Positions 1 to 64,000 of a stretch of 64,000 nt of DNA are shown here, in pieces. The DNA is taken from positions 1 to 64,000 of the forward strand of contig NZ_MRCC01000005.1 in assembly GCF_001904655.1 (NCBI RefSeq), written 5' to 3'. The DNA is from Chroogloeocystis siderophila 5.2 s.c.1 (GTDB lineage Bacteria; Cyanobacteriota; Cyanobacteriia; Cyanobacteriales; Chroococcidiopsidaceae). Below the pieces are notes generated by a model. That model saw only the letters and a list, made by a program, of their open reading frames with translations. It searched no databases and had not been told where the DNA came from. The position numbers and the translations under genes were made by a program. Position 1 is the stretch's first letter; each line of letters begins with the position of its first letter.

Positions 1-43
1 CAAACTGCACCGAGATGAGCAATTGACTCTTTTTTGATTCTGA

Positions 44-68
44 TACCCCGTCCGCTTGCGGCGGGGTA
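44..68. other. GC-rich hairpin
   Basis: Inverted repeat TACCCCG / CGGGGTA (44-50 with 62-68), with a second inner pairing of CCGC and GCGG. No clear T-run follows on the plus strand. On the minus strand the sequence after it is only loosely A/T rich. It could be a terminator for a gene lying outside the window or a dispersed palindrome. Confidence 0.5.
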
Positions 69-77
69 GTTCATTGC

Positions 78-211
78 GTCTGCTGCCCCACGAGCGTCTC
101 CTAGAAATACGCATACTATATTTTGCCTACTCACCGCATCGTTAGCCAATATCAGTGATATCTGTCACCGCAAAAATAATCCGTCTCGAACCAAAAAGCA
201 GTAGCGATCGC
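78..211. repeat. Long direct repeat, copy 1
   Basis: This 134-bp stretch is repeated almost exactly at 1070-1224 in the same orientation; few base differences are seen outside one small tandem insertion in copy 2. It ends in the HIP1 octamer GCGATCGC. The two copies bracket the decayed PIN toxin, its antitoxin and an AraC scrap. No transposase or terminal inverted repeat is visible, so a local duplication or recombination scar is more likely than an insertion sequence. Confidence 0.85.
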
Positions 212-332
212 TGTGAATTATCGAAGCCACAGTAGCTTCACCGCAGCATTTCGTCGTCAGTTTGGCATTACCCCTAATTGGATGATTTCAAAACCTCTCA
301 CCTGCCTGCTGGAGAGCAAAATCCACCACTGA
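204..332 (+). pseudogene. AraC-family regulator, C-terminal scrap
   Basis: The reading frame from 204 gives a peptide containing SSFTAAFRRQFGITP, which matches the second helix-turn-helix at the C-terminus of AraC/XylS regulators. Only about 25 recognisable residues remain. There is no start codon or upstream domain, and beyond about 284 the frame runs into the antisense strand of the neighbouring toxin gene before stopping. AraC regulators often sit upstream of TonB-receptor/FecB siderophore loci in cyanobacteria, so this is probably the remnant of the regulator of the locus at 1344-5052 (inference). Confidence 0.6.
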
Positions 333-784
333 TTGACTTAAGCGGATACCGCGAGACTGCATTCGTGCGATCGCATCTTTCATCACAATGGGTTCTCCCT
401 GCTGCTTTGCCCGTAGCAGAATTCCAATGCTGCCTGTGACAATCCACTTAACCGAGCAAAGCGCCGACCCAAGGCTTCATCAATACAAACCGTTTGGATT
501 TTTGCATCAAGAGCAAGTTGAATGACAGATGCCTCACCCCGACCTAGAGCATTGCTCAGGAGTGGGGATACTTCTATGGGTTGAGGCTGCTTGGTAAGCC
601 ACTTGGCTGCATCGAATTCCGCTGCCGCAAAACGAGAAGCATTATCGACTAAAATCTCTTGACTTACTTCGTAAGGTACTAGCACTTCAACGTAGAGCCT
701 CTGCAAAACAGCAAAATCACCCATAGCCGCCACCAAAGCAATTAGCGGACTAGTATTGATCACTATGCGTTTAGCATCAGGCAT
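288..784 (-). pseudogene. DUF3368/PIN-domain toxin, frameshifted
   Basis: The first part (start at 784) reads INTSPLIALVAAMGDF, then GRGEASVIQLAL and CIDEALGRRFARLSGL, the hallmarks of the DUF3368 PIN-like ribonuclease family, with the acidic residues of the PIN active site. The frame then goes wrong at about 441. Reading one base over restores VTGSIGILLRAKQQGEP and a typical tail up to a stop at 288-290. A single-base deletion therefore truncates the protein at 133 residues and replaces its C-terminus with unrelated sequence. Its start overlaps the end of the antitoxin gene by 8 bases, the usual type II toxin-antitoxin layout. Probably inactive, unless the shift is a sequencing error. Confidence 0.8.
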
Positions 785-1031
785 TGGCTAAATCAGATAG
801 CAAGTCGGCTTCATCCAGGTCGATTACGGGGACATTGTAGCGATACAAACTCAGCAAAAAACTCACCCGATCAATGTTGAGGATTTGAGCCGCAATCCCA
901 GACGAAATGCGTTTCATTTCAAATAGCTTAACAACCATTGCCCATTTTGCTTCTTGCTCAAATTGCGCTGGCGTTTGCTGCAAAACATCTGGCAGACTTT
1001 CTGGATAATTGATTGTCAGCTGAGCAACCAT
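777..1031 (-). CDS. UPF0175-family antitoxin
   Basis: An 84-residue protein beginning MVAQLTINYPESLPD. It has the UPF0175 pattern: a short beta start, then a helical region with EAKWAMVVKLFEMKRISSG and a helix-turn-helix-like segment AAQILNIDRVSFLLSL. These proteins are DNA-binding antitoxins paired with DUF3368 PIN toxins. The ATG at 1031 is chosen because residues encoded further upstream come from the direct repeat and are not family-like. It appears intact while its partner toxin downstream is broken, so it may now serve only as a repressor or be on its way to loss. Confidence 0.8.
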   Translation of the reverse strand: MVAQLTINYPESLPDVLQQTPAQFEQEAKWAMVVKLFEMKRISSGIAAQILNIDRVSFLLSLYRYNVPVIDLDEADLLSDLANA

Positions 1032-1069
1032 AAAACAATGGAAATAATTGAATGTTTCTATTTTACTGG

Positions 1070-1224
1070 GTCTGCTGCCCCATGAGCGTCTCCTAGAAAT
1101 ACGCATACTATATTTTGCCTACTCACCGCATCGTTAGCCAATATCAGTGATATCTGTCACCGCAAAAATAATCCGTCTCGAACTAAAAAAAATCCATCTC
1201 GAACTAAAAAGCAGTAGCGATCGC
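1070..1224. repeat. Long direct repeat, copy 2
   Basis: Second copy of the 78-211 sequence in direct orientation. It is about 20 bp longer because of a tandem duplication of the segment ATCCGTCTCGAACTAAAA (imperfect second unit ATCCATCTCGAACTAAAA) near 1171-1210. It also ends in GCGATCGC. It lies about 120 bp upstream of the TonB receptor start, so it forms part of that gene's upstream region. Confidence 0.85.
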
Positions 1225-1343
1225 CAACTTCTCTATCGTAGTCTTTATTGAGAATATTTAGTATTTGACTGCATAGACAACCACAAGCTACTTGTGAAGA
1301 TGCTTGTAACAGATGCTCAATGAGGATTTGGTGTGAGGGATTT

Positions 1344-3983
1344 ATGAATCGTGGATGGTGGTTGCAAGGTTGGTTGGTTGCTGGAGTGTTGCCGTTGCTG
1401 GTACTGGCGGCTCCTGCGGGGGCAGAGTCTATCGGCAATAACCGTCAGTCGTCATTAGAAAATGATCATTTACTCACTAGCCAAGAACATCCGACTAATG
1501 AACCACCTACTCAACTCAGCGATCTCGACCATCCTGCGACAACCGTTGACGAATGGGTGCAGCAAATTGCTCAGTCGCTGGTTCAGGTCACAGGGGTACA
1601 GGTTAATCCGACTGAAACTGGAGTTGAGGTGATTCTGGAAACCGCCGAGAGACAACTGGCGGCTCCTGCCACTTCTGTGGTAGGCAATGCGTTGATTGCA
1701 GATATTCCCAACGCAGTGCTGGCACTGCCGGAGGGTGAATTTCAGGCGGCTAGTCCGACGGAAGGAATTGCGCTGGTTTCGGTGATACCAACAGGAAACG
1801 GCATTCGGGTGGCGATTACGGGAACAGAGGCACCACCTATCGCTGAAGTGCGTACACAGGCACAGGGTTTAGTGCTGAGTGTAGCACCAGGGATAGAAAC
1901 CGCCGATGCAGTCGATGACGACGTGATTCAAGTGGTGGTGACGGGTACGCGAACGGAAGAAGAGGAAACGAGAATTCCTCGTTCAATCACGGTGATCGAT
2001 CGCGAGGAACTAGAGACGCAGAGAAATCTACCAGTTACGTTGCGAGAGATTCTAGGGCGCGAAATTCCCGGCTTTAATCCGCCCTCTCTCAGTCGTAATG
2101 ACCGAGGCACTATCCGAGGTCGGGGAGTTTCCTATTTGATTGATGGGGTACCCGTTGAAAGCACCTTTGGACGCCAATTACAAACCATTGCGCCTGAGGC
2201 GATCGAACGAATCGAGGTTGTGCGTGGCTCAAACGCGGTTTACGGCTCTGAGGCAACGGGTGGAACCATAAACATTATCACCCGTAGACCTGCTGATGAA
2301 CCATTCGTCGTGACATTAGAAGCAGGGGCAAATGCCTACATCGGAGATAGAGGAGAATTTTTTACAAATGACAGTATTGGCAATCGCCAAAGCGCCATAT
2401 TTTCTGGTGATTTAGGTGTAGCTGATTATATTCTGGCGCTTTCCAGAGAAAGATCAGCCGCTTTCTTTGATGCTGAAGGCGATCGCATCTTTCTAGCCCG
2501 ACCCATTGATGAAAACGAGTCCTATGGTGTCTTAGGCACGATTGGAGTCGATATTGACAGCAATCAACGGCTGCAATTCACTGTCAATTACTATGATAGT
2601 GAACGGGTCGAGAACGAAATTATTGCTGATCCAGAGAGTGAAGACAAGGCTCGGGCGATCAAAGTGGGTAGACAAGAATTCATTGATACTGACCCATATT
2701 TTGATCGCAATCTACTTCTTAATCTGACCTATACTCATGCCAATCTGCTGGGCAATTCACTACAAGCACAAGCTTATTTTCGAGATTATTCTGCACTGAC
2801 AGCGGGTGTTCAAGATCGTCGAGATGATGAGTTAGGAGTTGTGATTAACAACTCGCGGCTTGACGAGCAAAACTGGGGTGGGCGCATACAGATTGAGTCC
2901 CCTTTGTGGCAAGGTTCCAACGCGTTATGGGGGATCGACTATGATAACCGACGAAGTGATGATACTACCGATATTCTAGATCCAGTTGCATTTGATGAAA
3001 GCAATGGACGAACATTGCGTAAAATTGGAGAGCTTTTCTCAGCCCCCTCTTACGATTTAGAAGAGCTAGGAATATTTGCTCAGCTTCAATGGGACATCAC
3101 CGACAATTTTCAGTTGAGTGGTGGAGCACGTTATGCAAACTTTAGAGTGAACGCGCCTGACTATATCAGCCGATTTGGTGATCCTGTCGGAGGGGGAACG
3201 ATAAACTTTGATGATGTCATCTTTAATGTTGGTGTGCTCTATGAAGTAACAAACAATATTGGGATATTTGCTAATTTCTCACAAGGATTTTCCCCGCCCA
3301 ATTTTGCTGAACTTTTTAGTGATCCACCGGAAAACTTTTCATTAGAAGAAGATTTTGAAGAACTTCAACCCGTCAAGGTCAACAATTATGAAATTGGCAT
3401 TCGAGGACAGTGGTCTGATTTTCGGGCATCGATTGCTGGTTTCTTTACTGAATCTGATTTGGGCGAATTTATTGTTGGATTTGGCGGAACTGGAGAAGTA
3501 ACAATCGCTCGTGCCCCTCAACGCACTTACGGTATTGAAGCAGCATTCGATTGGCAACCTAGCAATCACTGGCGACTTGGCAGTGCTGTGAGTTGGCAAG
3601 AGGGCGAAGCTGATTTTGAGGATAGTGGTAACTTTGTGCCCCTTTTCTCTGGAGATGTAGGAATCTCGCCTCTCAAAGCGACAGTTTATGTCGAGCATCA
3701 AACCACTCCGGGTTGGCGTAACCGTCTCCAAGTCTTAGCAGTGGGCGATCGCAATCGCGCATTTGAAGAAGGCATCGACGTCATACCTATTGAGGGTTAC
3801 ATCGTTGTAGATCTGATCAGCCAAATCGAGGCATTTGGAGGAACAATCAGTATTGGGATTGAAAACTTATTCAACAATCAATATCTTGACCTTGAGAGTC
3901 AAACTCTTTTGGGATTCGATCCTACTCGTGCTCCTGCTGCTAGAGGGAGGACTCTCAGCTTAATCTATCGCACCACTTTCTAG
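1344..3983 (+). CDS. TonB-dependent siderophore receptor with AMIN domain
   Basis: Outer-membrane receptor for ferric siderophores, driven by TonB. From the ATG at 1344 (preceded by GAGGGA; 879 residues) it has a signal peptide ending near APAGAES. An AMIN domain follows in roughly residues 60-180, an addition common in cyanobacterial receptors. The plug begins at VVVTGTRTEEEETRIPRSI and includes RGRGVSYLIDGVPVE, and a 22-strand-type barrel closes with the C-terminal aromatic ...LIYRTTF. An upstream ATG at 1320 would add eight residues ahead of the signal peptide and is less likely. It is followed after 46 bases by a FecB-type binding protein, so the two form an uptake unit. Iron (Fur) control is expected but no convincing Fur box was identified. 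The substrate cannot be told from sequence. Confidence 0.93.
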   Translation: MNRGWWLQGWLVAGVLPLLVLAAPAGAESIGNNRQSSLENDHLLTSQEHPTNEPPTQLSDLDHPATTVDEWVQQIAQSLVQVTGVQVNPTETGVEVILETAERQLAAPATSVVGNALIADIPNAVLALPEGEFQAASPTEGIALVSVIPTGNGIRVAITGTEAPPIAEVRTQAQGLVLSVAPGIETADAVDDDVIQVVVTGTRTEEEETRIPRSITVIDREELETQRNLPVTLREILGREIPGFNPPSLSRNDRGTIRGRGVSYLIDGVPVESTFGRQLQTIAPEAIERIEVVRGSNAVYGSEATGGTINIITRRPADEPFVVTLEAGANAYIGDRGEFFTNDSIGNRQSAIFSGDLGVADYILALSRERSAAFFDAEGDRIFLARPIDENESYGVLGTIGVDIDSNQRLQFTVNYYDSERVENEIIADPESEDKARAIKVGRQEFIDTDPYFDRNLLLNLTYTHANLLGNSLQAQAYFRDYSALTAGVQDRRDDELGVVINNSRLDEQNWGGRIQIESPLWQGSNALWGIDYDNRRSDDTTDILDPVAFDESNGRTLRKIGELFSAPSYDLEELGIFAQLQWDITDNFQLSGGARYANFRVNAPDYISRFGDPVGGGTINFDDVIFNVGVLYEVTNNIGIFANFSQGFSPPNFAELFSDPPENFSLEEDFEELQPVKVNNYEIGIRGQWSDFRASIAGFFTESDLGEFIVGFGGTGEVTIARAPQRTYGIEAAFDWQPSNHWRLGSAVSWQEGEADFEDSGNFVPLFSGDVGISPLKATVYVEHQTTPGWRNRLQVLAVGDRNRAFEEGIDVIPIEGYIVVDLISQIEAFGGTISIGIENLFNNQYLDLESQTLLGFDPTRAPAARGRTLSLIYRTTF

Positions 3984-4029
3984 ATAAATTATTCAACAGA
4001 TTATGAAACATCTTCGTACTTAGCGGATT

Positions 4030-5052
4030 ATGGGACACCTTCAACAGCTAACCATCTCCCGAATTTTCAAGACCTCTCGATACTGGAGGCAGGGACTGAT
4101 AGCTATGGTATTCACCAGCAGTCTGACAGCCTGTAATCCTAATCTATCTGAACCTACTCTTTCATCTTCGCCCTATTCGCTTCCTCCATCTGCGAGTCAA
4201 ACGGTTGAGCATGCTCTAGGAGAAGTAAAAATTCCGACCCACCCACAGCGAATCATTGTTTTACATGATACATTTCTGCTAGATCCAGTGTTGGCACTTG
4301 GCATTAAACCGACCGGGATTACAACCTTTGCCGCAGATGTGGGATCGCCAGTGCGCGGCATTGAAGCTGAGCAAATTGCCAATGTTGAAATCGTGGGTGA
4401 CGGACATCAACCCAATTTGGAAAAAATTCTGGCACTCAAACCCGATTTAATCTTAGCTCGCGAGTCCCAATCAGAAATTTATAGTCAGTTATCAGGTATT
4501 GCTCCTACGGTTGCTGTTCCTGAAACGCTAATTTCCTTTAAAGAAAGATTGCGCTTTATTGCTCAAATCTTTGACAAGGAAGCTGTAGCAGAACAAGTTA
4601 TCGATCAGTATTGGCATCGAGTTGAACAATTTAAGACAGCAATGGGTCAACGTCTGGATGTAACAGAAGTATCTGTACTTGTGTTCGCATGGGGAATGAT
4701 GGCTACGCCAAGTAGCGAACTGACCTGTAGCAAAGTACTTGTTGATATTGGAATACGTCGCCCTCCTATACAAGAACGGTTAGCGAACTCCTCAAGTGAT
4801 AGTCCGCCGCTAAGTTTAGAAGTAATTTCAGAGCATGACGCAGATGTCATCTTGCTCATCACCGATCGTCAGGCAAACACTTCAAATTATTTGAACTCTC
4901 CAATTTGGTCTACTCTCCAGGCTGTTCAAAATAATCAAGTTTATCAAGTGGATATAAATCGATGGCATGGCAATGGTCCCCTCGCTGCTAACCTCATCCT
5001 TGACGACCTCTTCAAATATCTAGTCAATAATCCTGATCTTAAAGGTAGTTAA
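4030..5052 (+). CDS. Iron-siderophore ABC transporter substrate-binding lipoprotein (FecB/FepB type)
   Basis: Periplasmic binding protein of the helical-backbone TroA/FecB class. It has a lipobox LTAC (Cys 35), and then motifs such as HPQRIIVLHDTFLLDPVLALGI and KPDLILARESQSEIYSQLSGIAPTV that are typical of PF01497. The length of 340 residues suits the family. A second Met at residue 26 is a possible start, but it leaves a very short signal peptide. It delivers the ferric siderophore imported by the upstream TonB receptor to an inner-membrane permease/ATPase that is not encoded in this window. Confidence 0.9.
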   Translation: MGHLQQLTISRIFKTSRYWRQGLIAMVFTSSLTACNPNLSEPTLSSSPYSLPPSASQTVEHALGEVKIPTHPQRIIVLHDTFLLDPVLALGIKPTGITTFAADVGSPVRGIEAEQIANVEIVGDGHQPNLEKILALKPDLILARESQSEIYSQLSGIAPTVAVPETLISFKERLRFIAQIFDKEAVAEQVIDQYWHRVEQFKTAMGQRLDVTEVSVLVFAWGMMATPSSELTCSKVLVDIGIRRPPIQERLANSSSDSPPLSLEVISEHDADVILLITDRQANTSNYLNSPIWSTLQAVQNNQVYQVDINRWHGNGPLAANLILDDLFKYLVNNPDLKGS

Positions 5053-5072
5053 GTTTATGTTCACCGGCACCT

Positions 5073-5492
5073 TTAGAACGATTGTGACCAATCCTCAATT
5101 ATCAAATTCGGTATTTGAGCAAAGTCCTTCTGATTGCGCGTCACTACAACTTCATTTATCGAAAGCGCGATCGCTGCAATTCGTAAATCCTATGTCCCAA
5201 TACGAATCTTTTGTCTCACCGATTCGCGATCATAAGCACCTCGGTCAAAATCAAGAATATTGGCTTGACACAGGCGATCAAAAGTTTGCCGCAGTTGAGT
5301 ATAAGCAAGTATCATGGTTTCCTTTGTCTTTGCCCGCTTGATAACCTCTAATCGCTCATACATCTGCTCAACCATCGTCACAATTGTTACTGCAATCTCA
5401 TCAGGATTGACAGTTGCTACTTTCTGTACAACAACTGGATGACCTCGTTGTAACAGCGAAACATGGTCGGTATCTAGAATCCATAAAGTCAT
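5073..5492 (-). pseudogene. VapC-type PIN toxin with premature stop
   Basis: The frame starts at the ATG at 5492 with MTLWILDTDHVSLLQRGHP, the classic DTDH motif of VapC-family PIN ribonucleases. It reads through ...VRQKIRIGT and meets a TAG at 5190-5192 where relatives have a glutamine codon. Beyond it the same frame continues as [23 protein letters not shown] and ends [10 protein letters not shown] at 5073. The lost part includes the conserved D and the TRNQKDF motif of the active site, so the product is very probably inactive. It lies tail to tail with the FecB gene, 20 bases away. No antitoxin gene was found upstream, so the locus is an orphan relic. Confidence 0.85.
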
Positions 5493-5663
5493 TCGGTTTC
5501 TGTTTGGGCATTTAACTTTACTGAACAAACCAATACGCTAAATACGATTTCTATTGTCGTACGACTGCTTGACTGCGCTTCCTGCCGTACTATGTCTTCT
5601 GCTACCGTCTATCCATAAATGGTAAAGCACGAAATCTTTAGTTGTTTATCAGAGAACACCACC

Positions 5664-6350
5664 ATGTCAACTAAAACCCCAGTTCTAAATGATGCGGCTG
5701 AGCAACTGCAACCCCATCTCTATAACTACCTACTATCTGTTTCCCTACAAGAACCTGAAATATTGACCCAACTGCGTCAAGAAACCGCACAGCATCCTGA
5801 AGGTGATATGCAAGTTTCTCCCGATCAGGGACAGTTTATGGCGTTTCTTGTGCAGCTGATGCTAGCCAAGAAAGTGTTGGAAATTGGTACATTTACTGGC
5901 TATAGTACAGTATGGATCGCTCTGGCATTACCTAATGATGGAACTGTGATTACCTGTGATGTGAGTCAAGAAGATACAGAGATCGCCCGTCGTTATTGGC
6001 AAGCCGCAGGAGTTTTACATAAAATCGATTTGCGCCTTGCCCCAGCGCTGAAAACACTAAATCAACTCTTAAGCGATGGACAAGCGGAAACATTTGATTT
6101 TGTCTTCATTGATGCTGATAAAGTTGAGTACAGAGATTATTATGAGAAATCCCTAAAACTCATCCGTCGTGGTGGGTTAATCGCGATTGACAACGTCTTT
6201 TGGTGTGGCAGAGTCATCGATCCTGATTTTGATGATGATGAATGTACGATCGCCATTCGAGACTTGAATCAATTCCTGCATCACGATCCGCGAGTAGTCA
6301 TTAGCTTAATAGCAATCGCTGATGGTTTGACACTGGCAATCAAGCGATAA
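5664..6350 (+). CDS. Class I SAM-dependent O-methyltransferase
   Basis: Member of the caffeoyl-CoA O-methyltransferase-like family (PF01596). The SAM-binding motif is VLEIGTFTGYSTVWIALALP, and the downstream metal/substrate region includes FDFVFIDADKVEYRDYYE and GGLIAIDNVFWCGRV, with the Asp/Asn residues that hold a divalent cation in this family. From the ATG at 5664 it is 228 residues, the normal length. An alternative start 15 codons upstream adds a non-conserved tail. The gene stands alone. The natural substrate (catechol-like phenolic) is not known. Confidence 0.88.
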   Translation: MSTKTPVLNDAAEQLQPHLYNYLLSVSLQEPEILTQLRQETAQHPEGDMQVSPDQGQFMAFLVQLMLAKKVLEIGTFTGYSTVWIALALPNDGTVITCDVSQEDTEIARRYWQAAGVLHKIDLRLAPALKTLNQLLSDGQAETFDFVFIDADKVEYRDYYEKSLKLIRRGGLIAIDNVFWCGRVIDPDFDDDECTIAIRDLNQFLHHDPRVVISLIAIADGLTLAIKR

Positions 6351-6476
6351 ATATATAAAGTAGCAAAAGGCAGGAGTTGAAAACCAAATCAATAACTGAT
6401 GTTGAGATTTTAAAAATGTCCTAATCTATCGCTTAATATGTTTGTGTAGCCACGAATTCTATTCGTTAGGGATTAG

Positions 6477-6917
6477 TTGAGTAACACCGATTGCACAATC
6501 AGACAAGCGATCGCCCACGATGCAAACGCCATTGCGAACCTATCTCACCAGTTGGGTTATCCCACAACTACAAGTGCTGTACGACAGCGTTTAGCACAAA
6601 TGCACTCAGCGAATCATGCTGTTTATGTCGCAGAGATTTCTGATATTGGTGTAGTTGGCTGGATTCACGCCCACCTATGTTTACTTTTCCAAACAAACTT
6701 ACACGCCGAAATTGGTGGTTTAGTTGTTGATGAAAGATATCGTAGTAGTGGTATCGGTCGGCAATTATTGTTACAAATAGAACAGTGGGCAAGTCAGCAA
6801 GGATGCGAAAGTGTGTATCTCCGCTCAAATGTTGTCCGCACGCAGGCACACATTTTTTATGAAAAGATGGGCTACAGCTACATTAAAACTTCTCTTGCTT
6901 TTCACAAGCATCTCTAG
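6477..6917 (+). CDS. GNAT-family N-acetyltransferase
   Basis: A 146-residue acetyltransferase. The acetyl-CoA loop is seen as VVDERYRSSGIGRQLLLQIE (motif A, R/Q-x-x-G-x-G), followed by YLRSNVVRTQAHIFYEKMGY, typical of motif B. The start appears to be TTG at 6477 with an AGGGA element just upstream; an in-frame stop directly precedes it. It lies 57 bases upstream of arsR. Some GNAT proteins sit in ars clusters, but nothing in the sequence ties this one to arsenic chemistry. The substrate is unknown. Confidence 0.8.
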   Translation: MSNTDCTIRQAIAHDANAIANLSHQLGYPTTTSAVRQRLAQMHSANHAVYVAEISDIGVVGWIHAHLCLLFQTNLHAEIGGLVVDERYRSSGIGRQLLLQIEQWASQQGCESVYLRSNVVRTQAHIFYEKMGYSYIKTSLAFHKHL

Positions 6918-6974
6918 TGTTTTTGCGATCGCTTGCCATTTAAACATCGTTTCTTTACATTTCAATTTAAGTTG

Positions 6975-7289
6975 ATGCAAGTTATCTCTCCAGACTCAGT
7001 TTTTTTAGGCTTTCATGCTTTATCCGATGCTATCCGGATTAACGTCATTGAACTATTGCGCGATCGCGAGTTGTGCGTTTGCGAATTGTGTGATGCTTTA
7101 GGCGTTACACAGTCGAAACTTTCTTTTCACCTCAAAACTTTGAAAGAAGCTGGTTTAGTGCGATCGCGTCAAGAAGGACGCTGGATTTACTACAGCTTGA
7201 ATTTACCGCAATTCGTTATGCTAGAGCAGTATTTAGCCGAATTCCGGCGTTTTAGTGCTATTATGCCGAGTCGTTCGTGTCCAGATTAG
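6975..7289 (+). CDS. arsR: ArsR-family metalloregulator
   Basis: Winged-helix repressor of 104 residues. The helix before the recognition helix carries ELCVCELCDALGVTQSKLSFHLKTL, with the Cys-Val-Cys pair used to bind As(III)/Sb(III) in classical ArsR proteins. The wing is RSRQEGRWIYYSLN. The ATG at 6975 is preferred over a TTG 14 codons upstream, because the family begins shortly before the GFHALSDAIRI helix. It is followed by a promoter at about 7339 and the acr3/arsH/arsC operon that it presumably represses. A close paralogue lies at 16159-16443. Confidence 0.92.
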   Translation: MQVISPDSVFLGFHALSDAIRINVIELLRDRELCVCELCDALGVTQSKLSFHLKTLKEAGLVRSRQEGRWIYYSLNLPQFVMLEQYLAEFRRFSAIMPSRSCPD

Positions 7290-7338
7290 CTTTATAAATC
7301 TCCCGCCTGATTATTTACGTTCTGTAAAATATTTTTAC

Positions 7339-7380
7339 TTGACAAATCAATTTTTTTTGAAATGATAGAGATATACTATC
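7339..7380 (+). promoter_or_regulatory. Promoter and likely ArsR operator of the ars operon
   Basis: A consensus -35 TTGACA at 7339-7344 is followed 17-18 bases later by a TGATAG-type -10 region. Overlapping and downstream lies an inverted repeat GATAG...CTATC (7364-7368 with 7376-7380), and the TCAA...TTGA ends of the poly-T spacer also pair. This is the expected position for an ArsR repressor site just upstream of the pstS-like gene. The assignment of the exact operator is inference. Confidence 0.6.
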
Positions 7381-7405
7381 AACACCTGCCATCTAGGTGA
7401 GGTCA

Positions 7406-8458
7406 ATGAACGTTACGCTCAAAGAATTGGCGATCACACTGGGGACGTTGGCTTTAACAGCTTGCACAACAACACCCAATTCCTCAACACAAACGCAATC
7501 ACCACAGCTAACCGCAGCAACAAATACCATAGATACATCAGTGAGAGTTGATGGATCGAGTACGGTTTATCCAATTACACAAGCGGTAGCCAAAGAATTT
7601 CAATCGACTCAAGAAGGTAGTCAAGCGCAAATCTCAGTTGATTTTTCAGGAACAAGCGGCGGCTTTAAAAAGTTCTGTGCGGGCGAAATTGATGTTGCTG
7701 GCGCTTCGCGTCCCATCTTAACCGCAGAGATGGAAGCTTGTAATAAAAATTCTATAAGATACATTGAGCTTCCTATTGCCTTTGACGCACTAACAATTGC
7801 TGTACATCCACAAAACGATTGGGCGCAAGATATTACTGTTGCTGAGTTAAAAAGAATGTGGGAACCAGCCGCAGAGGGTAAGATTACTCGCTGGAACCAA
7901 GTACGCGCTGCATGGCCTGATCGCCCATTAAAATTGTACGGAGCAGGTAAACAATCGGGTACATTTGATTACTTTACTGAAGCAGTAGTCGGCGAAACAA
8001 GAGCTAGCCGCAACGACTACATAGCGAGTGAAGACGACAATGTTTTAGTCGAAGGAATCAGCAAAGATCCTAACGCACTAGGTTACTTCGGTTTTTCCTA
8101 CTTAGAAGAAAATCAAAATAAATTAAAAGCCCTAGCAGTTGATAACGGCAAAGGTGCGGTGATTCCCTCGCGCGAAACGGTAGAAGCCAATGAATATCAA
8201 CCACTATCGCGTCCTTTATTCATTTATGTTAATGCACAGTACGCGCAGAAGAAACCCGCAGTCAGAGATTTTGTCAATTTCTACAACAAGCAAGCCCCAA
8301 CGTTGGTAAGTTCAGTAGGTTATGTACCTTTACCCGAAGAAGCCTACGACTTAAACGAAAGACATTTCTACACCGGAAAAGTTGGAACAGTATTCGAGGG
8401 AGAAGCAGAACTCAACATCACAATTAGCGAATTATTGCGTAGACAAGCGAAATTTTAG
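7406..8458 (+). CDS. PstS/SphX-like phosphate-binding lipoprotein in the ars operon
   Basis: Periplasmic phosphate-binding protein. A lipobox LTAC follows a short signal sequence. The mature part starts with VRVDGSSTVYPITQAVAKEFQ and has the phosphate-contact loops SGTSGGFKKFCAGEIDVAGASRP and GAGKQSGTFDYFTE that define the PstS family. The ATG at 7406 has a strong AGGTGAGG ribosome site; a GTG three codons earlier is less likely. It is the first gene of the operon leading to acr3, arsH and arsC, with no PstCAB permease nearby. Because arsenate is a phosphate analogue, a binding protein here may favour phosphate over arsenate uptake or sequester one of them (inference). Confidence 0.9.
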   Translation: MNVTLKELAITLGTLALTACTTTPNSSTQTQSPQLTAATNTIDTSVRVDGSSTVYPITQAVAKEFQSTQEGSQAQISVDFSGTSGGFKKFCAGEIDVAGASRPILTAEMEACNKNSIRYIELPIAFDALTIAVHPQNDWAQDITVAELKRMWEPAAEGKITRWNQVRAAWPDRPLKLYGAGKQSGTFDYFTEAVVGETRASRNDYIASEDDNVLVEGISKDPNALGYFGFSYLEENQNKLKALAVDNGKGAVIPSRETVEANEYQPLSRPLFIYVNAQYAQKKPAVRDFVNFYNKQAPTLVSSVGYVPLPEEAYDLNERHFYTGKVGTVFEGEAELNITISELLRRQAKF

Positions 8459-8545
8459 TTATTCAAGGTAATGGGTCATAGATATTATTTTCAGCAACTA
8501 TCCCACATCTATCTGACTAGAACAAACCCAGATCATTTATGAGAT

Positions 8546-8641
8546 ATCTCCCTACCTCTTTCCTCTGCGTTCTCAGCGCACGCCAGTTCCCTCAACGGAG
8601 GAAACCTCCGCACGGGACTGGCTCCTCTGTGGTTCGTTCAA
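8546..8641 (-). repeat. Dispersed stem-loop repeat, copy A
   Basis: Nearly the same sequence occurs on the opposite strand at 18565-18658. The core is a nested palindrome: GCCAGT (8582-8587) pairs with ACTGGC (8617-8622), and CGGAGG (8596-8601) pairs with CCTCCG (8605-8610). The outer arms contain AGAGG/CCTCT-type sequence. It sits inside the ars operon between pstS and acr3, so the transcript would carry this hairpin. The family is probably a non-autonomous mobile intergenic repeat. Confidence 0.85.
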
Positions 8642-8668
8642 AATAAAGTTACCATATAAACAAACCTG

Positions 8669-9823
8669 ATGAGTACAAAGAATCCTCAAGCAAATCGCAC
8701 TGCTGTTAAAGCTGGTAGTCATCTAAGCTTTTTTGAAAAATACCTTACCGTTTGGGTATTCTTGTGTATTATTGCCGGAATTTTACTCGGTAGGTTATTT
8801 CCTGGGGTTGCGGTTGCGTTAGATGCGATGAGTATCTATCAAGTGTCAATTCCAATCGCGATATGTCTCTTTTTCATGATGTATCCGATCATGGTAAAGA
8901 TTGACTTTACCCAGGCAAAAAATGCAATTCGTGCCCCAAAACCTGTCATTTTAACTTTAGTAGTGAATTGGTTAATTAAACCGTTCACAATGGTAGCGTT
9001 TGCTCAGTTTTTCTTAGGTTGGTTATTTCGTAACTTCCTCACAGGTACAGAAATAATTCGCGGTACTGAAGTTACCTTAGCCAATTCTTACATTGCTGGC
9101 ACGATTTTACTTGGAATTGCCCCTTGTACAGCAATGGTGCTGATGTGGGGATACTTATCTTACAGCAATCAAGGACATACCCTAGTCATGGTAGCGGTAA
9201 ACTCGCTGGCAATGCTGTTTTTGTACGCACCTTTGGGGCGATGGTTACTTGCAGCAAATGATTTAACAGTACCTTGGCAAACAATTGTTTTATCGGTATT
9301 GATTTACGTAGGCTTACCTTTGGTTGCAGGAATGTACAGCCGCTACTGGATTTTTAAACATAAAGGTAGAGAGTGGTTTGAGCGTAGGTTTCTCAAATAT
9401 TTGAGTCCGATTGCAATTACTGCATTACTTGTTACTTTAGTGCTGTTGTTTTCCTTTAAAGGCGATCTCATAGTTAACAATCCACTGCACATCTTGCTAA
9501 TTGCAGTTCCGCTGTTTATTCAGACAAATTTCATTTTCTTAATCACATACGTTGCTGCACTGAAAATGAAATTGTCTTATGAAGATGCTGCACCAGCGGC
9601 GTTGATTGGTGCAAGTAATCATTTTGAAGTTGCGATCGCTACAGCAGTCACCCTTTTCGGTTTAAATTCAGGTGCAGCCCTTGCCACAGTAGTGGGTGTT
9701 TTAATCGAAGTTCCCGTGATGCTGATGTTAGTTGAAGTATGTAAGCGAACCGCCGCATGGTTCCCCAGAGAACCCGAAAAAGCAACTTTAAGAGATCCTC
9801 GTTGTGTCAGTGCTTACAAGTAA
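8669..9823 (+). CDS. acr3: ACR3-type arsenite efflux transporter
   Basis: Integral membrane As(OH)3 exporter of the ACR3 (ArsB-like BASS superfamily) class, 384 residues with about ten hydrophobic segments. Diagnostic stretches include the opening [21 protein letters not shown], the [10 protein letters not shown] loop, and [12 protein letters not shown], which holds the essential Cys of transmembrane segment 4. The late segment [16 protein letters not shown] is also typical. It follows the pstS-like gene after a 210-base gap containing a stem-loop repeat and precedes arsH by 13 bases. It works with ArsC: arsenate is reduced to arsenite and then exported. Confidence 0.95.
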
Positions 9824-9836
9824 TAAGTCTGAAGAG

Positions 9837-10499
9837 ATGACATTTAATCACAAACCACGCATTTTATTTTTGTACGGTTCTTTACGCGAACGTTCTTACA
9901 GTCGTCTGTTAGCAGAAGAAGCTGCCAGAATTATTGAAGAATTTGGTGCAGAAGTGCGGTTTTTCGATCCGCGTGAGTTACCTGTTCATAGCAGCGTACC
10001 TGACACACATCATAAGGTACAAGAACTTCGAGAATTAAGTTTATGGTCAGAAGGACAAGTTTGGTCGAGTCCTGAAATGCACGGTAATATCACCGGCATT
10101 ATGAAAAATCAAATTGATTGGATTCCTCTAAATTTAGGTGCAGTTAGACCAACACAGGGTAAAACGCTAGCTGTGATGCAAGTCAGCGGTGGTTCGCAGT
10201 CATTTAACGCAGTCAATACACTACGCATCTTAGGGCGATGGATGCGGATGTTTACGATTCCCAATCAGTCTTCAGTAGCAAAAGCGTATCAAGAGTTTAA
10301 CGACGACGGAACAATGAAAGATTCACCATATCGCGATCGCGTTGTTGACGTCATGGAAGAACTCTACAAATTCACTCTACTACTGCGCGACAAAGTTGAT
10401 TATCTCACCGATAGATACAGCGAACGCAAAGAAAAAGCGGCAAAAGAAGTTATCCAAATCGCCAATCGTGCTTTAGAAGTCAAAACGAACAATCAGTAA
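9837..10499 (+). CDS. arsH: ArsH, NADPH-dependent FMN organoarsenical oxidase
   Basis: Flavodoxin-like protein of the NADPH-dependent FMN reductase superfamily. The FMN phosphate loop is [18 protein letters not shown], and the ArsH-specific stretches [23 protein letters not shown] and [17 protein letters not shown] are present. ArsH oxidises trivalent organoarsenicals to less toxic pentavalent forms. The ATG at 9837 follows the acr3 stop by 13 bases. A GTG start at 9804 would overlap acr3 and adds residues unlike the family. arsC starts four bases after its stop, so translation is probably coupled. Confidence 0.93.
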
Positions 10500-10503
10500 A
10501 ACC

Positions 10504-10914
10504 ATGAAAAAAGTCATGTTTGTGTGCAAGAAAAACTCACGCCGTTCCCAAATGGCAGAAGGATTTGCCCGTACACTAGGAGAAGGCAAAATTGCCGTCA
10601 CAAGTTCAGGATTAGAAGCAAGTGCAGTCGATCCAACAACCGTAGAAGTCATGTCAGAAGTTGGTATCGATATTAGCAATCAGACATCCAAACCTTTAAG
10701 CGATTTTAATCCTGAAGATTACGATGCAGTCATTTCTTTGTGTGGCTGCGGTGTCAACTTACCCGAAGCCTGGGTACTGCGTGAAGTCTTTCAAGATTGG
10801 CAACTTGACGATCCGGAAGGTGAATCCATCGAAAAATTCCGTGAAGTGCGCGAACAAGTTAAACAAAGAGTCGAAAAACTGATTGAGTCTCTCAGTACTA
10901 AAACTACTGCGTAA
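10504..10914 (+). CDS. arsC: Arsenate reductase, Synechocystis ArsC type
   Basis: Low-molecular-weight phosphatase fold of 136 residues with the P-loop CKKNSRR (C8-x5-R) and the downstream redox pair LCGCGV (C80, C82). It reduces arsenate to arsenite; the Synechocystis type uses glutathione and glutaredoxin and needs C8, C80 and C82. Here exactly those three cysteines remain. Positions 13 and 35, which are Cys in the Synechocystis enzyme as I recall it, are Arg and Ser. It lies between arsH and an FAD-dependent disulfide reductase, with gaps of four and five bases. Confidence 0.93.
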   Translation: MKKVMFVCKKNSRRSQMAEGFARTLGEGKIAVTSSGLEASAVDPTTVEVMSEVGIDISNQTSKPLSDFNPEDYDAVISLCGCGVNLPEAWVLREVFQDWQLDDPEGESIEKFREVREQVKQRVEKLIESLSTKTTA

Positions 10915-10919
10915 CAATC

Positions 10920-12263
10920 ATGAATTTACTTATTATCGGTGGTAGCGACGCAGGTATCAGTGCGGCGTTGCGAGCGCGTGAGTTGGATTCTACAGTTAAT
11001 TTGACAGTTGTTGTCGCGGATAGTTTTCCTAATTACAGCATTTGTGGATTGCCGTTTTTCCTGAGTGGTGAAGTTCCCGATTGGCGAAATTTAGCGCATC
11101 GCACCACTGAGGAGATTACAGACAAAGGTATTCAGCTTTTACTCAATTGTACGGCTCAGACGATCGCTCCACAGCAAAAAATTGTTACAGTTGTTGATCG
11201 CGAAATGCGATCGCACAATTTGAACTATGATCGCTTAATTATTGCCACAGGTGCGGTATCAACTCGCCCTCAAATTGCTGGACTCGATCTTCCTGGAGTT
11301 TTTTTGTTGCACTCGATGGAAGATAGTTTTGCTATTTATCAATATCTAACCACCGATGAACCACAATCAGCTGCGATTATTGGCGGTGGATACATTGGCT
11401 TAGAAATGGCTGATGCTTTGACGCACCGAGGTATCGCTGTTACGGTAATTGAACATTCCCAAACGGTAATGAAAACTGTTGACCCTACTTTAGGTCAAAT
11501 CATTGGTGAAGAACTACAGCGTCATAATGTTACAGCTGTCAACGGTGTGGCAATTGAAACGATTGAATCAAAAGGAACGCAGTTATTAGTCAAAGGCGAA
11601 AACTATCATACAACTGTTGATCTGGTGTTAGTGGCTGTAGGAGTCAAACCGAATACCGATCTTGCAAAAACAGCAGGTGTCAATTGCGGTATTAAAAACG
11701 CAATTCAAGTCACGCGAAAAATGGAAACAAATGTTCCAGATATCTATGCAGCAGGCGACTGTGTGGAAACTTGGCATCGAATTTTAAATCAATCTACTTA
11801 TTTACCGCTAGGGACAACCGCACACAAACAGGGGCGAATTGCTGGTGAAAATGCAGTAGGTGGAAATCAAGAATTTGCGGGGACGCTAGGTACGCAAGTC
11901 GTAAAGGTTTTTGATTTGGCAATCGCGCGGACTGGTTTACGCGATTCTGAAGCCCAAAGTGCAGGAATAGACGCAGTTACCGTTGAGCTAGAAACATGGG
12001 ATCATAAAGTTTATTATCCCCACGCGCACAAACTCCGAATTCGCGTGACAGGCGATCGCCATACTGGACGCTTACTAGGCGCGCAAATTGTAGGGCATTA
12101 TCAAGGAGAAGTCGCTAAGCGAATTGATATTTTTGCGACTGCTTTGTTTCATGGTATGAAGGTAGATGAATTAAATAAACTCGATCTCAGCTACACACCT
12201 CCGTTTAGTAGCCCTTGGGATCCTGTACAAATGAGCGCACAAGCTTGGGTTAAGGCACAATAA
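10920..12263 (+). CDS. FAD/NAD(P)H-dependent disulfide oxidoreductase (CoA-disulfide reductase/NADH oxidase family)
   Basis: A 447-residue flavoprotein. The FAD dinucleotide fold is LLIIGGSDAGISAALRA, the single redox-active Cys lies in NYSICGLPFF as in CoA-disulfide reductases, NADH oxidases and peroxidases, the NAD(P)H fold is AAIIGGGYIGLEMADAL, and IYAAGDCVE is the second FAD motif. The C-terminal dimerisation domain is present. It begins five bases after arsC, so it is co-transcribed with the arsenic genes. It may regenerate a thiol reductant for ArsC or act on an arsenic-thiol adduct (inference). Confidence 0.87.
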   Translation: MNLLIIGGSDAGISAALRARELDSTVNLTVVVADSFPNYSICGLPFFLSGEVPDWRNLAHRTTEEITDKGIQLLLNCTAQTIAPQQKIVTVVDREMRSHNLNYDRLIIATGAVSTRPQIAGLDLPGVFLLHSMEDSFAIYQYLTTDEPQSAAIIGGGYIGLEMADALTHRGIAVTVIEHSQTVMKTVDPTLGQIIGEELQRHNVTAVNGVAIETIESKGTQLLVKGENYHTTVDLVLVAVGVKPNTDLAKTAGVNCGIKNAIQVTRKMETNVPDIYAAGDCVETWHRILNQSTYLPLGTTAHKQGRIAGENAVGGNQEFAGTLGTQVVKVFDLAIARTGLRDSEAQSAGIDAVTVELETWDHKVYYPHAHKLRIRVTGDRHTGRLLGAQIVGHYQGEVAKRIDIFATALFHGMKVDELNKLDLSYTPPFSSPWDPVQMSAQAWVKAQ

Positions 12264-12357
12264 CAGTAGCGGTAGTTCAGTCTTTGAGTACAAAAGAAAA
12301 TACAATATACTTAGAGACGATAATACGACAAAATCAGTTACGGTGTACACACAAATT

Positions 12358-12398
12358 CTCTCAGCCCCCTAAATCTCCCAAGATTGGGGGACTTTGAA
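12358..12398 (+). repeat. Dispersed CCCCCTAAATCTCCC repeat, copy 1
   Basis: Contains CCCCCTAAATCTCCC followed by GATTGGGGGACTTTGAA. The same sequence, slightly changed, occurs inverted at 52750-52788. It is an imperfect inverted repeat (CCCCCT...TGGGGG) and belongs to a repeat type that I recall as common between genes in cyanobacteria. Confidence 0.7.
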
Positions 12399-12459
12399 GT
12401 TTGGAAGTTCCTCACATTTTGAACTTCAATCAGATTTGTGTTGTACAAGGTAGAACCAA

Positions 12460-13455
12460 ATGAGGAAATCTGCACTTGATACCTATCAATTCACATGGTT
12501 TGACTGGTTCTGCTTGTGGTATCCTCCAGGGTGGTTAATTCTATTCAACCGCCACTGGCAACATTATCATGCCGATCCTGATGGTTGGCATTGGCTAGAG
12601 TATGTTTTATGTCTCATTCCCTGCGGCTTTTATCTGGCGTTGTTAATTCGCTGGTTACGTCTGGGTTGTCGCTTTCCTAGAAATCAAGGTTATTCATTCG
12701 ATCCTCGCTATCAGCAAGCATTCCGCGAAGAGATTCTTAAACCTATCGTTAAATATTACTTTCGTGCCGAGCTAAAACAATTAGAAAATTTACCGAAAAC
12801 AGCACCATTACTTGTCGCAATGAATCATGCGGGAATGTGCTTTCCGTGGGACTTTCTTGTACTCGGCTACCTTTTAGCAGAAAACCGCGATTGGACTGTA
12901 CAACCACTCGCAGGTGTGGCATTATTCGATCATCCTTGGATGATGTGGTGGCTACCACACGGATGGTCGCAAACTTTAGGCGGAGTAAGAGCAGAACGCA
13001 ACGAGTTTGAGGCTGCATTGGCTCAAAAAACTGTTTTATTATATGCTCCTGAAGGCTTACGCGGTCCAGCCAAGGGATGGTTCAAAAGATATCAATTAGA
13101 AACGTTTGATTTAAGCTTTGTTCAACTGAGCGATCGCTACAATATCCCGATTCTTCCAGTCGTTTGTCTTGGTAATGAATATTTACATCTTTGGGCAATC
13201 AATCTCAAAAATTTAGCTAAGAAAATTTATCTACCCTTCTTACCACTTTCTCCGTTAATACCGCTATTTGCTCTTTTTCCTTCAATGGGCGTTTGGGCAA
13301 TGCGATCGCGCTTGCGCTACTTTATTCAACCTGTGTATAAAACTGAGTTGAAAGCCGAATTTAATAGTTCGAGAAAAATGCGATCGCGTGCTTATCAAGA
13401 AGCACAATCTTTGCGTGATAAAATGCAAACTTTAATAAATCAATTACTACAATAA
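12460..13455 (+). CDS. Lysophospholipid/glycerol acyltransferase (PlsC-like)
   Basis: A 331-residue membrane-associated protein with a hydrophobic N-terminal part and a PlsC-type catalytic domain. The block-I motif appears as MNHAGMCFPWDF, with the catalytic His and, seven residues later, Asp, a longer spacing than the usual NHX4D. GGVRAERNEFEAAL corresponds to block II and APEGLRGPAKGW to block III. It probably transfers an acyl group to a glycerol-phosphate or related acceptor in lipid synthesis. It stands apart from the arsenic operon (197-base gap) and has no partner gene here. Confidence 0.75.
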   Translation: MRKSALDTYQFTWFDWFCLWYPPGWLILFNRHWQHYHADPDGWHWLEYVLCLIPCGFYLALLIRWLRLGCRFPRNQGYSFDPRYQQAFREEILKPIVKYYFRAELKQLENLPKTAPLLVAMNHAGMCFPWDFLVLGYLLAENRDWTVQPLAGVALFDHPWMMWWLPHGWSQTLGGVRAERNEFEAALAQKTVLLYAPEGLRGPAKGWFKRYQLETFDLSFVQLSDRYNIPILPVVCLGNEYLHLWAINLKNLAKKIYLPFLPLSPLIPLFALFPSMGVWAMRSRLRYFIQPVYKTELKAEFNSSRKMRSRAYQEAQSLRDKMQTLINQLLQ

Positions 13456-13784
13456 ACGTCTCACTCGCTTTTGATAGCAATTACTAGATGCTTGTTCGTC
13501 AACAATTACATAACAATAGAAATCAACTCATCCAGAATTTGACTGTGCAACAGGTTGCTTCGATATGTTCTATCTGTTGCAAACATGGTTGGATTAATAT
13601 TACACACTCAAAAATTGAGTTCTAAATTGCATCTCATAACACCTTCATTACTTTTCCCCTGTAAAGTTGTCTATCTTTTTTGAGCCAGAGTCGTCAAAAA
13701 AAGCTAGTTTTAAAATGCCGAGCAAACAAAAGCCAGCTAATAGAGAAACTGGCAGCAAAATTGAAACTTCCGATTTTCGCATTT
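13456..13784. other. Intergenic region, no gene seen
   Basis: No convincing coding frame. The only structure noted is an eight-base inverted repeat TGCAACAG (13546-13553) / CTGTTGCA (13574-13581) with a 20-base loop. It is not followed by a T-run. Confidence 0.6.
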
Positions 13785-14009
13785 TCAGTTTGGTTTAGGT
13801 CTTACCTGAACCATATGACTATGGCTAGTGATTAAGTATCTACTACGTTCTGTCAGCGGAAGACTGTCCACGCCAAATGTCCAAACTTCTGTCCGAATCG
13901 GCTCGATGAAAATGGGTTCGATACCTTCGCACTCCAAGGTGCTAACCCAGTCAAGATAATCGTATTCGACCCGTCGGATTTCTACATTAAAGACACTAGC
14001 ATCAACCAC
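13785..14009 (-). CDS. Hypothetical protein, uncertain
   Basis: Frame of 74 codons from a GTG at 14009. The open frame extends 15 more codons upstream to a TAA but offers no ATG. The product is slightly acidic, has no hydrophobic segment, and includes YLITSHSHMVQVRPKPN at its end. No family was recognised and no good ribosome site precedes the GTG. It follows the arsR/permease/small-Cys operon on the same strand after about 220 bases, so it could be a last gene of that unit or a remnant. Confidence 0.3.
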   Translation of the reverse strand: MVDASVFNVEIRRVEYDYLDWVSTLECEGIEPIFIEPIRTEVWTFGVDSLPLTERSRYLITSHSHMVQVRPKPN

Positions 14010-14229
14010 AGCGATCGCGGCATAATAAACCTGTTGACATAACTCAACTTCCTTTTAATAAGTTTACAAAGACTGTCTTGTACCTAATGAACAAAAGCCA
14101 TTAATTTGAGGAGAGTAAGCACCTGGTTATAAAAAACAGTAGATCTGATAAAGTACTTTATAAAACTAGTTGTTAGTCTGCTGTTTCCTGAGTATCTCCT
14201 TGGAGTATTGCTATTCAAGAAGGCTTCCT

Positions 14230-14427
14230 TTAACCACAGCACCCTTTGCTCTGATTTTTTGCTTGTGAGGGTTTTTTAGCTTCTATTTGCCCTTCAGTCG
14301 GGTTCTGCTCTACTGCTGTGTTGTCCTCTATCTCCTCAAAGCTGACCGAGCAACAGTCTTCTTTCTCCGACTTGAATAAATTAGCGATAGCGCCAAAAAT
14401 TCCTTTCTTTTGTTCTTGCTTTGACAT
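14230..14427 (-). CDS. Small acidic Cys-rich protein with CC and CCG motifs
   Basis: A 65-residue protein with no signal peptide. It starts MSKQEQKKGIFGAIANLF (a likely amphipathic helix), then has a vicinal cysteine pair in EDCCSVSFEEIED, an acidic and glutamine-rich middle, and ends SKGCCG with a second vicinal pair. Vicinal cysteines are good ligands for As(III), Hg, Cu or Zn. A ribosome site AGGAGG lies just upstream of the ATG. It is downstream of the permease gene in the same orientation (67-base gap), forming an arsR-permease-small protein unit. No named family is known to me. A metal chaperone or sequestering role is inference. Confidence 0.75.
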   Translation of the reverse strand: MSKQEQKKGIFGAIANLFKSEKEDCCSVSFEEIEDNTAVEQNPTEGQIEAKKPSQAKNQSKGCCG

Positions 14428-14494
14428 AATTTCCTCCTAGAGTAAATAGAAAGCGAATTGTGAGGGAAATAAGCGTGTATAAGTTGCTATCTGC

Positions 14495-15385
14495 TTAGAC
14501 AGTGGTAAGGTCGAAGATGACACCGCTGGCTGTGGCGATGATAAAGATACTGATAACAAAAGCTACTACCAATCGGGGGCGGAATAGTCCTGCAAGTAGA
14601 GATACCTCTGGAATACTTGCCCCAGCACCACCAATAATCAGTGCAATCACCGCACCTGTCCCCATACCTTTAGTCAACAACGCTTGAGCAATCGGAATCA
14701 TAGTTTCAGCACGAACATAAATGGGAACACCAATTACCGCAGCAACAGGGATGGCAAACGGTTGTTGCGGACCGGCGATCGCCACAATCCAATCACTAGG
14801 CACGAAACCATAGATAAAAGCACCGATGGCTGTACCGAGCAGCAGGTAAGGAATCATTGGTGTAAAAAAGCTCCATGCCTGCTCCCATGCCTGTTGCCAA
14901 ATTGAACCCTTTGATGAATGGCTGAGTGACTTTCCTCCTCGCACTCGCACTCGCTTGACGTCTGCTTTCAATCCGAGTCTTGCCCAAAGTGCACCAACAA
15001 CTATAGAGGCAAGAAAGGTAATCACTGCATAAACGAGTGTCCCTTGAAAGCCGACAACAATGAAAAGGAGTGATAAGATCACGGGATTGAGGATCGGCGA
15101 GGCTATCAGAAACGACATCACTGGACCGAAGGGAGCACCACTTGATAGCAGTCCGGCAACTATCGGCACAGTTGAACACGAGCAAAAAGGAGTAGCCGCA
15201 CCTAGTGCGGCTCCCATGACGTAGCCAATGACAGGATTCTTACGATTAAGAAAGGCACTCACTTTCTCGTCTGGAATCCAAGCTTGGAGCAGACCCACCA
15301 GAAAACTGACCCCTAAAAACAGCGCCATCAGCTCTACTGATAGGAACAGAAACCAACGACTGGCTTCTATCAGTGTGTTTGTCAT
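14495..15385 (-). CDS. ArsP/DUF318-type permease
   Basis: A 296-residue membrane protein of the PF03773 permease family, which includes ArsP (efflux of trivalent organoarsenicals) and SO_0444-type metal exporters. It has about eight hydrophobic segments. The conserved loop ATPFCSCSTVPIVAGLLSSG carries the cysteine pair of the family and is followed by GPVMSFLIASPILNPVI. The gene overlaps the stop of the preceding arsR by four bases (ATGA type), indicating translational coupling. An ArsR regulator upstream and a Cys-rich small protein downstream point to a metalloid or metal substrate, which cannot be named from sequence. Confidence 0.85.
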   Translation of the reverse strand: MTNTLIEASRWFLFLSVELMALFLGVSFLVGLLQAWIPDEKVSAFLNRKNPVIGYVMGAALGAATPFCSCSTVPIVAGLLSSGAPFGPVMSFLIASPILNPVILSLLFIVVGFQGTLVYAVITFLASIVVGALWARLGLKADVKRVRVRGGKSLSHSSKGSIWQQAWEQAWSFFTPMIPYLLLGTAIGAFIYGFVPSDWIVAIAGPQQPFAIPVAAVIGVPIYVRAETMIPIAQALLTKGMGTGAVIALIIGGAGASIPEVSLLAGLFRPRLVVAFVISIFIIATASGVIFDLTTV

Positions 15386-15720
15386 CCTTTGACCTCTAAT
15401 TGAATAGGTTTGGGTAAGAGCGCAAAATCGAAATATTTCCGTGCTAGTTCGAGAGCGATCGCGAACCCTTCAGGATTGATGCTGTAGTAGACTAACCTGC
15501 CACGCTTCTCAGATGTGACGAGTCCAGCCTGCACGAGGATTTTCATATGGTGACTAACCGTGGCTTGAGAAAGACCAACGAGGTCTTGAATATCGCAGGC
15601 GCAGATCCCGTCACTAGGTTCACAACAAGACTGGCTGGAGGCGAGGTACTCGATAATTTTCAAGCGATGCTCGTCACCTAGCGCCTTGAAAACCTCTGCG
15701 GGTGAGATTTTTGGAACCAT
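15382..15720 (-). CDS. arsR: ArsR-family regulator of the permease operon
   Basis: A 112-residue winged-helix repressor: FKALGDEHRLKIIEYL, then SSQSCCEPSDGICACDIQDLVGLSQATVSHHMKIL and a wing KRGRLVYYSIN. The cysteines in CCEPSDGICAC form a cluster different from the CVC pair of the arsR paralogues at 6975 and 16159, so the effector or its geometry may differ. The ATG at 15720 is chosen because the longer frame upstream is unlike the family and overlaps the promoter. The promoter spacing predicts transcription starting at this ATG. It overlaps the permease start. Confidence 0.88.
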   Translation of the reverse strand: MVPKISPAEVFKALGDEHRLKIIEYLASSQSCCEPSDGICACDIQDLVGLSQATVSHHMKILVQAGLVTSEKRGRLVYYSINPEGFAIALELARKYFDFALLPKPIQLEVKG

Positions 15721-15726
15721 ATTTTG

Positions 15727-15755
15727 ATAATATTCAATGTATTGAAGTTTGTCAA
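15727..15755 (-). promoter_or_regulatory. Sigma-70 promoter with palindromic ArsR operator
   Basis: On the minus strand a perfect -35 TTGACA (15755-15750) and a -10 TATTAT (15732-15727) are separated by exactly 17 bases. The spacer holds a perfect 14-base palindrome TTCAATACATTGAA (15746-15733), the classic place and shape of an ArsR/SmtB operator. Only six bases separate the -10 box from the ATG at 15720, so the predicted first transcribed base is the A of the start codon. Confidence 0.85.
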
Positions 15756-15998
15756 TGTTTTTAGTTTCGTGTGTATCAGTTTGAGTTTGTGGGTTTTCTA
15801 TCTTGCCACTGTCTAATTTCCTAGCAAATTGGAGGATCTGGGATGTAAAACACTTTGGAACTCTAATCGCTACTGAGGGTGGGTGATTCCATTTACTAGG
15901 AGCGCCAGCTCGTTGCCGTGAGTCTCTATGCTTGGAAGGCTGCATATTTAATTTCCTAAACGTATGTATTATCAAGTGTAACGGGATTTTATAATTAC

Positions 15999-16031
15999 GT
16001 ACAGTATTACCAAAAATTCTGTACAGTATTA
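15999..16031. promoter_or_regulatory. Paired direct repeats upstream of the third arsR
   Basis: The 11-mer GTACAGTATTA occurs at 15999-16009 and 16021-16031, 22 bases apart, or about two helical turns. Each contains the TGTAC/GTACA half of a TGTACA palindrome. It lies in the 438-base gap between the divergent arsR genes (15720 minus, 16159 plus), which otherwise holds no gene I can support. A regulator site is plausible but unproven. Confidence 0.5.
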
Positions 16032-16158
16032 TTGTTATGGATATATAGTTACTCAGTTAGGTAGCGCAAAGGTGTGAGCAGAGGTTAGTTTGGTTTCTAC
16101 TAAACACAATTAAAAGATTGAATTGTCAAAACTTAGATTCATCGTTCAACACAACTTG

Positions 16159-16443
16159 ATGCATGCAACATCCACAATTACACCAGCTTTTATTACTTCT
16201 GGCTTTCATGCCCTTTCTGACCACCTGCGGATTCAGGTCTTAGAACTGCTGCGAATACAAGAGCTATGCGTATGCGAATGCGAATATCTAGGGGTTACGC
16301 AGTCGAAACTGTCTTTCCACCTCAAAACCTTGAAGGAAGTGGGTTTGGTTCGTGCAAGGGCAGATGGACGCTGGATTTACTACAGTCTCAATCTGCCTCA
16401 GTTAGTTGTCCTAGAGCAATATCTAGCAGAGTACCGTCGCTAA
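16159..16443 (+). CDS. arsR: ArsR-family regulator, paralogue with a one-residue deletion
   Basis: A 94-residue protein closely similar to the arsR at 6975: GFHALSDHLRIQVLELLRIQELCVCE, then LGVTQSKLSFHLKTLKE and GRWIYYSLNLPQ. Compared with that paralogue, the helix ELCVCELCDALGVTQ reads ELCVCECEYLGVTQ, one residue shorter. The Cys-Val-Cys ligand pair remains, but the helix register before the recognition helix is changed. The ATG at 16159 is preferred to a TTG 12 codons upstream. It is divergent from the permease operon and has no arsenic gene downstream. It may be functional with altered response, or a decaying duplicate. Confidence 0.8.
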   Translation: MHATSTITPAFITSGFHALSDHLRIQVLELLRIQELCVCECEYLGVTQSKLSFHLKTLKEVGLVRARADGRWIYYSLNLPQLVVLEQYLAEYRR

Positions 16444-16534
16444 TATGCTCTCTACTCGTTCCTGCTTTGAGGTACCCTAAGCCCGAAAGTTTCTTCACAT
16501 TTCATTAACCAACTCCTCACCGATCGTAATTGAA

Positions 16535-17062
16535 ATGAATTTACTTGATGTAGGAATAGTGACAAACCGATTAGTATTAAAACCTATCTCAATGGAGTAT
16601 AAAGACAATACCTTTTTAGAGTTCACAGAAGAAATTACTACTTATATGTGTCCGCAATCTCCTAGAGAAATTTCAGAAACCGAAGCATTTATTCAAGAAG
16701 GAATTACTCAACTGAAAATCGGTAGCGATCTGAGAGTTGTCATTTTAAAAAAGGAAACACAAGAATTTCTAGGTTGTGCTGGTATACACAATATTAAACA
16801 GCAACATCCTGAATTAGGAATTTGGCTAAAAAAAGCAGCACACGGTAATAAATACGGACTAGAGGTAATTACAGCGCTCAAAGATTGGACCGATACTAAT
16901 ATAATTTATGAATATCTGAGTTATCCTGTTGATCGCAGAAATATTGCTAGTCGAAAAATTCCAGAAGCATTAGGAGGTCAAATTAGCAGAGAATACGAGT
17001 ATATACAAATAGATGGAAATACCCTTTATTTACTGGAGTATAGAATTTATTCATCGAGTTAA
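16535..17062 (+). CDS. GNAT-family acetyltransferase (RimJ/RimL-like)
   Basis: A 175-residue protein. It begins with the TNRLVLKPISMEY strand typical of RimJ/RimL-like N-acetyltransferases, and continues with FLGCAGIHNIKQQHPELGIWL and KKAAHGNKYGLEVITALKDW, which stands where the acetyl-CoA loop is expected (the consensus glycine pattern is weak). The end has YPVDRRNIASRKIPEALGG, matching the VxxxNxxSxxxxEKxG block of this group. Composition is AT-rich compared with its neighbours. It is convergent with the response-regulator gene, eight bases away. The substrate is unknown. Confidence 0.75.
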   Translation: MNLLDVGIVTNRLVLKPISMEYKDNTFLEFTEEITTYMCPQSPREISETEAFIQEGITQLKIGSDLRVVILKKETQEFLGCAGIHNIKQQHPELGIWLKKAAHGNKYGLEVITALKDWTDTNIIYEYLSYPVDRRNIASRKIPEALGGQISREYEYIQIDGNTLYLLEYRIYSSS

Positions 17063-17070
17063 AGCTACAT

Positions 17071-17757
17071 TCAGTTATTTTCTCCAAAACGATAACCTTT
17101 ACCATAAACAGTGTGAATTAATGGCGTCTCTCCTGGGGCTTCAACTTTACGGCGTAGCAAACGAATTAAAGCAGCTAAGACATTACTACTCGGTGGTTCG
17201 CCATCACCCCATAAATGTTGTTGAATTTGTGTATGCGTTAGCAAGTGGCCAGCATTACGCATAAAGTATTCAAGTAACTGACTTTCTTTTTCTGATAATT
17301 CAATCATTCGTTCTTGACGATACGCTAGCTGATTTTCGCAATCTAGTTCCAAATCAGCGACTTGCAGCTTTTGAGATGTCGATGTTGTCACCTCAGTCCC
17401 CGATCGCCGCAACAAAGCCCGAACTCTTGCAAGTAACTCGCGTAATTCAAACGGTTTGACGAGATAATCATCTGCACCTGCATCTAAACCTTGAACGCGA
17501 TCGTCTACAGTGTCTTTAGCCGTGAGAAACAGCACAGGCGTTGTTTGTCCCTTACGGCGTACTTCTTGACAAATTTCTAAACCAGTTCTAAACGGCAGCA
17601 TCCAGTCTAAAATTAAGAGATCGTAGCTTTTTTGTGCTGCTAATTCACTACCAGTTGCGCCATCATAAGCAGCGTCAACGCTGTAACCTTCGCGGCTAAG
17701 AACGCGACTCAAAGGATCAGTCAGTTCAACTTCGTCGTCAACCAAAAGAATTCTCAT
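17071..17757 (-). CDS. OmpR-family two-component response regulator (RppA-like)
   Basis: A 228-residue two-domain regulator. The receiver domain (1-120) has the acidic pair DDE at 7-9, the phospho-acceptor Asp in LLILDWMLPF, a Thr in FLTAKD and the Lys in DYLVKPFE. The C-terminal winged-helix (about 130-226) ends VYGKGYRFGENN. The pattern resembles cyanobacterial RppA/NrsR-type regulators, but assigning an orthologue needs a tree. No sensor kinase lies next to it, so its partner is encoded elsewhere. It is divergent from hisG. Confidence 0.85.
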   Translation of the reverse strand: MRILLVDDEVELTDPLSRVLSREGYSVDAAYDGATGSELAAQKSYDLLILDWMLPFRTGLEICQEVRRKGQTTPVLFLTAKDTVDDRVQGLDAGADDYLVKPFELRELLARVRALLRRSGTEVTTSTSQKLQVADLELDCENQLAYRQERMIELSEKESQLLEYFMRNAGHLLTHTQIQQHLWGDGEPPSSNVLAALIRLLRRKVEAPGETPLIHTVYGKGYRFGENN

Positions 17758-17764
17758 ATGAAAT

Positions 17765-17789
17765 AGGGGCGAGGAGCGAGGAGCAAGGG
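17765..17789. repeat. GAGGAGCGAGG tandem repeat
   Basis: Short tandem repeat of units such as GCGAGGAGCGAGGAGC between the response regulator and hisG. Related copies lie at 21255-21286 (inverted, inside an ABC exporter gene) and 39312-39336 (after tRNA-Leu). Confidence 0.7.
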
Positions 17790-17830
17790 TATAGAATTTG
17801 TGTTAGTGTTAGCAACTCTATTTGATTCTT

Positions 17831-18475
17831 ATGCTTACTGTGGCATTGCCGAAAGGCGCTCTTTTGAAAGATAGCATTAGCTTATTGCAATCTGTAGGAT
17901 TAGATTTTAGTGCCTTTTTGGATTCTGCTAATCGGCAACTGCAAATTCAAGATCCGACAGGAAAAGCACAAGCATTACTCGTGCGAACGCATGATGTTCC
18001 TGTATATGTAGAATATGGTCAAGCACAGTTGGGAATCGCTGGTTACGACGTACTCCGCGAGAAGAAACCCCAAGTTGCACATTTAATCGATTTAGGATAC
18101 GGGCGCTGTCGGATGTCAGTCGCAGTGAAAGCATCGAGTCCGTATCGTTCAGCGGTAGAATTACCAACCAATAGTCGAGTAGCGTCTAAATTTGTGCATT
18201 GCGCGCGCGAATACTTTGATAGTATTGATTTACCTGTAGAAATTGTGCCTTTATACGGTTCGGTAGAATTAGGACCAATTACCGGAATGTCTGAGGCGAT
18301 CGTTGATTTAGTTTCTACTGGGCGGACTTTACGTGAGAATGGCTTAATTGAAATTGAAGTACTTTACGAAAGCACCGCGCGATTGATTGCGCATCCATTA
18401 AGTTATCGGCTAAATACAGATAATTTGAGTGAAATCATAGAGAAGATCCGTTCTAAGACTTTAGCGACAGTTTAA
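17831..18475 (+). CDS. hisG: ATP phosphoribosyltransferase, short form
   Basis: First enzyme of histidine synthesis, joining ATP and PRPP. It begins [19 protein letters not shown] and contains [40 protein letters not shown] and the PRPP-binding region. Its 214 residues lack the C-terminal regulatory domain, which makes it the short HisG form that needs the HisZ subunit; hisZ is not in this window. The ATG at 17831 is used rather than an upstream TTG, since the family starts at this point. Confidence 0.93.
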
Positions 18476-18564
18476 TGTCAGATAAATAATGTTTGAATTG
18501 TTGTATTTGTACGTGAATATTGAATCTCGTTAGACGAAAGTTGGATTTGTGAAAACTGTTTTTT

Positions 18565-18658
18565 AAACGAACCACTGAGGAGCCAGTCTCGTGCGGAGGT
18601 GTCCTCCGTTGAGAGAACTGGCGTACGCAGAGGACGCTGAGCAAAGAGATAGGGAGAG
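18565..18658 (+). repeat. Dispersed stem-loop repeat, copy B
   Basis: Inverted partner of the element at 8546-8641. The palindromic core (GCCAGT...ACTGGC around CGGAGG...CCTCCG) is kept, and the flanks share ACGAACCAC and AGGGAGA. It fills most of the gap between hisG and the methyltransferase gene. The two copies differ by scattered substitutions but keep pairing, suggesting that the folded form matters for spread or function. Confidence 0.85.
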
Positions 18659-18688
18659 TTTTTAATAAATGACTTAGGACTGCTATAT

Positions 18689-19399
18689 ATGGATATGCAC
18701 AAACAAACGGTTGACTTTGATGCTAATCCGCCAGTTTTTAGTACAGAATACGACGATCGTGCGCGTCAGGCACTTCCTGGGTATGAAGCAATGCACACAA
18801 TGGCATTGTCATCTCTAAAATTTCATTTACCAGAAACCGCAAATGTCTTGATTGTGGGTGCGGGTACAGGGATGGAGTTGGTGAAGTTTAGTAAAAGTAA
18901 CTCACAGTGGCAATTACTAGGTGTCGATCCATCGAGTAATATGTTGGCGATCGCCCAACAAAAAATCACTCAAGACGACTCATCAAATCGCATCAAGCTA
19001 TTCCAAGGATACACCCACGATTTACCCGATATGCTGCTTTATGACGGCTCAACGTGTATTTTGGTCATGCATTTTTTGCCTGATGATGGTAGCAAACTCG
19101 CGTTACTTCAAAGTATTGCACAACGATTACAATCAGCAGCCCCACTTATTTTAGTAGATATATTTGGCGAAAAAGGTTCGCCTGAATTTGAGAAACTCAC
19201 GGCGATTGTTAAACACTACTGGGAAGAAAGGGGAATACCACTAGAACAGAGAGAGGAAATCTCAGCATCTAGTAATAATCGTGTTTATCCTATTACTGAG
19301 TCACGCACAATTGAGTTGTTACAGCAAACCGGCTTTGATAATATTGTTAGATTTTATACAGGACTCGGAACTGGTGGTTGGGTAGCCGCTAAAAACTAA
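18689..19399 (+). CDS. Class I SAM-dependent methyltransferase
   Basis: A 236-residue protein with SAM motif I as NVLIVGAGTGMELVKFSKSN, the motif-II acidic residue in LLGVDPSSNMLAIAQQK, and post-motif regions CILVMHFLPDDG and LILVDIFGEKGS. It resembles UbiE/YcaI-like small-molecule methyltransferases, but the acceptor is not evident. There are ATGs at codons 1 and 3; the first is reported. It stands alone after a stem-loop repeat and is convergent with the following secreted protein gene. Confidence 0.8.
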   Translation: MDMHKQTVDFDANPPVFSTEYDDRARQALPGYEAMHTMALSSLKFHLPETANVLIVGAGTGMELVKFSKSNSQWQLLGVDPSSNMLAIAQQKITQDDSSNRIKLFQGYTHDLPDMLLYDGSTCILVMHFLPDDGSKLALLQSIAQRLQSAAPLILVDIFGEKGSPEFEKLTAIVKHYWEERGIPLEQREEISASSNNRVYPITESRTIELLQQTGFDNIVRFYTGLGTGGWVAAKN

Positions 19400-19469
19400 G
19401 CTTCTTAACGCACTGGGATTAGAACTTCACTTTATATTTTAGGATGCGATCGCACTTCAGCTTGTTAAT

Positions 19470-19925
19470 TTATAAACCAGTAGTCTTTTGATACACAGTT
19501 TGACGATAAGCGCTATTAAGTATATTTCTATCTAATGGTTCACCTTTATTATTCGTAGCTACACAAGTCACTTCTGGCAGATCTTCGCCGTTATTAAAAT
19601 AAATTAAATGACATATAGCCCAAGGATTTTGTTTAACGTTATCAAGCATAAGAGATTCACCTTTTATCTCTACTTCAGTGCGAGAAATATCTTGCTTGTA
19701 AACTTTAGCTTTAATACCCCAATAAAAAAGATACTCATCTAAAGAGGTTTCTGTACCTCTGTAAACAACGTGTTTGTAATAATTTGCTGCTGTCGTTGGG
19801 TAATGAACAATAGCTGACGCGAGTTTCCAAGGATCGTCTTTGTACCATACCGGAGAAGATTTGGCCGCAAGACTAAACAAAACTGCATTGGTAACTAATA
19901 TCCAGATAACGAGTTTTTTCAACAT
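19470..19925 (-). CDS. Hypothetical secreted protein
   Basis: A 151-residue protein with an N-terminal hydrophobic signal segment (residues 4-20, ending near AAKSS). Its mature part is rich in Tyr, Asn and Lys and contains two cysteines (in WAICHL and EVTCVATNN) that could form a disulfide outside the cytoplasm. No family was recognised. The start at 19925 is followed by a typical K-rich signal n-region, and no alternative is needed. It lies alone between the methyltransferase and the ABC exporter. Confidence 0.6.
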   Translation of the reverse strand: MLKKLVIWILVTNAVLFSLAAKSSPVWYKDDPWKLASAIVHYPTTAANYYKHVVYRGTETSLDEYLFYWGIKAKVYKQDISRTEVEIKGESLMLDNVKQNPWAICHLIYFNNGEDLPEVTCVATNNKGEPLDRNILNSAYRQTVYQKTTGL

Positions 19926-20156
19926 TTTTTTGACAATAACTGAGCAAATCTACAAACTTTAATATGCCCAGTTCCTTGCCAAATATCTCTGCTTTTCGCT
20001 GTGCGATCGCTAAATCTTAAATATTGCCATTCGCCTAGTCAATTTGTATTCATCTATTATCGACTTTCCATCTTAAGCATGGTGATTTAGGATGCGCTAG
20101 CGCTAAACTCGATAAGCGTGCCTTGCGCTTTGAAGATTACGTTATTAGGTTTTAGC

Positions 20157-22019
20157 ATGACTATTTCGGCGCCACAATCGCCGCTAGTGACAAATCGTCG
20201 CCGCGAAAATGACTGGCGATTATTTTTACGGTTAGTGCCTTATGGAAGGCGTCACGGGCGGCTGTTAATAGTATCTATGTTGTTGCTTGTTCCGGTGGCG
20301 ATCGCTGGCGCGGTACAACCATTGATTATTGGACAGGCAATTTCTCTAATTCGCCAAGAACCAAATGTCTATGAGTTTCTCCAAAATCGTCCTTTATCTG
20401 AAGGATTGAGAATACTAGAGGGCTTGTTGCTACTAACGGTCATTTTTCGATTAATCTTTACAGGACTTCAAGGTTATCTTGTCCAAAAAGTCGGACAACA
20501 AATTACGGCTGATATCCGGAATGACTTATTTGAACACGTCACATCACTAGCAGTGCGGTTTTTTGACCGTACCCCTGTAGGTAAGTTGATTACTCGCCTG
20601 ACGAGCGATGTCGAAGCTTTGGGTGATGTCTTTGCTACTGGGGCGATTGGGATTATCAGTGATGTTTTCTCAATGCTGGTAATTTTAATCACAATGTTCG
20701 CCTTGCAGTGGCAACTTGCTTTGATGCTGACGTTGATGCTGTTTCCAGTGACAGCGTTAATTATTTATTTTCAGCAACAGTACCGCAAAGCAAACTACAA
20801 AGCCAGAGAAGAACTTTCGGTGCTGAATTCCACATTGCAAGAAAATATTACTGGTATCAATGTGGTGCAATTATTTCGACGCGAGAAATTCAACGCGCAA
20901 CTGTTTCGGACAACCAACAAACAATATGTTCGTGAAGTTGATAAAACTATCTTTCACGACTCAGCCGTGTCTGCAACGTTAGAATGGGTTGCATTGGTTG
21001 CGATCGCAGCTGTTCTTTGGCTAGGAGGCTTTCTGGTCCTACGCGAACAGTTGACATTTGGGACATTATCTGCATTTATTCTCTTTGCACAACGTCTATT
21101 TGATCCTTTAAGACAATTTGCCGAAAAATTTACGGCGATTCAAGCAGGCTTCACCGCTGTAGAACGTGTCAGTGATATTCTTGATGAACCAATTGAAATT
21201 CGCGATCCAAAACACATTAAAAATCTGCAAGCACGCAACAATCAAAATGATTTTCCCCGCTCCTCGCCCCTCGCTCCTCGCTCCTCAGTAGGAGAAATTC
21301 GCTTTGAAAACGTTTGGTTTGCTTACAAAGATGATGATTACGTTATCAAAGATTTAAACTTTGTCATTCATCCTGGTGAAAAAGTTGCTTTAGTAGGTCC
21401 CACAGGTGCAGGCAAAAGTTCTATTATCAGACTATTGTGCCGCTTGTATGAACCAAGTCGCGGGCGGATTCTAGTAGACGGTATTGATGTTCGTGATTTA
21501 CCACAAGCAGAACTCAGAAGTCGCATGGCAGTGATCTTGCAAGAGGGTTTTTTATTCGCGGGAGATGTTAAAGGTAATATCATCCTAGGTGATTCTTACT
21601 CTTTTGAAGAAATTACCGCAGCCGCAAAGAAAACGAATATTGCTCAATTTATCGAACAATTACCGCAAGGCTACGACACTCAACTAAGAGAACGCGGTAC
21701 AAACCTGTCAAGTGGTCAAAAGCAACTTCTCGCGTTTGCCCGCGCTGCCATTCGCGATCCGCATATTTTAGTATTAGACGAAGCGACAGCTAATTTAGAT
21801 GTTGGTACCGAAGCTTTAATTCAAGATGCCTTGGATCAGTTACTTGTAAATCGCACAGCAATTATCATTGCGCACCGCCTATCAACTATCCGTAATGTAG
21901 ACCGCATTTTTGTTCTCAAGCGCGGTCAGCTTGTCGAATCAGGCACGCATGAGGAATTGCTACAGCAAGGTGGTTTATATGCTAGTCTACACAATTTACA
22001 GATGCTAGGAACCGAGTAA
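20157..22019 (+). CDS. ABC exporter, fused permease and ATPase (MsbA/MdlB type)
   Basis: A half-transporter of 620 residues. An N-terminal six-helix membrane domain (about 30-330) includes QKVGQQITADIRNDLFEHV and FFDRTPVGKLITRLTSD, the coupling-helix region. The C-terminal ATPase has Walker A GPTGAGKSSI, signature LSSGQKQLLAFARA, Walker B ILVLDEATANLD and the switch His in IIIAHRLSTI. The ATG at 20157 is preferred to a non-ATG start 13 codons upstream. The linker between domains contains FPRSSPLAPRSS, encoded by a dispersed GAGGAGCGAGG repeat. Substrate unknown; it probably acts as a dimer exporting lipids or drugs. Confidence 0.9.
   Translation: MTISAPQSPLVTNRRRENDWRLFLRLVPYGRRHGRLLIVSMLLLVPVAIAGAVQPLIIGQAISLIRQEPNVYEFLQNRPLSEGLRILEGLLLLTVIFRLIFTGLQGYLVQKVGQQITADIRNDLFEHVTSLAVRFFDRTPVGKLITRLTSDVEALGDVFATGAIGIISDVFSMLVILITMFALQWQLALMLTLMLFPVTALIIYFQQQYRKANYKAREELSVLNSTLQENITGINVVQLFRREKFNAQLFRTTNKQYVREVDKTIFHDSAVSATLEWVALVAIAAVLWLGGFLVLREQLTFGTLSAFILFAQRLFDPLRQFAEKFTAIQAGFTAVERVSDILDEPIEIRDPKHIKNLQARNNQNDFPRSSPLAPRSSVGEIRFENVWFAYKDDDYVIKDLNFVIHPGEKVALVGPTGAGKSSIIRLLCRLYEPSRGRILVDGIDVRDLPQAELRSRMAVILQEGFLFAGDVKGNIILGDSYSFEEITAAAKKTNIAQFIEQLPQGYDTQLRERGTNLSSGQKQLLAFARAAIRDPHILVLDEATANLDVGTEALIQDALDQLLVNRTAIIIAHRLSTIRNVDRIFVLKRGQLVESGTHEELLQQGGLYASLHNLQMLGTE
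21255..21286. repeat. GAGGAGCGAGG repeat inside a coding region
   Basis: An inverted copy of the short repeat seen at 17765 and 39312 (units GCTCCTCGCCCCTCGCTCCT). It lies in frame in the ABC exporter gene, where it encodes about ten residues of the linker between the membrane domain and the ATPase domain. Confidence 0.75.
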
Positions 22020-22050
22020 CACTAAGGAGGTGGACTTTGTTTATATAGCT

Positions 22051-22064
22051 GCGAATAAATTCGC
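22051..22064. repeat. Short inverted repeat GCGAATAAATTCGC
   Basis: Six-base arms GCGAAT/ATTCGC around AA, just downstream of the phoX-like gene's stop on its strand. The reverse-complement form lies upstream of the same gene at 24640-24653. It may be a dispersed palindrome or a weak terminator. Confidence 0.5.
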
Positions 22065-22146
22065 CAAGCTAGAAAAAAATGGTTATTTCCAGCAGCAAAT
22101 ATCTCTCGAAATAACCACAATTAATCCATGCAATTAAGGTAACAAT

Positions 22147-24576
22147 TTACACAAATGTTCCTTTGCCATCTTTGCGGCGAATACCGATAACTGATGGACG
22201 AGGTGCGCCCTGAGGTCTGCCTTCAATATTGCTAGGCCAATTGCTACCGCGCGGGACATGACGCTTTTGCTTGAAGAGCGTACCATCTAAGTTGAGCATC
22301 TCAATTTCGCGATTGAGAGTTTCTTGCGGAGTATAAGGACAATCTTCACCAGGATGCTGCACGGCGATAATTAAGGTATCGTTGCCAATAAAGGTTGGTC
22401 CTGTCATCTCGCAGCGCGGTGGACCATATGCAAAAGGTACGATTTCTCCAGCATCAGAACCACTTGTAGGAATGAAGAATAACCAGTTATTACCGAAGAC
22501 ACCAACAAGGTTTGAAGTTTCTACATTTTTGTCGGAATCGATGATACTAGGCGAATTTGAACCAACTACAGTGTGTTCTATATCCAATGGGGTACCCGCA
22601 GCACCAACATCAAAACCGTTGTGCGCGCTAGTGGACATATCAGTAACACCCCAGATATTGCCTTGGTTGTCAAATGCTAAGTTATCCACATTAGCAAAAC
22701 CATCTCCAGGTTCTGCGCCTGCTTCTCCACCTTTAACAAAGCGTTCCCAACGGAAAGTCGTGCCTGTACCATCTTCACTATCTTCAATAATCTTAAAGAG
22801 TTCTCCCGAAGGCTGCGCCGCAGTTATAGCTTCACTGTACTTAGAAACGACAAAAATCCGCGAATCAGGATAACCGTCACTTCCTGGCGCACCGTCAGTA
22901 TAAGCAATAAAGACTTCTCTCGGATTGCGGGGATTAACTTCCAAGTCTTCAGGACGCGCTGTGGGAGTTCCACCAACTAAGTTAGCCGCAATGAAAGCGT
23001 CAACAAGTATTGCACCTTGACTGGTGTAGAAATCGGATAGCTTTTTGCCTTTGTAAGGTGGCAGCGCGGTAGCTTCGTTGGTAATAGTAACATCAAAACC
23101 ACCACCGTCTACTTCTTGACCTGTGCTAATCCGGCTAGGTAACTTGATTAAACCGTCTCTGGAAGCTGTACCCAATGCTGCTAATTCAACAGAGGCTAGA
23201 ACAGATGGTGGAATTGGATTCGTTGCAGTACTTAATACAAGCGGAATCCATTCCCCTGTTCCTTCAGCTTTGCTTGGGTCTTTAGGCGGATTATATTTAG
23301 CTACATACAACGTACCTTCTTCAAACAAGGCGCTATTATCTTTCTTCGCATTGCCATCGACGGGCTTAACAACAGTTCCTTTGCTGACAAACTTCCAAGT
23401 GTGACCGCCACGCCGATCATCACCCATGTAACCGACTAGCTTTTTGCCAACTTCTGCACGGAAGGCAATGTTTTCATGACGGAAGCGACCTAGTGCAGTA
23501 TGTTTGCGCGGACGAAAATTAGGATTGTAGGGATCTACTTCTACCATCCAACCGTATTTTTCGCCAACTAAGCCAAATTCGGCTCCGACTGTACCCTCGA
23601 TATAATCAAGTTGTGTGCCATCGGGTTTTACTGCTTCTGTTACCCCATTAAAGAATCTGGAACTTGCTTGAAAGTTTTCCTCAGCAGATAGAATTGTATT
23701 CCAAGGGGTAGTACCGCCAGAGCAGTTGAAGCCAGTGCCAATAATCTTGTTACCTAACCCATCAGAACTCAAATTAAAAACTTCTTTGGCAGCAGGTCCA
23801 GTACCAATGATATAGTTATTATCTCCTTTTTGGTAACTGCGAGTTCCCCAAGAAGTGACATCTTTGTACTGATCTGTACGTTGGCTATTGATTTTTAAGC
23901 CGGAAAGACCATGAAGGCGACAGTTGTTTGGATCGCGAACAACCGCATAGTATCCCTGGTTATTCCGTGTAATACGAATAACAGAAAGTCCTAAATTGTA
24001 GAAAAACTCGCCGAGTAATTCGCGGTTTTTTTCATTGGGTAGACTGCGTCCTACTGCCGAAGGATAAGCTATGGGAAATTGCGCTGTATCTACTAGATCC
24101 TCTGGGGTATCAGGTGCAAGTTGCGAAAAAGGATAGCCTACGTATTCATGGTTAACGACAAGATACCCATCGTTGAGATTTCCCTCAATAGGAACAAAGG
24201 ACGTGTAGTCGCAGTTGTAACCAAAGTATTCATCTGGATTGGGGAAAACGCGATCGCCCCAGCGCACAATCACATACCGCTCATACTCTGGCGGCACAAT
24301 CACATCATCAAAAACGGTGTAAGTTGTTAACTTCGCGTCCGAGGCTGGCTGTAATATATTTCCTTTGCCAATTCCTGTTGGTAAATAACTGACTTGCTGT
24401 TGATATATTGGTAAAGGATGTGGTAAACGTACAGGCGTAAAGCTTAAAGGTACAACTGTTTGGGCATAGGTAGACCCATTACCCAGTAATCTTTCTCCTA
24501 CGACAGGCGCTAATACAGCAGTACCAGCACTGGCTCCAAAGAACACAAGTAGCTGTCTGCGAGTAAGCTTAGACAT
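22147..24576 (-). CDS. PhoX-family phosphatase (DUF839), Tat-exported
   Basis: An 809-residue protein of the PhoX/DUF839 family, Ca2+/Fe3+-dependent alkaline phosphatases exported in folded form. The start at 24576 gives MSKLTRRQLLVFFGASAGT, a twin-arginine signal. Family features include YFGYNCDYTSFVPIEG, DGYLVVNHEYVGYPF, the GTGFNCSGGTTPWNTILSAEE block and ENIAFRAEVGKKLVGYMGDD. An alternative start 11 codons earlier is possible. It lies about 440 bases downstream of a second, distinct PhoX-like gene in the same orientation. Phosphate-starvation control is likely, with Pho-box-like repeats upstream. Confidence 0.9.
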   Translation of the reverse strand: MSKLTRRQLLVFFGASAGTAVLAPVVGERLLGNGSTYAQTVVPLSFTPVRLPHPLPIYQQQVSYLPTGIGKGNILQPASDAKLTTYTVFDDVIVPPEYERYVIVRWGDRVFPNPDEYFGYNCDYTSFVPIEGNLNDGYLVVNHEYVGYPFSQLAPDTPEDLVDTAQFPIAYPSAVGRSLPNEKNRELLGEFFYNLGLSVIRITRNNQGYYAVVRDPNNCRLHGLSGLKINSQRTDQYKDVTSWGTRSYQKGDNNYIIGTGPAAKEVFNLSSDGLGNKIIGTGFNCSGGTTPWNTILSAEENFQASSRFFNGVTEAVKPDGTQLDYIEGTVGAEFGLVGEKYGWMVEVDPYNPNFRPRKHTALGRFRHENIAFRAEVGKKLVGYMGDDRRGGHTWKFVSKGTVVKPVDGNAKKDNSALFEEGTLYVAKYNPPKDPSKAEGTGEWIPLVLSTATNPIPPSVLASVELAALGTASRDGLIKLPSRISTGQEVDGGGFDVTITNEATALPPYKGKKLSDFYTSQGAILVDAFIAANLVGGTPTARPEDLEVNPRNPREVFIAYTDGAPGSDGYPDSRIFVVSKYSEAITAAQPSGELFKIIEDSEDGTGTTFRWERFVKGGEAGAEPGDGFANVDNLAFDNQGNIWGVTDMSTSAHNGFDVGAAGTPLDIEHTVVGSNSPSIIDSDKNVETSNLVGVFGNNWLFFIPTSGSDAGEIVPFAYGPPRCEMTGPTFIGNDTLIIAVQHPGEDCPYTPQETLNREIEMLNLDGTLFKQKRHVPRGSNWPSNIEGRPQGAPRPSVIGIRRKDGKGTFV

Positions 24577-24639
24577 GAAACTCCCCTTCTTGTCAGAATT
24601 GCTATGCAATTGTTTGCTAGCTACGGCGTTTGTAGATCG

Positions 24640-24653
24640 GCGAATTTATTCGC
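24640..24653. repeat. Short inverted repeat GCGAATTTATTCGC
   Basis: The reverse complement of the palindrome at 22051-22064, located about 65 bases upstream of the phoX-like gene start, so the gene is bracketed by the pair. Confidence 0.5.
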
Positions 24654-24684
24654 AGTATTCCGGTTAAATACAGTACCTGTACAA

Positions 24685-24713
24685 CATTAAGGTGAGTTAA
24701 TAGTGTGGTTAAT
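24685..24713 (-). promoter_or_regulatory. Possible Pho box, irregular
   Basis: On the minus strand three TTAA-centred units, ATTAACCA, ATTAACTC and CTTAATGT, resemble the cyanobacterial Pho repeat CTTAACCT. Their spacing is 12 and 10 bases rather than a regular 11. It is about 110 bases upstream of the phosphatase start at 24576. The rest of the 442-base gap up to 25018 is AT-rich with no gene seen. Confidence 0.4.
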
Positions 24714-24939
24714 ACTGCTCAAATCAAGCAATCTAAATTGAGGAGTTAGTTTTTACAAAAATTATTTTCTAGATTGGTGTACGTATGCGTAAGTACTTTA
24801 ATTGTTAATATTAGCTATATAGCTAAAACCTAATTAGACAAGCGTTAAGTAATAATTATTTTGAAATATCTTTAGAAAAGAATAGTATTTTTTGGTTTAA
24901 AACTTCATACAGAGATGATAGCGTGTCAAGAATGTTTAA

Positions 24940-24956
24940 GGGGTCAATGTGACCCC
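24940..24956 (-). terminator. Hairpin after the second phoX gene
   Basis: Perfect inverted repeat GGGGTCA (24940-24946) / TGACCCC (24950-24956) with a three-base loop, about 60 bases past the stop of the gene at 25019 on its strand. The following bases are only moderately T-rich, so termination is likely but not certain. Confidence 0.5.
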
Positions 24957-25018
24957 CAAAATAACTTAAGTTTAGTATTTAGTTGCGAATGACATCACGA
25001 TTGAAAATTGAGCGATCG

Positions 25019-27109
25019 CTAAGTTCCAATGATGCCACCATCATCTTTAGTAATCACGACCGTCGCGGATCGAGGATAAATTTTTGGATCTTGGTTAGGC
25101 CAGCGTGAGTTAATTTTACCTGCCGCAAACTCCTCTTCAGAAGTCGTTGCTCCTGGGTGCTGGACGTTAATGAACATTGTGCGCTGGTCAGGCGTTGTCA
25201 CTACACCCGTAATTTCTTGTCCGATGGGTCCTGTTAAGAAGCGGCGAATTTCACCAGTATCCGGATCAGCTGCTAACATTTGGTTGTTGCCAAACTGTGC
25301 AAACTCACCTTGGTTCTGAGAGCTTTCACCAATATCAGTCTGAATCCACAGGCGAGCGTCAGCATCAAACCACAATCCATCCGGATTCACAAAAATGTTA
25401 TCGGCATTGAGAGGGCGACCAGATAGCTTGCGGCTATCATCTTCTGGTCCAGCCAGTACAAATATATCCCATTGGAACGAGGTAGCAGTTGGGTTCTTAC
25501 CAGCTTCACTCCAGCGAATGATATGCCCCCAATCGTTTTCAGGACGGGGATTCGCAGCATCCACTTGCTCAGATTTGCGATTGGAGTTGTTCGTTAGCGT
25601 GAAGTAAACGTTTCCATTGCGAGGATCAATTGCTCCCCACTCCGGACGATCCATTTTGGTTGCACCTACAAAATCAGCAGCAGTGCGTGTATTAACCAGA
25701 ATATCTGCCTGATCTTGAAAGCCATTTTCAGGAGTCAGTCCATTCTCACCAAACTTGAGTGCGAGCCAGTTACCTGTGCCATCTTCATTGAACCGAGCCA
25801 CGTAGAGCGTTCCGTCATCCAATAAAGCCCCACTGGCTGTTGCCTGGCAATAGGGCTGTGCGGAAACATATTTGTAAATGTACTCAAACCGAGCATCATC
25901 GCCAGAATAGCAAACGATTGGCTGACCTTCTACAGGTGACTGAAACACAACTCCCTCATGCGCAAACCGTCCAAGGTAAGTGTGCTTTACAGGAGTGCTA
26001 TTGGGATTGAAAGGATCAATTTCTACCACCCAGCCAAAGGCATTCGGCTCGTTGCGATAGTCCTCAGTAGCACTGGCACCGCTTGCAGAAGCACCAAAGC
26101 GAATATACTCGTCTGCCTTGCTATCTGCCAATTCCCAGCCGTAGCGTGAAGTGCCATCGGTAGAAACTCCGTAACGCTCGTGATCGCGAGGTACGTCTTC
26201 ATCGTTGTTGAGGAAATATCTCGCCCAGTTTTCTTCACAAGTGAGATATGTATTCCAAGGAGTGACACCGTGAGCGCAGTTGTTGATTGTGCCACGAGTT
26301 CTCGTCCCATCTGGACTGTATTTCGTTTTAACTAAATCAGATCCGCGTACAGGTCCTCGAATTTCCATAGGAGTCAAGGCTGTAATCCGACGATTGCGCT
26401 GATCGCGCACTACACGCCAGCTACCATCAGATTGACGAGATATCCGTGTAATAGTGACTCCATGTCCATTCATTTCCTTGAGAACTTGATCGGTTTCACG
26501 AGTACCGTCTTCTTTCTGCGGAAAACCATCAGGACCTAATGCTTGCCCGACTGCTGCTGCATGAGTATAACGCGGCTCGATATATTCATGATTTACGACT
26601 AAGAGTCCATCGACTGAGCTACCCTCGTAAGGTGATTTACCTTCAATGGGGAAGAAGTGCATGCCGTCGTGATGCTGACCGACTTGCATTCCCTGCTCTG
26701 CTCCTGTATTTTTCAAGCTATAACGGGGAAAACTGCCACTGATCGGTTCTCCCCAAGGTATGAGAACGCGGGCGGTATAACCTTCTGGAACGACAATGGT
26801 ATCGGCTTCGCTAATAGGAACCGGTTTAAACCCCAACTTAGTATTGTTGGCACTGGCAGGACGAGCCTTCAATCCATCCATAATTGGTCCTGCAAACATT
26901 GAGGTTACGGCTGCTGCAAGTGTACCTCTTAATACTTGACGACGTTGTAAGCGAGAGTTCAAGATTGATGAAAAGAAGGGATTGCTAGAACGATTAGAGA
27001 TCGGTTCGCCATCGTTATCAAACTGCTTGGCATGGTGCGTAGCCTCCTCATATGCTCCTCCTCTAGCAATGCGGGAATACTTCTGCCTGAGACTGCGTTT
27101 ACTACTCAC
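25019..27109 (-). CDS. PhoX-family phosphatase (DUF839), Tat-exported, second copy
   Basis: A 696-residue PhoX/DUF839 protein with a long N-terminus. The twin-arginine motif sits at about residue 55 (LQRRQVLRGTLAAAVTS), preceded by an unusual 50-residue charged extension. Family blocks include FPIEGKSPYEGSSVDGLLVVNHEYIEPRY, GTINNCAHGVTPWNTYLTCEENWARYF and GRFAHEGVVFQSPVEG. It diverges strongly from the 22147 gene, so this is not a recent duplication. A regular three-unit Pho box lies about 230 bases upstream, separated by a MITE-like element. Confidence 0.9.
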   Translation of the reverse strand: MSSKRSLRQKYSRIARGGAYEEATHHAKQFDNDGEPISNRSSNPFFSSILNSRLQRRQVLRGTLAAAVTSMFAGPIMDGLKARPASANNTKLGFKPVPISEADTIVVPEGYTARVLIPWGEPISGSFPRYSLKNTGAEQGMQVGQHHDGMHFFPIEGKSPYEGSSVDGLLVVNHEYIEPRYTHAAAVGQALGPDGFPQKEDGTRETDQVLKEMNGHGVTITRISRQSDGSWRVVRDQRNRRITALTPMEIRGPVRGSDLVKTKYSPDGTRTRGTINNCAHGVTPWNTYLTCEENWARYFLNNDEDVPRDHERYGVSTDGTSRYGWELADSKADEYIRFGASASGASATEDYRNEPNAFGWVVEIDPFNPNSTPVKHTYLGRFAHEGVVFQSPVEGQPIVCYSGDDARFEYIYKYVSAQPYCQATASGALLDDGTLYVARFNEDGTGNWLALKFGENGLTPENGFQDQADILVNTRTAADFVGATKMDRPEWGAIDPRNGNVYFTLTNNSNRKSEQVDAANPRPENDWGHIIRWSEAGKNPTATSFQWDIFVLAGPEDDSRKLSGRPLNADNIFVNPDGLWFDADARLWIQTDIGESSQNQGEFAQFGNNQMLAADPDTGEIRRFLTGPIGQEITGVVTTPDQRTMFINVQHPGATTSEEEFAAGKINSRWPNQDPKIYPRSATVVITKDDGGIIGT

Positions 27110-27171
27110 GATAAGTTCTCCTCTTGTATTGCTTGCCCTGTACTGATGTGAGCATGAGTAAAGATATCGTC

Positions 27172-27293
27172 AGGACTTACGCAAATCATGAAAACATGAA
27201 ACACTTATGCCCTGATATCACAGTGCACTATCTAAGCGTTAGCTGCTATCCGTAGGCATTCAAACAAAAAATCCGAGTTCTCGCGTAAGTCCC
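27172..27293. mobile_element. MITE-like element with GGACTTACGC ends
   Basis: About 120 bp bounded by perfect ten-base terminal inverted repeats GGACTTACGC (27173-27182) and GCGTAAGTCC (27283-27292), with no coding capacity. GGACTTACGC-type ends are, as I recall, frequent on small non-autonomous elements in cyanobacteria. A clear target-site duplication was not found. It lies between the Pho box at 27342-27371 and the phosphatase start at 27109. Confidence 0.7.
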
Positions 27294-27341
27294 ACGGTAC
27301 TGCAAACTCACGTTATTACGGGTAACTACATTACTCTTGCA

Positions 27342-27371
27342 AGATTAAGATAGAGTTAATGCCAGGCTAAT
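27342..27371 (-). promoter_or_regulatory. Pho box (three 8-base repeats)
   Basis: On the minus strand ATTAGCCT-ggc-ATTAACTC-tat-CTTAATCT: three direct units of eight bases with exactly three bases between them, matching the 11-base period and the CTTAACCT consensus of PhoB/SphR sites in cyanobacteria (6, 5 and 7 of 8 matches). It predicts phosphate-starvation control of the PhoX gene at 25019-27109. Confidence 0.7.
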
Positions 27372-27426
27372 ACTAGCCATTTGTTTTTTGGAACATGGGT
27401 TATGGCAGGAGTCAGAGGTCAGAGAT

Positions 27427-27463
27427 CAGTTGACAGTGAAGAGAGTGTGGGAAGACTTTGTCA
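27427..27463 (+). repeat. 37-base dispersed repeat, copy 1
   Basis: The sequence beginning CAGTTGACAGTGAAGAGAGT and ending GACTTTGTCA is identical at 34979-35015. It is followed here by further GTTGACAGT/ACTGTCAAC-type inverted sequence. The rest of 27294-27609 apart from the Pho box shows no gene. Confidence 0.8.
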
Positions 27464-27609
27464 ACTATCAACTACCAACTGTCAACTTAGCGTGTTCGAT
27501 GTCCTAACTACCCCAACGAGACTGCTATAGATGACACAAAAGAAATATTGCAAGTTTAAGCTTACTTGCGCTCGCACCTGATCATCAATATTATATAATT
27601 TCGCTACAA

Positions 27610-28104
27610 CTAATTAGCCGAGGCATTTTGCAGCCGCAATAACTCATTTTTCACTCGTCGTTCGAGTTGCGCGTCGCTTTGCAAGTTGACTGTGATTGCA
27701 TTAAAGCGATTAATCGTTAAACCATTACTTTCGACAATTTGCCGCGATCGCTTGCAGAACTCGACTGCAATATTACGTGCATCTGTAGGTAGCGAACTAA
27801 AGCTACGTGGTTGGTTGCAAACAATTGGTGGAATATTGTCTGAAGAAATGATTCTTTTGATTTCGTTAAACGCGGTTTGTCGCACAGGTTCCATGACGAG
27901 AACTGAGCGAGCATAGTTTGTCACCTCTGCATTGCTCACAGCTTGGGCATAAGCTACAGAAGAAAATTCCACTTTTCGCGATCCAGCTAAATTAGGAACT
28001 AATCCAGATACGACACTTACACTACTTAAAGTAGCGATAACAAGCGATCGCGATAGCATTCGGCGGAAGTGATGACCAGAAACGATATGCCGATAAGATA
28101 TCAT
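27610..28104 (-). CDS. DUF4168 secreted protein
   Basis: A 164-residue protein with a hydrophobic signal segment (about 19-38) and cleavage likely near AYAQA. The mature part fits DUF4168: AEVTNYARSVLVMEPVRQTAFNEIKRII, two cysteines (VCNQP, EFCKRS) and the C-terminal QLERRVKNELLRLQ helix. These proteins are found in the periplasm or cell envelope of cyanobacteria. Their function is unknown. It is flanked by a long gap on one side and holA on the other. Confidence 0.75.
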   Translation of the reverse strand: MISYRHIVSGHHFRRMLSRSLVIATLSSVSVVSGLVPNLAGSRKVEFSSVAYAQAVSNAEVTNYARSVLVMEPVRQTAFNEIKRIISSDNIPPIVCNQPRSFSSLPTDARNIAVEFCKRSRQIVESNGLTINRFNAITVNLQSDAQLERRVKNELLRLQNASAN

Positions 28105-28343
28105 ACAACAAGCAACGAGAACAGTACTTTAGAGTAACAATTGTTTTGAAGTAATTTATTGCTTATAAGTTCCAGAAATCAAATTATTCTCAAGTTAATC
28201 GCTGAGCGATCACCAAAATCTCCGAACTTAATTTTTTCAGACTTCTCCGTATTTTTCCTGAACTTGACTGAAGTTCTTTAGTTGAGCAGTCAAGAGGAGA
28301 AATTCTTAATGTCCTTACCACACCCAATCAATTACTAACAGAT

Positions 28344-29321
28344 TTAGCAAAAAAGTTGGCAAAGTTCCATAATCTTCGTTTGTAAAACTAAAATTTCCTC
28401 AATTCCTTGTTTTAGGCTGACTTCGAGTTCGAGTAATACTGGCAATGTAGAAGCGAGTTGCTTCACGGAAACGCCTTTAACGTCTTGTTGTAAAAAGTAA
28501 ACGCGCTTAGGATTTGCAATTTCAGCCGCTTGCGCGATCGCTGCATTATCTTGCCTTGTCTCACTCATCAGCTTCACCCACAACCACATACGAAATTGTC
28601 CTATTAAAGTCGCAACGATGCGCAAAGCAGGCTCATTTTGCTCGATCAGTTGTGTTATCAATTCTAACGCTTTCGCCGAATCGCCATCTTTAATTGCGGC
28701 GGCTAGGTGCAAACTGTTGTGAGTATTATTACTAACTAAGGCAGCGACTGCGGCTTTATCTATGGGTTTTGAGTCAAAACTGGCAAATATGCGTAATTTC
28801 TCTAATTCGTTATACATTTGACGTGTATCATTGCCGACAGCTTCCGCTAGCATCTGCGCACTTTGCAACGTCAGTTTGATATTCAATTCCCGCGCCGCTT
28901 GTTGTACTTTGTCAATGAGTTGCTCGGTTTTCCACGGAGGAATCAAGGAAAATTCCTGAATTTGTGCAAATTTTTGGACTAGCTGCGTAGATTTGAGACG
29001 TCCATCCGGTTTATTGCGACAGCTGAGTAGTAAAACTGAGTTTTCAGGAATCGCGGGTAATGTGCGTTGTAACTCGGCTAATAAGTCAGTGGAACACTGC
29101 TGAAATACTGTTGTATCAACAAGCCATGTCAAGCGATGACCAGCGCCAAAAGGAGGTGTGATAGCTTGTGTAAGTCCTTGGATAACTGCGTCAGGTTGCG
29201 TCGCTGGAATTACGGTATAGTTAAAACTGAGCCATTGGGAATCAACAAAGCGATCGCGTAAGCGAAAAATTGCTGTTTGCATCGCGAAATCATCTTCACC
29301 CCAGTAAACATAAATTGGCAT
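28344..29321 (-). CDS. holA: DNA polymerase III delta subunit
   Basis: Clamp-loader subunit that opens the beta sliding clamp. The 325-residue protein starts MPIYVYWGEDDFAMQTAIFRLR, typical of cyanobacterial HolA, and contains TWLVDTTVFQ, LLSCRNKPDGRLKSTQLVQKF and the C-terminal helical domain LAAAIKDGDSAKALELITQL with FRMWLWVKLM. The ATG at 29321 is chosen over a GTG three codons upstream. It is divergent from cobH, with only 11 bases between the two start codons if cobH begins at its GTG. Confidence 0.92.
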   Translation of the reverse strand: MPIYVYWGEDDFAMQTAIFRLRDRFVDSQWLSFNYTVIPATQPDAVIQGLTQAITPPFGAGHRLTWLVDTTVFQQCSTDLLAELQRTLPAIPENSVLLLSCRNKPDGRLKSTQLVQKFAQIQEFSLIPPWKTEQLIDKVQQAARELNIKLTLQSAQMLAEAVGNDTRQMYNELEKLRIFASFDSKPIDKAAVAALVSNNTHNSLHLAAAIKDGDSAKALELITQLIEQNEPALRIVATLIGQFRMWLWVKLMSETRQDNAAIAQAAEIANPKRVYFLQQDVKGVSVKQLASTLPVLLELEVSLKQGIEEILVLQTKIMELCQLFC

Positions 29322-29332
29322 AAAAATCACTC

Positions 29333-29962
29333 GTGAAGCGCGAACAAAACGAAAGTACGATCCAAATCCATCCCATTATGGAGCAAAGTTTTGCCGTCAT
29401 TGACCGCGAAATCGGCGCGCATAATTGGAGTGATGCGGAATATGCGATCATCCGCCGCGTGATTCACACTACCGCCGACTTTGAGTTTAAACATCTGATT
29501 TCCTTTAGTCCAAAAGCAATTCATGCCGGAATCGCGGCGCTGCGGTGTGGTGTTCCGATTGTTACCGATGTCAGCATGGTGAAACAGGGTGTTATCGGAT
29601 TGGTAACAAAGACATTTAATAACCCACTAATCAGCGCGGTAGAACAAGTTAGTACTGCTTTACCAGGAAAAACGCGCACCGAAACAGGTATACTTCAATG
29701 TTACGAGAAATATCCGCACGCTATCTATGTCATTGGTAATGCCCCAACCGCTTTACTAGCGTTGTGCGATCGCATCACAACAACTTCTATCTTACCCGCA
29801 TTGGCGATTGGCGCTCCGGTAGGTTTTATTTCGGTTTTGGAGTCGAAAGCCGCATTAGCCCAAACACCCGTTCATCAAATTCGCGTTGAAAGTCGTAAGG
29901 GAGGATCGGCTGTTGCTGCGGCAATTCTCAATGCTCTCATTATGCTAGCACTACAGAAGTAG
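29333..29962 (+). CDS. cobH: Precorrin-8X methylmutase
   Basis: Converts precorrin-8X to hydrogenobyrinic acid by moving a methyl group, in cobalamin synthesis. The 209 residues include IQIHPIMEQSFAVIDREIG with the catalytic-region His, the block RRVIHTTADFEF, VPIVTDVSMVKQGV and YVIGNAPTALLAL, GAPVGFISVLESK, all family-defining. The GTG at 29333 is preferred because the conserved N-terminal segment lies before the first ATG (29378). It is followed 15 bases later by cobL. Confidence 0.93.
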   Translation: MKREQNESTIQIHPIMEQSFAVIDREIGAHNWSDAEYAIIRRVIHTTADFEFKHLISFSPKAIHAGIAALRCGVPIVTDVSMVKQGVIGLVTKTFNNPLISAVEQVSTALPGKTRTETGILQCYEKYPHAIYVIGNAPTALLALCDRITTTSILPALAIGAPVGFISVLESKAALAQTPVHQIRVESRKGGSAVAAAILNALIMLALQK

Positions 29963-29977
29963 AAATCAGGATGATTG

Positions 29978-31204
29978 ATGAGCGTAGTTCATGTTGTCGG
30001 AATCGGTTTGGATGGTAAAGCAGGGTTAAGCGAGAATGTACAGCAAATCGTTGCCCAAGCGACATTATTAATGGGAAGCGATCGCCATTTAAGCTATTTT
30101 CCTAAGCATCCCGCCCAAAAGTGGGTACTTGGTGATTTTACCGCAGCGATTGAGCGCATTCGACAGCAAAATACAGGCAATATCGTTGTCTTGGTCAGCG
30201 GCGATCCGCTATTTTTTGGTTTAGGGCGACTTTTAGTAGCAGAATTTCCGTCCGAAAAACTCGCTTTTCACCCGCATTTAAGTTCAGTACAATTAGCATT
30301 TAACGCGATCAAGGTTCCCTGGCACGATGCTAAAATCATTAGCGTTCACGGACGTTCGTTAACAGAATTAATTCAAGCATTACAGCAAGGCGTTGAGAAG
30401 ATTGCTGTGTTGACAGATAACACAAATACTCCGAGTGCGATCGCGCGTTTGCTTCAGTCGTTAGATTTACCAAGCGATTATCAGTTTTGGGTTTGCGAAA
30501 ATTTAGGGAGTCAGCCACAACGCGTACAATCTTGCTCACTCGAACAAGTTGCATCAACAACGTTTGCACCGTTGAATGTCGTTGTTTTACTGCGTCAAAG
30601 TGACTCAAAAGACTTAGATTTAGCAACTTTACCACAGTTTGGTTTACCCGATCGCGTATTTTTAAGTTTTAGCGATCGCCCAGGATTAATGACCAAGCGC
30701 GAAATCCGCGTGTTAGTTTTGGGAGAGTTAGCGTTACAACCTGGGCAAATTGTCTGGGATATTGGTGCAGGTACGGGTTCCGTTGCGATCGAAATCGCCC
30801 GCTTGTTTCCGACATCTTGCATCTATGCCATCGAAAAAACCGCAGCAGGGACAACTTTAATTCAACAAAATTGCGATCGCTTTGGTGTAAAGAATGTTGT
30901 TTCGATTCACGGTAGGGCGCCAGAAGTTTTATCACAACTTCCCACCGCAGATCGCGTGTTTATTGGTGGTAGTGGCGGTAATTTAGTTGCTATTTTGGAG
31001 GCTGTGCGCCTTTCCCCCAATGGTGTTATTGTCCTTGCTTTAGCAACGGTAGAACACCTTGCGATCGCGTTAGATTGGCTCAAACATCAACAATGGCATT
31101 ATCAAATGTTGCAAGTACAGCTATCGCGTTCTGTACCAATTGCGGATTTAACGCGGTTTACACCCTTAAATCCTGTAACAATTTTGAGTGCTACCACGAA
31201 GTAA
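29978..31204 (+). CDS. cobL: Precorrin-6Y C5,15-methyltransferase (decarboxylating)
   Basis: Fusion of CbiE and CbiT-type domains that methylates C5 and C15 and decarboxylates the precorrin ring. The N-terminal half has the tetrapyrrole methyltransferase pattern (VVHVVGIGLDGKAGLSEN, NIVVLVSGDPLFFGLGR). The C-terminal half starts near DRPGLMTKREIRVLVLGEL and has a SAM motif VWDIGAGTGSVAIEIARLFP and DRVFIGGSGGNL. Its 408 residues match the fused form. The ATG at 29978 is used, not the TTG before it. It follows cobH directly, forming a two-gene cobalamin unit. Confidence 0.93.
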   Translation: MSVVHVVGIGLDGKAGLSENVQQIVAQATLLMGSDRHLSYFPKHPAQKWVLGDFTAAIERIRQQNTGNIVVLVSGDPLFFGLGRLLVAEFPSEKLAFHPHLSSVQLAFNAIKVPWHDAKIISVHGRSLTELIQALQQGVEKIAVLTDNTNTPSAIARLLQSLDLPSDYQFWVCENLGSQPQRVQSCSLEQVASTTFAPLNVVVLLRQSDSKDLDLATLPQFGLPDRVFLSFSDRPGLMTKREIRVLVLGELALQPGQIVWDIGAGTGSVAIEIARLFPTSCIYAIEKTAAGTTLIQQNCDRFGVKNVVSIHGRAPEVLSQLPTADRVFIGGSGGNLVAILEAVRLSPNGVIVLALATVEHLAIALDWLKHQQWHYQMLQVQLSRSVPIADLTRFTPLNPVTILSATTK

Positions 31205-31220
31205 TCGATAATATGTGTTT

Positions 31221-31246
31221 CCCATTACCAATTACCCATTACCAAT
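31221..31246. repeat. ATTACCAATTACCC repeat at a gene end
   Basis: Tandem units CCATTACCAATTACC. The repeat contains the stop codon and encodes the last residues (VMGNW) of the CPBP protease gene on the minus strand. A longer copy is inside menD at 51554-51593. Confidence 0.75.
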
Positions 31247-32079
31247 AAAATTCCCGCCGTTGCGAGTAACAGTAAAATTCCTAAAATGCCAGCCAGCGGT
31301 TTCGCATATTTCCCTGTTACCCAGTCAGGAACTTTTTGTGTGTAGGTGAGAATTTGAGTGGTGTCGATGGATGCGATCGCCCACACCCAACCGCTATGTA
31401 GTCCCCAAGCTAAGCCTAAACTTCCACTATCAATAACTCGCGCTAACACAAGTACCATCCCCATCAACCACAATCCAGGAAGTTGCGGTACAGTTTCGCG
31501 TTGTTCCCACACAAGATGCAATACCGCAAAAATTCCGCTAGAAATAACTGCGGCGATCCACAATGGATAATCTTGCTGCATTTGTGTCAGCATAAAGCCC
31601 CGAAAAATTAATTCTTCAGTTGCACTTACCCATAGCGCTAAAACGAATGTCGGTAGTACGACACTCATGATTTGCTGTAGCGATATCTTTTGCCAATTTA
31701 CCCAGCCCAAAATTGTTTGAATCGCAAACAAAATCGCGAGACTGAGGATGGCGATCGCTAAACCTACGCCCAAAGATCGCAGAATTGCAAAATTCCAGAC
31801 CAAGCCATAGTCTAAAAAAATTCTGTTTGTGATTTGGCTCACTTTCCAAAGCACAATTGGGGCAAGAAGATAGAGTGATGCTAATAACGGAAGTTTCTGC
31901 GCAGCTAAAGTCTTTGACTCACCACGCGCGACAAACAGCGGAATTGCTATTGGCAACCAACACCCAGCCCAAGCAGTTAAAAAGCCTATTACTTGTAGTA
32001 ATGATACTGGGGTAGCTGCCAAATTTATCAGCAAACTATGCGCTGTATATTGAAGATGCTCGTTCAAAACCGCTGTCAA
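31225..32079 (-). CDS. CPBP-family intramembrane metalloprotease
   Basis: A membrane protein of 284 residues with about eight hydrophobic segments. The CPBP (Rce1-like) motif 1 is EELIFRGFML (two Glu and Arg), motif 2 region FAVLHLVWE with a His, and motif 3 includes LAWGLHSGWVWA with the second metal-ligand His. These proteases process membrane or prenylated peptides; the substrate is not evident. The frame offers only TTG at 32079 near the expected start, so the start is uncertain. The final residues come from a dispersed repeat. It is convergent with cobL. Confidence 0.82.
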   Translation of the reverse strand: MTAVLNEHLQYTAHSLLINLAATPVSLLQVIGFLTAWAGCWLPIAIPLFVARGESKTLAAQKLPLLASLYLLAPIVLWKVSQITNRIFLDYGLVWNFAILRSLGVGLAIAILSLAILFAIQTILGWVNWQKISLQQIMSVVLPTFVLALWVSATEELIFRGFMLTQMQQDYPLWIAAVISSGIFAVLHLVWEQRETVPQLPGLWLMGMVLVLARVIDSGSLGLAWGLHSGWVWAIASIDTTQILTYTQKVPDWVTGKYAKPLAGILGILLLLATAGILLVMGNW

Positions 32080-32175
32080 TTTGCCAGATTTTTTTTGATT
32101 GAAGATTAATAAAAAGGTCAGGCTAAAAGTTATGTTTCCGATATTGAGGAATGAGCCTTAATCCTTTTGAGAAAA

Positions 32176-32589
32176 TTATTCTTCATCTTCGTCAGCATCT
32201 TCGTCCTGGCTAGCACTTTTATCACTATCTAGTTGAATCAAGTGAATGTGTTTGTATCCTAGCTTGATTTCAAATTCATCTCCTGGTTTGAGTCCCATTG
32301 CCTCAGTGTAAGTTGCACCTATGACAATTTGACCATTTTTGTGAACACTAACACGATATGTTGGTTCGCGACCGCGTCCATCTTTTGGTCCTTCTGGACT
32401 TAGGGGAATTCCTCTAGCTGCTAATAATGCATCATAGAAATCAGTGAGATTAACGCGAGTCTGTTTATTCTTGGTTACTGTGTAATAACCACAGCGCTTT
32501 GCTCTTTCTCGTCTTGGTAAGTCAGATAATTCTTTTACCTTTTGCAGTAATGCTTTTCCTGTTAATGGTGCAGTTGCGGTTTCAGTCAT
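32176..32589 (-). CDS. cyAbrB-type transcriptional regulator
   Basis: A 137-residue cyanobacterial AbrB-like DNA-binding protein. The N-terminal part is APLTGKALLQKVKEL and RRERAKRCGYYTV. The middle has NKQTRVNLTDFYDALLAARG. The swapped-hairpin AbrB fold is at the C-terminal side (EPTYRVSVHKNGQIVIGATYTEAMGLKPGDEFEI), followed by an acidic tail DEDADEDEE. The C-terminal placement of the AbrB fold is specific to cyanobacteria, where such proteins tune carbon and nitrogen gene expression. Whether it is the cyAbrB1 or cyAbrB2 orthologue needs alignment. Confidence 0.9.
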   Translation of the reverse strand: MTETATAPLTGKALLQKVKELSDLPRRERAKRCGYYTVTKNKQTRVNLTDFYDALLAARGIPLSPEGPKDGRGREPTYRVSVHKNGQIVIGATYTEAMGLKPGDEFEIKLGYKHIHLIQLDSDKSASQDEDADEDEE

Positions 32590-33324
32590 CGCACTTATAA
32601 ATCCTTACGTTCTCCAAGTTGGTTTCATTGTCTTTTACAACAATGACATTATAAAAAATATATCCTCTTCTCTCTACTTTTTAGCAAAATAATCTGGGAA
32701 TATTTACATCTTATCCCTTGTTAAATTATATTTGCATACAATTTTTATTGTAGTGGCGAAGCAGCGAGGTAATGAGTAAAGTTTTTGGCAATTTGCAAAT
32801 ATTTTTATTTTGCCAGTGAGGCAACCATTGATTAGCGATATCAAAAATTAAACGCAGATGCCTCTTTGTTCGGCTTTTATTAGTCTGTGCTACAAATAAT
32901 GGCTAGCAGTTTACTGATTTATCCACGAGGGTCTCAATCCCAGCCAGCATATTATGTCAAGTCCAGACACATAATTCTTAAGACATATTTTTTGTAACAT
33001 TGTGGTTTGTCATTCACCAATCAACAACTCAACCTTAGTTAAACCAACTGAAAAAATAGTTGCGACAAATCACAATTCTCCCTTCTCCTCTCCTGTGGAC
33101 TTCGGCTCATCTCTGTATATCAACTTTCAAGCAAAACATTATTAAGTAGGTAGAAGGGCTGAGCTAACCAGAGTTCTGAGATCGGTTTTAAACTAGAAGT
33201 AACCTCCAAATCACCTACTAAGTACCAAAGTGTAGTAAGTGATCGCAAAATATCTTAGCAAGTAAATGCTAGCAAGACGATCAAATTATAGGTACGCATA
33301 AAAAAACTGTAAGGCTTTGTAAAG
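32590..33324. other. Long intergenic region
   Basis: About 735 bases between cyAbrB and sdhB without a supportable coding frame. It is AT-rich. Near its end a ten-base inverted repeat TCACCTACTA / TAGTAAGTGA with one mismatch (about 33211-33242) could form a hairpin about 80 bases upstream of sdhB. The region should hold the divergent promoters of cyAbrB and sdhB and has room for a small RNA, but none was identified. Confidence 0.6.
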
Positions 33325-34317
33325 ATGCAAGTTATTTTTAAAGTTATTCGGCAAAAAGAAAATTCTCCAGCCCAAGCCCAGACATACCAGTTAGAAGTTG
33401 AGCCAGGTAATACAATTTTAGATTGCCTAAATCGCATCAAGTGGGAGCAAGACGGAAGTTTAGCATTTCGGAAAAATTGTCGCAATACGATTTGTGGCAG
33501 TTGTGCAATGCGGATTAACGGACGTTCGGCTTTAGCGTGTAAGGAAAACGTCGGTAGTGAAGTTCAAAGATTACAAAACATCGAGGGTGACGCGATAACT
33601 CCAGAAATTATGCTGGCACCATTAGGAAATATGCCCGTCATCAAAGACCTAGTGGTAGATATGGATAGTTTTTGGAAACATTTAGAGGCGGTAGAACCTT
33701 ATATCAGTTCAAGCGCTAGAAAAATACCAGAACGCGAATTTTTACAAACTCCACAAGAGCGATCGCGTCTCGATCAAACGGGTAATTGCATTATGTGTGG
33801 TGCGTGCTATTCCGAATGCAATGCGCGGGAAATCAATTCCGATTTTGTCGGTCCTCATGCGCTTGCCAAAGCGTACCGTATGGTAACAGATTCACGCGAT
33901 ACTCAAACTGAAACGCGCTTGGAAAAATATAATATTGGCACTCAAGGTGTATGGGGTTGTACGCGCTGTTTTTATTGCAATAGTGTGTGTCCGATGGATG
34001 TTGCACCTTTGGATCAAATCAGCAAAATCAAACAAGAAATCTTAGCGAATAAGGAAGTACCAGATAGTATCCCGATTCGACACCGCAAAGGATTAATTGA
34101 ACTTGTAAAGCAAGGCGGCTGGATTAATGAACCGAAATTTGTTCTTCAAGTTGTCGGCGATTACTTCCGCGACCTCGAAGGTTTATTGCGAATTACACCG
34201 CTTGGTTTCAAAATGCTCATTCGCGGTAAATTTCCACTTCATTTTGAACCATCAACGGGTACAGAAGAAGTGCGATCGCTGATTGAATCGGTACAACAAA
34301 AGAGAGGTGAGGGGTGA
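33325..34317 (+). CDS. sdhB: Succinate dehydrogenase/fumarate reductase iron-sulfur subunit
   Basis: A 330-residue electron-transfer subunit. The N-terminal plant-type ferredoxin domain has CRNTICGSCAMRINGRSALAC for the [2Fe-2S] cluster. The C-terminal domain has CIMCGACYSEC and CTRCFYCNSVCPMDVAPL for the two further clusters. It passes electrons from succinate to the plastoquinone pool at the thylakoid or plasma membrane. The C-terminal tail is longer than in E. coli SdhB, as in other cyanobacteria. The flavoprotein subunit is not next to it. Confidence 0.93.
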   Translation: MQVIFKVIRQKENSPAQAQTYQLEVEPGNTILDCLNRIKWEQDGSLAFRKNCRNTICGSCAMRINGRSALACKENVGSEVQRLQNIEGDAITPEIMLAPLGNMPVIKDLVVDMDSFWKHLEAVEPYISSSARKIPEREFLQTPQERSRLDQTGNCIMCGACYSECNAREINSDFVGPHALAKAYRMVTDSRDTQTETRLEKYNIGTQGVWGCTRCFYCNSVCPMDVAPLDQISKIKQEILANKEVPDSIPIRHRKGLIELVKQGGWINEPKFVLQVVGDYFRDLEGLLRITPLGFKMLIRGKFPLHFEPSTGTEEVRSLIESVQQKRGEG

Positions 34318-34418
34318 GGAAGTAGTTATGAGTGGCTAGTAACTAGTGGGTAGTGAAAAGAGAAGATTATCTATAGTTTTCTTTCCTGCATCTAAAGTTA
34401 CCCCTGTCCTATCTCTTT

Positions 34419-34943
34419 TTATTGAGGTTCAGTTGGGATATTGATTGGTTGTCCGGCGCGATCATAGACGAGAATATCCCACTGTCCGTTAGCACTTGAT
34501 TCAAAGGCAATTCGATTGCCATCAGCGCTAATTGTTGGGTTACGAACTTCGGCTTGTAAGTTAGTTGTCAAGTTCCGTAACTGGCGGGTTTCGCGGTCAT
34601 ACAAAAAGATGCCAGACTTTCCTTGACGATTGCTAGCAAATACAATGTACCGACCATTTTTGGATAAAGCAGGACTTGAGGCGATCGCATCAAACGAATT
34701 TAATCCTGGTAAGTCAACTAATCTACGGCTCACCATATCAAACAAATAAATATCTTGACGCCCAAAGCGGTCCGAACTAAAGACGATGTATCTTCCAGAG
34801 ACGCGCGGCGTCAGTTCAGCCGCAGGGCTATTCAGGCTTCTTCCTCCTGAATCAAAGGGAAAGTTTAATAGCCGCGAGGAACCGCCACAGCTACTCAGTA
34901 ATACTGTTAAGATAATTGTGATTAAGATAACTAAGCGTTTCAC
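34419..34943 (-). CDS. TolB-like beta-propeller lipoprotein (short)
   Basis: A 174-residue lipoprotein with lipobox LLSSC near residue 19. The mature part is made of WD40-like PD40 repeats: SGRYIVFSSDRFGRQDIYLFDM, NGRYIVFASNRQGKSGIFLYD and GNRIAFESSANGQWDILVYD. Only about three repeats are present, fewer than the six blades of a full TolB propeller, so it must pair or act as a partial blade set. A paralogue of similar size follows at 35063-35629 on the same strand. Confidence 0.75.
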   Translation of the reverse strand: MKRLVILITIILTVLLSSCGGSSRLLNFPFDSGGRSLNSPAAELTPRVSGRYIVFSSDRFGRQDIYLFDMVSRRLVDLPGLNSFDAIASSPALSKNGRYIVFASNRQGKSGIFLYDRETRQLRNLTTNLQAEVRNPTISADGNRIAFESSANGQWDILVYDRAGQPINIPTEPQ

Positions 34944-34978
34944 AAACCGATTGATAGACTCAAAATTAGGCTTGATAG

Positions 34979-35015
34979 CAGTTGACAGTGAAGAGAGTGT
35001 GGGAAGACTTTGTCA
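34979..35015 (+). repeat. 37-base dispersed repeat, copy 2
   Basis: Identical over 37 bases to 27427-27463. It lies between the two TolB-like paralogues and is followed by CAGCTGTCAACTG, which folds back on its own start (CAGTTGACAG). Just after it, CCGACT-AA-AGTCGG (35042-35055) forms a small hairpin at the end of the next gene. Confidence 0.8.
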
Positions 35016-35062
35016 GCTGTCAACTGTTTGTTCGGGTAGCCCCGACTAAAGTCGGAAGGCAT

Positions 35063-35629
35063 CTACGATTTACGACCTTCAATAGGAACACCGTCAGGAA
35101 TATCTAGTTCAATTCGAGAACCTCGATCGAGGACTTCAATATCCCACTGACCATTAATACTACTCTCAACGACGATGTAGCGACCATCAGGACTAATGCT
35201 CGGATTGCGAACCCATCCTTGATACCATCGGCTTAAAATCTGTCGCTGTCGCGTCACGCGATCGTAGAGTACTAAACTTGGTCTTCCTTGGTCGTTAATA
35301 ATACAGACAATGTAGCGTCCTGTATAACTAATGCTAGGGCTTTCTGCAACGGCTTCAGGGCGGTCTTGTAAGCGCGGTAAAGGTAGCAAAACCTGCGCTT
35401 GCAGGTCATACAAGAGGAGACGACGACTACCGTCACGGTTAGAGATAAAAGCTACGTAGCGACCATCACCACTCAATGCCGGTTGTTCATCAGTATATCG
35501 GCTGTTTAGACTAGCGGGAGTGCTGAGGCGATCAATAGGAGTACACGCGATCGCAAAAATCAATAACCCCAAACCTAGACAAAGATAAATCCAGTGCTGA
35601 AGCCACCATTTTGCTAAAAATTTTCTCAC
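35063..35629 (-). CDS. TolB-like beta-propeller lipoprotein (short), paralogue
   Basis: A 188-residue protein with a hydrophobic N-terminal segment and Cys in the lipobox-like FAIACTP. Its PD40 repeats read DGRYVAFISNRDGSRRLLLYD, TGRYIVCIINDQGRPSLVLYD and DGRYIVVESSINGQWDIEVLD, clearly parallel to those of the 34419 protein. The two are an old tandem duplication: same order, same length, moderate identity. Function unknown; probably anchored on the periplasmic side. Confidence 0.75.
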   Translation of the reverse strand: MRKFLAKWWLQHWIYLCLGLGLLIFAIACTPIDRLSTPASLNSRYTDEQPALSGDGRYVAFISNRDGSRRLLLYDLQAQVLLPLPRLQDRPEAVAESPSISYTGRYIVCIINDQGRPSLVLYDRVTRQRQILSRWYQGWVRNPSISPDGRYIVVESSINGQWDIEVLDRGSRIELDIPDGVPIEGRKS

Positions 35630-35802
35630 CTCAAGTCTACTTTTATGCCCCTGCCCAAGCTGACATTCAGCATTTTAGTATCTTTAGGGCATAACTTGAC
35701 CACACTCACTCAAAGTATTAGCTAATTAGCAACTGACAATTAGGGCTAATCGCATAAGTATAGATATATGGCTTTAGTTTGACCTATAAGTAAAGTATTG
35801 AA

Positions 35803-36693
35803 CTAAGGTTCGTCAAACCTGACTGAATTATCAAAATCACTATCAGATGAATCAACAGGCTTGTAATCTACATAATCTGTTGGCGTTGCCTCAACATCCT
35901 CTCTTCTTCGAGACGTACCTTGTGCAGGACGCCGCTTTCGCGTTGGTCGAGATGTCGTACTAGAGCTATCTTTGTCTTCCCACGAAGAATCACTACTTCT
36001 TGTAGAACGCGATGGTCTACTCGCGCTGCTGCTACCGACATCATCCCAACTACTATCTGATTTAGGATATCCCCATTCATCAACTTCTGGGCGCTCAGTG
36101 GTTGGACGGCTTGTCGGACGAGAAGGACGACGGCGCTTAGTTGCTTTATCTGCTGGTGCTAAGCGTTCAGAACTGCTACCGCGATTCGAGTACCGACGCC
36201 GAGGTTCATCATCGTAGTCATCGGTCGAATTACGACGGCCTTCGTCTTCATAGTCGGTGGTTCGTGCTGGGCGCGTTTCTTTTGTTCCCTGAATTCTTCT
36301 TCTAGGGTTAATTGTCGGGCGTTCTTCGTAAAGTGGCTCAAGTTCATCTAACTCGGCTTGATACTCATAAACGGGACTAACTGGTCTTTCTTCGTCTACA
36401 ATTCGCGTGTTGCGTTTGGCTTGTTCAGTAGCAACACCACGCAGTCGGACGCTTTCAACCGCAAAGAAGATTGCTGAACCCGTGAGTAGTAATTGACCAA
36501 ATTGCAAAATCGGGTCTAATCGCCAGCCTTGAAATAGAAGAATAAAACCGCACAGTAACCCGACAGCCGCAAAAAAGATGTCATGATCTCGCGATAGCTC
36601 TGGACGCACTGAGCGCAGGAAATATAGCCCTGCACCAGCTACAGCTAAGAAGATGCCCAGGATACTCGCTGAATTTAGTCCAAAGTTAACCAT
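35803..36693 (-). CDS. ycf66: Ycf66-family membrane protein
   Basis: A 296-residue protein. The N-terminal 90 residues have three hydrophobic segments and match Ycf66 (FGLNSASILGIFLAVAGAGLYFLRS, HDIFFAAVGLLCGFILLFQGWRLDPILQF, AIFFAVESVRLRG). The rest is a long, charged, low-complexity tail rich in Arg, Ser, Asp and Glu, probably disordered. Ycf66 is conserved in cyanobacteria and some plastids; its role is not established. It is downstream of psbX on the same strand. Confidence 0.88.
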   Translation of the reverse strand: MVNFGLNSASILGIFLAVAGAGLYFLRSVRPELSRDHDIFFAAVGLLCGFILLFQGWRLDPILQFGQLLLTGSAIFFAVESVRLRGVATEQAKRNTRIVDEERPVSPVYEYQAELDELEPLYEERPTINPRRRIQGTKETRPARTTDYEDEGRRNSTDDYDDEPRRRYSNRGSSSERLAPADKATKRRRPSRPTSRPTTERPEVDEWGYPKSDSSWDDVGSSSASRPSRSTRSSDSSWEDKDSSSTTSRPTRKRRPAQGTSRRREDVEATPTDYVDYKPVDSSDSDFDNSVRFDEP

Positions 36694-36871
36694 TTCTGTT
36701 CTCTCAAGTATGTCTTATCCTAACGAGTGCAGCCGAAAATCACCATAGGGATCTGGGCATTGTCTTTGTTGCGTACGCCAATCGATATTATTTAAATATA
36801 CGCTTGTATGCAACTCATTTACTCGCTACACATCTATGACACAACTACAGCACGCGTTAGTAAAATTGATA

Positions 36872-36890
36872 GGGAGTCGTTGAGACTCCC
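36872..36890 (-). terminator. Terminator after psbX
   Basis: Perfect seven-base inverted repeat GGGAGTC / GACTCCC with a five-base loop, nine bases past the psbX stop on the minus strand, followed by CTATCAATTTT. It would separate psbX from ycf66 transcription. Confidence 0.6.
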
Positions 36891-36898
36891 TAAATCTA

Positions 36899-37018
36899 TT
36901 ATGAGCGCTGGATTTTATCCTTTTGACTAATAAAAATCAAACCAACTGTTGCTGGAACAACAACAATTAAAAGTCCTGCAAGCAAACTATAAAAGAAATT
37001 CATTAAAGAGGGTGTCAT
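36899..37018 (-). CDS. psbX: Photosystem II protein PsbX
   Basis: A 39-residue single-helix membrane protein that is easily missed because of its size. It begins MTPSLMNFFYSLLAGLL, has one hydrophobic helix, and ends FISQKDKIQRS, the pattern of cyanobacterial PsbX. PsbX sits at the edge of the PSII core near cytochrome b559 and influences the QB plastoquinone site. Its neighbour downstream is ycf66. Confidence 0.88.
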   Translation of the reverse strand: MTPSLMNFFYSLLAGLLIVVVPATVGLIFISQKDKIQRS

Positions 37019-37138
37019 AGATTTGCAACCTTTTTGCACACTTCGATCTTAATTTTAATCTTCTGTCACACCATTGAGAAGCTCATCGTGTACTGTTTTA
37101 GATTAATACTCCATCTTTACAAGCAATAATGAGCCACA

Positions 37139-37336
37139 GTGGAAATAGTTTTACGCGCTACAATTTCTCCACAGACTGCTAACGACCCTTTTTTAGTTAA
37201 AATACTAAAATATTTACAAAAATTAAAAAACAAAGGTTGTAGCCGTAGTGTCGTGACTTCAGTTGCTACATCTCGGTCTCGATGGAGTGCTTCTTCAGTA
37301 TTTAGGTACTTTTGCAGCTTACTAGTCAATTTTTGA
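37139..37336 (+). CDS. Possible small protein, uncertain
   Basis: A 65-codon frame from a GTG, ending 23 bases before the ycf19 start. The first half reads naturally (RATISPQTANDPFLVKILKYL), the second half is Ser/Arg rich. No family was recognised and an antisense frame of similar size exists. It may be a gene, a relic or chance; the rest of 37019-37359 shows nothing else. Confidence 0.25.
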   Translation: MEIVLRATISPQTANDPFLVKILKYLQKLKNKGCSRSVVTSVATSRSRWSASSVFRYFCSLLVNF

Positions 37337-37359
37337 GTTGTTTCGCCGCTAATATCGAT

Positions 37360-37653
37360 ATGAGCGCTGTTACTCTGACAAATTGGATTCTTGGTTCTGT
37401 TTTGGGACTAATGATCTTGTTATTTCTTTTCCGCATCGTTCTGACGTGGTATCCACAAGTTGATCTCAAACGCTTTCCTTTCAACGTCATTGCTGTAACC
37501 ACGGAACCCTTTTTAGCGCCTTTGCGCAAGCTAGTACCGCCAATCGGCGGAGTCGATATTACTCCTGTGATTTGGCTTGGAATTGTCAGCTTGCTGCGCG
37601 AGCTACTGTTAGGTCAGCAAGGACTACTGACAATGGCTACGCGTTTGCACTGA
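37360..37653 (+). CDS. YggT/Ycf19-family membrane protein
   Basis: A 97-residue protein with two hydrophobic segments. The N-terminal one is followed by FRIVLTWYPQVDLKRFPFNVIAVTTEPFLAPLRKLVPPIGGVDITPV, the YggT/Ycf19 signature. The family helps thylakoid or septum membrane organisation in cyanobacteria and plastids, and cytochrome assembly in some cases. The ATG at 37360 is chosen since the longer frame's extra residues are not conserved. Confidence 0.88.
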   Translation: MSAVTLTNWILGSVLGLMILLFLFRIVLTWYPQVDLKRFPFNVIAVTTEPFLAPLRKLVPPIGGVDITPVIWLGIVSLLRELLLGQQGLLTMATRLH

Positions 37654-37715
37654 AAAGAGGGGTGAGTGAATAGCGATTGAAGCTCTTCTGACCTGCAAAC
37701 CTTGAACACTGACCT

Positions 37716-39071
37716 CTAATTTCCCCTTGAGAACATAACGCGTTCGACAAAGTTCGTATAGACGTCGCCTTTTAAAAACTCTGGTGTTTCTAAAATCCTT
37801 TGATGGAAGTTGATTGTTGTGGGCAAGCCAGTCAAGGCACATTCGCGTAAAGCACGTTTCATGCGTTTAATGGCGCTGGCACGATCTGGACCCCACACGA
37901 TTAATTTGGCAATCAATGAATCGTAGTAGGGAGGAATTTGATAATCGGTGTAAACGTGAGAATCCATGCGGACACCAGGACCACCAGGTGGTAAGTAGCC
38001 GCTAATCCGACCTGGAGACGGACGAAAGTCATGATCTGGGTCTTCAGCATTAATGCGACATTCGATCGCATGACCGCGTAGTATAACTTGGTCTTGAGTC
38101 AACTGAAGTTTTTCACCTTGGGCTACGCGAATTTGTTCAGCTACTAAGTCAAGTCCAGTAATCATTTCGGTGACGGGATGCTCAACTTGAATCCGCGTAT
38201 TCATTTCCATAAAATAAAATTCGCCGTTGGGAGCAAGGAGAAATTCCACTGTACCTGCACCAACATAATCAATCGACTTAGCCGCCTTTACCGCAGCTTC
38301 TCCCATTTTTTCGCGGAGTTCAGGAGTGAGTGCGGGGCTAGGTGCTTCTTCTAATAATTTTTGGTGACGGCGTTGAATCGAACAATCGCGTTCACCGAGG
38401 TGAATCACGTTACCGTAGCTATCTGCAAGAATTTGAAATTCGATATGGCGCGGACGTTCGATAAATTTTTCGAGATATAGTCCAGGATTACCGAAGGCAG
38501 CTTCAGCTTCTCCTTGGGCGGCTAAAAAAAGTTTGGTGATTTCACTATCGTCGCGGACAAGACGCATTCCACGTCCGCCACCGCCTGCTGTCGCTTTGAC
38601 GATGACCGGATAGCCAATTTGACGCGCGATCGCAGTCGCTTCGAGTTCGTCTTTGAGTAAGCCATCGCTACCAGGCACAATCGGCACGCCCGCGCGAATC
38701 ATCGTTTCTTTCGCCGTTGATTTATCGCCCATCGCGCGAATCGCTTCGGGAGAAGGACCAATGAATGTAATTTGATGATCGCTGCAAATTTCGGCAAATC
38801 GGGCATTTTCAGCTAAAAATCCATACCCTGGGTGAATCGCCGTGGCGTTGCGCGTTAAAGCTGCGGCGATAATTCGCGGAATATTTAGATAACTTTTGCT
38901 ACTTGGAGCCTCGCCGATGCATACCGCTTCATCCGCAAGCTGGACGTGGAGAGAATCGCGGTCAACAGTCGAATGAACTGCAACAGTGGCAATTCCCATT
39001 TCTTCACAGGCACGAATAATCCGCAGGGCAATTTCTCCCCGATTGGCAATGAGTATTTTAGAAAAGTGCAT
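37716..39071 (-). CDS. accC: Biotin carboxylase, acetyl-CoA carboxylase subunit
   Basis: A 451-residue ATP-grasp enzyme that carboxylates the biotin on AccB, the first step of fatty-acid synthesis. It shows the N-terminal [23 protein letters not shown], the glycine-rich ATP lid [13 protein letters not shown], metal-ligand [14 protein letters not shown], and the biotin-carboxylase C-terminal domain [20 protein letters not shown]. It matches the family in full. It stands apart from accB, as is common in cyanobacteria. Confidence 0.96.
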
Positions 39072-39217
39072 TTGTCAGCAATACCAACAGTTAGAATAAT
39101 TGCTCTCGCTAACTCCTAGAACTTCTCTACAGCGGCAGTGCGATCGCGTAGCTTCAGCATACAGTAAATCTGCAACGAAATTGCGCGTAATCTGCTACTA
39201 TCTATAGTTAGTCGAAA

Positions 39218-39299
39218 GCGGATGTGGTGGAACTGGTAGACACGCACGTTTGAGGGGCGTGTGGCTTACGCCTTGCGAGTTCGAGTCTCGCCATCCGCA
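39218..39299 (+). tRNA. tRNA-Leu (anticodon GAG)
   Basis: 82-base class II tRNA. Acceptor stem GCGGATG pairs with CATCCGC at the 3' end, discriminator A. D-arm GTGGAACTGGTAGACAC. Anticodon arm CACGT-TTGAGGG-GCGTG, giving anticodon GAG (Leu, CUC/CUU). A long variable arm and the T-loop GTTCGAGTC follow. CCA is not encoded. Confidence 0.95.
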
Positions 39300-39311
39300 T
39301 CAAGATGCATT

Positions 39312-39336
39312 AGGAGCGAGGAGCGAGGGGCTAGAG
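39312..39336. repeat. GAGGAGCGAGG tandem repeat
   Basis: Units of AGGAGCGAGGAGCGAGGGG just downstream of tRNA-Leu, the same family as at 17765 and, inverted, 21255. Confidence 0.7.
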
Positions 39337-39386
39337 TTTAGTTGTCAAATTTTTCCTCTGAACCTCCGACTCCCGATCTTTGATCC

Positions 39387-40844
39387 CTATAGCGTACCAA
39401 ACCCTTTTTTCTTCTTTTCCTTTTTCTTCTTCTTGGCTGTACCACCGCCGCTATAGCCGCGCCAACCTGGTGCGGAAGGACGATTACCAGCAGCGGCAAG
39501 AGGATTGCCCATACCGTCACCGAACATTCCAGGCATTCCAGGGAAGCCGCCTTGCGTCATTTGTTGCATGAGCGATCGCATTTTCTGGAAATCACCCACT
39601 AACTTATTCACATCGGCTTCTTTGTAACCCGAACCATTTGCAATCCGTTTTCTGCGACTTGGAGAACTAGCGAGTAAATCAGGATCGCGGCGTTCTTGCG
39701 CGGTCATTGAATTAATCATTGCCTCGGCACGCTTTAGCTGCGTTTCGCCTTGCTTGAGTTGATCTTCCGATAACTTATTCATGCCTGGAATCAGCTTCAT
39801 GATGCCGCCAAGCGAACCCATATTCTTTAGCAGCCGCATCTGCTTGAGGAAGTCGGTAAAGTCAAATTTTGCTGCCATAATTTTTTCTTGCATCTTGGCA
39901 GCATCCGCAAGGTCAATTTCCTCCTGCGCTTTTTCGACTAGCGTTAAGACATCACCCATTCCGAGAATTCGCGACGCCATGCGATCAGGGTAAAACGGTT
40001 GAAGTGCTTCGACTTTTTCCCCAACACCGACAAACTTAATCGGTTGACCGGAAATTTGGCGTACTGATAACGCTGCACCACCTCGGCTATCGCCATCAAG
40101 TTTCGTCAGAATTGCCCCTGTAATCCCAATTTCATCGTGAAACGTTCGCGTCAAATTTGCCGCTTCTTGACCTGTCATCGCGTCTACAACAAGTAGAACT
40201 TCATGGGGTTGCACCGCTTCTTTGATTTGGGCTAACTCTGCCATCATGTCTTGGTCAATTTGTAAGCGACCAGCCGTGTCAATAATGACGGTGTCTACTC
40301 CTTCGGCTTTTGCGCGTTCGACTCCCTGACGCGCAATTTCTACAGGGTTAGCATCACTTCCCATTTCAAACACAGGTACTTCGATTTGCTTACCTAGTGT
40401 CACTAATTGGTCGATCGCTGCAGGACGATAAACGTCGGTGGCTACCATCATGCAACTGCGATCTAACTTGCGTAGGTGCAATGCTAATTTAGCTGTTGCT
40501 GTTGTTTTTCCGGTTCCCTGTAAACCAGCCATCAGGACAATTGTCGGCGGTTGTTCCGCTTGTGCTAGAGGAACGTTTGTTTCCCCCATGACTTGCACAA
40601 GTTCTTCGTAAACAATTTTGATGAACTGCTGATCGGGTCGTACTCCAGCAATGACCTCAGCGCCTTGCGCATGAGATTCGACTTCAGCAATAAAGTCTTT
40701 GACTACCTGTAAATTAACGTCTGCTTCCAACAGCGCGCGACGCACTTCTCGGAGTGCTTCTTGAATGTTGGACTGGGTAATCTTGTCTTGACCCCGTAGC
40801 TTTTTCCAGGCAGACTCTAAACGGTCAGCAAGTGCATCAAACAT
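39387..40844 (-). CDS. ffh: Signal recognition particle protein (SRP54)
   Basis: A 485-residue GTPase that, with 4.5S RNA, targets membrane proteins to the translocon. The N domain opens MFDALADRLESAWKKLRGQ. The G domain has LQGTGKTTATAKLALHLR, VIIDTAGRLQIDQDMM and ILTKLDGDSRGGAALS. The M domain is Met-rich (RSLMQQMTQGGFPGMPGMFGDGMG). The C-terminus is an unusual lysine run, AKKKKKEKKKKGFGTL. Its length and motif order are normal. The RNA gene is not in this window. Confidence 0.96.
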   Translation of the reverse strand: MFDALADRLESAWKKLRGQDKITQSNIQEALREVRRALLEADVNLQVVKDFIAEVESHAQGAEVIAGVRPDQQFIKIVYEELVQVMGETNVPLAQAEQPPTIVLMAGLQGTGKTTATAKLALHLRKLDRSCMMVATDVYRPAAIDQLVTLGKQIEVPVFEMGSDANPVEIARQGVERAKAEGVDTVIIDTAGRLQIDQDMMAELAQIKEAVQPHEVLLVVDAMTGQEAANLTRTFHDEIGITGAILTKLDGDSRGGAALSVRQISGQPIKFVGVGEKVEALQPFYPDRMASRILGMGDVLTLVEKAQEEIDLADAAKMQEKIMAAKFDFTDFLKQMRLLKNMGSLGGIMKLIPGMNKLSEDQLKQGETQLKRAEAMINSMTAQERRDPDLLASSPSRRKRIANGSGYKEADVNKLVGDFQKMRSLMQQMTQGGFPGMPGMFGDGMGNPLAAAGNRPSAPGWRGYSGGGTAKKKKKEKKKKGFGTL

Positions 40845-40948
40845 AATTCGTCTATAAGTATTGTGTCAGCCAATTTGTTTGTCTACTTACTACGTTAAAT
40901 GCTTAGCTATCACTAAAGCTATTAACCGAAAAACGCTGATTGTCAGTT

Positions 40949-41034
40949 GAAGAAATTAAGGCACACTTTTTTACCAAAGATAAACAACTTAACACTGCGG
41001 TATTCCTAGAAGAAATTAAGGCACACTTTTTTAC
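40949..41034. repeat. 26-base direct repeat pair
   Basis: The 26-mer that starts GAAGAAATTAAGG and ends CACTTTTTTAC occurs at 40949-40974 and 41009-41034, separated by 34 unique bases. It lies in the 515-base gap upstream of ffh (minus) and of the small gene at 41361 (plus). No further copies or cas genes are near. The rest of the gap holds no gene I can support. Confidence 0.8.
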
Positions 41035-41360
41035 AACCTGGATTCAGCCTTTATCTCTCAACTTCTTCTCTCAAGCCGAGGCGCTTCTAAGGGTTTGTAG
41101 ATAAAAGTTCGCTATTGGAGGATTTAGGGAGTTTCTGTGCCCCTTAAATTTGAGCCTGAGGACTTGTGTATCAACCATAGCCTAACCTTGAGCGAGGGCA
41201 ATCATGCAAAGCAGAGCGATTGCGATCGCATCTTCAAATTATGAGGAAAATGTAAACTTTTGTTAAAGTAAGTCATTTTGTATTTTTAGCTACAGAATTG
41301 TCTGATATAGTGAACATGTAAAGCAAAAACGTAAACAAATTATTTAAAGAGGAAGCCGAT

Positions 41361-41564
41361 ATGTCTGCTCAAGATCAAGCTCGTGCCTTAATGATGCGTC
41401 ATCATCACCTGATCAGAAATCGTCAACAATCGATGCTTAACCGTGCAGCATCCGAAATGGGTCTAGATGGCACCGAATATCTTGACTATATTCAAGACAT
41501 CCAAGGTAAAGTAAATCCAAGCTTCCGCAGCACATATGACCGCAGTTCAGCCACGATGAGCTAA
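41361..41564 (+). CDS. Small conserved-looking hypothetical protein
   Basis: A 67-residue soluble, basic protein (MSAQDQARALMMRHHHLIRN...). It is His- and Met-rich near the start (RHHHL) and ends TYDRSSATMS. The good ribosome site AAGAGGAAG precedes the ATG, and a strong hairpin terminator follows, so this is very likely a real single-gene unit. No named family was recognised. The upstream region contains TATAGT at a promoter-like place and the 26-base direct repeats. Confidence 0.75.
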   Translation: MSAQDQARALMMRHHHLIRNRQQSMLNRAASEMGLDGTEYLDYIQDIQGKVNPSFRSTYDRSSATMS

Positions 41565-41689
41565 GTCTAAACACGTATTTTTGTGGCAATCTGAAGCATT
41601 CAACGCAACTAACTAATTTAATTACTCCACAATTTTACCTCTGAGGCGATGAGCCAGGGAAAACAAACCTAGTATATTAACCACAATCA

Positions 41690-41723
41690 GCCTTGCAAAA
41701 AGCTATCTTCATTTTTGTAAGGC
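41690..41723. other. Long hairpin downstream of the small gene
   Basis: GCCTTGCAAAAA (41690-41701) pairs with TTTTTGTAAGGC (41712-41723), 12 pairs with one G-T, around a ten-base loop. It may stabilise the 3' end of the 41361 transcript or be part of a small RNA. Confidence 0.55.
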
Positions 41724-41748
41724 AAAATTGCAAATCATTCTTACATTT

Positions 41749-41788
41749 GGGCATTCTTCAGTTATGAAGAAACGCCCTATATTTATTT
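41749..41788 (+). terminator. Rho-independent terminator
   Basis: Stem GGGC + TTCTTCA (41749-41760) pairs with TGAAGAA + GCCC (up to 41777), with a small asymmetric bulge and the loop GTTA, followed by TATATTTATTT. It would end transcription of the 41361 gene. Confidence 0.75.
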
Positions 41789-41854
41789 AAGTCAGTTAGC
41801 TAATCGCTTGAGTTCAGCCGCATAGTTTAGCCGGATAGTCGCATCAATGCTGAA

Positions 41855-42402
41855 TTATAAAATTTGAGATAAAAACTTGCGCGTGCGTTCTTCTTTCGGG
41901 TTCTGGAAGAATTCTTGGGGTGTCGCTTCTTCGACAATAACCCCGCTATCCATCAGGGCGATGCGATCAGCTACTTCGCGCGCAAAACCAACACTGTCGG
42001 TGCAAACTCTAGACCTATAGATGTATCGCGGCTGATTGTCCAGGTGGTGTTGCGGCTGAGGACATCGATTTCCCCTGCTTGTAATGCAGTAAATCGCTCT
42101 TTGGCATTGAGATTACGAAAATCTACCGCTTGCGGATCGTCAAACATTGCTGCAGCGATCGCCCGACAAATATCAACATCTAGTCCGTTATATTTACCTT
42201 GTTGAGTCACATAGCTAAATCCTGGCAAATTACCACTCACGCCACAAGATAACCTGCCACGGGTTTTCACCCGATTCAATACTGCCCCTGATGCCGCACC
42301 ATCTTCTTGGGCAGATAATTGGGGATATAAAAACCGACTACAACCCGATAGCGGAGCCGCCAACAGTGCTGCACTCAACAGCAGGGAACTCCATTTGAGC
42401 AT
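41855..42402 (-). pseudogene. Fossil amino-acid ABC transporter: binding-protein 5' end fused to ATPase 3' end
   Basis: From 42402 the frame encodes a lipoprotein signal (LSGCSRF) and the first lobe of a general amino-acid binding protein: VKTRGRLSCGVSGNLPGFSY, GLDVDICRAIAAAMF and LSRNTTWTISRDTSIGLEFAPT. At about 41995 it breaks. The next sequence, in another frame, reads GFAREVADRIALMDSGVIVEEATPQEFFQNPKEE and ends RKFLSQIL at 41855, the C-terminus of a GlnQ/BgtA-type ATPase. A deletion removed the rest of the binding protein, the permeases and most of the ATPase. The gene order matches natF-natG-natH-bgtA of other cyanobacteria. Nothing functional is expected. Confidence 0.88.
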
Positions 42403-42640
42403 ATTTTTCTTCCTGTATTTCCTCGTGTCGTTATCTACACCCTTAAACTCAAGCTCAACTGCAATCTTTTATAAAAGTTAATATTGCCAATTTGACGACC
42501 TTAACTTCGGTTTAATCTTATAATTTGATATACGTGGTAGTGGTAAATGCAGTTGCTGATACAGTTTGTGATTTTTATTTACTAAATAGTACAGCGAAGA
42601 AATACGCTAATAGCTAATCGCTAATAGTTAACTACTAATA

Positions 42641-43615
42641 ATGAGTTCTCCATTTATTCCTGTTATTCATTCGCTGCCTTCAGGAAAGGCTTTAGTAGAA
42701 AGGGTGTTATGCCATTATTCTATAGCGACACAAAAGTGTAAGATATACAAACGCGGTCTTAATGATACTTATTTAGTCGAAGCCGAACAAAATCATCAAT
42801 ACATTTTGCGCGTTTACCGCCACGGATGGCGAACCTTGGATGCAATTAATTTTGAACTAGAACTATTACATTATCTGCATAATTGCAATTTGCCTGTTGC
42901 TTACCCAATTGCTAAAATAACAGGTGAATTTACAGAAGCGATCGCATCCCCAGAAGGACAACGCTATGCTGCTGTTTTTTCCTATGCACCAGGTCAGGCG
43001 ATCGGTAAAAATATTAATTCTGAACAAAGTCAACAATTAGGAGAAGTTGTTGCAAGTATTCATCAAGCAACAGATAATTTCACGAGTCGTTTTAGCCGCC
43101 CAGAGTTAGATTGCGCGTATCTTTTAGATTGGGCAATGGCAGCAATTTCACTACTATTCCAGCATCGCAATAGTGATATTAATTATTTCCTCAAATTAAG
43201 TGCGCAAATCAAAGCTCAGTTAGTCAATTTAGCGTTACCTCAAACATCGCCCTCTTATGGAATTTGTATTGGTGATGTCCATTCAGAAAACGCCCATTTT
43301 GTAGGAAATCAACCAACATTATTTGATTTTGACCAATGCGGCTACGGTTGGCGGTCATTTGATATTGCCAAATTTATTCATACAATCCACCGTTGGCAAT
43401 TAGATGCCAATATTACTAAATCTTTTATGCAAGGATATCAAAAAATCCGGCAGTTGAGCCAAGCTGAAGTTAACGCGATTCCTATTTTTATACAAGTAGC
43501 ACACATCTGGGTGATGGGAATTGCTTGCGCTGTCGTAGAAGAAGTTCTACCTTACGGCGAGTTTACCGAAGAATGGTTTGATAGCAAGCTAGCTTTATTA
43601 AGTAAGCTTACCTAA
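42641..43615 (+). CDS. APH-family phosphotransferase
   Basis: A 324-residue kinase-like protein of the aminoglycoside phosphotransferase fold (PF01636). The catalytic loop is ICIGDVHSENAHFVG (Asp, Asn) and the metal motif is LFDFDQCGYGWRSFDIAKF. The N-terminal nucleotide-binding part includes YILRVYRHGWRTLDAINFELELL. Relatives phosphorylate small metabolites such as homoserine or choline; the substrate here is unknown. It is upstream of the sugar importer operon by about 490 bases, same strand, and may or may not be related to it. Confidence 0.8.
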   Translation: MSSPFIPVIHSLPSGKALVERVLCHYSIATQKCKIYKRGLNDTYLVEAEQNHQYILRVYRHGWRTLDAINFELELLHYLHNCNLPVAYPIAKITGEFTEAIASPEGQRYAAVFSYAPGQAIGKNINSEQSQQLGEVVASIHQATDNFTSRFSRPELDCAYLLDWAMAAISLLFQHRNSDINYFLKLSAQIKAQLVNLALPQTSPSYGICIGDVHSENAHFVGNQPTLFDFDQCGYGWRSFDIAKFIHTIHRWQLDANITKSFMQGYQKIRQLSQAEVNAIPIFIQVAHIWVMGIACAVVEEVLPYGEFTEEWFDSKLALLSKLT

Positions 43616-44101
43616 TATAGTTCAATACTTATTGATAAAAAAATAAAATCAGTAACTTTCTAGCAAAGTTGCAGTGCTTTATGTGAGCGACTGCAAAACA
43701 TTTTATCATTGGTTATCGTATCATTCATATAATAAATTAGTTTAATTTTTGTACAAATTTATTTTTTGACTACTTGCTATATCTTTAGAAAGATGTGGCG
43801 TAAATCAAATAAATATTAAGTTATACATATTACAGTAATTTGGTATATTCTATTCGATAGACGCCTGTTGTTGGGCACGAAAAAATGTGTCTTCAGGCAA
43901 TCAAGAGCTACTGTAATACTTGCAACTAAACTTCAAAGTTGTTGATGTTTACAATCTGAAATAATTTTTGTTAAGTTAGCTGAACTTTTTTTACTATTTT
44001 TTTAAAACTAGTAGATTTGCTAACAAACACCGAAATTTGCTCAATCAGATAGTTAAATTTATCTCTCTACTCATGAGTTGATCGTGAATGTTGATTGAAA
44101 A
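43616..44101. other. Long upstream region of the sugar ABC operon
   Basis: 486 bases, strongly AT-rich, with no supportable gene. An inverted arrangement GCCTG...CAGGC at about 43863-43899 with a purine-rich loop was noted. The importer's promoter should lie here. Confidence 0.55.
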
Positions 44102-45412
44102 ATGTTGTACCGCAAACTATTAAACAAGCTGCAAAGATTTTTAAGAAAACAAGGTTTTTTGCGCGTAGGGGTTTTTAGTACTTTTTTCCTAGGCATCGTA
44201 CTTTATAGCTGGATAGCACTATCACAGCAACCAGTAACACTCAATCTACTAATGACCGCTCCTGATGCGCAACCTTGGCAACAGGGAATTGTGAGAGACT
44301 TTGAGGCGAAGAATCCTGATATTCGGATCAATATTATTGAAGGTCCCAACGCGACTAACTTATTAGAAGATCTGTATACTTCGGCGTTTATTTTAGGTGA
44401 TTCTCCCTATGACCTGATTAACATGGATGTCATTTGGACACCTAAATTTGCAGCGGCGGGATGGTTAATGGATCTTACTGATCGGATGTCTCCTGAGGAA
44501 TTAGAAGCATTTTCAGATGCAGACGTTGAAGGTAGTCGCTACGAAGGTAGGTTATATCGCATTCCGATGCGTTCTGATGTAGGGATGTTATATTACCGCA
44601 CCGATTTACTCGAACAAGCCGGATTGGAACCACCAGAAACCTTTGCAGAATTAATTCAAGCTTCACAAACATTGCAACAAAAAGACTTAGTTAACTGGGG
44701 CTATGTTTGGCAAGGGCGGCAATATGAAGGACTTGTCGCTATGTTCATTGAGATTCTCGAAGGATTTGGCGGATTTTGGGTTAATCCAGAAAACTTAGAA
44801 GTAGGATTAGATAGACCGGAAACAGTGCAAGCGATCAATTTCTTGAAAGACACCGTAGCGCAAGGAATTTCACCGCCTGGAGTAACAACATATCAAGAAG
44901 AAGAAACACGGCGCTTTTTCCAAAGTGGTCAAGCTGCGTTTTTACGTAATTGGCCTTATGTTTGGCCTTTAGCCCAAGAAGAAGGTTCGCAAATTCAAGG
45001 CAGAATTGCGATTAAGCCAATGGTTGGTAGTGCAGGAAGAACTGGCGGTGCGTGTCTTGGGGGTTGGGGTTTAGGAATTTCAGCGACGACAAGGCATCCA
45101 GAAGAAGCATGGAGGGCGATTCAATTTTTCACTTCTGAAGAAGCACAGAAGAACTTCGTTTTGAATGCAGGCTTTGTTCCAAGTCGGCGATCGCTATTCA
45201 CCGATCCCGATATTGTTGCTGAATACCCTCACTATCCGCAATTACTCGAAGTTGTCCAACAAGCTGTGCTACGTCCACCGATCGCACAGTATGCACAAGC
45301 GTCTGATATTCTACAACGTTACCTCAGTGGTGCATTAACGAATCGGATGACACCAGAGCGAGCAATGCAAGCTGCTGCAAATGAAACTCGCCGCTTACTC
45401 AGTAGGGGTTAG
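44102..45412 (+). CDS. Sugar (probably trehalose) ABC transporter substrate-binding protein
   Basis: Family 1 extracellular sugar-binding protein of 436 residues. It is anchored by an N-terminal hydrophobic helix (about 23-41) rather than a clear lipobox. It contains VTLNLLMTAPDAQPWQQGIVRDFEAKNPDI, DVGMLYYRTDLLEQAGLEPPETFAELI, and later GQAAFLRNWPYVWPLAQ and GLGISATTRHPEEAWRAIQF. It resembles trehalose/maltose and glucosylglycerol binding proteins. It is first in a run of permease, permease, ATPase and trehalase, which points to trehalose (inference). Confidence 0.87.
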   Translation: MLYRKLLNKLQRFLRKQGFLRVGVFSTFFLGIVLYSWIALSQQPVTLNLLMTAPDAQPWQQGIVRDFEAKNPDIRINIIEGPNATNLLEDLYTSAFILGDSPYDLINMDVIWTPKFAAAGWLMDLTDRMSPEELEAFSDADVEGSRYEGRLYRIPMRSDVGMLYYRTDLLEQAGLEPPETFAELIQASQTLQQKDLVNWGYVWQGRQYEGLVAMFIEILEGFGGFWVNPENLEVGLDRPETVQAINFLKDTVAQGISPPGVTTYQEEETRRFFQSGQAAFLRNWPYVWPLAQEEGSQIQGRIAIKPMVGSAGRTGGACLGGWGLGISATTRHPEEAWRAIQFFTSEEAQKNFVLNAGFVPSRRSLFTDPDIVAEYPHYPQLLEVVQQAVLRPPIAQYAQASDILQRYLSGALTNRMTPERAMQAAANETRRLLSRG

Positions 45413-45471
45413 GGGCGCGGGGCTAGCTGTAAAGATAAGTTTAAAGTCTAGAATCTTTTTTGCAAACTTCG

Positions 45472-46380
45472 ATGTTTAATACAAAGACAATTCGGGGACG
45501 CGAACAACGCACAGCATGGATTTTGACAATACCAGCCTTGCTGATGCTATTGTTTGTTTTTGGATATCCTATTATTCGTGCTTTTTGGCTGAGTTTATTT
45601 ACACAAAACTTGGGAACACGACTGCAACCTGTTTTCTCTGGGTTCGACAACTATTCGCGAATGGCGGGGGATGGTCGTTTTTGGCAAAGCTTTTGGGTAA
45701 CGATTATCTTTACGGTTTCTTCAGTGCTCTTGGAGTTACTTTTAGGATTAGCGATCGCGCTGATTCTCAACCAAAAGTTTTTTGGACGCGGTTTAGTACG
45801 AACATCCGCGATTATTCCCTGGGCTTTGCCAACCGCTTTGATTGGTTTAGCTTGGGCGTGGATTTTTAACGACCAATTTGGGATAGTCAACGATATTTTA
45901 CTGCGGTTAGGAATTATCAATACCGGAATTAACTGGCTAGGAGATCCGACGCTAGCGATGTTTGCGGTCATTTTTGCTGACGTTTGGAAAACGACGCCAT
46001 TCATCAGTATTTTGCTACTTGCAGGCTTGCAATCGATTTCACCTGATTTATATGAAGCGCACTCGATTGATGGCGCGACACCTTGGCAGAATTTCCGCCA
46101 GATTACCTTACCCTTACTGCTACCACAAATTTTAATTGCGATGCTGTTTCGCTTTGCGCAGGCGTTTGGTGTTTTCGACCTGATTCAGGTGATGACGGGC
46201 GGGGGGCCTGGGGGTGCAACCGAAGTGGTATCACTATACATCTATTCGACTGTCATGCGTTACCTCGACTTTGGCTATGGCTCAGCACTAGTCGTCGTGA
46301 CATTTTTATTGCTGGTGTTGGCTGTAGCGATCGCCAGTCTCCTCCTCAACAAAACTCGCGCCCGAACAGGTACAACTTAA
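45472..46380 (+). CDS. Sugar ABC transporter permease (MalF type)
   Basis: A 302-residue inner-membrane subunit with six helices. It shows the EAA loop that docks the ATPase: YEAHSIDGATPWQNFRQITLPLLLP. The ATG at 45472 is four codons into the longer frame and fits the charged N-terminus. It comes 59 bases after the binding-protein gene and 16 before the second permease. The other half of the channel is the next gene. Confidence 0.9.
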   Translation: MFNTKTIRGREQRTAWILTIPALLMLLFVFGYPIIRAFWLSLFTQNLGTRLQPVFSGFDNYSRMAGDGRFWQSFWVTIIFTVSSVLLELLLGLAIALILNQKFFGRGLVRTSAIIPWALPTALIGLAWAWIFNDQFGIVNDILLRLGIINTGINWLGDPTLAMFAVIFADVWKTTPFISILLLAGLQSISPDLYEAHSIDGATPWQNFRQITLPLLLPQILIAMLFRFAQAFGVFDLIQVMTGGGPGGATEVVSLYIYSTVMRYLDFGYGSALVVVTFLLLVLAVAIASLLLNKTRARTGTT

Positions 46381-46396
46381 CTCATAATCCAAAATC

Positions 46397-47284
46397 ATGA
46401 CTGCAACTCCTGAAGTCGTTCCCATTACTCCTAGACAAACCGGCGGCGCCAAAAAGATTCCTTGGCGGAAGATTTTAACAACCATCGCCGTCATCTTCGT
46501 TGTCATTTTTTGTTTAGCGCCAGTGATGTGGCAAGTTTTAACTTCATTCAAAGTCAATGAAGATATTGCGGCTGTTCCCACGGTGTATTTCCCAACGCGC
46601 TATACGTTAGACCACTATATCGAGTTATTTGTCCGCCGCCCCTTTTGGCGCTATATCCTCAATAGTGCGTTTGTGTCGATTGTGTCTACTGCACTAGCTT
46701 TAGCACTGGGCGCACCGGCTTCTTACGCGCTGGCGCGATTGCGTCCTTGGGGTGGTAAGGTGATTTTGGCAGGAATTCTCATTGTTACCTTATTCCCAGG
46801 AATTTTGTTATTCATTGGACTTTTAGAAATTATTCAACAATTAGGATGGGGTAACAACTACCTAGCACTGATTGTGCCCTACACTGCCATCAATTTGCCA
46901 TTAACAATTTTGGTACTGCGCAGCTTTTTTGAGCAATTACCAAAAGACTTGGAAGATTCCGCTAGAGTGGACGGTTACAACACATTTCAAATGCTGTGGC
47001 AAATCTTACTACCGATGACGCTTCCAGCTTTGGTAACAACAGGAATTCTCACCTTTATTTTTGCTTGGAACGAATTCATCTTCGCATTGACCTTCATGAC
47101 GCGCGAAGAACTCAAAACAATTCCAGTTGCAGCAGCCCAGTTGGGGGGTGCATCGGTGTTTGAAATTCCCTATGGACCAATCGCCGCGGCGACAGTTCTC
47201 GGGACGTTACCGCTCGTGTTACTTGTTCTCTTCTTCCAACGCAAGATCGTTCAAGGTCTTACCGCTGGGGCTGTTAAAGGTTAG
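46397..47284 (+). CDS. Sugar ABC transporter permease (MalG type)
   Basis: A 295-residue partner permease. Its EAA loop is LEDSARVDGYNTFQMLWQILLPMTLPAL. The C-terminal part, FAWNEFIFALTFMTREELKTIPVA, is typical of MalG-like subunits. Six helices are predicted from hydrophobicity. It pairs with the 45472 product and is driven by the ATPase encoded next. Confidence 0.9.
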   Translation: MTATPEVVPITPRQTGGAKKIPWRKILTTIAVIFVVIFCLAPVMWQVLTSFKVNEDIAAVPTVYFPTRYTLDHYIELFVRRPFWRYILNSAFVSIVSTALALALGAPASYALARLRPWGGKVILAGILIVTLFPGILLFIGLLEIIQQLGWGNNYLALIVPYTAINLPLTILVLRSFFEQLPKDLEDSARVDGYNTFQMLWQILLPMTLPALVTTGILTFIFAWNEFIFALTFMTREELKTIPVAAAQLGGASVFEIPYGPIAAATVLGTLPLVLLVLFFQRKIVQGLTAGAVKG

Positions 47285-47337
47285 TAATTGGCAGCTAGTT
47301 GCTAATCACTAATCACTAATCTCTATTTCCTAATAAA

Positions 47338-48444
47338 ATGGCTAGACTCGAACTCAAAAATTTAAATAAAACCTTTTCTCCGAAAGTCGTTCCCGTTAAA
47401 GACATCAGTTTAACGGTCGAAGATGGAGAATTTTTAACCTTACTCGGTCCTTCCGGTTGTGGTAAATCTACAGTGCTACGGATGATTGCGGGGTTAGAAG
47501 AACCAACACGCGGTCAAGTTGTCCTCGGAGGTGAAGAGATCACGTTTAGACGACCAGGCGATCGCAATATGGCAATGGTATTCCAAAGCTATGCGCTGTA
47601 CCCTCACATGACTGTCGCCGAAAACCTGGCGTCGGGACTCAAGCTTAAAAATGTACCGCGCGCAGAAATTAAGCAGCGTGTTGCTGAAGTCGCCCAACTT
47701 CTTGGCTTAGAAGAGTTACTCAACCGCAAACCTGGTCAAATGTCTGGAGGACAACGCCAGCGGGTTGCGGTTGGTCGCGCTTTGGTGCGTCAAGCCCAAG
47801 TATTCTTACTCGACGAACCTTTAAGTAACCTCGATGCATTATTGAGAGAACGCGTCCGTGCAGATCTCAAACAAATTTTTGCAACTCAAAAAGCCCCAGT
47901 GGTTTATGTTACCCACGACCAAACCGAAGCAATGACACTGTCTTCTAAAGTTGCGGTGTTGAACAATGGCTATGTTCAACAACTCGCACCACCAGATCGC
48001 ATTTACAGTCATCCTGCTAACTTATTTGTTGCCGGATTTGTTGGTAGTCCGCAAATGAATCTCCTTACCTTACCTTGTCGCGGGCGTTACGCACTACTCG
48101 GAAACTTTCAAATTCCACTACTAGATATCCCTACAGTTCCCCCACAAATTGTTTTAGGAATTCGCCCCGAAAACGTCCGTGTTGCCCGACCAGAAGATGA
48201 ATACATCATCCAAGGTAGAGTCTTTTTGGTTGAACACTTGGGGATGCACAACTTAGTCAGTGTCCGTGTTAATGGTGCGCATTCAGAGTCAGAACCGCAG
48301 ACAGTACGTGCCTTGTTACCTACAGACCAAGTTTGGAGTAATGAAGAAATTAAGCTTGCTTTACCACCACAAAATATCCACTGGTTCGATGTTGAGTCAG
48401 GAGATTCATTAGTAGGAAGACAAAGAGTACAAACGATGAGTTAG
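47338..48444 (+). CDS. Sugar ABC transporter ATPase (MalK/UgpC type)
   Basis: A 368-residue ATPase with Walker A GPSGCGKSTVLRMIAG, Q-loop FQSYALYPHMTV, signature MSGGQRQRVAVGRALV, Walker B FLLDEPLSNLDA and the switch His in VYVTHDQTEAM. The C-terminal OB-fold regulatory domain (about 235-368) has ILGIRPENVRVA. Its ORF ends only 69 bases before the trehalase start. It energises the two permeases upstream; MalK-type ATPases may serve several sugar importers. Confidence 0.9.
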   Translation: MARLELKNLNKTFSPKVVPVKDISLTVEDGEFLTLLGPSGCGKSTVLRMIAGLEEPTRGQVVLGGEEITFRRPGDRNMAMVFQSYALYPHMTVAENLASGLKLKNVPRAEIKQRVAEVAQLLGLEELLNRKPGQMSGGQRQRVAVGRALVRQAQVFLLDEPLSNLDALLRERVRADLKQIFATQKAPVVYVTHDQTEAMTLSSKVAVLNNGYVQQLAPPDRIYSHPANLFVAGFVGSPQMNLLTLPCRGRYALLGNFQIPLLDIPTVPPQIVLGIRPENVRVARPEDEYIIQGRVFLVEHLGMHNLVSVRVNGAHSESEPQTVRALLPTDQVWSNEEIKLALPPQNIHWFDVESGDSLVGRQRVQTMS

Positions 48445-48512
48445 TGGCGCTTTGGTTAGTGGCTAGAGTAATAATATCCAAACGACTTGTTTCTCTAGCT
48501 ACTTTTATTGTG

Positions 48513-50027
48513 ATGCAGCAACATTTATCAATACAATTTCCCTCAGCTCAACAAATTGCAGATGTCAGAGCCTATATTAAACAAAGTTGGAAAACTTTGT
48601 CGCGATCGCCTGCGGATATTTTAGCAGCAGCTTATGACCCAAAGCTTGAGCGTCGTGAAAATTCTCCTTGGTTAGTTTACGTCTCTGCTAAAGAAAACCG
48701 TTTAAAAGTTGAACAATCGTTACAACAAATACTGAGCCAAGCAGAATTTAATAAGTTAGAAATTAGAACTTTACCCGCAAATATTTCAACAATTCAAGAA
48801 CACGGATTACTTTACCTTCCAGGTTCTTACGTTGTTCCTGGAGGGCGGTTTAATGAAATGTTTGGCTGGGATAGTTATTTTATTTTATTAGGCTTACTAC
48901 AAGATCAAGAATTAGAACTTGCCCAAAGCTTAGTCAACCAACTTATCTACGAAATTGAGCATTATGGTACAATTTTAAACGCTAATCGTACCTATTTTTT
49001 AACGCGATCGCAACCTCCAGTATTAACATTAATGGTACTAGCGTTGTTTGCCCATACACAAAACAAACAATGGTTGCAATCGATAATTCCAGCAATTGAA
49101 AAATATTACACTTTTTGGACTACAGAGCCACATTTACATCCAGAAACAGGACTTTCACGCTTTTTTGACTCTGGCGAAGGACCTGCACCCGAAGTTATTA
49201 GTGATGAAAAAGATGACGCGGGAAGAACTCATTATGACCGAGTTCTAACGTATTATACCACATACGGAATCAACGGATTAGATGCGTATTACGATTCAAC
49301 AAGTGGCTTCACCGAATTATTTTATCAAGGCGATCGCTCAATGCGCGAATCAGGCTTTGATTGTTCGCATCGCTTCGGGTTATTTAATCTTGAAATTACA
49401 CAATATTTACCTGTGTGTTTGAATGTTTTACTCTATCAAATGGAGCAAGACATAGCACAAATTTATCAAATTTTAGGTAAAGATTCAAGACTTTGGTGCG
49501 ATCGCGCGACAAAACGCAGCCAAACAATCAATCAGTTAATGTGGGACGAACAAGTAGGACTTTATTTTGATTACAACTTTGTCACGCATCAACGCAGTCA
49601 GTACGAATTTGTCACAACATTCTATCCTTTATGGGCTGGTATAGCTTCGCAAAAACAAACTGAAAAAGTCGTAAAAAACTTAGCAAAATTTTTAGCGCCA
49701 GGCGGCTTACTCACAAGTACTATTGTCACAGGAAATCAATGGGATGCACCGTTTGGTTGGGCACCTTTACATCTCATTGCTGTACAAGGTTTAAGCCGTT
49801 ATCATTATCTCCCGCAAGCCGAAGACATTGCCAAAAGATTTATCACGTTGGTTGTGCAAGAATTTGAAAAATACGGTGCAATTGTCGAGAAATACGATGT
49901 TGTTAAATGTTCTGCCAACGTTTCTGACGAAATTCTCTTTGGCTATAGTTCCAACGAAATTGGTTTTGGCTGGACAAATGGAGTGTTTTTGGAACTGTTA
50001 TCTTGGTTAGAAAACTTAAAGTCATAA
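48513..50027 (+). CDS. treF: Trehalase (glycoside hydrolase family 37)
   Basis: Hydrolyses trehalose to two glucose molecules. The 504-residue protein has signature 1 as PGGRFNEMFGWDSYF (residues about 109-123) and signature 2 as QWDAPFGWAPLHLIA, both diagnostic of trehalases. There is no signal peptide, so it is cytoplasmic. The ATG at 48513 is used; an upstream GTG overlapping the ATPase stop would add 23 non-family residues. Its place right after a complete sugar importer argues that the imported sugar is trehalose. Confidence 0.9.
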   Translation: MQQHLSIQFPSAQQIADVRAYIKQSWKTLSRSPADILAAAYDPKLERRENSPWLVYVSAKENRLKVEQSLQQILSQAEFNKLEIRTLPANISTIQEHGLLYLPGSYVVPGGRFNEMFGWDSYFILLGLLQDQELELAQSLVNQLIYEIEHYGTILNANRTYFLTRSQPPVLTLMVLALFAHTQNKQWLQSIIPAIEKYYTFWTTEPHLHPETGLSRFFDSGEGPAPEVISDEKDDAGRTHYDRVLTYYTTYGINGLDAYYDSTSGFTELFYQGDRSMRESGFDCSHRFGLFNLEITQYLPVCLNVLLYQMEQDIAQIYQILGKDSRLWCDRATKRSQTINQLMWDEQVGLYFDYNFVTHQRSQYEFVTTFYPLWAGIASQKQTEKVVKNLAKFLAPGGLLTSTIVTGNQWDAPFGWAPLHLIAVQGLSRYHYLPQAEDIAKRFITLVVQEFEKYGAIVEKYDVVKCSANVSDEILFGYSSNEIGFGWTNGVFLELLSWLENLKS

Positions 50028-50051
50028 TTCGTAATATCAACGTTACTGCAC

Positions 50052-50468
50052 TCAACGACTTTTCACTAACACCAAATCACCCTCAAACTTAGCGGAATAA
50101 GTCGCGAGAGGTTCCTTCGCCGGACCATTTTGCACGCTGCCATCACTGGCAAACTTAGAATTATGACAAGGACAAACAAAGGCTTTTTCGGCTTGTTGCC
50201 AAGCAACGTTACACCCAGCATGAGGACAAGTAGGATTAACCGCGATCGCTTGATTTGGATTAGCCGGATCGCGGATTACTAATGCTTTGCCATCTGCTAA
50301 ATCTTCATTGAGAAGTTGCCCGGTTTTATCCAATTCGCTGAGGGATCCTACTACTTCAAACCCGTCAGAGCGAACATCAGAAGCAACATCTGCTGATTGC
50401 GAATTACAAGCCGCAATGCTAACACTTGCACTTGCTCCTACCAAACTGATAAATTCTCGACGGTTCAT
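50052..50468 (-). CDS. Rieske-type [2Fe-2S] protein, exported
   Basis: A 138-residue protein. The N-terminus MNRREFISLVGASASVSIAACNSQ has a twin-arginine-like motif and a lipobox-like IAAC. The cluster-binding sites are CPHAGC and CPCHNSKF, giving the Cys-His/Cys-His ligands, and the end LATYSAKFEGDLVLV is typical. It resembles soluble stand-alone Rieske proteins rather than PetC of the b6f complex, since the membrane helix is not followed by the PetC hinge. Its redox partner is unknown. Confidence 0.82.
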   Translation of the reverse strand: MNRREFISLVGASASVSIAACNSQSADVASDVRSDGFEVVGSLSELDKTGQLLNEDLADGKALVIRDPANPNQAIAVNPTCPHAGCNVAWQQAEKAFVCPCHNSKFASDGSVQNGPAKEPLATYSAKFEGDLVLVKSR

Positions 50469-50540
50469 TCGTGAAATCTCTAATATGCCTTACTTAAGTT
50501 AGCAGTGCAGATGGTCTTTTCCAAGTATTTTCGAGAAATT

Positions 50541-50897
50541 TTAGCGGCTGCGTGTGATTTCAACGGTAATTTTGCCACCAAAATCGGGAATGGGGGCGGC
50601 GAGTTTTGTGAGGCGGACTTGGACTTGTTGGACGCGGTCAGCTTTTAGAATAGATGTAGCGATCGCATCTACCAAGCGTTCGATCAACGCATACTTAGAG
50701 GTTTTTACCAAGTGCTGCACGTCATTAATTACGCTACGGTAATCGAGAGTATCCTCAATCGCATCGCTCTTACCTGCTACGGATAGATCTAACCACAGCG
50801 TTAAGTCTACCTCAAACCATTGACCTAAAACTTGTTCTTCGGGCAAATAACCTGTGTAACCGTAGCAACGAATTCCTGTTAAATGAAAACAGTCCAT
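50541..50897 (-). CDS. folB: Dihydroneopterin aldolase
   Basis: Folate synthesis enzyme that cleaves dihydroneopterin. The 118 residues begin MDCFHLTGIRCYGYTGYLPEEQVLGQWFEV and have the conserved DTLDYRSVINDV and YALIERLVDAIA (catalytic Glu region), ending VTRLTKLAAPIPDFGG-like as KLAAPIPDFGGKITVEI. The ATG at 50897 has AAGGA eight bases upstream, so it is preferred to the ATG at 50936. It is divergent from menD. Confidence 0.92.
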   Translation of the reverse strand: MDCFHLTGIRCYGYTGYLPEEQVLGQWFEVDLTLWLDLSVAGKSDAIEDTLDYRSVINDVQHLVKTSKYALIERLVDAIATSILKADRVQQVQVRLTKLAAPIPDFGGKITVEITRSR

Positions 50898-50945
50898 ACA
50901 ATTTTCCTTATCATTAGCTAATGGCTCATCGCTCATTGCTTGCTC

Positions 50946-52673
50946 ATGCTTGATTTTCGCAACACTAATACCGTTTGGGGTTCTATACTCGCAGAGACTT
51001 TTGGGCGGCTAGGGTTAAAAACCGCCGTGATTTGTCCAGGTTCGCGGTCTACACCACTGGCGATCGCCTTTACCCAAACTGATCGAGTCGAAGCCATACC
51101 CATTTTAGACGAACGTTCCGCAGCGTTTTTTGCTTTGGGAATTGCTCGTCAAACCAAACACCCTGTCGTGTTAGTTTGCACGTCTGGAACCGCCGCTGCA
51201 AATTTCTACCCTGCAATTATCGAAGCGCGAGAAAGCCAAGTTCCTTTGATTGTCTTAACCGCAGATCGTCCCCCTGAATTACGTGACTGTCATTCAGGAC
51301 AAACAATCGACCAAGTAAAGTTGTATGGCACATACGCCAACTGGTACGCTGAATTAGCACTACCCTCGTTAGAAATTGAGATGCTAGCGTACCTCCGCCA
51401 AACGCTGATTTATGCATGGGAGCGATCGCGCTATCCTGTTGCTGGAGTTGTGCATCTCAACATCCCCTTTCGCGATCCTTTAGCACCCATCCCCGACTCC
51501 ACCATCGCCGTATTCCAATCACAATTTAATTCACAAGATTTTTTCAACAGCATCCAATTACCAATTACCCATTACCAATTACCCATTACCCATCCCGAAG
51601 AATGGAAACAATGTGATCGTGGAATCATCATCGCCGGACTTGCCCAACCGCAACAACCACGCGAATATTGTGGTGCGATCGCCCAACTTGCTAAAACACT
51701 CAAATTTCCCGTACTCGCTGAAGCACTTTCCCCAGTCAGAAACTTTGCAGATCTTAACCCTTATCTCATTTCTACCTACGACTTGATTGTCCGCAATCCT
51801 CAGTTAGCACAACAGCTACAACCAAACATCGTAATTCAAATTGGGGAACTGCCCACAAGTAAAGATCTGCGTCAATGGCTAAGCGTGACTCAACCCCAGC
51901 GCTGGATTATTGACCCCTGCGATCATAATCTCGATCCTTTACACGGAAAAACAATTCATCTACGCACCACAGTAGAACAACTAGCGCAATCGATTGCACC
52001 GAAAGCACCAACTCCATATTTACAATTATGGTGTGATGTGGAAGCTAAAGTAAGGTCAGCGTGCGATCGCACAATGGCAGAAATTGACCATTTATTTGAA
52101 GGTAAAGCCGCCTGGTTACTGTCGCAAATTCTCCCACCAGAAACCCCCTTATTTATTGCTAATAGTATGCCCGTGCGCGATATGGAGTTTTTCTGGAAAC
52201 CGAGTAATTCTAATATCCGCCCATTTTTTAACCGTGGTGCAAATGGTATTGATGGCACATTGTCAACTGCCTTAGGAGTCGCACATCGCAATCACAGCAG
52301 TGTGTTACTAACTGGCGATTTGGCTTTATTACACGATACAAACGGTTTTTTAATTACTAATAAGTTTACTGGACATTTAACAATTGTTCTGATTAATAAT
52401 AACGGCGGTGGTATTTTTGAAATGTTACCTATCTCCAAATTTGAACCACCTTTTGAGGAGTTTTTTGCCACCCCACAAAATATAGATTTTGCTCAATTAT
52501 GTGCTACCTATAATGTAGAGCATGAGTTAATTCAATCTTGGGAACAATTGCAACAAAAATTAAATCCCCTTCCTGCAACAGGAATTAGAGTCTTGGAATT
52601 AAAAACAAATAGAAAATCTGATGCCAAATGGCGGAAAGAGAATTTAGGAAATCTTGCAGCGATTACTATGTGA
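50946..52673 (+). CDS. menD: 2-succinyl-5-enolpyruvyl-6-hydroxy-3-cyclohexene-1-carboxylate synthase
   Basis: Thiamine-diphosphate enzyme of phylloquinone/menaquinone synthesis. The 575-residue protein has CPGSRSTPLAIAF, ILDERSAAFFALGIARQT, PVVLVCTSGTAAANFYPAIIEA, and the ThDP motif region LTGDLALLHDTNGFL. Around residues 203-217 it has the insert LPITHYQLPITH, encoded by a dispersed ATTACCAATTACCC repeat; the frame is kept. The ATG at 50946 is used rather than a TTG two codons upstream. In phylloquinone synthesis it works with menB, 1.9 kb further on. Confidence 0.95.
   Translation: MLDFRNTNTVWGSILAETFGRLGLKTAVICPGSRSTPLAIAFTQTDRVEAIPILDERSAAFFALGIARQTKHPVVLVCTSGTAAANFYPAIIEARESQVPLIVLTADRPPELRDCHSGQTIDQVKLYGTYANWYAELALPSLEIEMLAYLRQTLIYAWERSRYPVAGVVHLNIPFRDPLAPIPDSTIAVFQSQFNSQDFFNSIQLPITHYQLPITHPEEWKQCDRGIIIAGLAQPQQPREYCGAIAQLAKTLKFPVLAEALSPVRNFADLNPYLISTYDLIVRNPQLAQQLQPNIVIQIGELPTSKDLRQWLSVTQPQRWIIDPCDHNLDPLHGKTIHLRTTVEQLAQSIAPKAPTPYLQLWCDVEAKVRSACDRTMAEIDHLFEGKAAWLLSQILPPETPLFIANSMPVRDMEFFWKPSNSNIRPFFNRGANGIDGTLSTALGVAHRNHSSVLLTGDLALLHDTNGFLITNKFTGHLTIVLINNNGGGIFEMLPISKFEPPFEEFFATPQNIDFAQLCATYNVEHELIQSWEQLQQKLNPLPATGIRVLELKTNRKSDAKWRKENLGNLAAITM
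51554..51593. repeat. ATTACCAATTACCC repeat inside menD
   Basis: About 40 bases of tandem CCAATTACC / CCATTACC units in frame within menD. A related stretch is at 31221-31246. In cyanobacteria such units are usually intergenic. Confidence 0.85.
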
Positions 52674-52749
52674 CTTTATTTCTCTTAGAGGTTTTCATAC
52701 GTTTATTTCTCTACTCCACAGTCCTGAGAGTTTCCAAACCAATCTCCAT

Positions 52750-52788
52750 TCAAACTCCCCCAAATTTGGGAGATTAGGGGGCAGAGCG
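52750..52788 (-). repeat. Dispersed CCCCCTAAATCTCCC repeat, copy 2
   Basis: Inverted version of 12358-12398 with small differences (CCCCCTAATCTCCC on the minus strand, then TTTGGGGGAGTTTGAA). It lies in the 227-base gap after menD. Confidence 0.7.
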
Positions 52789-52900
52789 AGTAACTTATTT
52801 TACTTTTAAAACACCGTCTTACCCCATGTTTTAACTCAGTAGCATTAGCAAAAGGGAATGATCGCAGGATTATATCTCCCGACTCATAGCTTTGCATTAG

Positions 52901-54434
52901 TTAAAGCGTGTCGTAGATACTATCTGACTGCTCATATCCAGCAAAGAATTGCTCTGCTGTTAGCTTAGACCAATCTACTTGATCTGATATATTTCCCTGG
53001 TTGCTGATCACTTCGTATTCGCGCCTAAACTCGTTGATTACAGTTTTTTTGATTAGCTGTTAACCAATTATCTTTCGAGAGTTTTCTAACACGCTCAATA
53101 ATCTTAGATAAATCAAGGAAATGCTCAAGCTGTTTCAGGTTAAGTCTATAAGATTTCCTTGAAACTACATCTGATGAAGCAATACTAAATGTTATTTGGA
53201 GGAACTTCTCTAGAAAGACAATTAGGCTTTCATCTTTGCTAACGACTTTTTCAACCCACTGCTTGACTTCTTTCTCTCCAGCCCAATCTTGCCAACGATA
53301 TAAAATACTTGCAAGCTTTGGTGTTTGCAGTAGGAGATCGTGCTGTGCAGCAAAACTTACTTTTTCTAAAGTAATTTTTTCTAGTTCTTGAAGATGCTGT
53401 TCGCTGACAATCCATTTATCTTCTGGATATGGCTTGTCTACCCCATACTTTCCATGTGCTTGACCATATGTTATAACTTCGTACTCAATTATTGAAAGAG
53501 CATTGCCGTTCTCGATTGCCTTTTTCAAAATACTAAAGCGTTCTTGTTCATCCAGCCTACGTAACATCTGGTAAATAACACGACCAATTCTAGTTTCATT
53601 CCCAAAATCAAACATTCTGCACTTGTCATCTTCAGGAAGTAGAAGCTGGTCGCCTATATTAAATAAAGCTTGTACAATTAAAGGAATTCTTTCCAGAGGA
53701 ATTTCTTCTGTAGTGTAATCTTCAAGCCGCTCAAGAAATAGTCTAGCTCTAGTAATTCCATCTGGGTGTTTTTGCTTGCTAAGTTCCACAAGCTTTTCTT
53801 TAAATTTTTTTACATCATCTACTAAAGCAAGAATCTCTTTTAGCTCAAAGTTTGAGAAATCACCTCCTGGTATTGCTAACTGAAAATATCTTGGAAAGAT
53901 CTCTGGGCTACATATACGAAGTCTCTTACGCCATAGTGACTCAGATTTTACAACAGTAAAAATAGTATTATTTCTCCACACAGATTGGAACTTAGGAAAA
54001 AGGCGTAGAAGTAACTTTTTGGCTGTCTCTCTGTCTTCTTCTTGAACTGTAGCAAGGCATGAGTTATAAAGAGATTTTATTGCTTCGCTTGTAGAGGTGT
54101 GAGTACTCCCAGTATCAAAATATCCAATAAACGCTTCAGGATTCTTCTGGATTATGTTATACATTGCCGAGCAAAACACACGGAGTGATTCAATAACAAT
54201 AGTGAATGATGAAGTTCAACAGTGTTGATTTACCTAAACCCCAAGGAGCACATAGACTGCCGTAACGAAACCTTGAGGTGGTGACATCTTGCAAATACTA
54301 TCTGCAAGATTTTTCGCAAAGGGTGCATATCCTAGTCGATCATGTTCTGGATTTTTAAGAGGGTTGTCTGCTGATAGGACATTTAAATCCTCATTTTCTA
54401 CATCAGTGTTACTCTCAATCTGCGTCATAATCAA
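52901..54434 (-). pseudogene. KAP-family P-loop NTPase, broken by two frameshifts and a deletion
   Basis: From 54434 the frame reads LSADNPLKNPEHDRLGYAPF and ends FVTAVY before going out of frame. One base over, it continues GAPWGLGKSTLLNFIIHY, the Walker A of KAP NTPases. Then at about 54200 it jumps to IESLRVFCSAMYNIIQKNPEAF, a segment normally some 250 residues later, so the Walker B core has been deleted. The next 384-codon frame is intact to 53025. There an extra base in a seven-A run near 53044-53050 diverts it; one base less would continue VINEFRREYEVISNQGN to a stop at 52901. KAP NTPases are membrane-associated and often defence-linked. This one cannot be active as read. Confidence 0.87.
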
Positions 54435-54569
54435 CTGTGCGTCTTAGTTCTATTGTCATAATGGCATAGTGATTACACCTTAACCTTCTGACATCTTGGC
54501 TATGCTATTCAGCACACATACTAGACATTGAGTTAAAATTCTCAAACTGGAAGCGCGATCGCACACTTT

Positions 54570-55400
54570 ATGCAAAACTGGCAAACGGCTAAAACCTACG
54601 AAGATATCCTCTATCACAAAACCGACGGTATTGCCAAAATTACCATCAATCGTCCGCACAAGCGGAATGCGTTTCGTCCCAAAACTGTCTTTGAACTTTA
54701 CGATGCTTTTGTTGATGCTCGTGAAGATACGAGTATTGGTGTTGTTTTATTTACAGGTGCAGGACCACATACAGATGGTAAATACGCATTTTGTGCGGGG
54801 GGAGATCAAAGTGTGAGGGGAACTGCGGGATATGTTGATGATGAAGGTGTTCCTCGGTTGAATGTATTAGATTTACAACGGTTAATTCGTTCGATGCCGA
54901 AAGTCGTCATCGCGCTTGTTGCTGGGTATGCGATCGGCGGCGGACATGTACTGCATTTGATTTGCGACTTAACAATTGCTGCGGATAACGCAATTTTTGG
55001 TCAAACAGGTCCTAAAGTGGGTAGTTTTGATGGTGGATTTGGTGCAAGTTACCTTGCCCGTATTGTCGGGCAAAAAAAAGCGCGAGAAATTTGGTTTCTC
55101 TGTCGCCAATACACCGCAGCCCAAGCTTTAGAAATGGGTCTAGTTAATTGCGTTGTGCCTGTAGAACAACTAGAGGCCGAAGGAATTCAATGGGCAAACG
55201 AAATTTTAGAAAAAAGCCCGATCGCAATTCGCTGTCTTAAAGCTGCATTCAATGCTGATTGTGATGGTCAAGCAGGTTTACAAGAACTTGCCGGCAATGC
55301 AACTTTACTCTACTACATGACTGAAGAAGGAGCCGAAGGAAAACAGGCTTTCTTAGAAAAGCGTAAACCTGATTTTCGTCAATACCCTTGGCTACCTTAA
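54570..55400 (+). CDS. menB: 1,4-dihydroxy-2-naphthoyl-CoA synthase
   Basis: Crotonase-fold enzyme that closes the naphthoquinone ring from o-succinylbenzoyl-CoA. The 276 residues include [37 protein letters not shown], the oxyanion-hole region [48 protein letters not shown], and [17 protein letters not shown], all MenB-specific. It makes the phylloquinone nucleus used in photosystem I. It is on the same strand as menD, with the KAP pseudogene in between. It overlaps the stop of the next, convergent gene. Confidence 0.96.
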
Positions 55401-55681
55401 GAAGGGGTGAGGGAAAGCGAATGCCGACTTAGTTCTAACGAAGTATGGTTTGATTCAGAAAACACTGGAGATGGTGTAGGTACAAGCGCTGGCTCATCTG
55501 GCACAATCATAACTTTATTGAGATCCCACGACGGGGCAAAAGCTGGAAGCGATAATTCACAAGCTTTCCAACTTCCTTGAACTGGTACTCCCAACAATTG
55601 ACAACACCCGCCGCGCCGTCCTTCTGGTTGATAATAACGACAGTAACGACAGGCTGAAGTTGGAAAGTTTACATTTTTCAT
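55397..55681 (-). CDS. Cys-rich small cyanobacterial protein
   Basis: A 94-residue protein. The N-terminal half has [38 protein letters not shown], with five cysteines spaced C-x2-C-x10-CC-x14-C, which suggests a metal or Fe-S site. The C-terminal half is Ser/Pro rich and looks disordered. The ATG at 55681 is preferred to one six codons upstream. It is convergent with menB, with stops overlapping. I recognise it as a pattern seen in cyanobacteria but know no function. Confidence 0.72.
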
Positions 55682-56085
55682 AGGAATGCTGTGTAGCAAT
55701 TATCCATCGATTGTTATTGTGCCGCTTTGTAAAAGATCCCTTAAAGCCAGCATAATGATTAATTGGTATAGCTTTCAGCTATTTTTTTAAAACAGAAAGT
55801 TCATGTTTTCTTTATAATCTTGTTATATTACGATACAAAAGCAAGAGTGAAAGTTATAGATTTTGACTAAAACCAACAAGGGATCAGCAAGAAACAAAAT
55901 AAAATCTTTTATAAACTGAGTGCGATTTTCTTAAAAATCAGTATAAACATGGATGGCTTTAGACAAATATTGTGAGGTAGAATGTGCTATTCAGTAAGTA
56001 CAATAATGACGTTCTCAGGATTAATTGTTAGGGCGCACGCGTTGAACTTATCAACGATTACGAATAAATAAAATGGCGATCGTGC
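55682..56085. other. Intergenic region with an orphan terminator-like hairpin
   Basis: 404 bases with no supportable gene. ATAGCT-TTC-AGCTAT followed by seven T residues (55768-55788, plus strand) looks like an intrinsic terminator but has no plus-strand gene immediately before it. It may end read-through from menB or a small RNA. Confidence 0.5.
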
Positions 56086-56634
56086 TTACCATTTTTTAGC
56101 AGCACAAAACGAGCAGACTTGCCAGCGCTGTAGTTCTCCTGGAGGTGTAGGAGATTGACATTGCGGACAAAGGGGTAGCCCGCGTGATCGCGATCGCGTC
56201 GTATTCTGCCAATGTTGAAATGCCGCACGTGGATTTTCTGGCACAGCGCGGAGGTGATTTTTACGCGTCGCCGCTGTGACAATATAGCTAGGATGATCGT
56301 TTTTTATTGGGGTATTGTCTTGGTTAATCGTTGGCGATCGCTGCCATCCTGCTGTAGAGAAGCGAATATCAACTAAGAGATTATTTGGTGGTAAATAAGG
56401 GTTGAGTTTCGTTAAGATGCGCTGGCGTTCAAAAGTAAGATTTTGCGCCCAAGCCGCGCTCGATGTTGCCACCCACAAAATATTACGTTGAATCGAAAGC
56501 GGGTGCGTATGCGCCGCCACCGCAGCACCAACAACATCAGCCCAACACTTAACGACCCGTGGCAACGGTTGCTCGTGCAAAGCGTTCTGCTCAATAAAAG
56601 CACCCACAAGTTGCTCAAGCGATTTGAAAGACAT
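56086..56634 (-). CDS. DciA-like (DUF721) protein with zinc ribbon
   Basis: A 182-residue protein. The N-terminal DUF721/DciA domain reads LPRVVKCWADVVGAAVAAHTHPLSIQRNILWVATSSAAWAQNLTFERQRILTKLN. DciA loads the replicative helicase DnaB in bacteria lacking DnaC/DnaI. The C-terminus adds a zinc ribbon, CPQCQSPTPPGELQRWQVCSFC, seen in many cyanobacterial versions. The length is typical. It is divergent from the pspA gene. Confidence 0.85.
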   Translation of the reverse strand: MSFKSLEQLVGAFIEQNALHEQPLPRVVKCWADVVGAAVAAHTHPLSIQRNILWVATSSAAWAQNLTFERQRILTKLNPYLPPNNLLVDIRFSTAGWQRSPTINQDNTPIKNDHPSYIVTAATRKNHLRAVPENPRAAFQHWQNTTRSRSRGLPLCPQCQSPTPPGELQRWQVCSFCAAKKW

Positions 56635-56778
56635 TTTTGATAGGTGCTCAAAAGGGGAGGTTAGCGACAGAGAAGGTACGATACCATGATTTTAATACTC
56701 CGACTAAGATGTTACCAGTTGGTGCGTTGCGGTCGGAACGGGCAAGGTGCAGCTTTTGTAACCAAACGGAGAGCCATC

Positions 56779-57504
56779 ATGGGATTGATTGACCGCATCG
56801 GGCGGGTGTTTAGATCGAATGTCAATTCTTTAGTCAGTAATGCGGAAGACCCAGAAAAAATTCTAGAGCAGACAGTCGCACAGATGCAGGATGAACTCGT
56901 GCAACTCAGGCAAGCGGTAGCAAGTGCGATCGCCACACAAAAACGTACCGAACGTCAAGCACAACAAGCTCAATTTACCGCCGAAGAATGGTATCGCCGC
57001 GCGCAACTAGCACTGCAACAAGGAAATGATACCTTAGCCCGCGAAGCTTTAACAAAACGCAAGTCTTATCAAGAAACTGCCAGCGCCATGCAATCGCAAA
57101 TCGAGCAACAAAATGCGATCATCAGTCGCATGAAAAAGGATATGCAGATGCTAGAAAGCAAAATATCCGAAGCCAAATCGAAAAAAGATATGTTTATTGC
57201 ACGGGCGCGATCAGCAGAAGCAACCGCAAGACTCAATGAAATGCTAGGTGGAGTGAATACGAGTCAATCCTTAGGTGCTTTTGAACGCATGGAAGAACGG
57301 GTGATGCAACTCGAAGCGCAATCAGAATTAATCGCCGACATGGGAACCGACGATTTACAAAAACAATTCGACTCGCTAGCAACAGATGATAATATTGATG
57401 CTGAACTCGCACGCATGAAAGCACAACTACCAGGTAAGCCAAACTCACCGCAATTACCTGGAATGTCTACTACTCAAGATAGAAATCTCGAACGTAGGGA
57501 ATAG
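56779..57504 (+). CDS. pspA: PspA/IM30-family protein, short form
   Basis: A 241-residue, almost wholly helical ESCRT-III-like protein. It starts MGLIDRIGRVFRSNVNSLVSNAEDPEKIL (amphipathic membrane-binding helix) and runs through long coiled-coil helices: LVQLRQAVASAIATQKRTERQAQQAQ, ESKISEAKSKKDMFIARARSAEA. It lacks the extra C-terminal helix of VIPP1, so it is read as bacterial-type PspA. The ATG at 56779 is chosen since earlier residues are not family-like. It is followed by a longer paralogue. Confidence 0.9.
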   Translation: MGLIDRIGRVFRSNVNSLVSNAEDPEKILEQTVAQMQDELVQLRQAVASAIATQKRTERQAQQAQFTAEEWYRRAQLALQQGNDTLAREALTKRKSYQETASAMQSQIEQQNAIISRMKKDMQMLESKISEAKSKKDMFIARARSAEATARLNEMLGGVNTSQSLGAFERMEERVMQLEAQSELIADMGTDDLQKQFDSLATDDNIDAELARMKAQLPGKPNSPQLPGMSTTQDRNLERRE

Positions 57505-57664
57505 CATTTTCTATAGAAATTAATAAAAATTGCCTAACTATCACAACGCCAACTAAGTACTAGGCTTATGTTAGGAATAGAAACTCTTTTGATTTTGGTG
57601 TTGAACTGAGTAAAACAAAATTACAACGCTCAACCTATCTTGCACACATTAAGAGAACAAAGTT

Positions 57665-58435
57665 ATGGGATTATTTGATCGAATCAGTCGGGTCGTCAAA
57701 GCTAACCTCAACGACATGGTGAGCAAAGCCGAAGACCCAGAAAAAATGCTCGAACAGTCGCTGCTAGAAATGCAGGAAGACTTAGTGCAACTACGTCAGA
57801 GTGTCGCCCAAGCGATCGCCGCGCAACGACGCACCGAACAACAGTACAATCAAGCACAAAACGAAGCAAACAAGTGGCAGCGTAATGCCCAACTCGCACT
57901 GCAAAAAGGCGACGAAAACTTAGCCCGCCAAGCCCTCGAACGCAAGAAAACCTACGCCGAAACAGCGAATGCCTTGCGTGGTAGTCTCGAGCAACAAACA
58001 AGCCAAATTGACACGCTCAAGCGTAACCTAATTGCCCTAGAAAGCAAAATATCCGAAGCCAAAACGAAGAAAGATATGCTCAAGGCACGGATCACCGCGG
58101 CGAAAGCCCAAGAACAACTGCAAGGTGCTGTTGGTAGAATGGGAACAAGCAGTGCAATGGCAGCGTTTGAGCGGATGGAAGAAAAAGTCATGCTGCAAGA
58201 AGCCCGCGCACAATCCGCCGCTGAGTTAGCAACAGATAATCTCGAAAGTCAGTTCGCGGCGCTAGAAGCCGGCAGTGATGTTGACGACGAACTCGCCGCG
58301 CTTAAAGCGCAAATGTCGCTGCCAGGAGGTTCACCGCAGCAAGCATCGCTCCCACCCTCAGAACAATCATCACCCAAATCTGAGCCAGTTGATGCTGAAT
58401 TAGAGCAACTGAAAAAACAGCTAGACCAATTGTAA
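57665..58435 (+). CDS. vipp1: VIPP1 (IM30), thylakoid membrane-shaping protein
   Basis: A 256-residue paralogue of the preceding gene: MGLFDRISRVVKANLNDMVSKAEDPEKMLEQ, then the same coiled-coil order. It has a linker of Pro, Ser and Gln and an extra C-terminal helix DAELEQLKKQLDQL, the hallmark of VIPP1. It forms rings and rods that maintain thylakoid membranes. It lies 160 bases after pspA in the same orientation; the pair is the product of an ancient duplication. Confidence 0.92.
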   Translation: MGLFDRISRVVKANLNDMVSKAEDPEKMLEQSLLEMQEDLVQLRQSVAQAIAAQRRTEQQYNQAQNEANKWQRNAQLALQKGDENLARQALERKKTYAETANALRGSLEQQTSQIDTLKRNLIALESKISEAKTKKDMLKARITAAKAQEQLQGAVGRMGTSSAMAAFERMEEKVMLQEARAQSAAELATDNLESQFAALEAGSDVDDELAALKAQMSLPGGSPQQASLPPSEQSSPKSEPVDAELEQLKKQLDQL

Positions 58436-58623
58436 AGGTCATTATTAACTTGATGCGATGCAAGCCTTGATCAGTACCTAAGAGCGCCAGGTCAAATCAG
58501 GGCTTAGCTCTTTTCAAAACAAAACACGCAAATTTTTTCCTAATAGCGTTTGGAGAGCGACAAAACAAGTCAAAATACTGAAGGGTCAGTCGTTTTGTCC
58601 AATCTTGTTTGAACAATAACCCC

Positions 58624-58950
58624 ATGAGCAGCGTTACTGTAATATCAGATAAAGAATTTGAAACTGAAGTTTTGCAAGCAGACCAACCAGTATTAGTCTA
58701 TTTTTGGGCTTCCTGGTGTGGTCCTTGTCGTTTAATGTCACCAACAATTGACTGGGCAGCAACAACATACGCCGATCGCCTAAAAGTTGTCAAAATGGAA
58801 GTAGACCCCAATCCTGAAACTGTCAAGCAGTATCAAGTCGAAGGTGTACCCGCGCTGCGGCTCATTCAAAATCAGCAAGTGCTAGAAGCTACCGAAGGCG
58901 TGATTCCCAAACAAAAATTGATTGAGATCCTAGATACCCATTTCCACTAG
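58624..58950 (+). CDS. Thioredoxin
   Basis: A 108-residue thioredoxin with active site FWASWCGPCRLMSPTI and the cis-proline VEGVPALRL. It reduces protein disulfides. The ATG at 58624 is used; a TTG five codons upstream is less likely. The length and motif order fit a classical thioredoxin; which isoform (m, x or y type) needs a tree. It is followed by the aminotransferase after 65 bases. Confidence 0.92.
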   Translation: MSSVTVISDKEFETEVLQADQPVLVYFWASWCGPCRLMSPTIDWAATTYADRLKVVKMEVDPNPETVKQYQVEGVPALRLIQNQQVLEATEGVIPKQKLIEILDTHFH

Positions 58951-59015
58951 GGAGATTAAGCTGCGGAAATGACGAATTAGTACTACTAGCTACTAGCCAC
59001 TAACCACTAAAAACT

Positions 59016-60203
59016 ATGGAGTTTGCTAAGCGTTTAGAATATCTCCAAGCCAATGTCTTTGCAGATATGGATCAAGCAAAGGCACGAGCGATCGCCGCAG
59101 GAAAAGACTTGATTGACTTGTCGCTCGGATCTTCAGATCTTCCAGCCGCACCCCATGTACTTGATGCGATCGCCCAATCTTTACCAGATCGCAGCACGCA
59201 CGGTTATTTACTGTTTCACGGTACACGGGCGTTTCGAGAAGCCGCAGCAAGTTGGTATACAAGCAAGTTTGGCATTTCTGTCGATCCCGAAACCGAAGTT
59301 TTACCGCTGATTGGTTCGCAAGAAGGAACAGCGCATTTACCACTGGCGGTATTAAATCCTGGCGATTTTGCTTTATTACTCGATCCTGGCTATCCTTCGC
59401 ACGCGGGTGGCGTTTATTTAGCAAGTGGTCAAATTTACCCGATGCCATTACGCGCAGAAAATGGCTTTTTGCCTGTGTTTGCAGATATTCCCGCGCCCGT
59501 ACTCGCGCAGTCGCGGATGATGGTACTGAGCTATCCGCATAATCCGACAAGTGCGATCGCGCCTTTGGCCTTCTTTCAAGCAGCGGTGGCGTTTTGTCAA
59601 CAACACAATCTTGTGTTAGTTCACGACTTTCCGTATGTCGATCTTGTCTTTACACAAGGAAGCCAAAATTCCCAATTGCTCGCGCCTTCTATTCTCCAAG
59701 CCGATCCAGAAAAGTCCGTATCGATTGAGTTTTTCACGCTCTCGAAGTCGTACAATATGGGCGGGTTCCGCGTAGGGTATGCGATCGGTAATGCGAAGTT
59801 GATTCGGGCATTACGTCAAGTCAAAGCGGCGGTTGATTTTAACCAATATCGCGGAATTTTAAACGGTGCGATCGCAGCGCTTACTGGTTCGCAATCACAA
59901 GTGTCAATAGTTGTCAAGACTTTTCGGCAACGCCGCGATGCATTTATTGATGCGTTGCACCGCATCAACTGGCAAGTTCCTACACCTGATGCGACGATGT
60001 ACATCTGGGCAAAATTACCCAAACAGTGGAACGATTCGATTCAATTTTGTACCGAACTCGTCGAAACGACAGGCGTTGCGGCTTCTCCTGGTGCGGGTTT
60101 TGGTAAATTTGGTGAAGGCTACGTGCGGTTTGCGTTGGTTCGCGATCCCGCTATCTTAGAAACTGCAGTTGAGCGCATCGCGACGTTTTTACATTCGCGT
60201 TAA
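59016..60203 (+). CDS. PLP-dependent aminotransferase (class I/II)
   Basis: A 395-residue fold-type I aminotransferase. It has ALPHA-start MEFAKRLEYLQANVFADMDQAK, LGSSDLPAAPHVLDAIAQ, VLPLIGSQEGTAHLPLAVL, LSYPHNPTSAIAPLAFF, and the PLP-binding Lys in FTLSKSYNMGGFRVGYAIG. The pattern resembles LL-diaminopimelate or succinyldiaminopimelate aminotransferases and aspartate/alanine-type relatives. The exact substrate is not assigned. It is convergent with mntC. Confidence 0.85.
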   Translation: MEFAKRLEYLQANVFADMDQAKARAIAAGKDLIDLSLGSSDLPAAPHVLDAIAQSLPDRSTHGYLLFHGTRAFREAAASWYTSKFGISVDPETEVLPLIGSQEGTAHLPLAVLNPGDFALLLDPGYPSHAGGVYLASGQIYPMPLRAENGFLPVFADIPAPVLAQSRMMVLSYPHNPTSAIAPLAFFQAAVAFCQQHNLVLVHDFPYVDLVFTQGSQNSQLLAPSILQADPEKSVSIEFFTLSKSYNMGGFRVGYAIGNAKLIRALRQVKAAVDFNQYRGILNGAIAALTGSQSQVSIVVKTFRQRRDAFIDALHRINWQVPTPDATMYIWAKLPKQWNDSIQFCTELVETTGVAASPGAGFGKFGEGYVRFALVRDPAILETAVERIATFLHSR

Positions 60204-60204
60204 T

Positions 60205-61176
60205 TTAACTTTGAGAAAACGGCGTGTAATTTCCTCCGAGTGCCTCGACAATTGTGCGCGTATTGGCGACAATCATATTAATGTAAGAATCGGCTTCGCT
60301 TCCTGGAGAACCAATTGAATCAGAGTACAAAGGTCGCGTCGCTAGCTCAACTCCGGCTTCTGCGGCTACGGTTTGAATTAAAGCTGGATTAATCGTTGTT
60401 TCCGCAAAAATTGTCGGTACGTTTGCTGCTCGAATCGCATCCGATAATTGTCGCACCGTCTGGGCGCTGGGTTGTTCTTCGGTACTAATACCAATTAAAG
60501 TTCCAAAAACTTCTAACCCATAGGCGTTAGCGTAGTATTGAAACGCATCGTGGGTTGTTACTAGTCGGCGATTTTCTGGCGGAATCGTTTGAATTTGTTC
60601 GCGTACCCAAGTATTAAGTTGCTGTAATTGCGCGGTATATTGTGCCGCGTTTTGCGTAAAAGTTTCGCGATCGCTTGGCGATAACTCGATAAACGCATCG
60701 CGAATCGCATCCACCATTGCGATCGCATTTCTCACATCGCCCCAAACGTGCGGATCGGGTACTGTTGTTCCTTGTTCTTCTAACTGTAGCGGTGGTACGA
60801 CTTCCCCCACGGCGAGTTTGCGCGCATTGACTCCCGCTGCATTCATCAACTTGATCAACGCTGGCTCTAAGTTATAACCGTTGTAGAGAATTAAATCGGC
60901 TTTTTCAAACGCGATACTATCGCGCGGTACGGGTTCGTACACGTGGGGATCGTCCCCTGGTTGCAAAATGCCTGTCAGTTGAATTTGCTCTTTTCCTACT
61001 TCAGCAGCCCAGTCGGTAATGATTGTGCTCGTAGCAACAACGTTTGGCTGATCGTTAACTTCTAAATCAGCCTGATTGGTAATCGCTGCACCACATGCAC
61101 TGAGCAATAAGCCTAGCAAGAATCCAACGATGATTGCTCTATATTTTCTGCCTTGCGACCGAGTCCTCACTTTCAC
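60205..61176 (-). CDS. mntC: Manganese ABC transporter substrate-binding lipoprotein
   Basis: A 323-residue cluster 9 metal-binding protein. It has a lipobox LLSACG and the metal ligands expected of MntC: His in DDPHVYEP, His in DPHVWGD, Glu in IFAETTINP and Asp in PLYSDSIG. The Glu rather than a third His with a long His-rich loop favours Mn2+ over Zn2+. The start is GTG at 61176. Unlike the mntCAB order reported elsewhere, it is divergent from the ATPase and permease genes, sharing a 190-base control region. Confidence 0.9.
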   Translation of the reverse strand: MKVRTRSQGRKYRAIIVGFLLGLLLSACGAAITNQADLEVNDQPNVVATSTIITDWAAEVGKEQIQLTGILQPGDDPHVYEPVPRDSIAFEKADLILYNGYNLEPALIKLMNAAGVNARKLAVGEVVPPLQLEEQGTTVPDPHVWGDVRNAIAMVDAIRDAFIELSPSDRETFTQNAAQYTAQLQQLNTWVREQIQTIPPENRRLVTTHDAFQYYANAYGLEVFGTLIGISTEEQPSAQTVRQLSDAIRAANVPTIFAETTINPALIQTVAAEAGVELATRPLYSDSIGSPGSEADSYINMIVANTRTIVEALGGNYTPFSQS

Positions 61177-61192
61177 GAAATTGATACATTAG

Positions 61193-61248
61193 TTTTCATA
61201 TTCTTTTCATTTTTTATTCTATACTTTTTTCATAATCTTTTCATTTTT
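61193..61248. promoter_or_regulatory. Paired direct repeats between mntC and mntA
   Basis: TTTTCATATTCTTTTCATTT (from 61193) and TTTTCATAATCTTTTCATTT (from 61227) are near-identical units 34 bases apart, each itself holding two TTTTCAT words, in a very AT-rich stretch. They lie centrally in the divergent promoter region and are a good candidate for a regulator of Mn2+ uptake (ManR-type), which is inference. Confidence 0.65.
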
Positions 61249-61366
61249 ATCCCTCATTGCGTTCATATTGTGATTTCTAACTACGCCACCATCAAGCAAG
61301 ATTATGACGATTCTTCCCTTTCCTCATAGCGCTCACTTCACTTCATCCGTGCAAAAGGACACTCGA

Positions 61367-62107
61367 ATGCTAGACGATGCAGCAATTACTGTCAGCCATT
61401 TAGGAGTGCAGTATCGTGATGTTGAAGCGCTGCATGATGTCAATTTTGAGATTTATCCTGGAAGAATCACGGGAATTATCGGTCCAAATGGCGCGGGTAA
61501 AAGTACCTTAATCAAGGCGATGTTAGGGCTGATCTCCGCAACCGGTACGGTTTTATATCAAGGAAAGCCGTTGAAGTCGCAGTTAGATAAAGTCGCTTAT
61601 GTTCCGCAGCGTTCAGCGATTGATTGGAGTTATCCGGCTACGGTGTGGGATGTCGTTCTGATGGGGCGAGTCCGTAAAGCTGGATGGTTTCGTCGTTTTT
61701 CGCACGTTAGTCGTCAAGTCGCAGCGGCGGCGCTGGAACGTGTCGGGATGAGTGAATACCGCGATCGCTCGATTGGGCAACTTTCTGGCGGACAACAGCA
61801 ACGCGTATTTCTCGCCCGCGCTTTGGCAGAAGAAGCCGATGTCTTTTGTTTTGACGAACCGTTAGCAGGTATTGACAAAAAAACCGAAGCCGTCATTTTT
61901 GAAATCTTTCACGAATTAGCCGCAGATGGCAAAACTGTGATAGTTGTTAACCACGATTTGGGCGAAGCAATTACTAATTTTGACGACCTCATTTTATTGA
62001 ATAAAGAAGTTATTGCGAGTGGTTCGCGTCAGACTGTATTGCAACCAGAAAATATGAGCCGTGCTTATCGAGGTCAAGTTGTATTTTTCAATGGAGAAGC
62101 AGCATAA
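61367..62107 (+). CDS. mntA: Manganese ABC transporter ATPase
   Basis: A 246-residue ATPase of the metal-importer class. It has Walker A IGPNGAGKSTLIKAMLG, Q-loop YVPQRSAIDWSYPATVWDVVLMGR, signature LSGGQQQRVFLARALAEEA, Walker B VFCFDEPLAGID and switch His VNHDLGEA. The ATG at 61367 has AAGGA eight bases before it and is preferred to the ATG at 61304. It is followed by mntB and divergent from mntC. Confidence 0.9.
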   Translation: MLDDAAITVSHLGVQYRDVEALHDVNFEIYPGRITGIIGPNGAGKSTLIKAMLGLISATGTVLYQGKPLKSQLDKVAYVPQRSAIDWSYPATVWDVVLMGRVRKAGWFRRFSHVSRQVAAAALERVGMSEYRDRSIGQLSGGQQQRVFLARALAEEADVFCFDEPLAGIDKKTEAVIFEIFHELAADGKTVIVVNHDLGEAITNFDDLILLNKEVIASGSRQTVLQPENMSRAYRGQVVFFNGEAA

Positions 62108-62275
62108 TTTAAAAGCTATTAGCTGAATTGGTAGTTGGTAATTGGCATAAAATTAATAATAGTGCTAATTGACCTTATACTTGAACATATTGCATTGGAA
62201 GTAAAGGTTAGGCTCTTAACACTCAATAATCATAACTCTCAATTATCCTAACTCCTGACCTCTAAACCCTGCTGT

Positions 62276-63172
62276 ATGCTAGAAGCTATTATTGAACCGT
62301 TGCAGTACAGTTTTATGCAGCGATCGCTCGTGATTGCTGTTTTAGTTGGCGTGATTTGTGCGATTGTCGGTAGCTATTTGATGGTACAACGCTTGGCGCT
62401 ACTCGGAGATGCGATTAGCCATTCAGTGTTACCAGGACTCGCGATCGCATTTATTGTTGGTGCAGACATTTTTATCGGTGCTTTTATTGCGGGTGTTGTG
62501 AGTACATTGGCTATTGCCTTGATTCGCACGCGATCACCGATTAAAGAAGATGCTGCAATGGGAATTGTTTTTTCGGCTTTTTTTGCCTTAGGAATTACGT
62601 TAATTACTGTTGTACAAAAAACGAATAAAATCGACCTCAACCATTTTTTGTTTGGCAATATTTTGGGCGTAACTTCTCAAGATGTTTGGAATACAGCCAT
62701 TATTTCTTTATTCGTAATTGCCGTTGTTTTCTTATTATACAAAGAATTATTATTTTACACGTTTGACCCAGTAGGCGCGCAAGCCGCTGGATTACCTGTC
62801 AATCTCTTAAACTTTGGCTTGATGGTATTGATTGCGTTAACAATCGTTGCCAGTCTAACTGCGGTTGGTGTCATTTTAGTTTTAGCGCTACTGATTACCC
62901 CAGGCGCTACCGCATATTTGCTCGTAAAGCGCCTCAATCAAATGATGATTTTAGGGGCGATTATTGGTATTCTTGCCAGTATTACAGGGATGTATCTTAG
63001 TTACTTTTATAATTTACCTTCGGGACCTGCAATCGTCTTAGTTGCCTCAGGCTTTTTTACGCTAGCGCTATTATTTAGCCCAAGACAAGGTATCCTAACT
63101 TATCCGCAGTCAAATGCACAAAAATGGGCTTTTTGGAAAGAGATTAAAAATTTACTGCGATCGCGTTCTTAA
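62276..63172 (+). CDS. mntB: Manganese ABC transporter permease
   Basis: A 298-residue membrane subunit with about eight hydrophobic segments. The family pattern includes IVGSYLMVQRLALLGDAISHSVLPGLAIAF and DHFLFGN-like NHFLFGNILGVT. The C-terminal part includes LITPGATAYLLVKRLNQMM. It forms the Mn2+ channel with the mntA ATPase. A 168-base gap with short AATT-rich repeats separates it from mntA, so co-transcription is likely but not certain. Confidence 0.9.
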   Translation: MLEAIIEPLQYSFMQRSLVIAVLVGVICAIVGSYLMVQRLALLGDAISHSVLPGLAIAFIVGADIFIGAFIAGVVSTLAIALIRTRSPIKEDAAMGIVFSAFFALGITLITVVQKTNKIDLNHFLFGNILGVTSQDVWNTAIISLFVIAVVFLLYKELLFYTFDPVGAQAAGLPVNLLNFGLMVLIALTIVASLTAVGVILVLALLITPGATAYLLVKRLNQMMILGAIIGILASITGMYLSYFYNLPSGPAIVLVASGFFTLALLFSPRQGILTYPQSNAQKWAFWKEIKNLLRSRS

Positions 63173-63206
63173 TAGTAATTTAAACTCTCGCCTCTGCTAA
63201 AATTGG

Positions 63207-63797
63207 CTAATTTGCCGGTGATGAGATCTGATTGAGAATCACGCCGACTTCTTGTATACCTGCGGAGTTGTTTTGCATCGCGTAAAGTTCTCTCGCTTTT
63301 TGTAGCGACGCCACCGCTTGCGAAATTTTGCCTTGACTCCAAAGCGCAACGCCTAAGTTTTGTCGCGAAACCGGATCGTTGGGATTAATCTGAATCGCCC
63401 GATTGAAAGCCGCGATCGCTTCGGCGAATTTACCTTGGCTACCAAGTGCAATTCCCAAATTGTTGTAAGTTTCAAAATTCCTCGGATTAATTTCAATCGC
63501 CCGATTGAATGCGGCGATCGCCTCAGCAAATTTGTTTTGATTACCTAGCGCTAACCCAAGGTTATTGTGCGCGTGTTCGTATTCTGGATAAATCGATATA
63601 GCCCGATTAAACGCGGTGATCGCTTCAGCTAACCTTCCTTGTTCAGCTAATTCCACTCCCTGATTGTTGTGAACTTCCGCTTGTTGTATTTCACTATGCA
63701 CCGCTGACACAACAGATACTTCTCGTGACAAACTTGGTTGAGTCAGAAGAACACTTGCAAATCCCGCTACGATTATTCCAGTACAACGCTTTTTCAT
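63207..63797 (-). CDS. TPR-repeat periplasmic protein
   Basis: A 196-residue protein with a signal peptide (IIVAGFASVLLTQPSLS). It has four tetratricopeptide repeats: NNQGVELAEQGRLAEAITAFNRAIS, NNLGLALGNQNKFAEAIAAFNRAIE, NNLGIALGSQGKFAEAIAAFNRAIQ and a degenerate fourth LGVALWSQGKISQAVASLQKARE. Repeats 2 and 3 are nearly identical also in DNA, so they arose by recent internal duplication. Such proteins are scaffolds; partner unknown. The ATG at 63797 is preferred. Confidence 0.85.
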   Translation of the reverse strand: MKKRCTGIIVAGFASVLLTQPSLSREVSVVSAVHSEIQQAEVHNNQGVELAEQGRLAEAITAFNRAISIYPEYEHAHNNLGLALGNQNKFAEAIAAFNRAIEINPRNFETYNNLGIALGSQGKFAEAIAAFNRAIQINPNDPVSRQNLGVALWSQGKISQAVASLQKARELYAMQNNSAGIQEVGVILNQISSPAN

Positions 63798-63957
63798 TAA
63801 CAACTCCGCTTGGAGATACAGATAACTGTTGGTATAAAACGAGCTTTTTTATTCTTCTAGCTTAACTGGTTTGATCGTCGTTGCTTCTTATAACAAGTTC
63901 GCCTTAAAGATGCGATCACGCTAAGATAACAAAAGTTCATATTTGAGGGTGCTATCT

Positions 63958-64000
63958 ATGGCAGTTAAAGTTGGAGATACCGCTCCTGATTTTACGCTTC
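63958..64000 (+). CDS. Peroxiredoxin, N-terminal fragment
   Basis: The window ends within this gene. The first residues MAVKVGDTAPDFTL are the conserved opening of AhpC/TSA-type peroxiredoxins (PrxQ/BCP or 1-Cys class). GAGGG eight bases before the ATG is a good ribosome site. The catalytic Cys lies beyond the end. Confidence 0.75.
   Translation, partial: MAVKVGDTAPDFTL

Follow-up and report, generated by a model that had tools for sequence, protein, structure and literature searches.

A decayed PifA-like KAP NTPase gene between menD and menB in a cyanobacterial genome

The window, that is the whole stretch of DNA analysed here, is the opening 64 kb of C5, a contig of 317,808 bases in a 5.0 Mb draft genome that has 43 contigs and is 99.81% complete. 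Between menD and menB, where the sequence-only reading had placed it, the minus strand carries a broken KAP NTPase gene with three lesions (+2, -734 and +1 bases), followed by relics of an antitoxin gene and of a PemK/MazF-like toxin gene (Table 1). Both flanking genes are intact and score above their NCBIfam cut-offs.

Table 1. Features of the menD-menB interval in the window
Feature	Coordinates	Strand	Basis
menD, intact left neighbour	50946..52673	+	NCBIfam TIGR00173, 491 bits vs cut-off 244
PemK/MazF-like toxin relic, about first 23 codons, rest gone	52828..52897	-	DNA match to G010
Antitoxin relic, about last 26 codons, joined directly to KAP tail	52901..52981	-	DNA match to G010, G002, G011
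KAP C-terminal tail, slipped frame	52985..53043	-	+1 base at 53044 vs G056, G432; three-frame reading
384-codon ORF, C-terminal half of PifA-like KAP protein	53025..54179	-	KAP homology down to about 53040; PADLOC PifA
Junction of 734-base deletion, which took Walker B and the rest of the P-loop domain beyond Walker A	54199..54201	-	tblastn and DNA alignment
Walker A relic, shifted frame (GLGKSTLLNF)	54199..54252	-	tblastn frame -3; +2 bases at 54253
Upstream 66-codon ORF	54234..54434	-	ORF list
N-terminal KAP piece from ATG to in-frame stop	54252..54428	-	tblastn; PifA model positions 4-45
Spacer between divergent KAP and menB starts	54429..54569		DNA match to G002 up to KAP start codon
menB, intact right neighbour	54570..55400	+	NCBIfam NF005637, 503 bits vs cut-off 380

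The description of this gene as a multiply broken remnant is confirmed by the lesions mapped against intact relatives. DNA alignment with the intact G056 copy, G432 included, puts two extra bases at 54253, the loss of 734 at 54201 and one extra base at 53044. In tblastn with four intact homologues (L004-L007) the N-terminus corresponds, at 54-63% identity, to 54428-54252 in frame -1, the Walker A region follows in frame -3 and ends at 54199, and the C-terminal half runs in frame -1 from 54200 to 53031/53040 with 48-51% identity and E values of 3e-118 to 5e-131, far from chance. The net +2 shift falls inside Walker A (about 54253), as had been proposed, and the shifted frame then runs on for about 14 residues. 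At 54201/54200 the alignment jumps to L004 residue 347. The Walker B core is indeed gone, but the deletion is larger than first described: it took about 244 codons (L004 residues 103-346), starting some 10 residues after Walker A and reaching beyond the P-loop domain, which Pfam places at L004 residues 60-335. The +2 and -734 changes sum to a multiple of three, so that the N-terminal piece, which keeps the conserved start at 54428, and the 384-codon ORF lie in one frame, with two in-frame stops between them. The +1 shift lies in a run of A near the C-terminus and ends the 384-codon frame early, while the KAP tail carries on in another frame to about 52985, where in a three-frame reading it joins the antitoxin remnant. 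Neither the 66-codon nor the 384-codon ORF has a Pfam match. Walker A and Walker B are not found together in one frame, the former being out of frame and the latter deleted, and the window copy cannot act as an NTPase because its P-loop domain is gone.

The interval 52901-54434 had been assigned to KAP as a whole. This holds down to near 52985, while 52901-52981 was rejected as KAP sequence, its DNA matching an antitoxin gene in G010, G002 and G011. Positions 52828-52981 are 94.8% identical over 154 bases to G010, in which an intact antitoxin-toxin pair lies beside menD (L014), and the antitoxin match is limited to residues 44-79 of the 79-residue G010 frame. The intact G010 toxin gene matches PF02452 with 48.4 bits (cut-off 23.1), and the toxin remnant alone in the window has no Pfam match. 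In the corresponding interval of G002 the antitoxin is present and the toxin is not. With about 23 toxin and 26 antitoxin codons left, the window holds neither a complete toxin domain nor a whole antitoxin upstream of it. Three adjacent genes are truncated, and the string KAP-antitoxin-toxin has decayed. Most of the toxin gene is replaced by sequence at 52676-52827 that contains a C/G-rich inverted stretch. The stretch 52676-52835 was considered as a clear genome repeat and rejected, since only four other partial matches of 21-38 bases were found. The same order of KAP (broken), antitoxin and toxin occurs in G011 at a different site, away from menB: contig C140 (L025:5900-8523) holds a broken PifA-like gene, with an intact antitoxin gene and a PemK-like toxin gene downstream of it. 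A sister relationship of the window copy and the broken G011 copy was rejected (p-AU 1e-6; the G011 C-terminal half sits on another branch of the tree).

The product of the 384-codon ORF matches the PADLOC PifA model (PDLC02361) at positions 359-710 of 720 (E 2.6e-48) and the N-terminal piece matches it at positions 4-45. The intact relatives L004-L007 match nearly end to end with E values of 4e-110 to 6e-116 (positions 3-710 in L004), and four long proteins among the intact relatives match Pfam KAP_NTPase (PF07693) with E values of 7e-53 to 1.5e-60, or 180-205 bits against a cut-off of 20. Alignment to full KAP NTPases, proposed as a check, shows the window copy as a broken member among full-length relatives. 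Intact copies in G056, G029, G050 and G006 are 726-757 amino acids long and the 384-residue match is their second half, in line with the proposal that the long frame is the rest of the gene. Among 38 rows checked for Walker motifs, two of which lack the region, GK[ST]T of Walker A and the Walker B aspartate region were present in all 36 rows that hold it, with D changed to E at one position in L036 and L037. Many KAP proteins have transmembrane helices inserted in the P-loop domain; in 18 intact relatives the highest 19-residue hydropathy mean was 1.24-1.65, with no strong membrane segment seen. The predicted structure of the second half is mainly helical with a mean pLDDT of 76, its first 100 residues or so being mostly poor. 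Foldseek with the 384-residue model gave no match at E <= 0.001, and a second fold comparison gave helical-repeat look-alikes up to Z 7.5, which may reflect a common arrangement only. A sequence search of solved structures found no convincing relative (best E 0.15).

In the window genome the PifA model finds the menD-menB locus and no other. Two further KAP matches (24.7 and 19.8 bits, the latter 20.4 with its neighbours) were rejected as additional KAP genes, both being missed by the PifA model. Named relatives of the gene are mostly cyanobacterial. A search of plasmids with the intact protein returned 1063 records, among them plasmid A of Trichormus variabilis (44.6% identity), and the same search of phage records gave one match, weak and partial. 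The Trichormus copy (L030:6037-8157) is an intact KAP gene on a conjugative plasmid, beside a restriction endonuclease gene, which indicates that the KAP family also travels on plasmids in cyanobacteria. Most Nostocales-type copies (L038-L060) are short, 587-622 amino acids, their match to L004 stopping near residue 621-629, so there is a natural form that lacks roughly the last 120 residues. A KAP scrap with three stops in its C-terminal match lies in G455 (L126:7518-7953), and Nostoc mirabile holds a 142-residue N-terminal KAP frame that is a relic (L074:4998-5423), so decay seems common in the PifA-like KAP family.

The site itself was surveyed in 60 genomes, our own and 59 relatives, 58 of which have a menB match and 58 a menD match. 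menD and menB lie within 8 kb of each other in ten of the relatives (G002, G004, G010, G012, G014, G020, G022, G038, G052 and G056). In the suggested comparison of the interval among relatives, an intact KAP gene lies between menD and menB in G056, in G432 of the same genus and in L072, an uncultured cyanobacterium, and it is absent in G002. Four Rhizonema/Scytonema loci (L042, L044, L049, L050) have an intact KAP gene next to menB. In the comparison of neighbours menB is just upstream and divergent in 7 of 46 loci. Other copies occupy different sites, which are repeated within a lineage: in Calothrix, for instance, the neighbour is an EF-G-like gene, and in Microcoleus and part of the Nostoc copies it is an MFS-like gene, the names of these two neighbours having been assigned by eye. 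G002, which belongs to the genus of the window, is 86% identical to it over 54426-54700, a match that starts in menB and spans the spacer as far as the KAP start codon; no KAP DNA follows beyond that codon. G001, G004, G010 and G014 match the window only from 54528-54534. The menB match of G011 (G011:C126:33168-33989) has five stops (2 TGA, 3 TAA) and 72% identity as against 83% or more in other relatives, which reflects either genuine decay or poor sequence quality, the G011 genome being 73% complete. In the window, two adjacent genes of the PspA/IM30 family (172 and 209 bits) occupy 56686-58435, and a DciA-like gene lies on the opposite strand to them at 56086-56634. Literature searches listed no paper about a cyanobacterial KAP or PifA gene next to menB.

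We consider the locus to be very probably a pseudogene of a PifA-like KAP NTPase, with the 384-codon frame as debris and not a working new protein. The gene once stood divergent from menB, as intact copies elsewhere still do; its catalytic domain was lost through the shift in Walker A and the large deletion, and its end through the +1 shift, with the downstream antitoxin and PemK-like toxin genes truncated too. It is quite unlikely that the frame is instead a functional C-terminal domain, separately translated and kept without the NTPase. Such a domain would agree with the 384 codons free of stops, since 4.8% of single substitutions create one and 5% neutral divergence leads to 2.8 expected stops (P of none 0.06), with conserved columns mostly kept (deviations at 3/29 and 17/111, within the range of intact rows) and with possible starts at GTG 54179 and ATG 54164. 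A recent break accounts for the open frame equally well, however, and the constraint test on 37 loci and the window did not tell recent loss from kept function, as kept function would give the same open frame and ordinary deviation. The end of the ORF is also altered by a shift, no ribosome-binding site was seen by eye before the GTG, and the neighbouring genes are broken too. Intact homologues of the 384-residue protein standing alone had been set in advance as the result contrary to a remnant, and none appeared in the three sets searched, which overlap and include our own genome: the 60 genomes of the survey, 386 genomes from the phylum and 388 from the order. Matches to the protein occurred in 8 of the 60 genomes, own included, those in G032 and G028 being weak. 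Outside the window, C-terminal matches lie in open frames of 551-830 amino acids, except in G455, in G011, where the copy is broken into frames of 295 and 341, and in G028, whose 470-residue frame comprises the KAP part plus a small portion of the C-terminal part. All ten pairs of intact copies that were compared show purifying selection, with dN/dS of 0.18-0.31. The window gene was probably also under selection until recently and its inactivation is probably recent, because no stop interrupts the surviving frame and its divergence is not out of the ordinary. Errors of assembly or sequencing in an intact gene are an extremely improbable cause of the lesions. Although the genome is a draft and one shift lies in a run of A, a long contig of a nearly complete genome here lacks 734 KAP bases, the beginning of the antitoxin gene and most of the toxin gene.

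From the sequence comparisons the window gene looks like an old resident beside menB that was lost, rather than a recent visitor. The spacer kept in G002 up to the KAP start suggests that the ancestor of the genus already had the gene, and G002 can be read as the scar of a separate loss. It is unlikely, although it carries some weight, that the gene was never resident and that PifA-like genes were inserted beside menB several times, with the window copy arriving and decaying on its own. The tree has 43 rows, the window and 42 loci; these were chosen from 76 compared loci after removal of same-genome duplicates, near copies, fragments and distant rows. On it the window copy branches deepest within the clade to which every menB-linked copy belongs, but its end branch is the longest (0.54) and its placement is uncertain. 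The menB-linked copies as one clade were rejected by the AU test (p-AU 1e-5), homologues are found on plasmids, and only G056 has a KAP match among the ten relatives with menD and menB close together, all of which would agree with repeated insertion. Against this, the menB-linkage label changes three times on the tree, which one gain and two losses would satisfy, the orientation at the menB start is the same divergent one in all seven other menB-linked loci, and the spacer is common to the window and G002. Going further than loss of an old resident, one could speculate that in several cyanobacterial families the PifA-like NTPase divergent from menB has long been its partner, linked to it through a common control region or the quinone state of the membrane, for example as a guard sensing membrane damage by phages, and that here guard and downstream toxin-antitoxin pair were lost together; we consider this very improbable.

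We regard the locus as ordinary gene decay of a known kind and a well-documented pseudogene. With relatives that have intact copies at the same site, it clearly illustrates how a PifA-like gene is lost, and recognizing it prevents the annotation of a 384-residue fragment as a novel protein. In several cyanobacterial lineages PifA-like genes are established on the chromosome next to menB, and if intact copies exclude cyanophages, the menB site could be used as a marker of whether that defence has been gained or lost.

Among known systems, the relics downstream resemble the type II pair of the PemK/MazF kind: they match the intact pairs of G010 and G011, both toxins of which match PF02452, but both genes are truncated in the window, and the G010 antitoxin has no NCBIfam model above cut-off (RelN, 19.6 vs 70). 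Intact relatives of the gene are like KAP P-loop NTPases (PF07693) in keeping Walker A and B, while the window copy has only part of Walker A, out of frame. The P-loop part of L004 also matches QatA, the ATPase of the Qat anti-phage system, but weakly (54.6 bits), far under the curated cut-off of 600, and PADLOC PifA outscores it by 387 to 52 bits. The closest likeness is with PifA of the F plasmid, known for exclusion of phage T7. One PADLOC model spans the intact cyanobacterial relatives nearly end to end, and the intact cyanobacterial protein has about 23% identity over 93% of its length to plasmid genes of Klebsiella and E. coli, for some of which pifC is annotated under the match. In contrast, the copies in these cyanobacteria are chromosomal with no pifC seen beside those looked at, and the window copy is without the NTPase domain. 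A passage of PMC8594841 describes PifA as an abortive-infection protein, believed to act by sensing T7 proteins and killing through membrane depolarisation, and the same source doubts that immunity is its main role. We found no experiment in the literature on the function of a PifA-like gene in cyanobacteria. The link of the KAP gene to defence, raised already in the sequence-only reading, appears strengthened by the PADLOC match, and a role like that of PifA is our best guess for the intact cyanobacterial gene. Its product, a PifA-like NTPase with a helical C-terminal half, would respond to phage infection by stopping the infected cell, whereas the C-terminal half surviving in the window, without a P-loop domain, would have neither NTPase action nor the capacity of a working defence protein.
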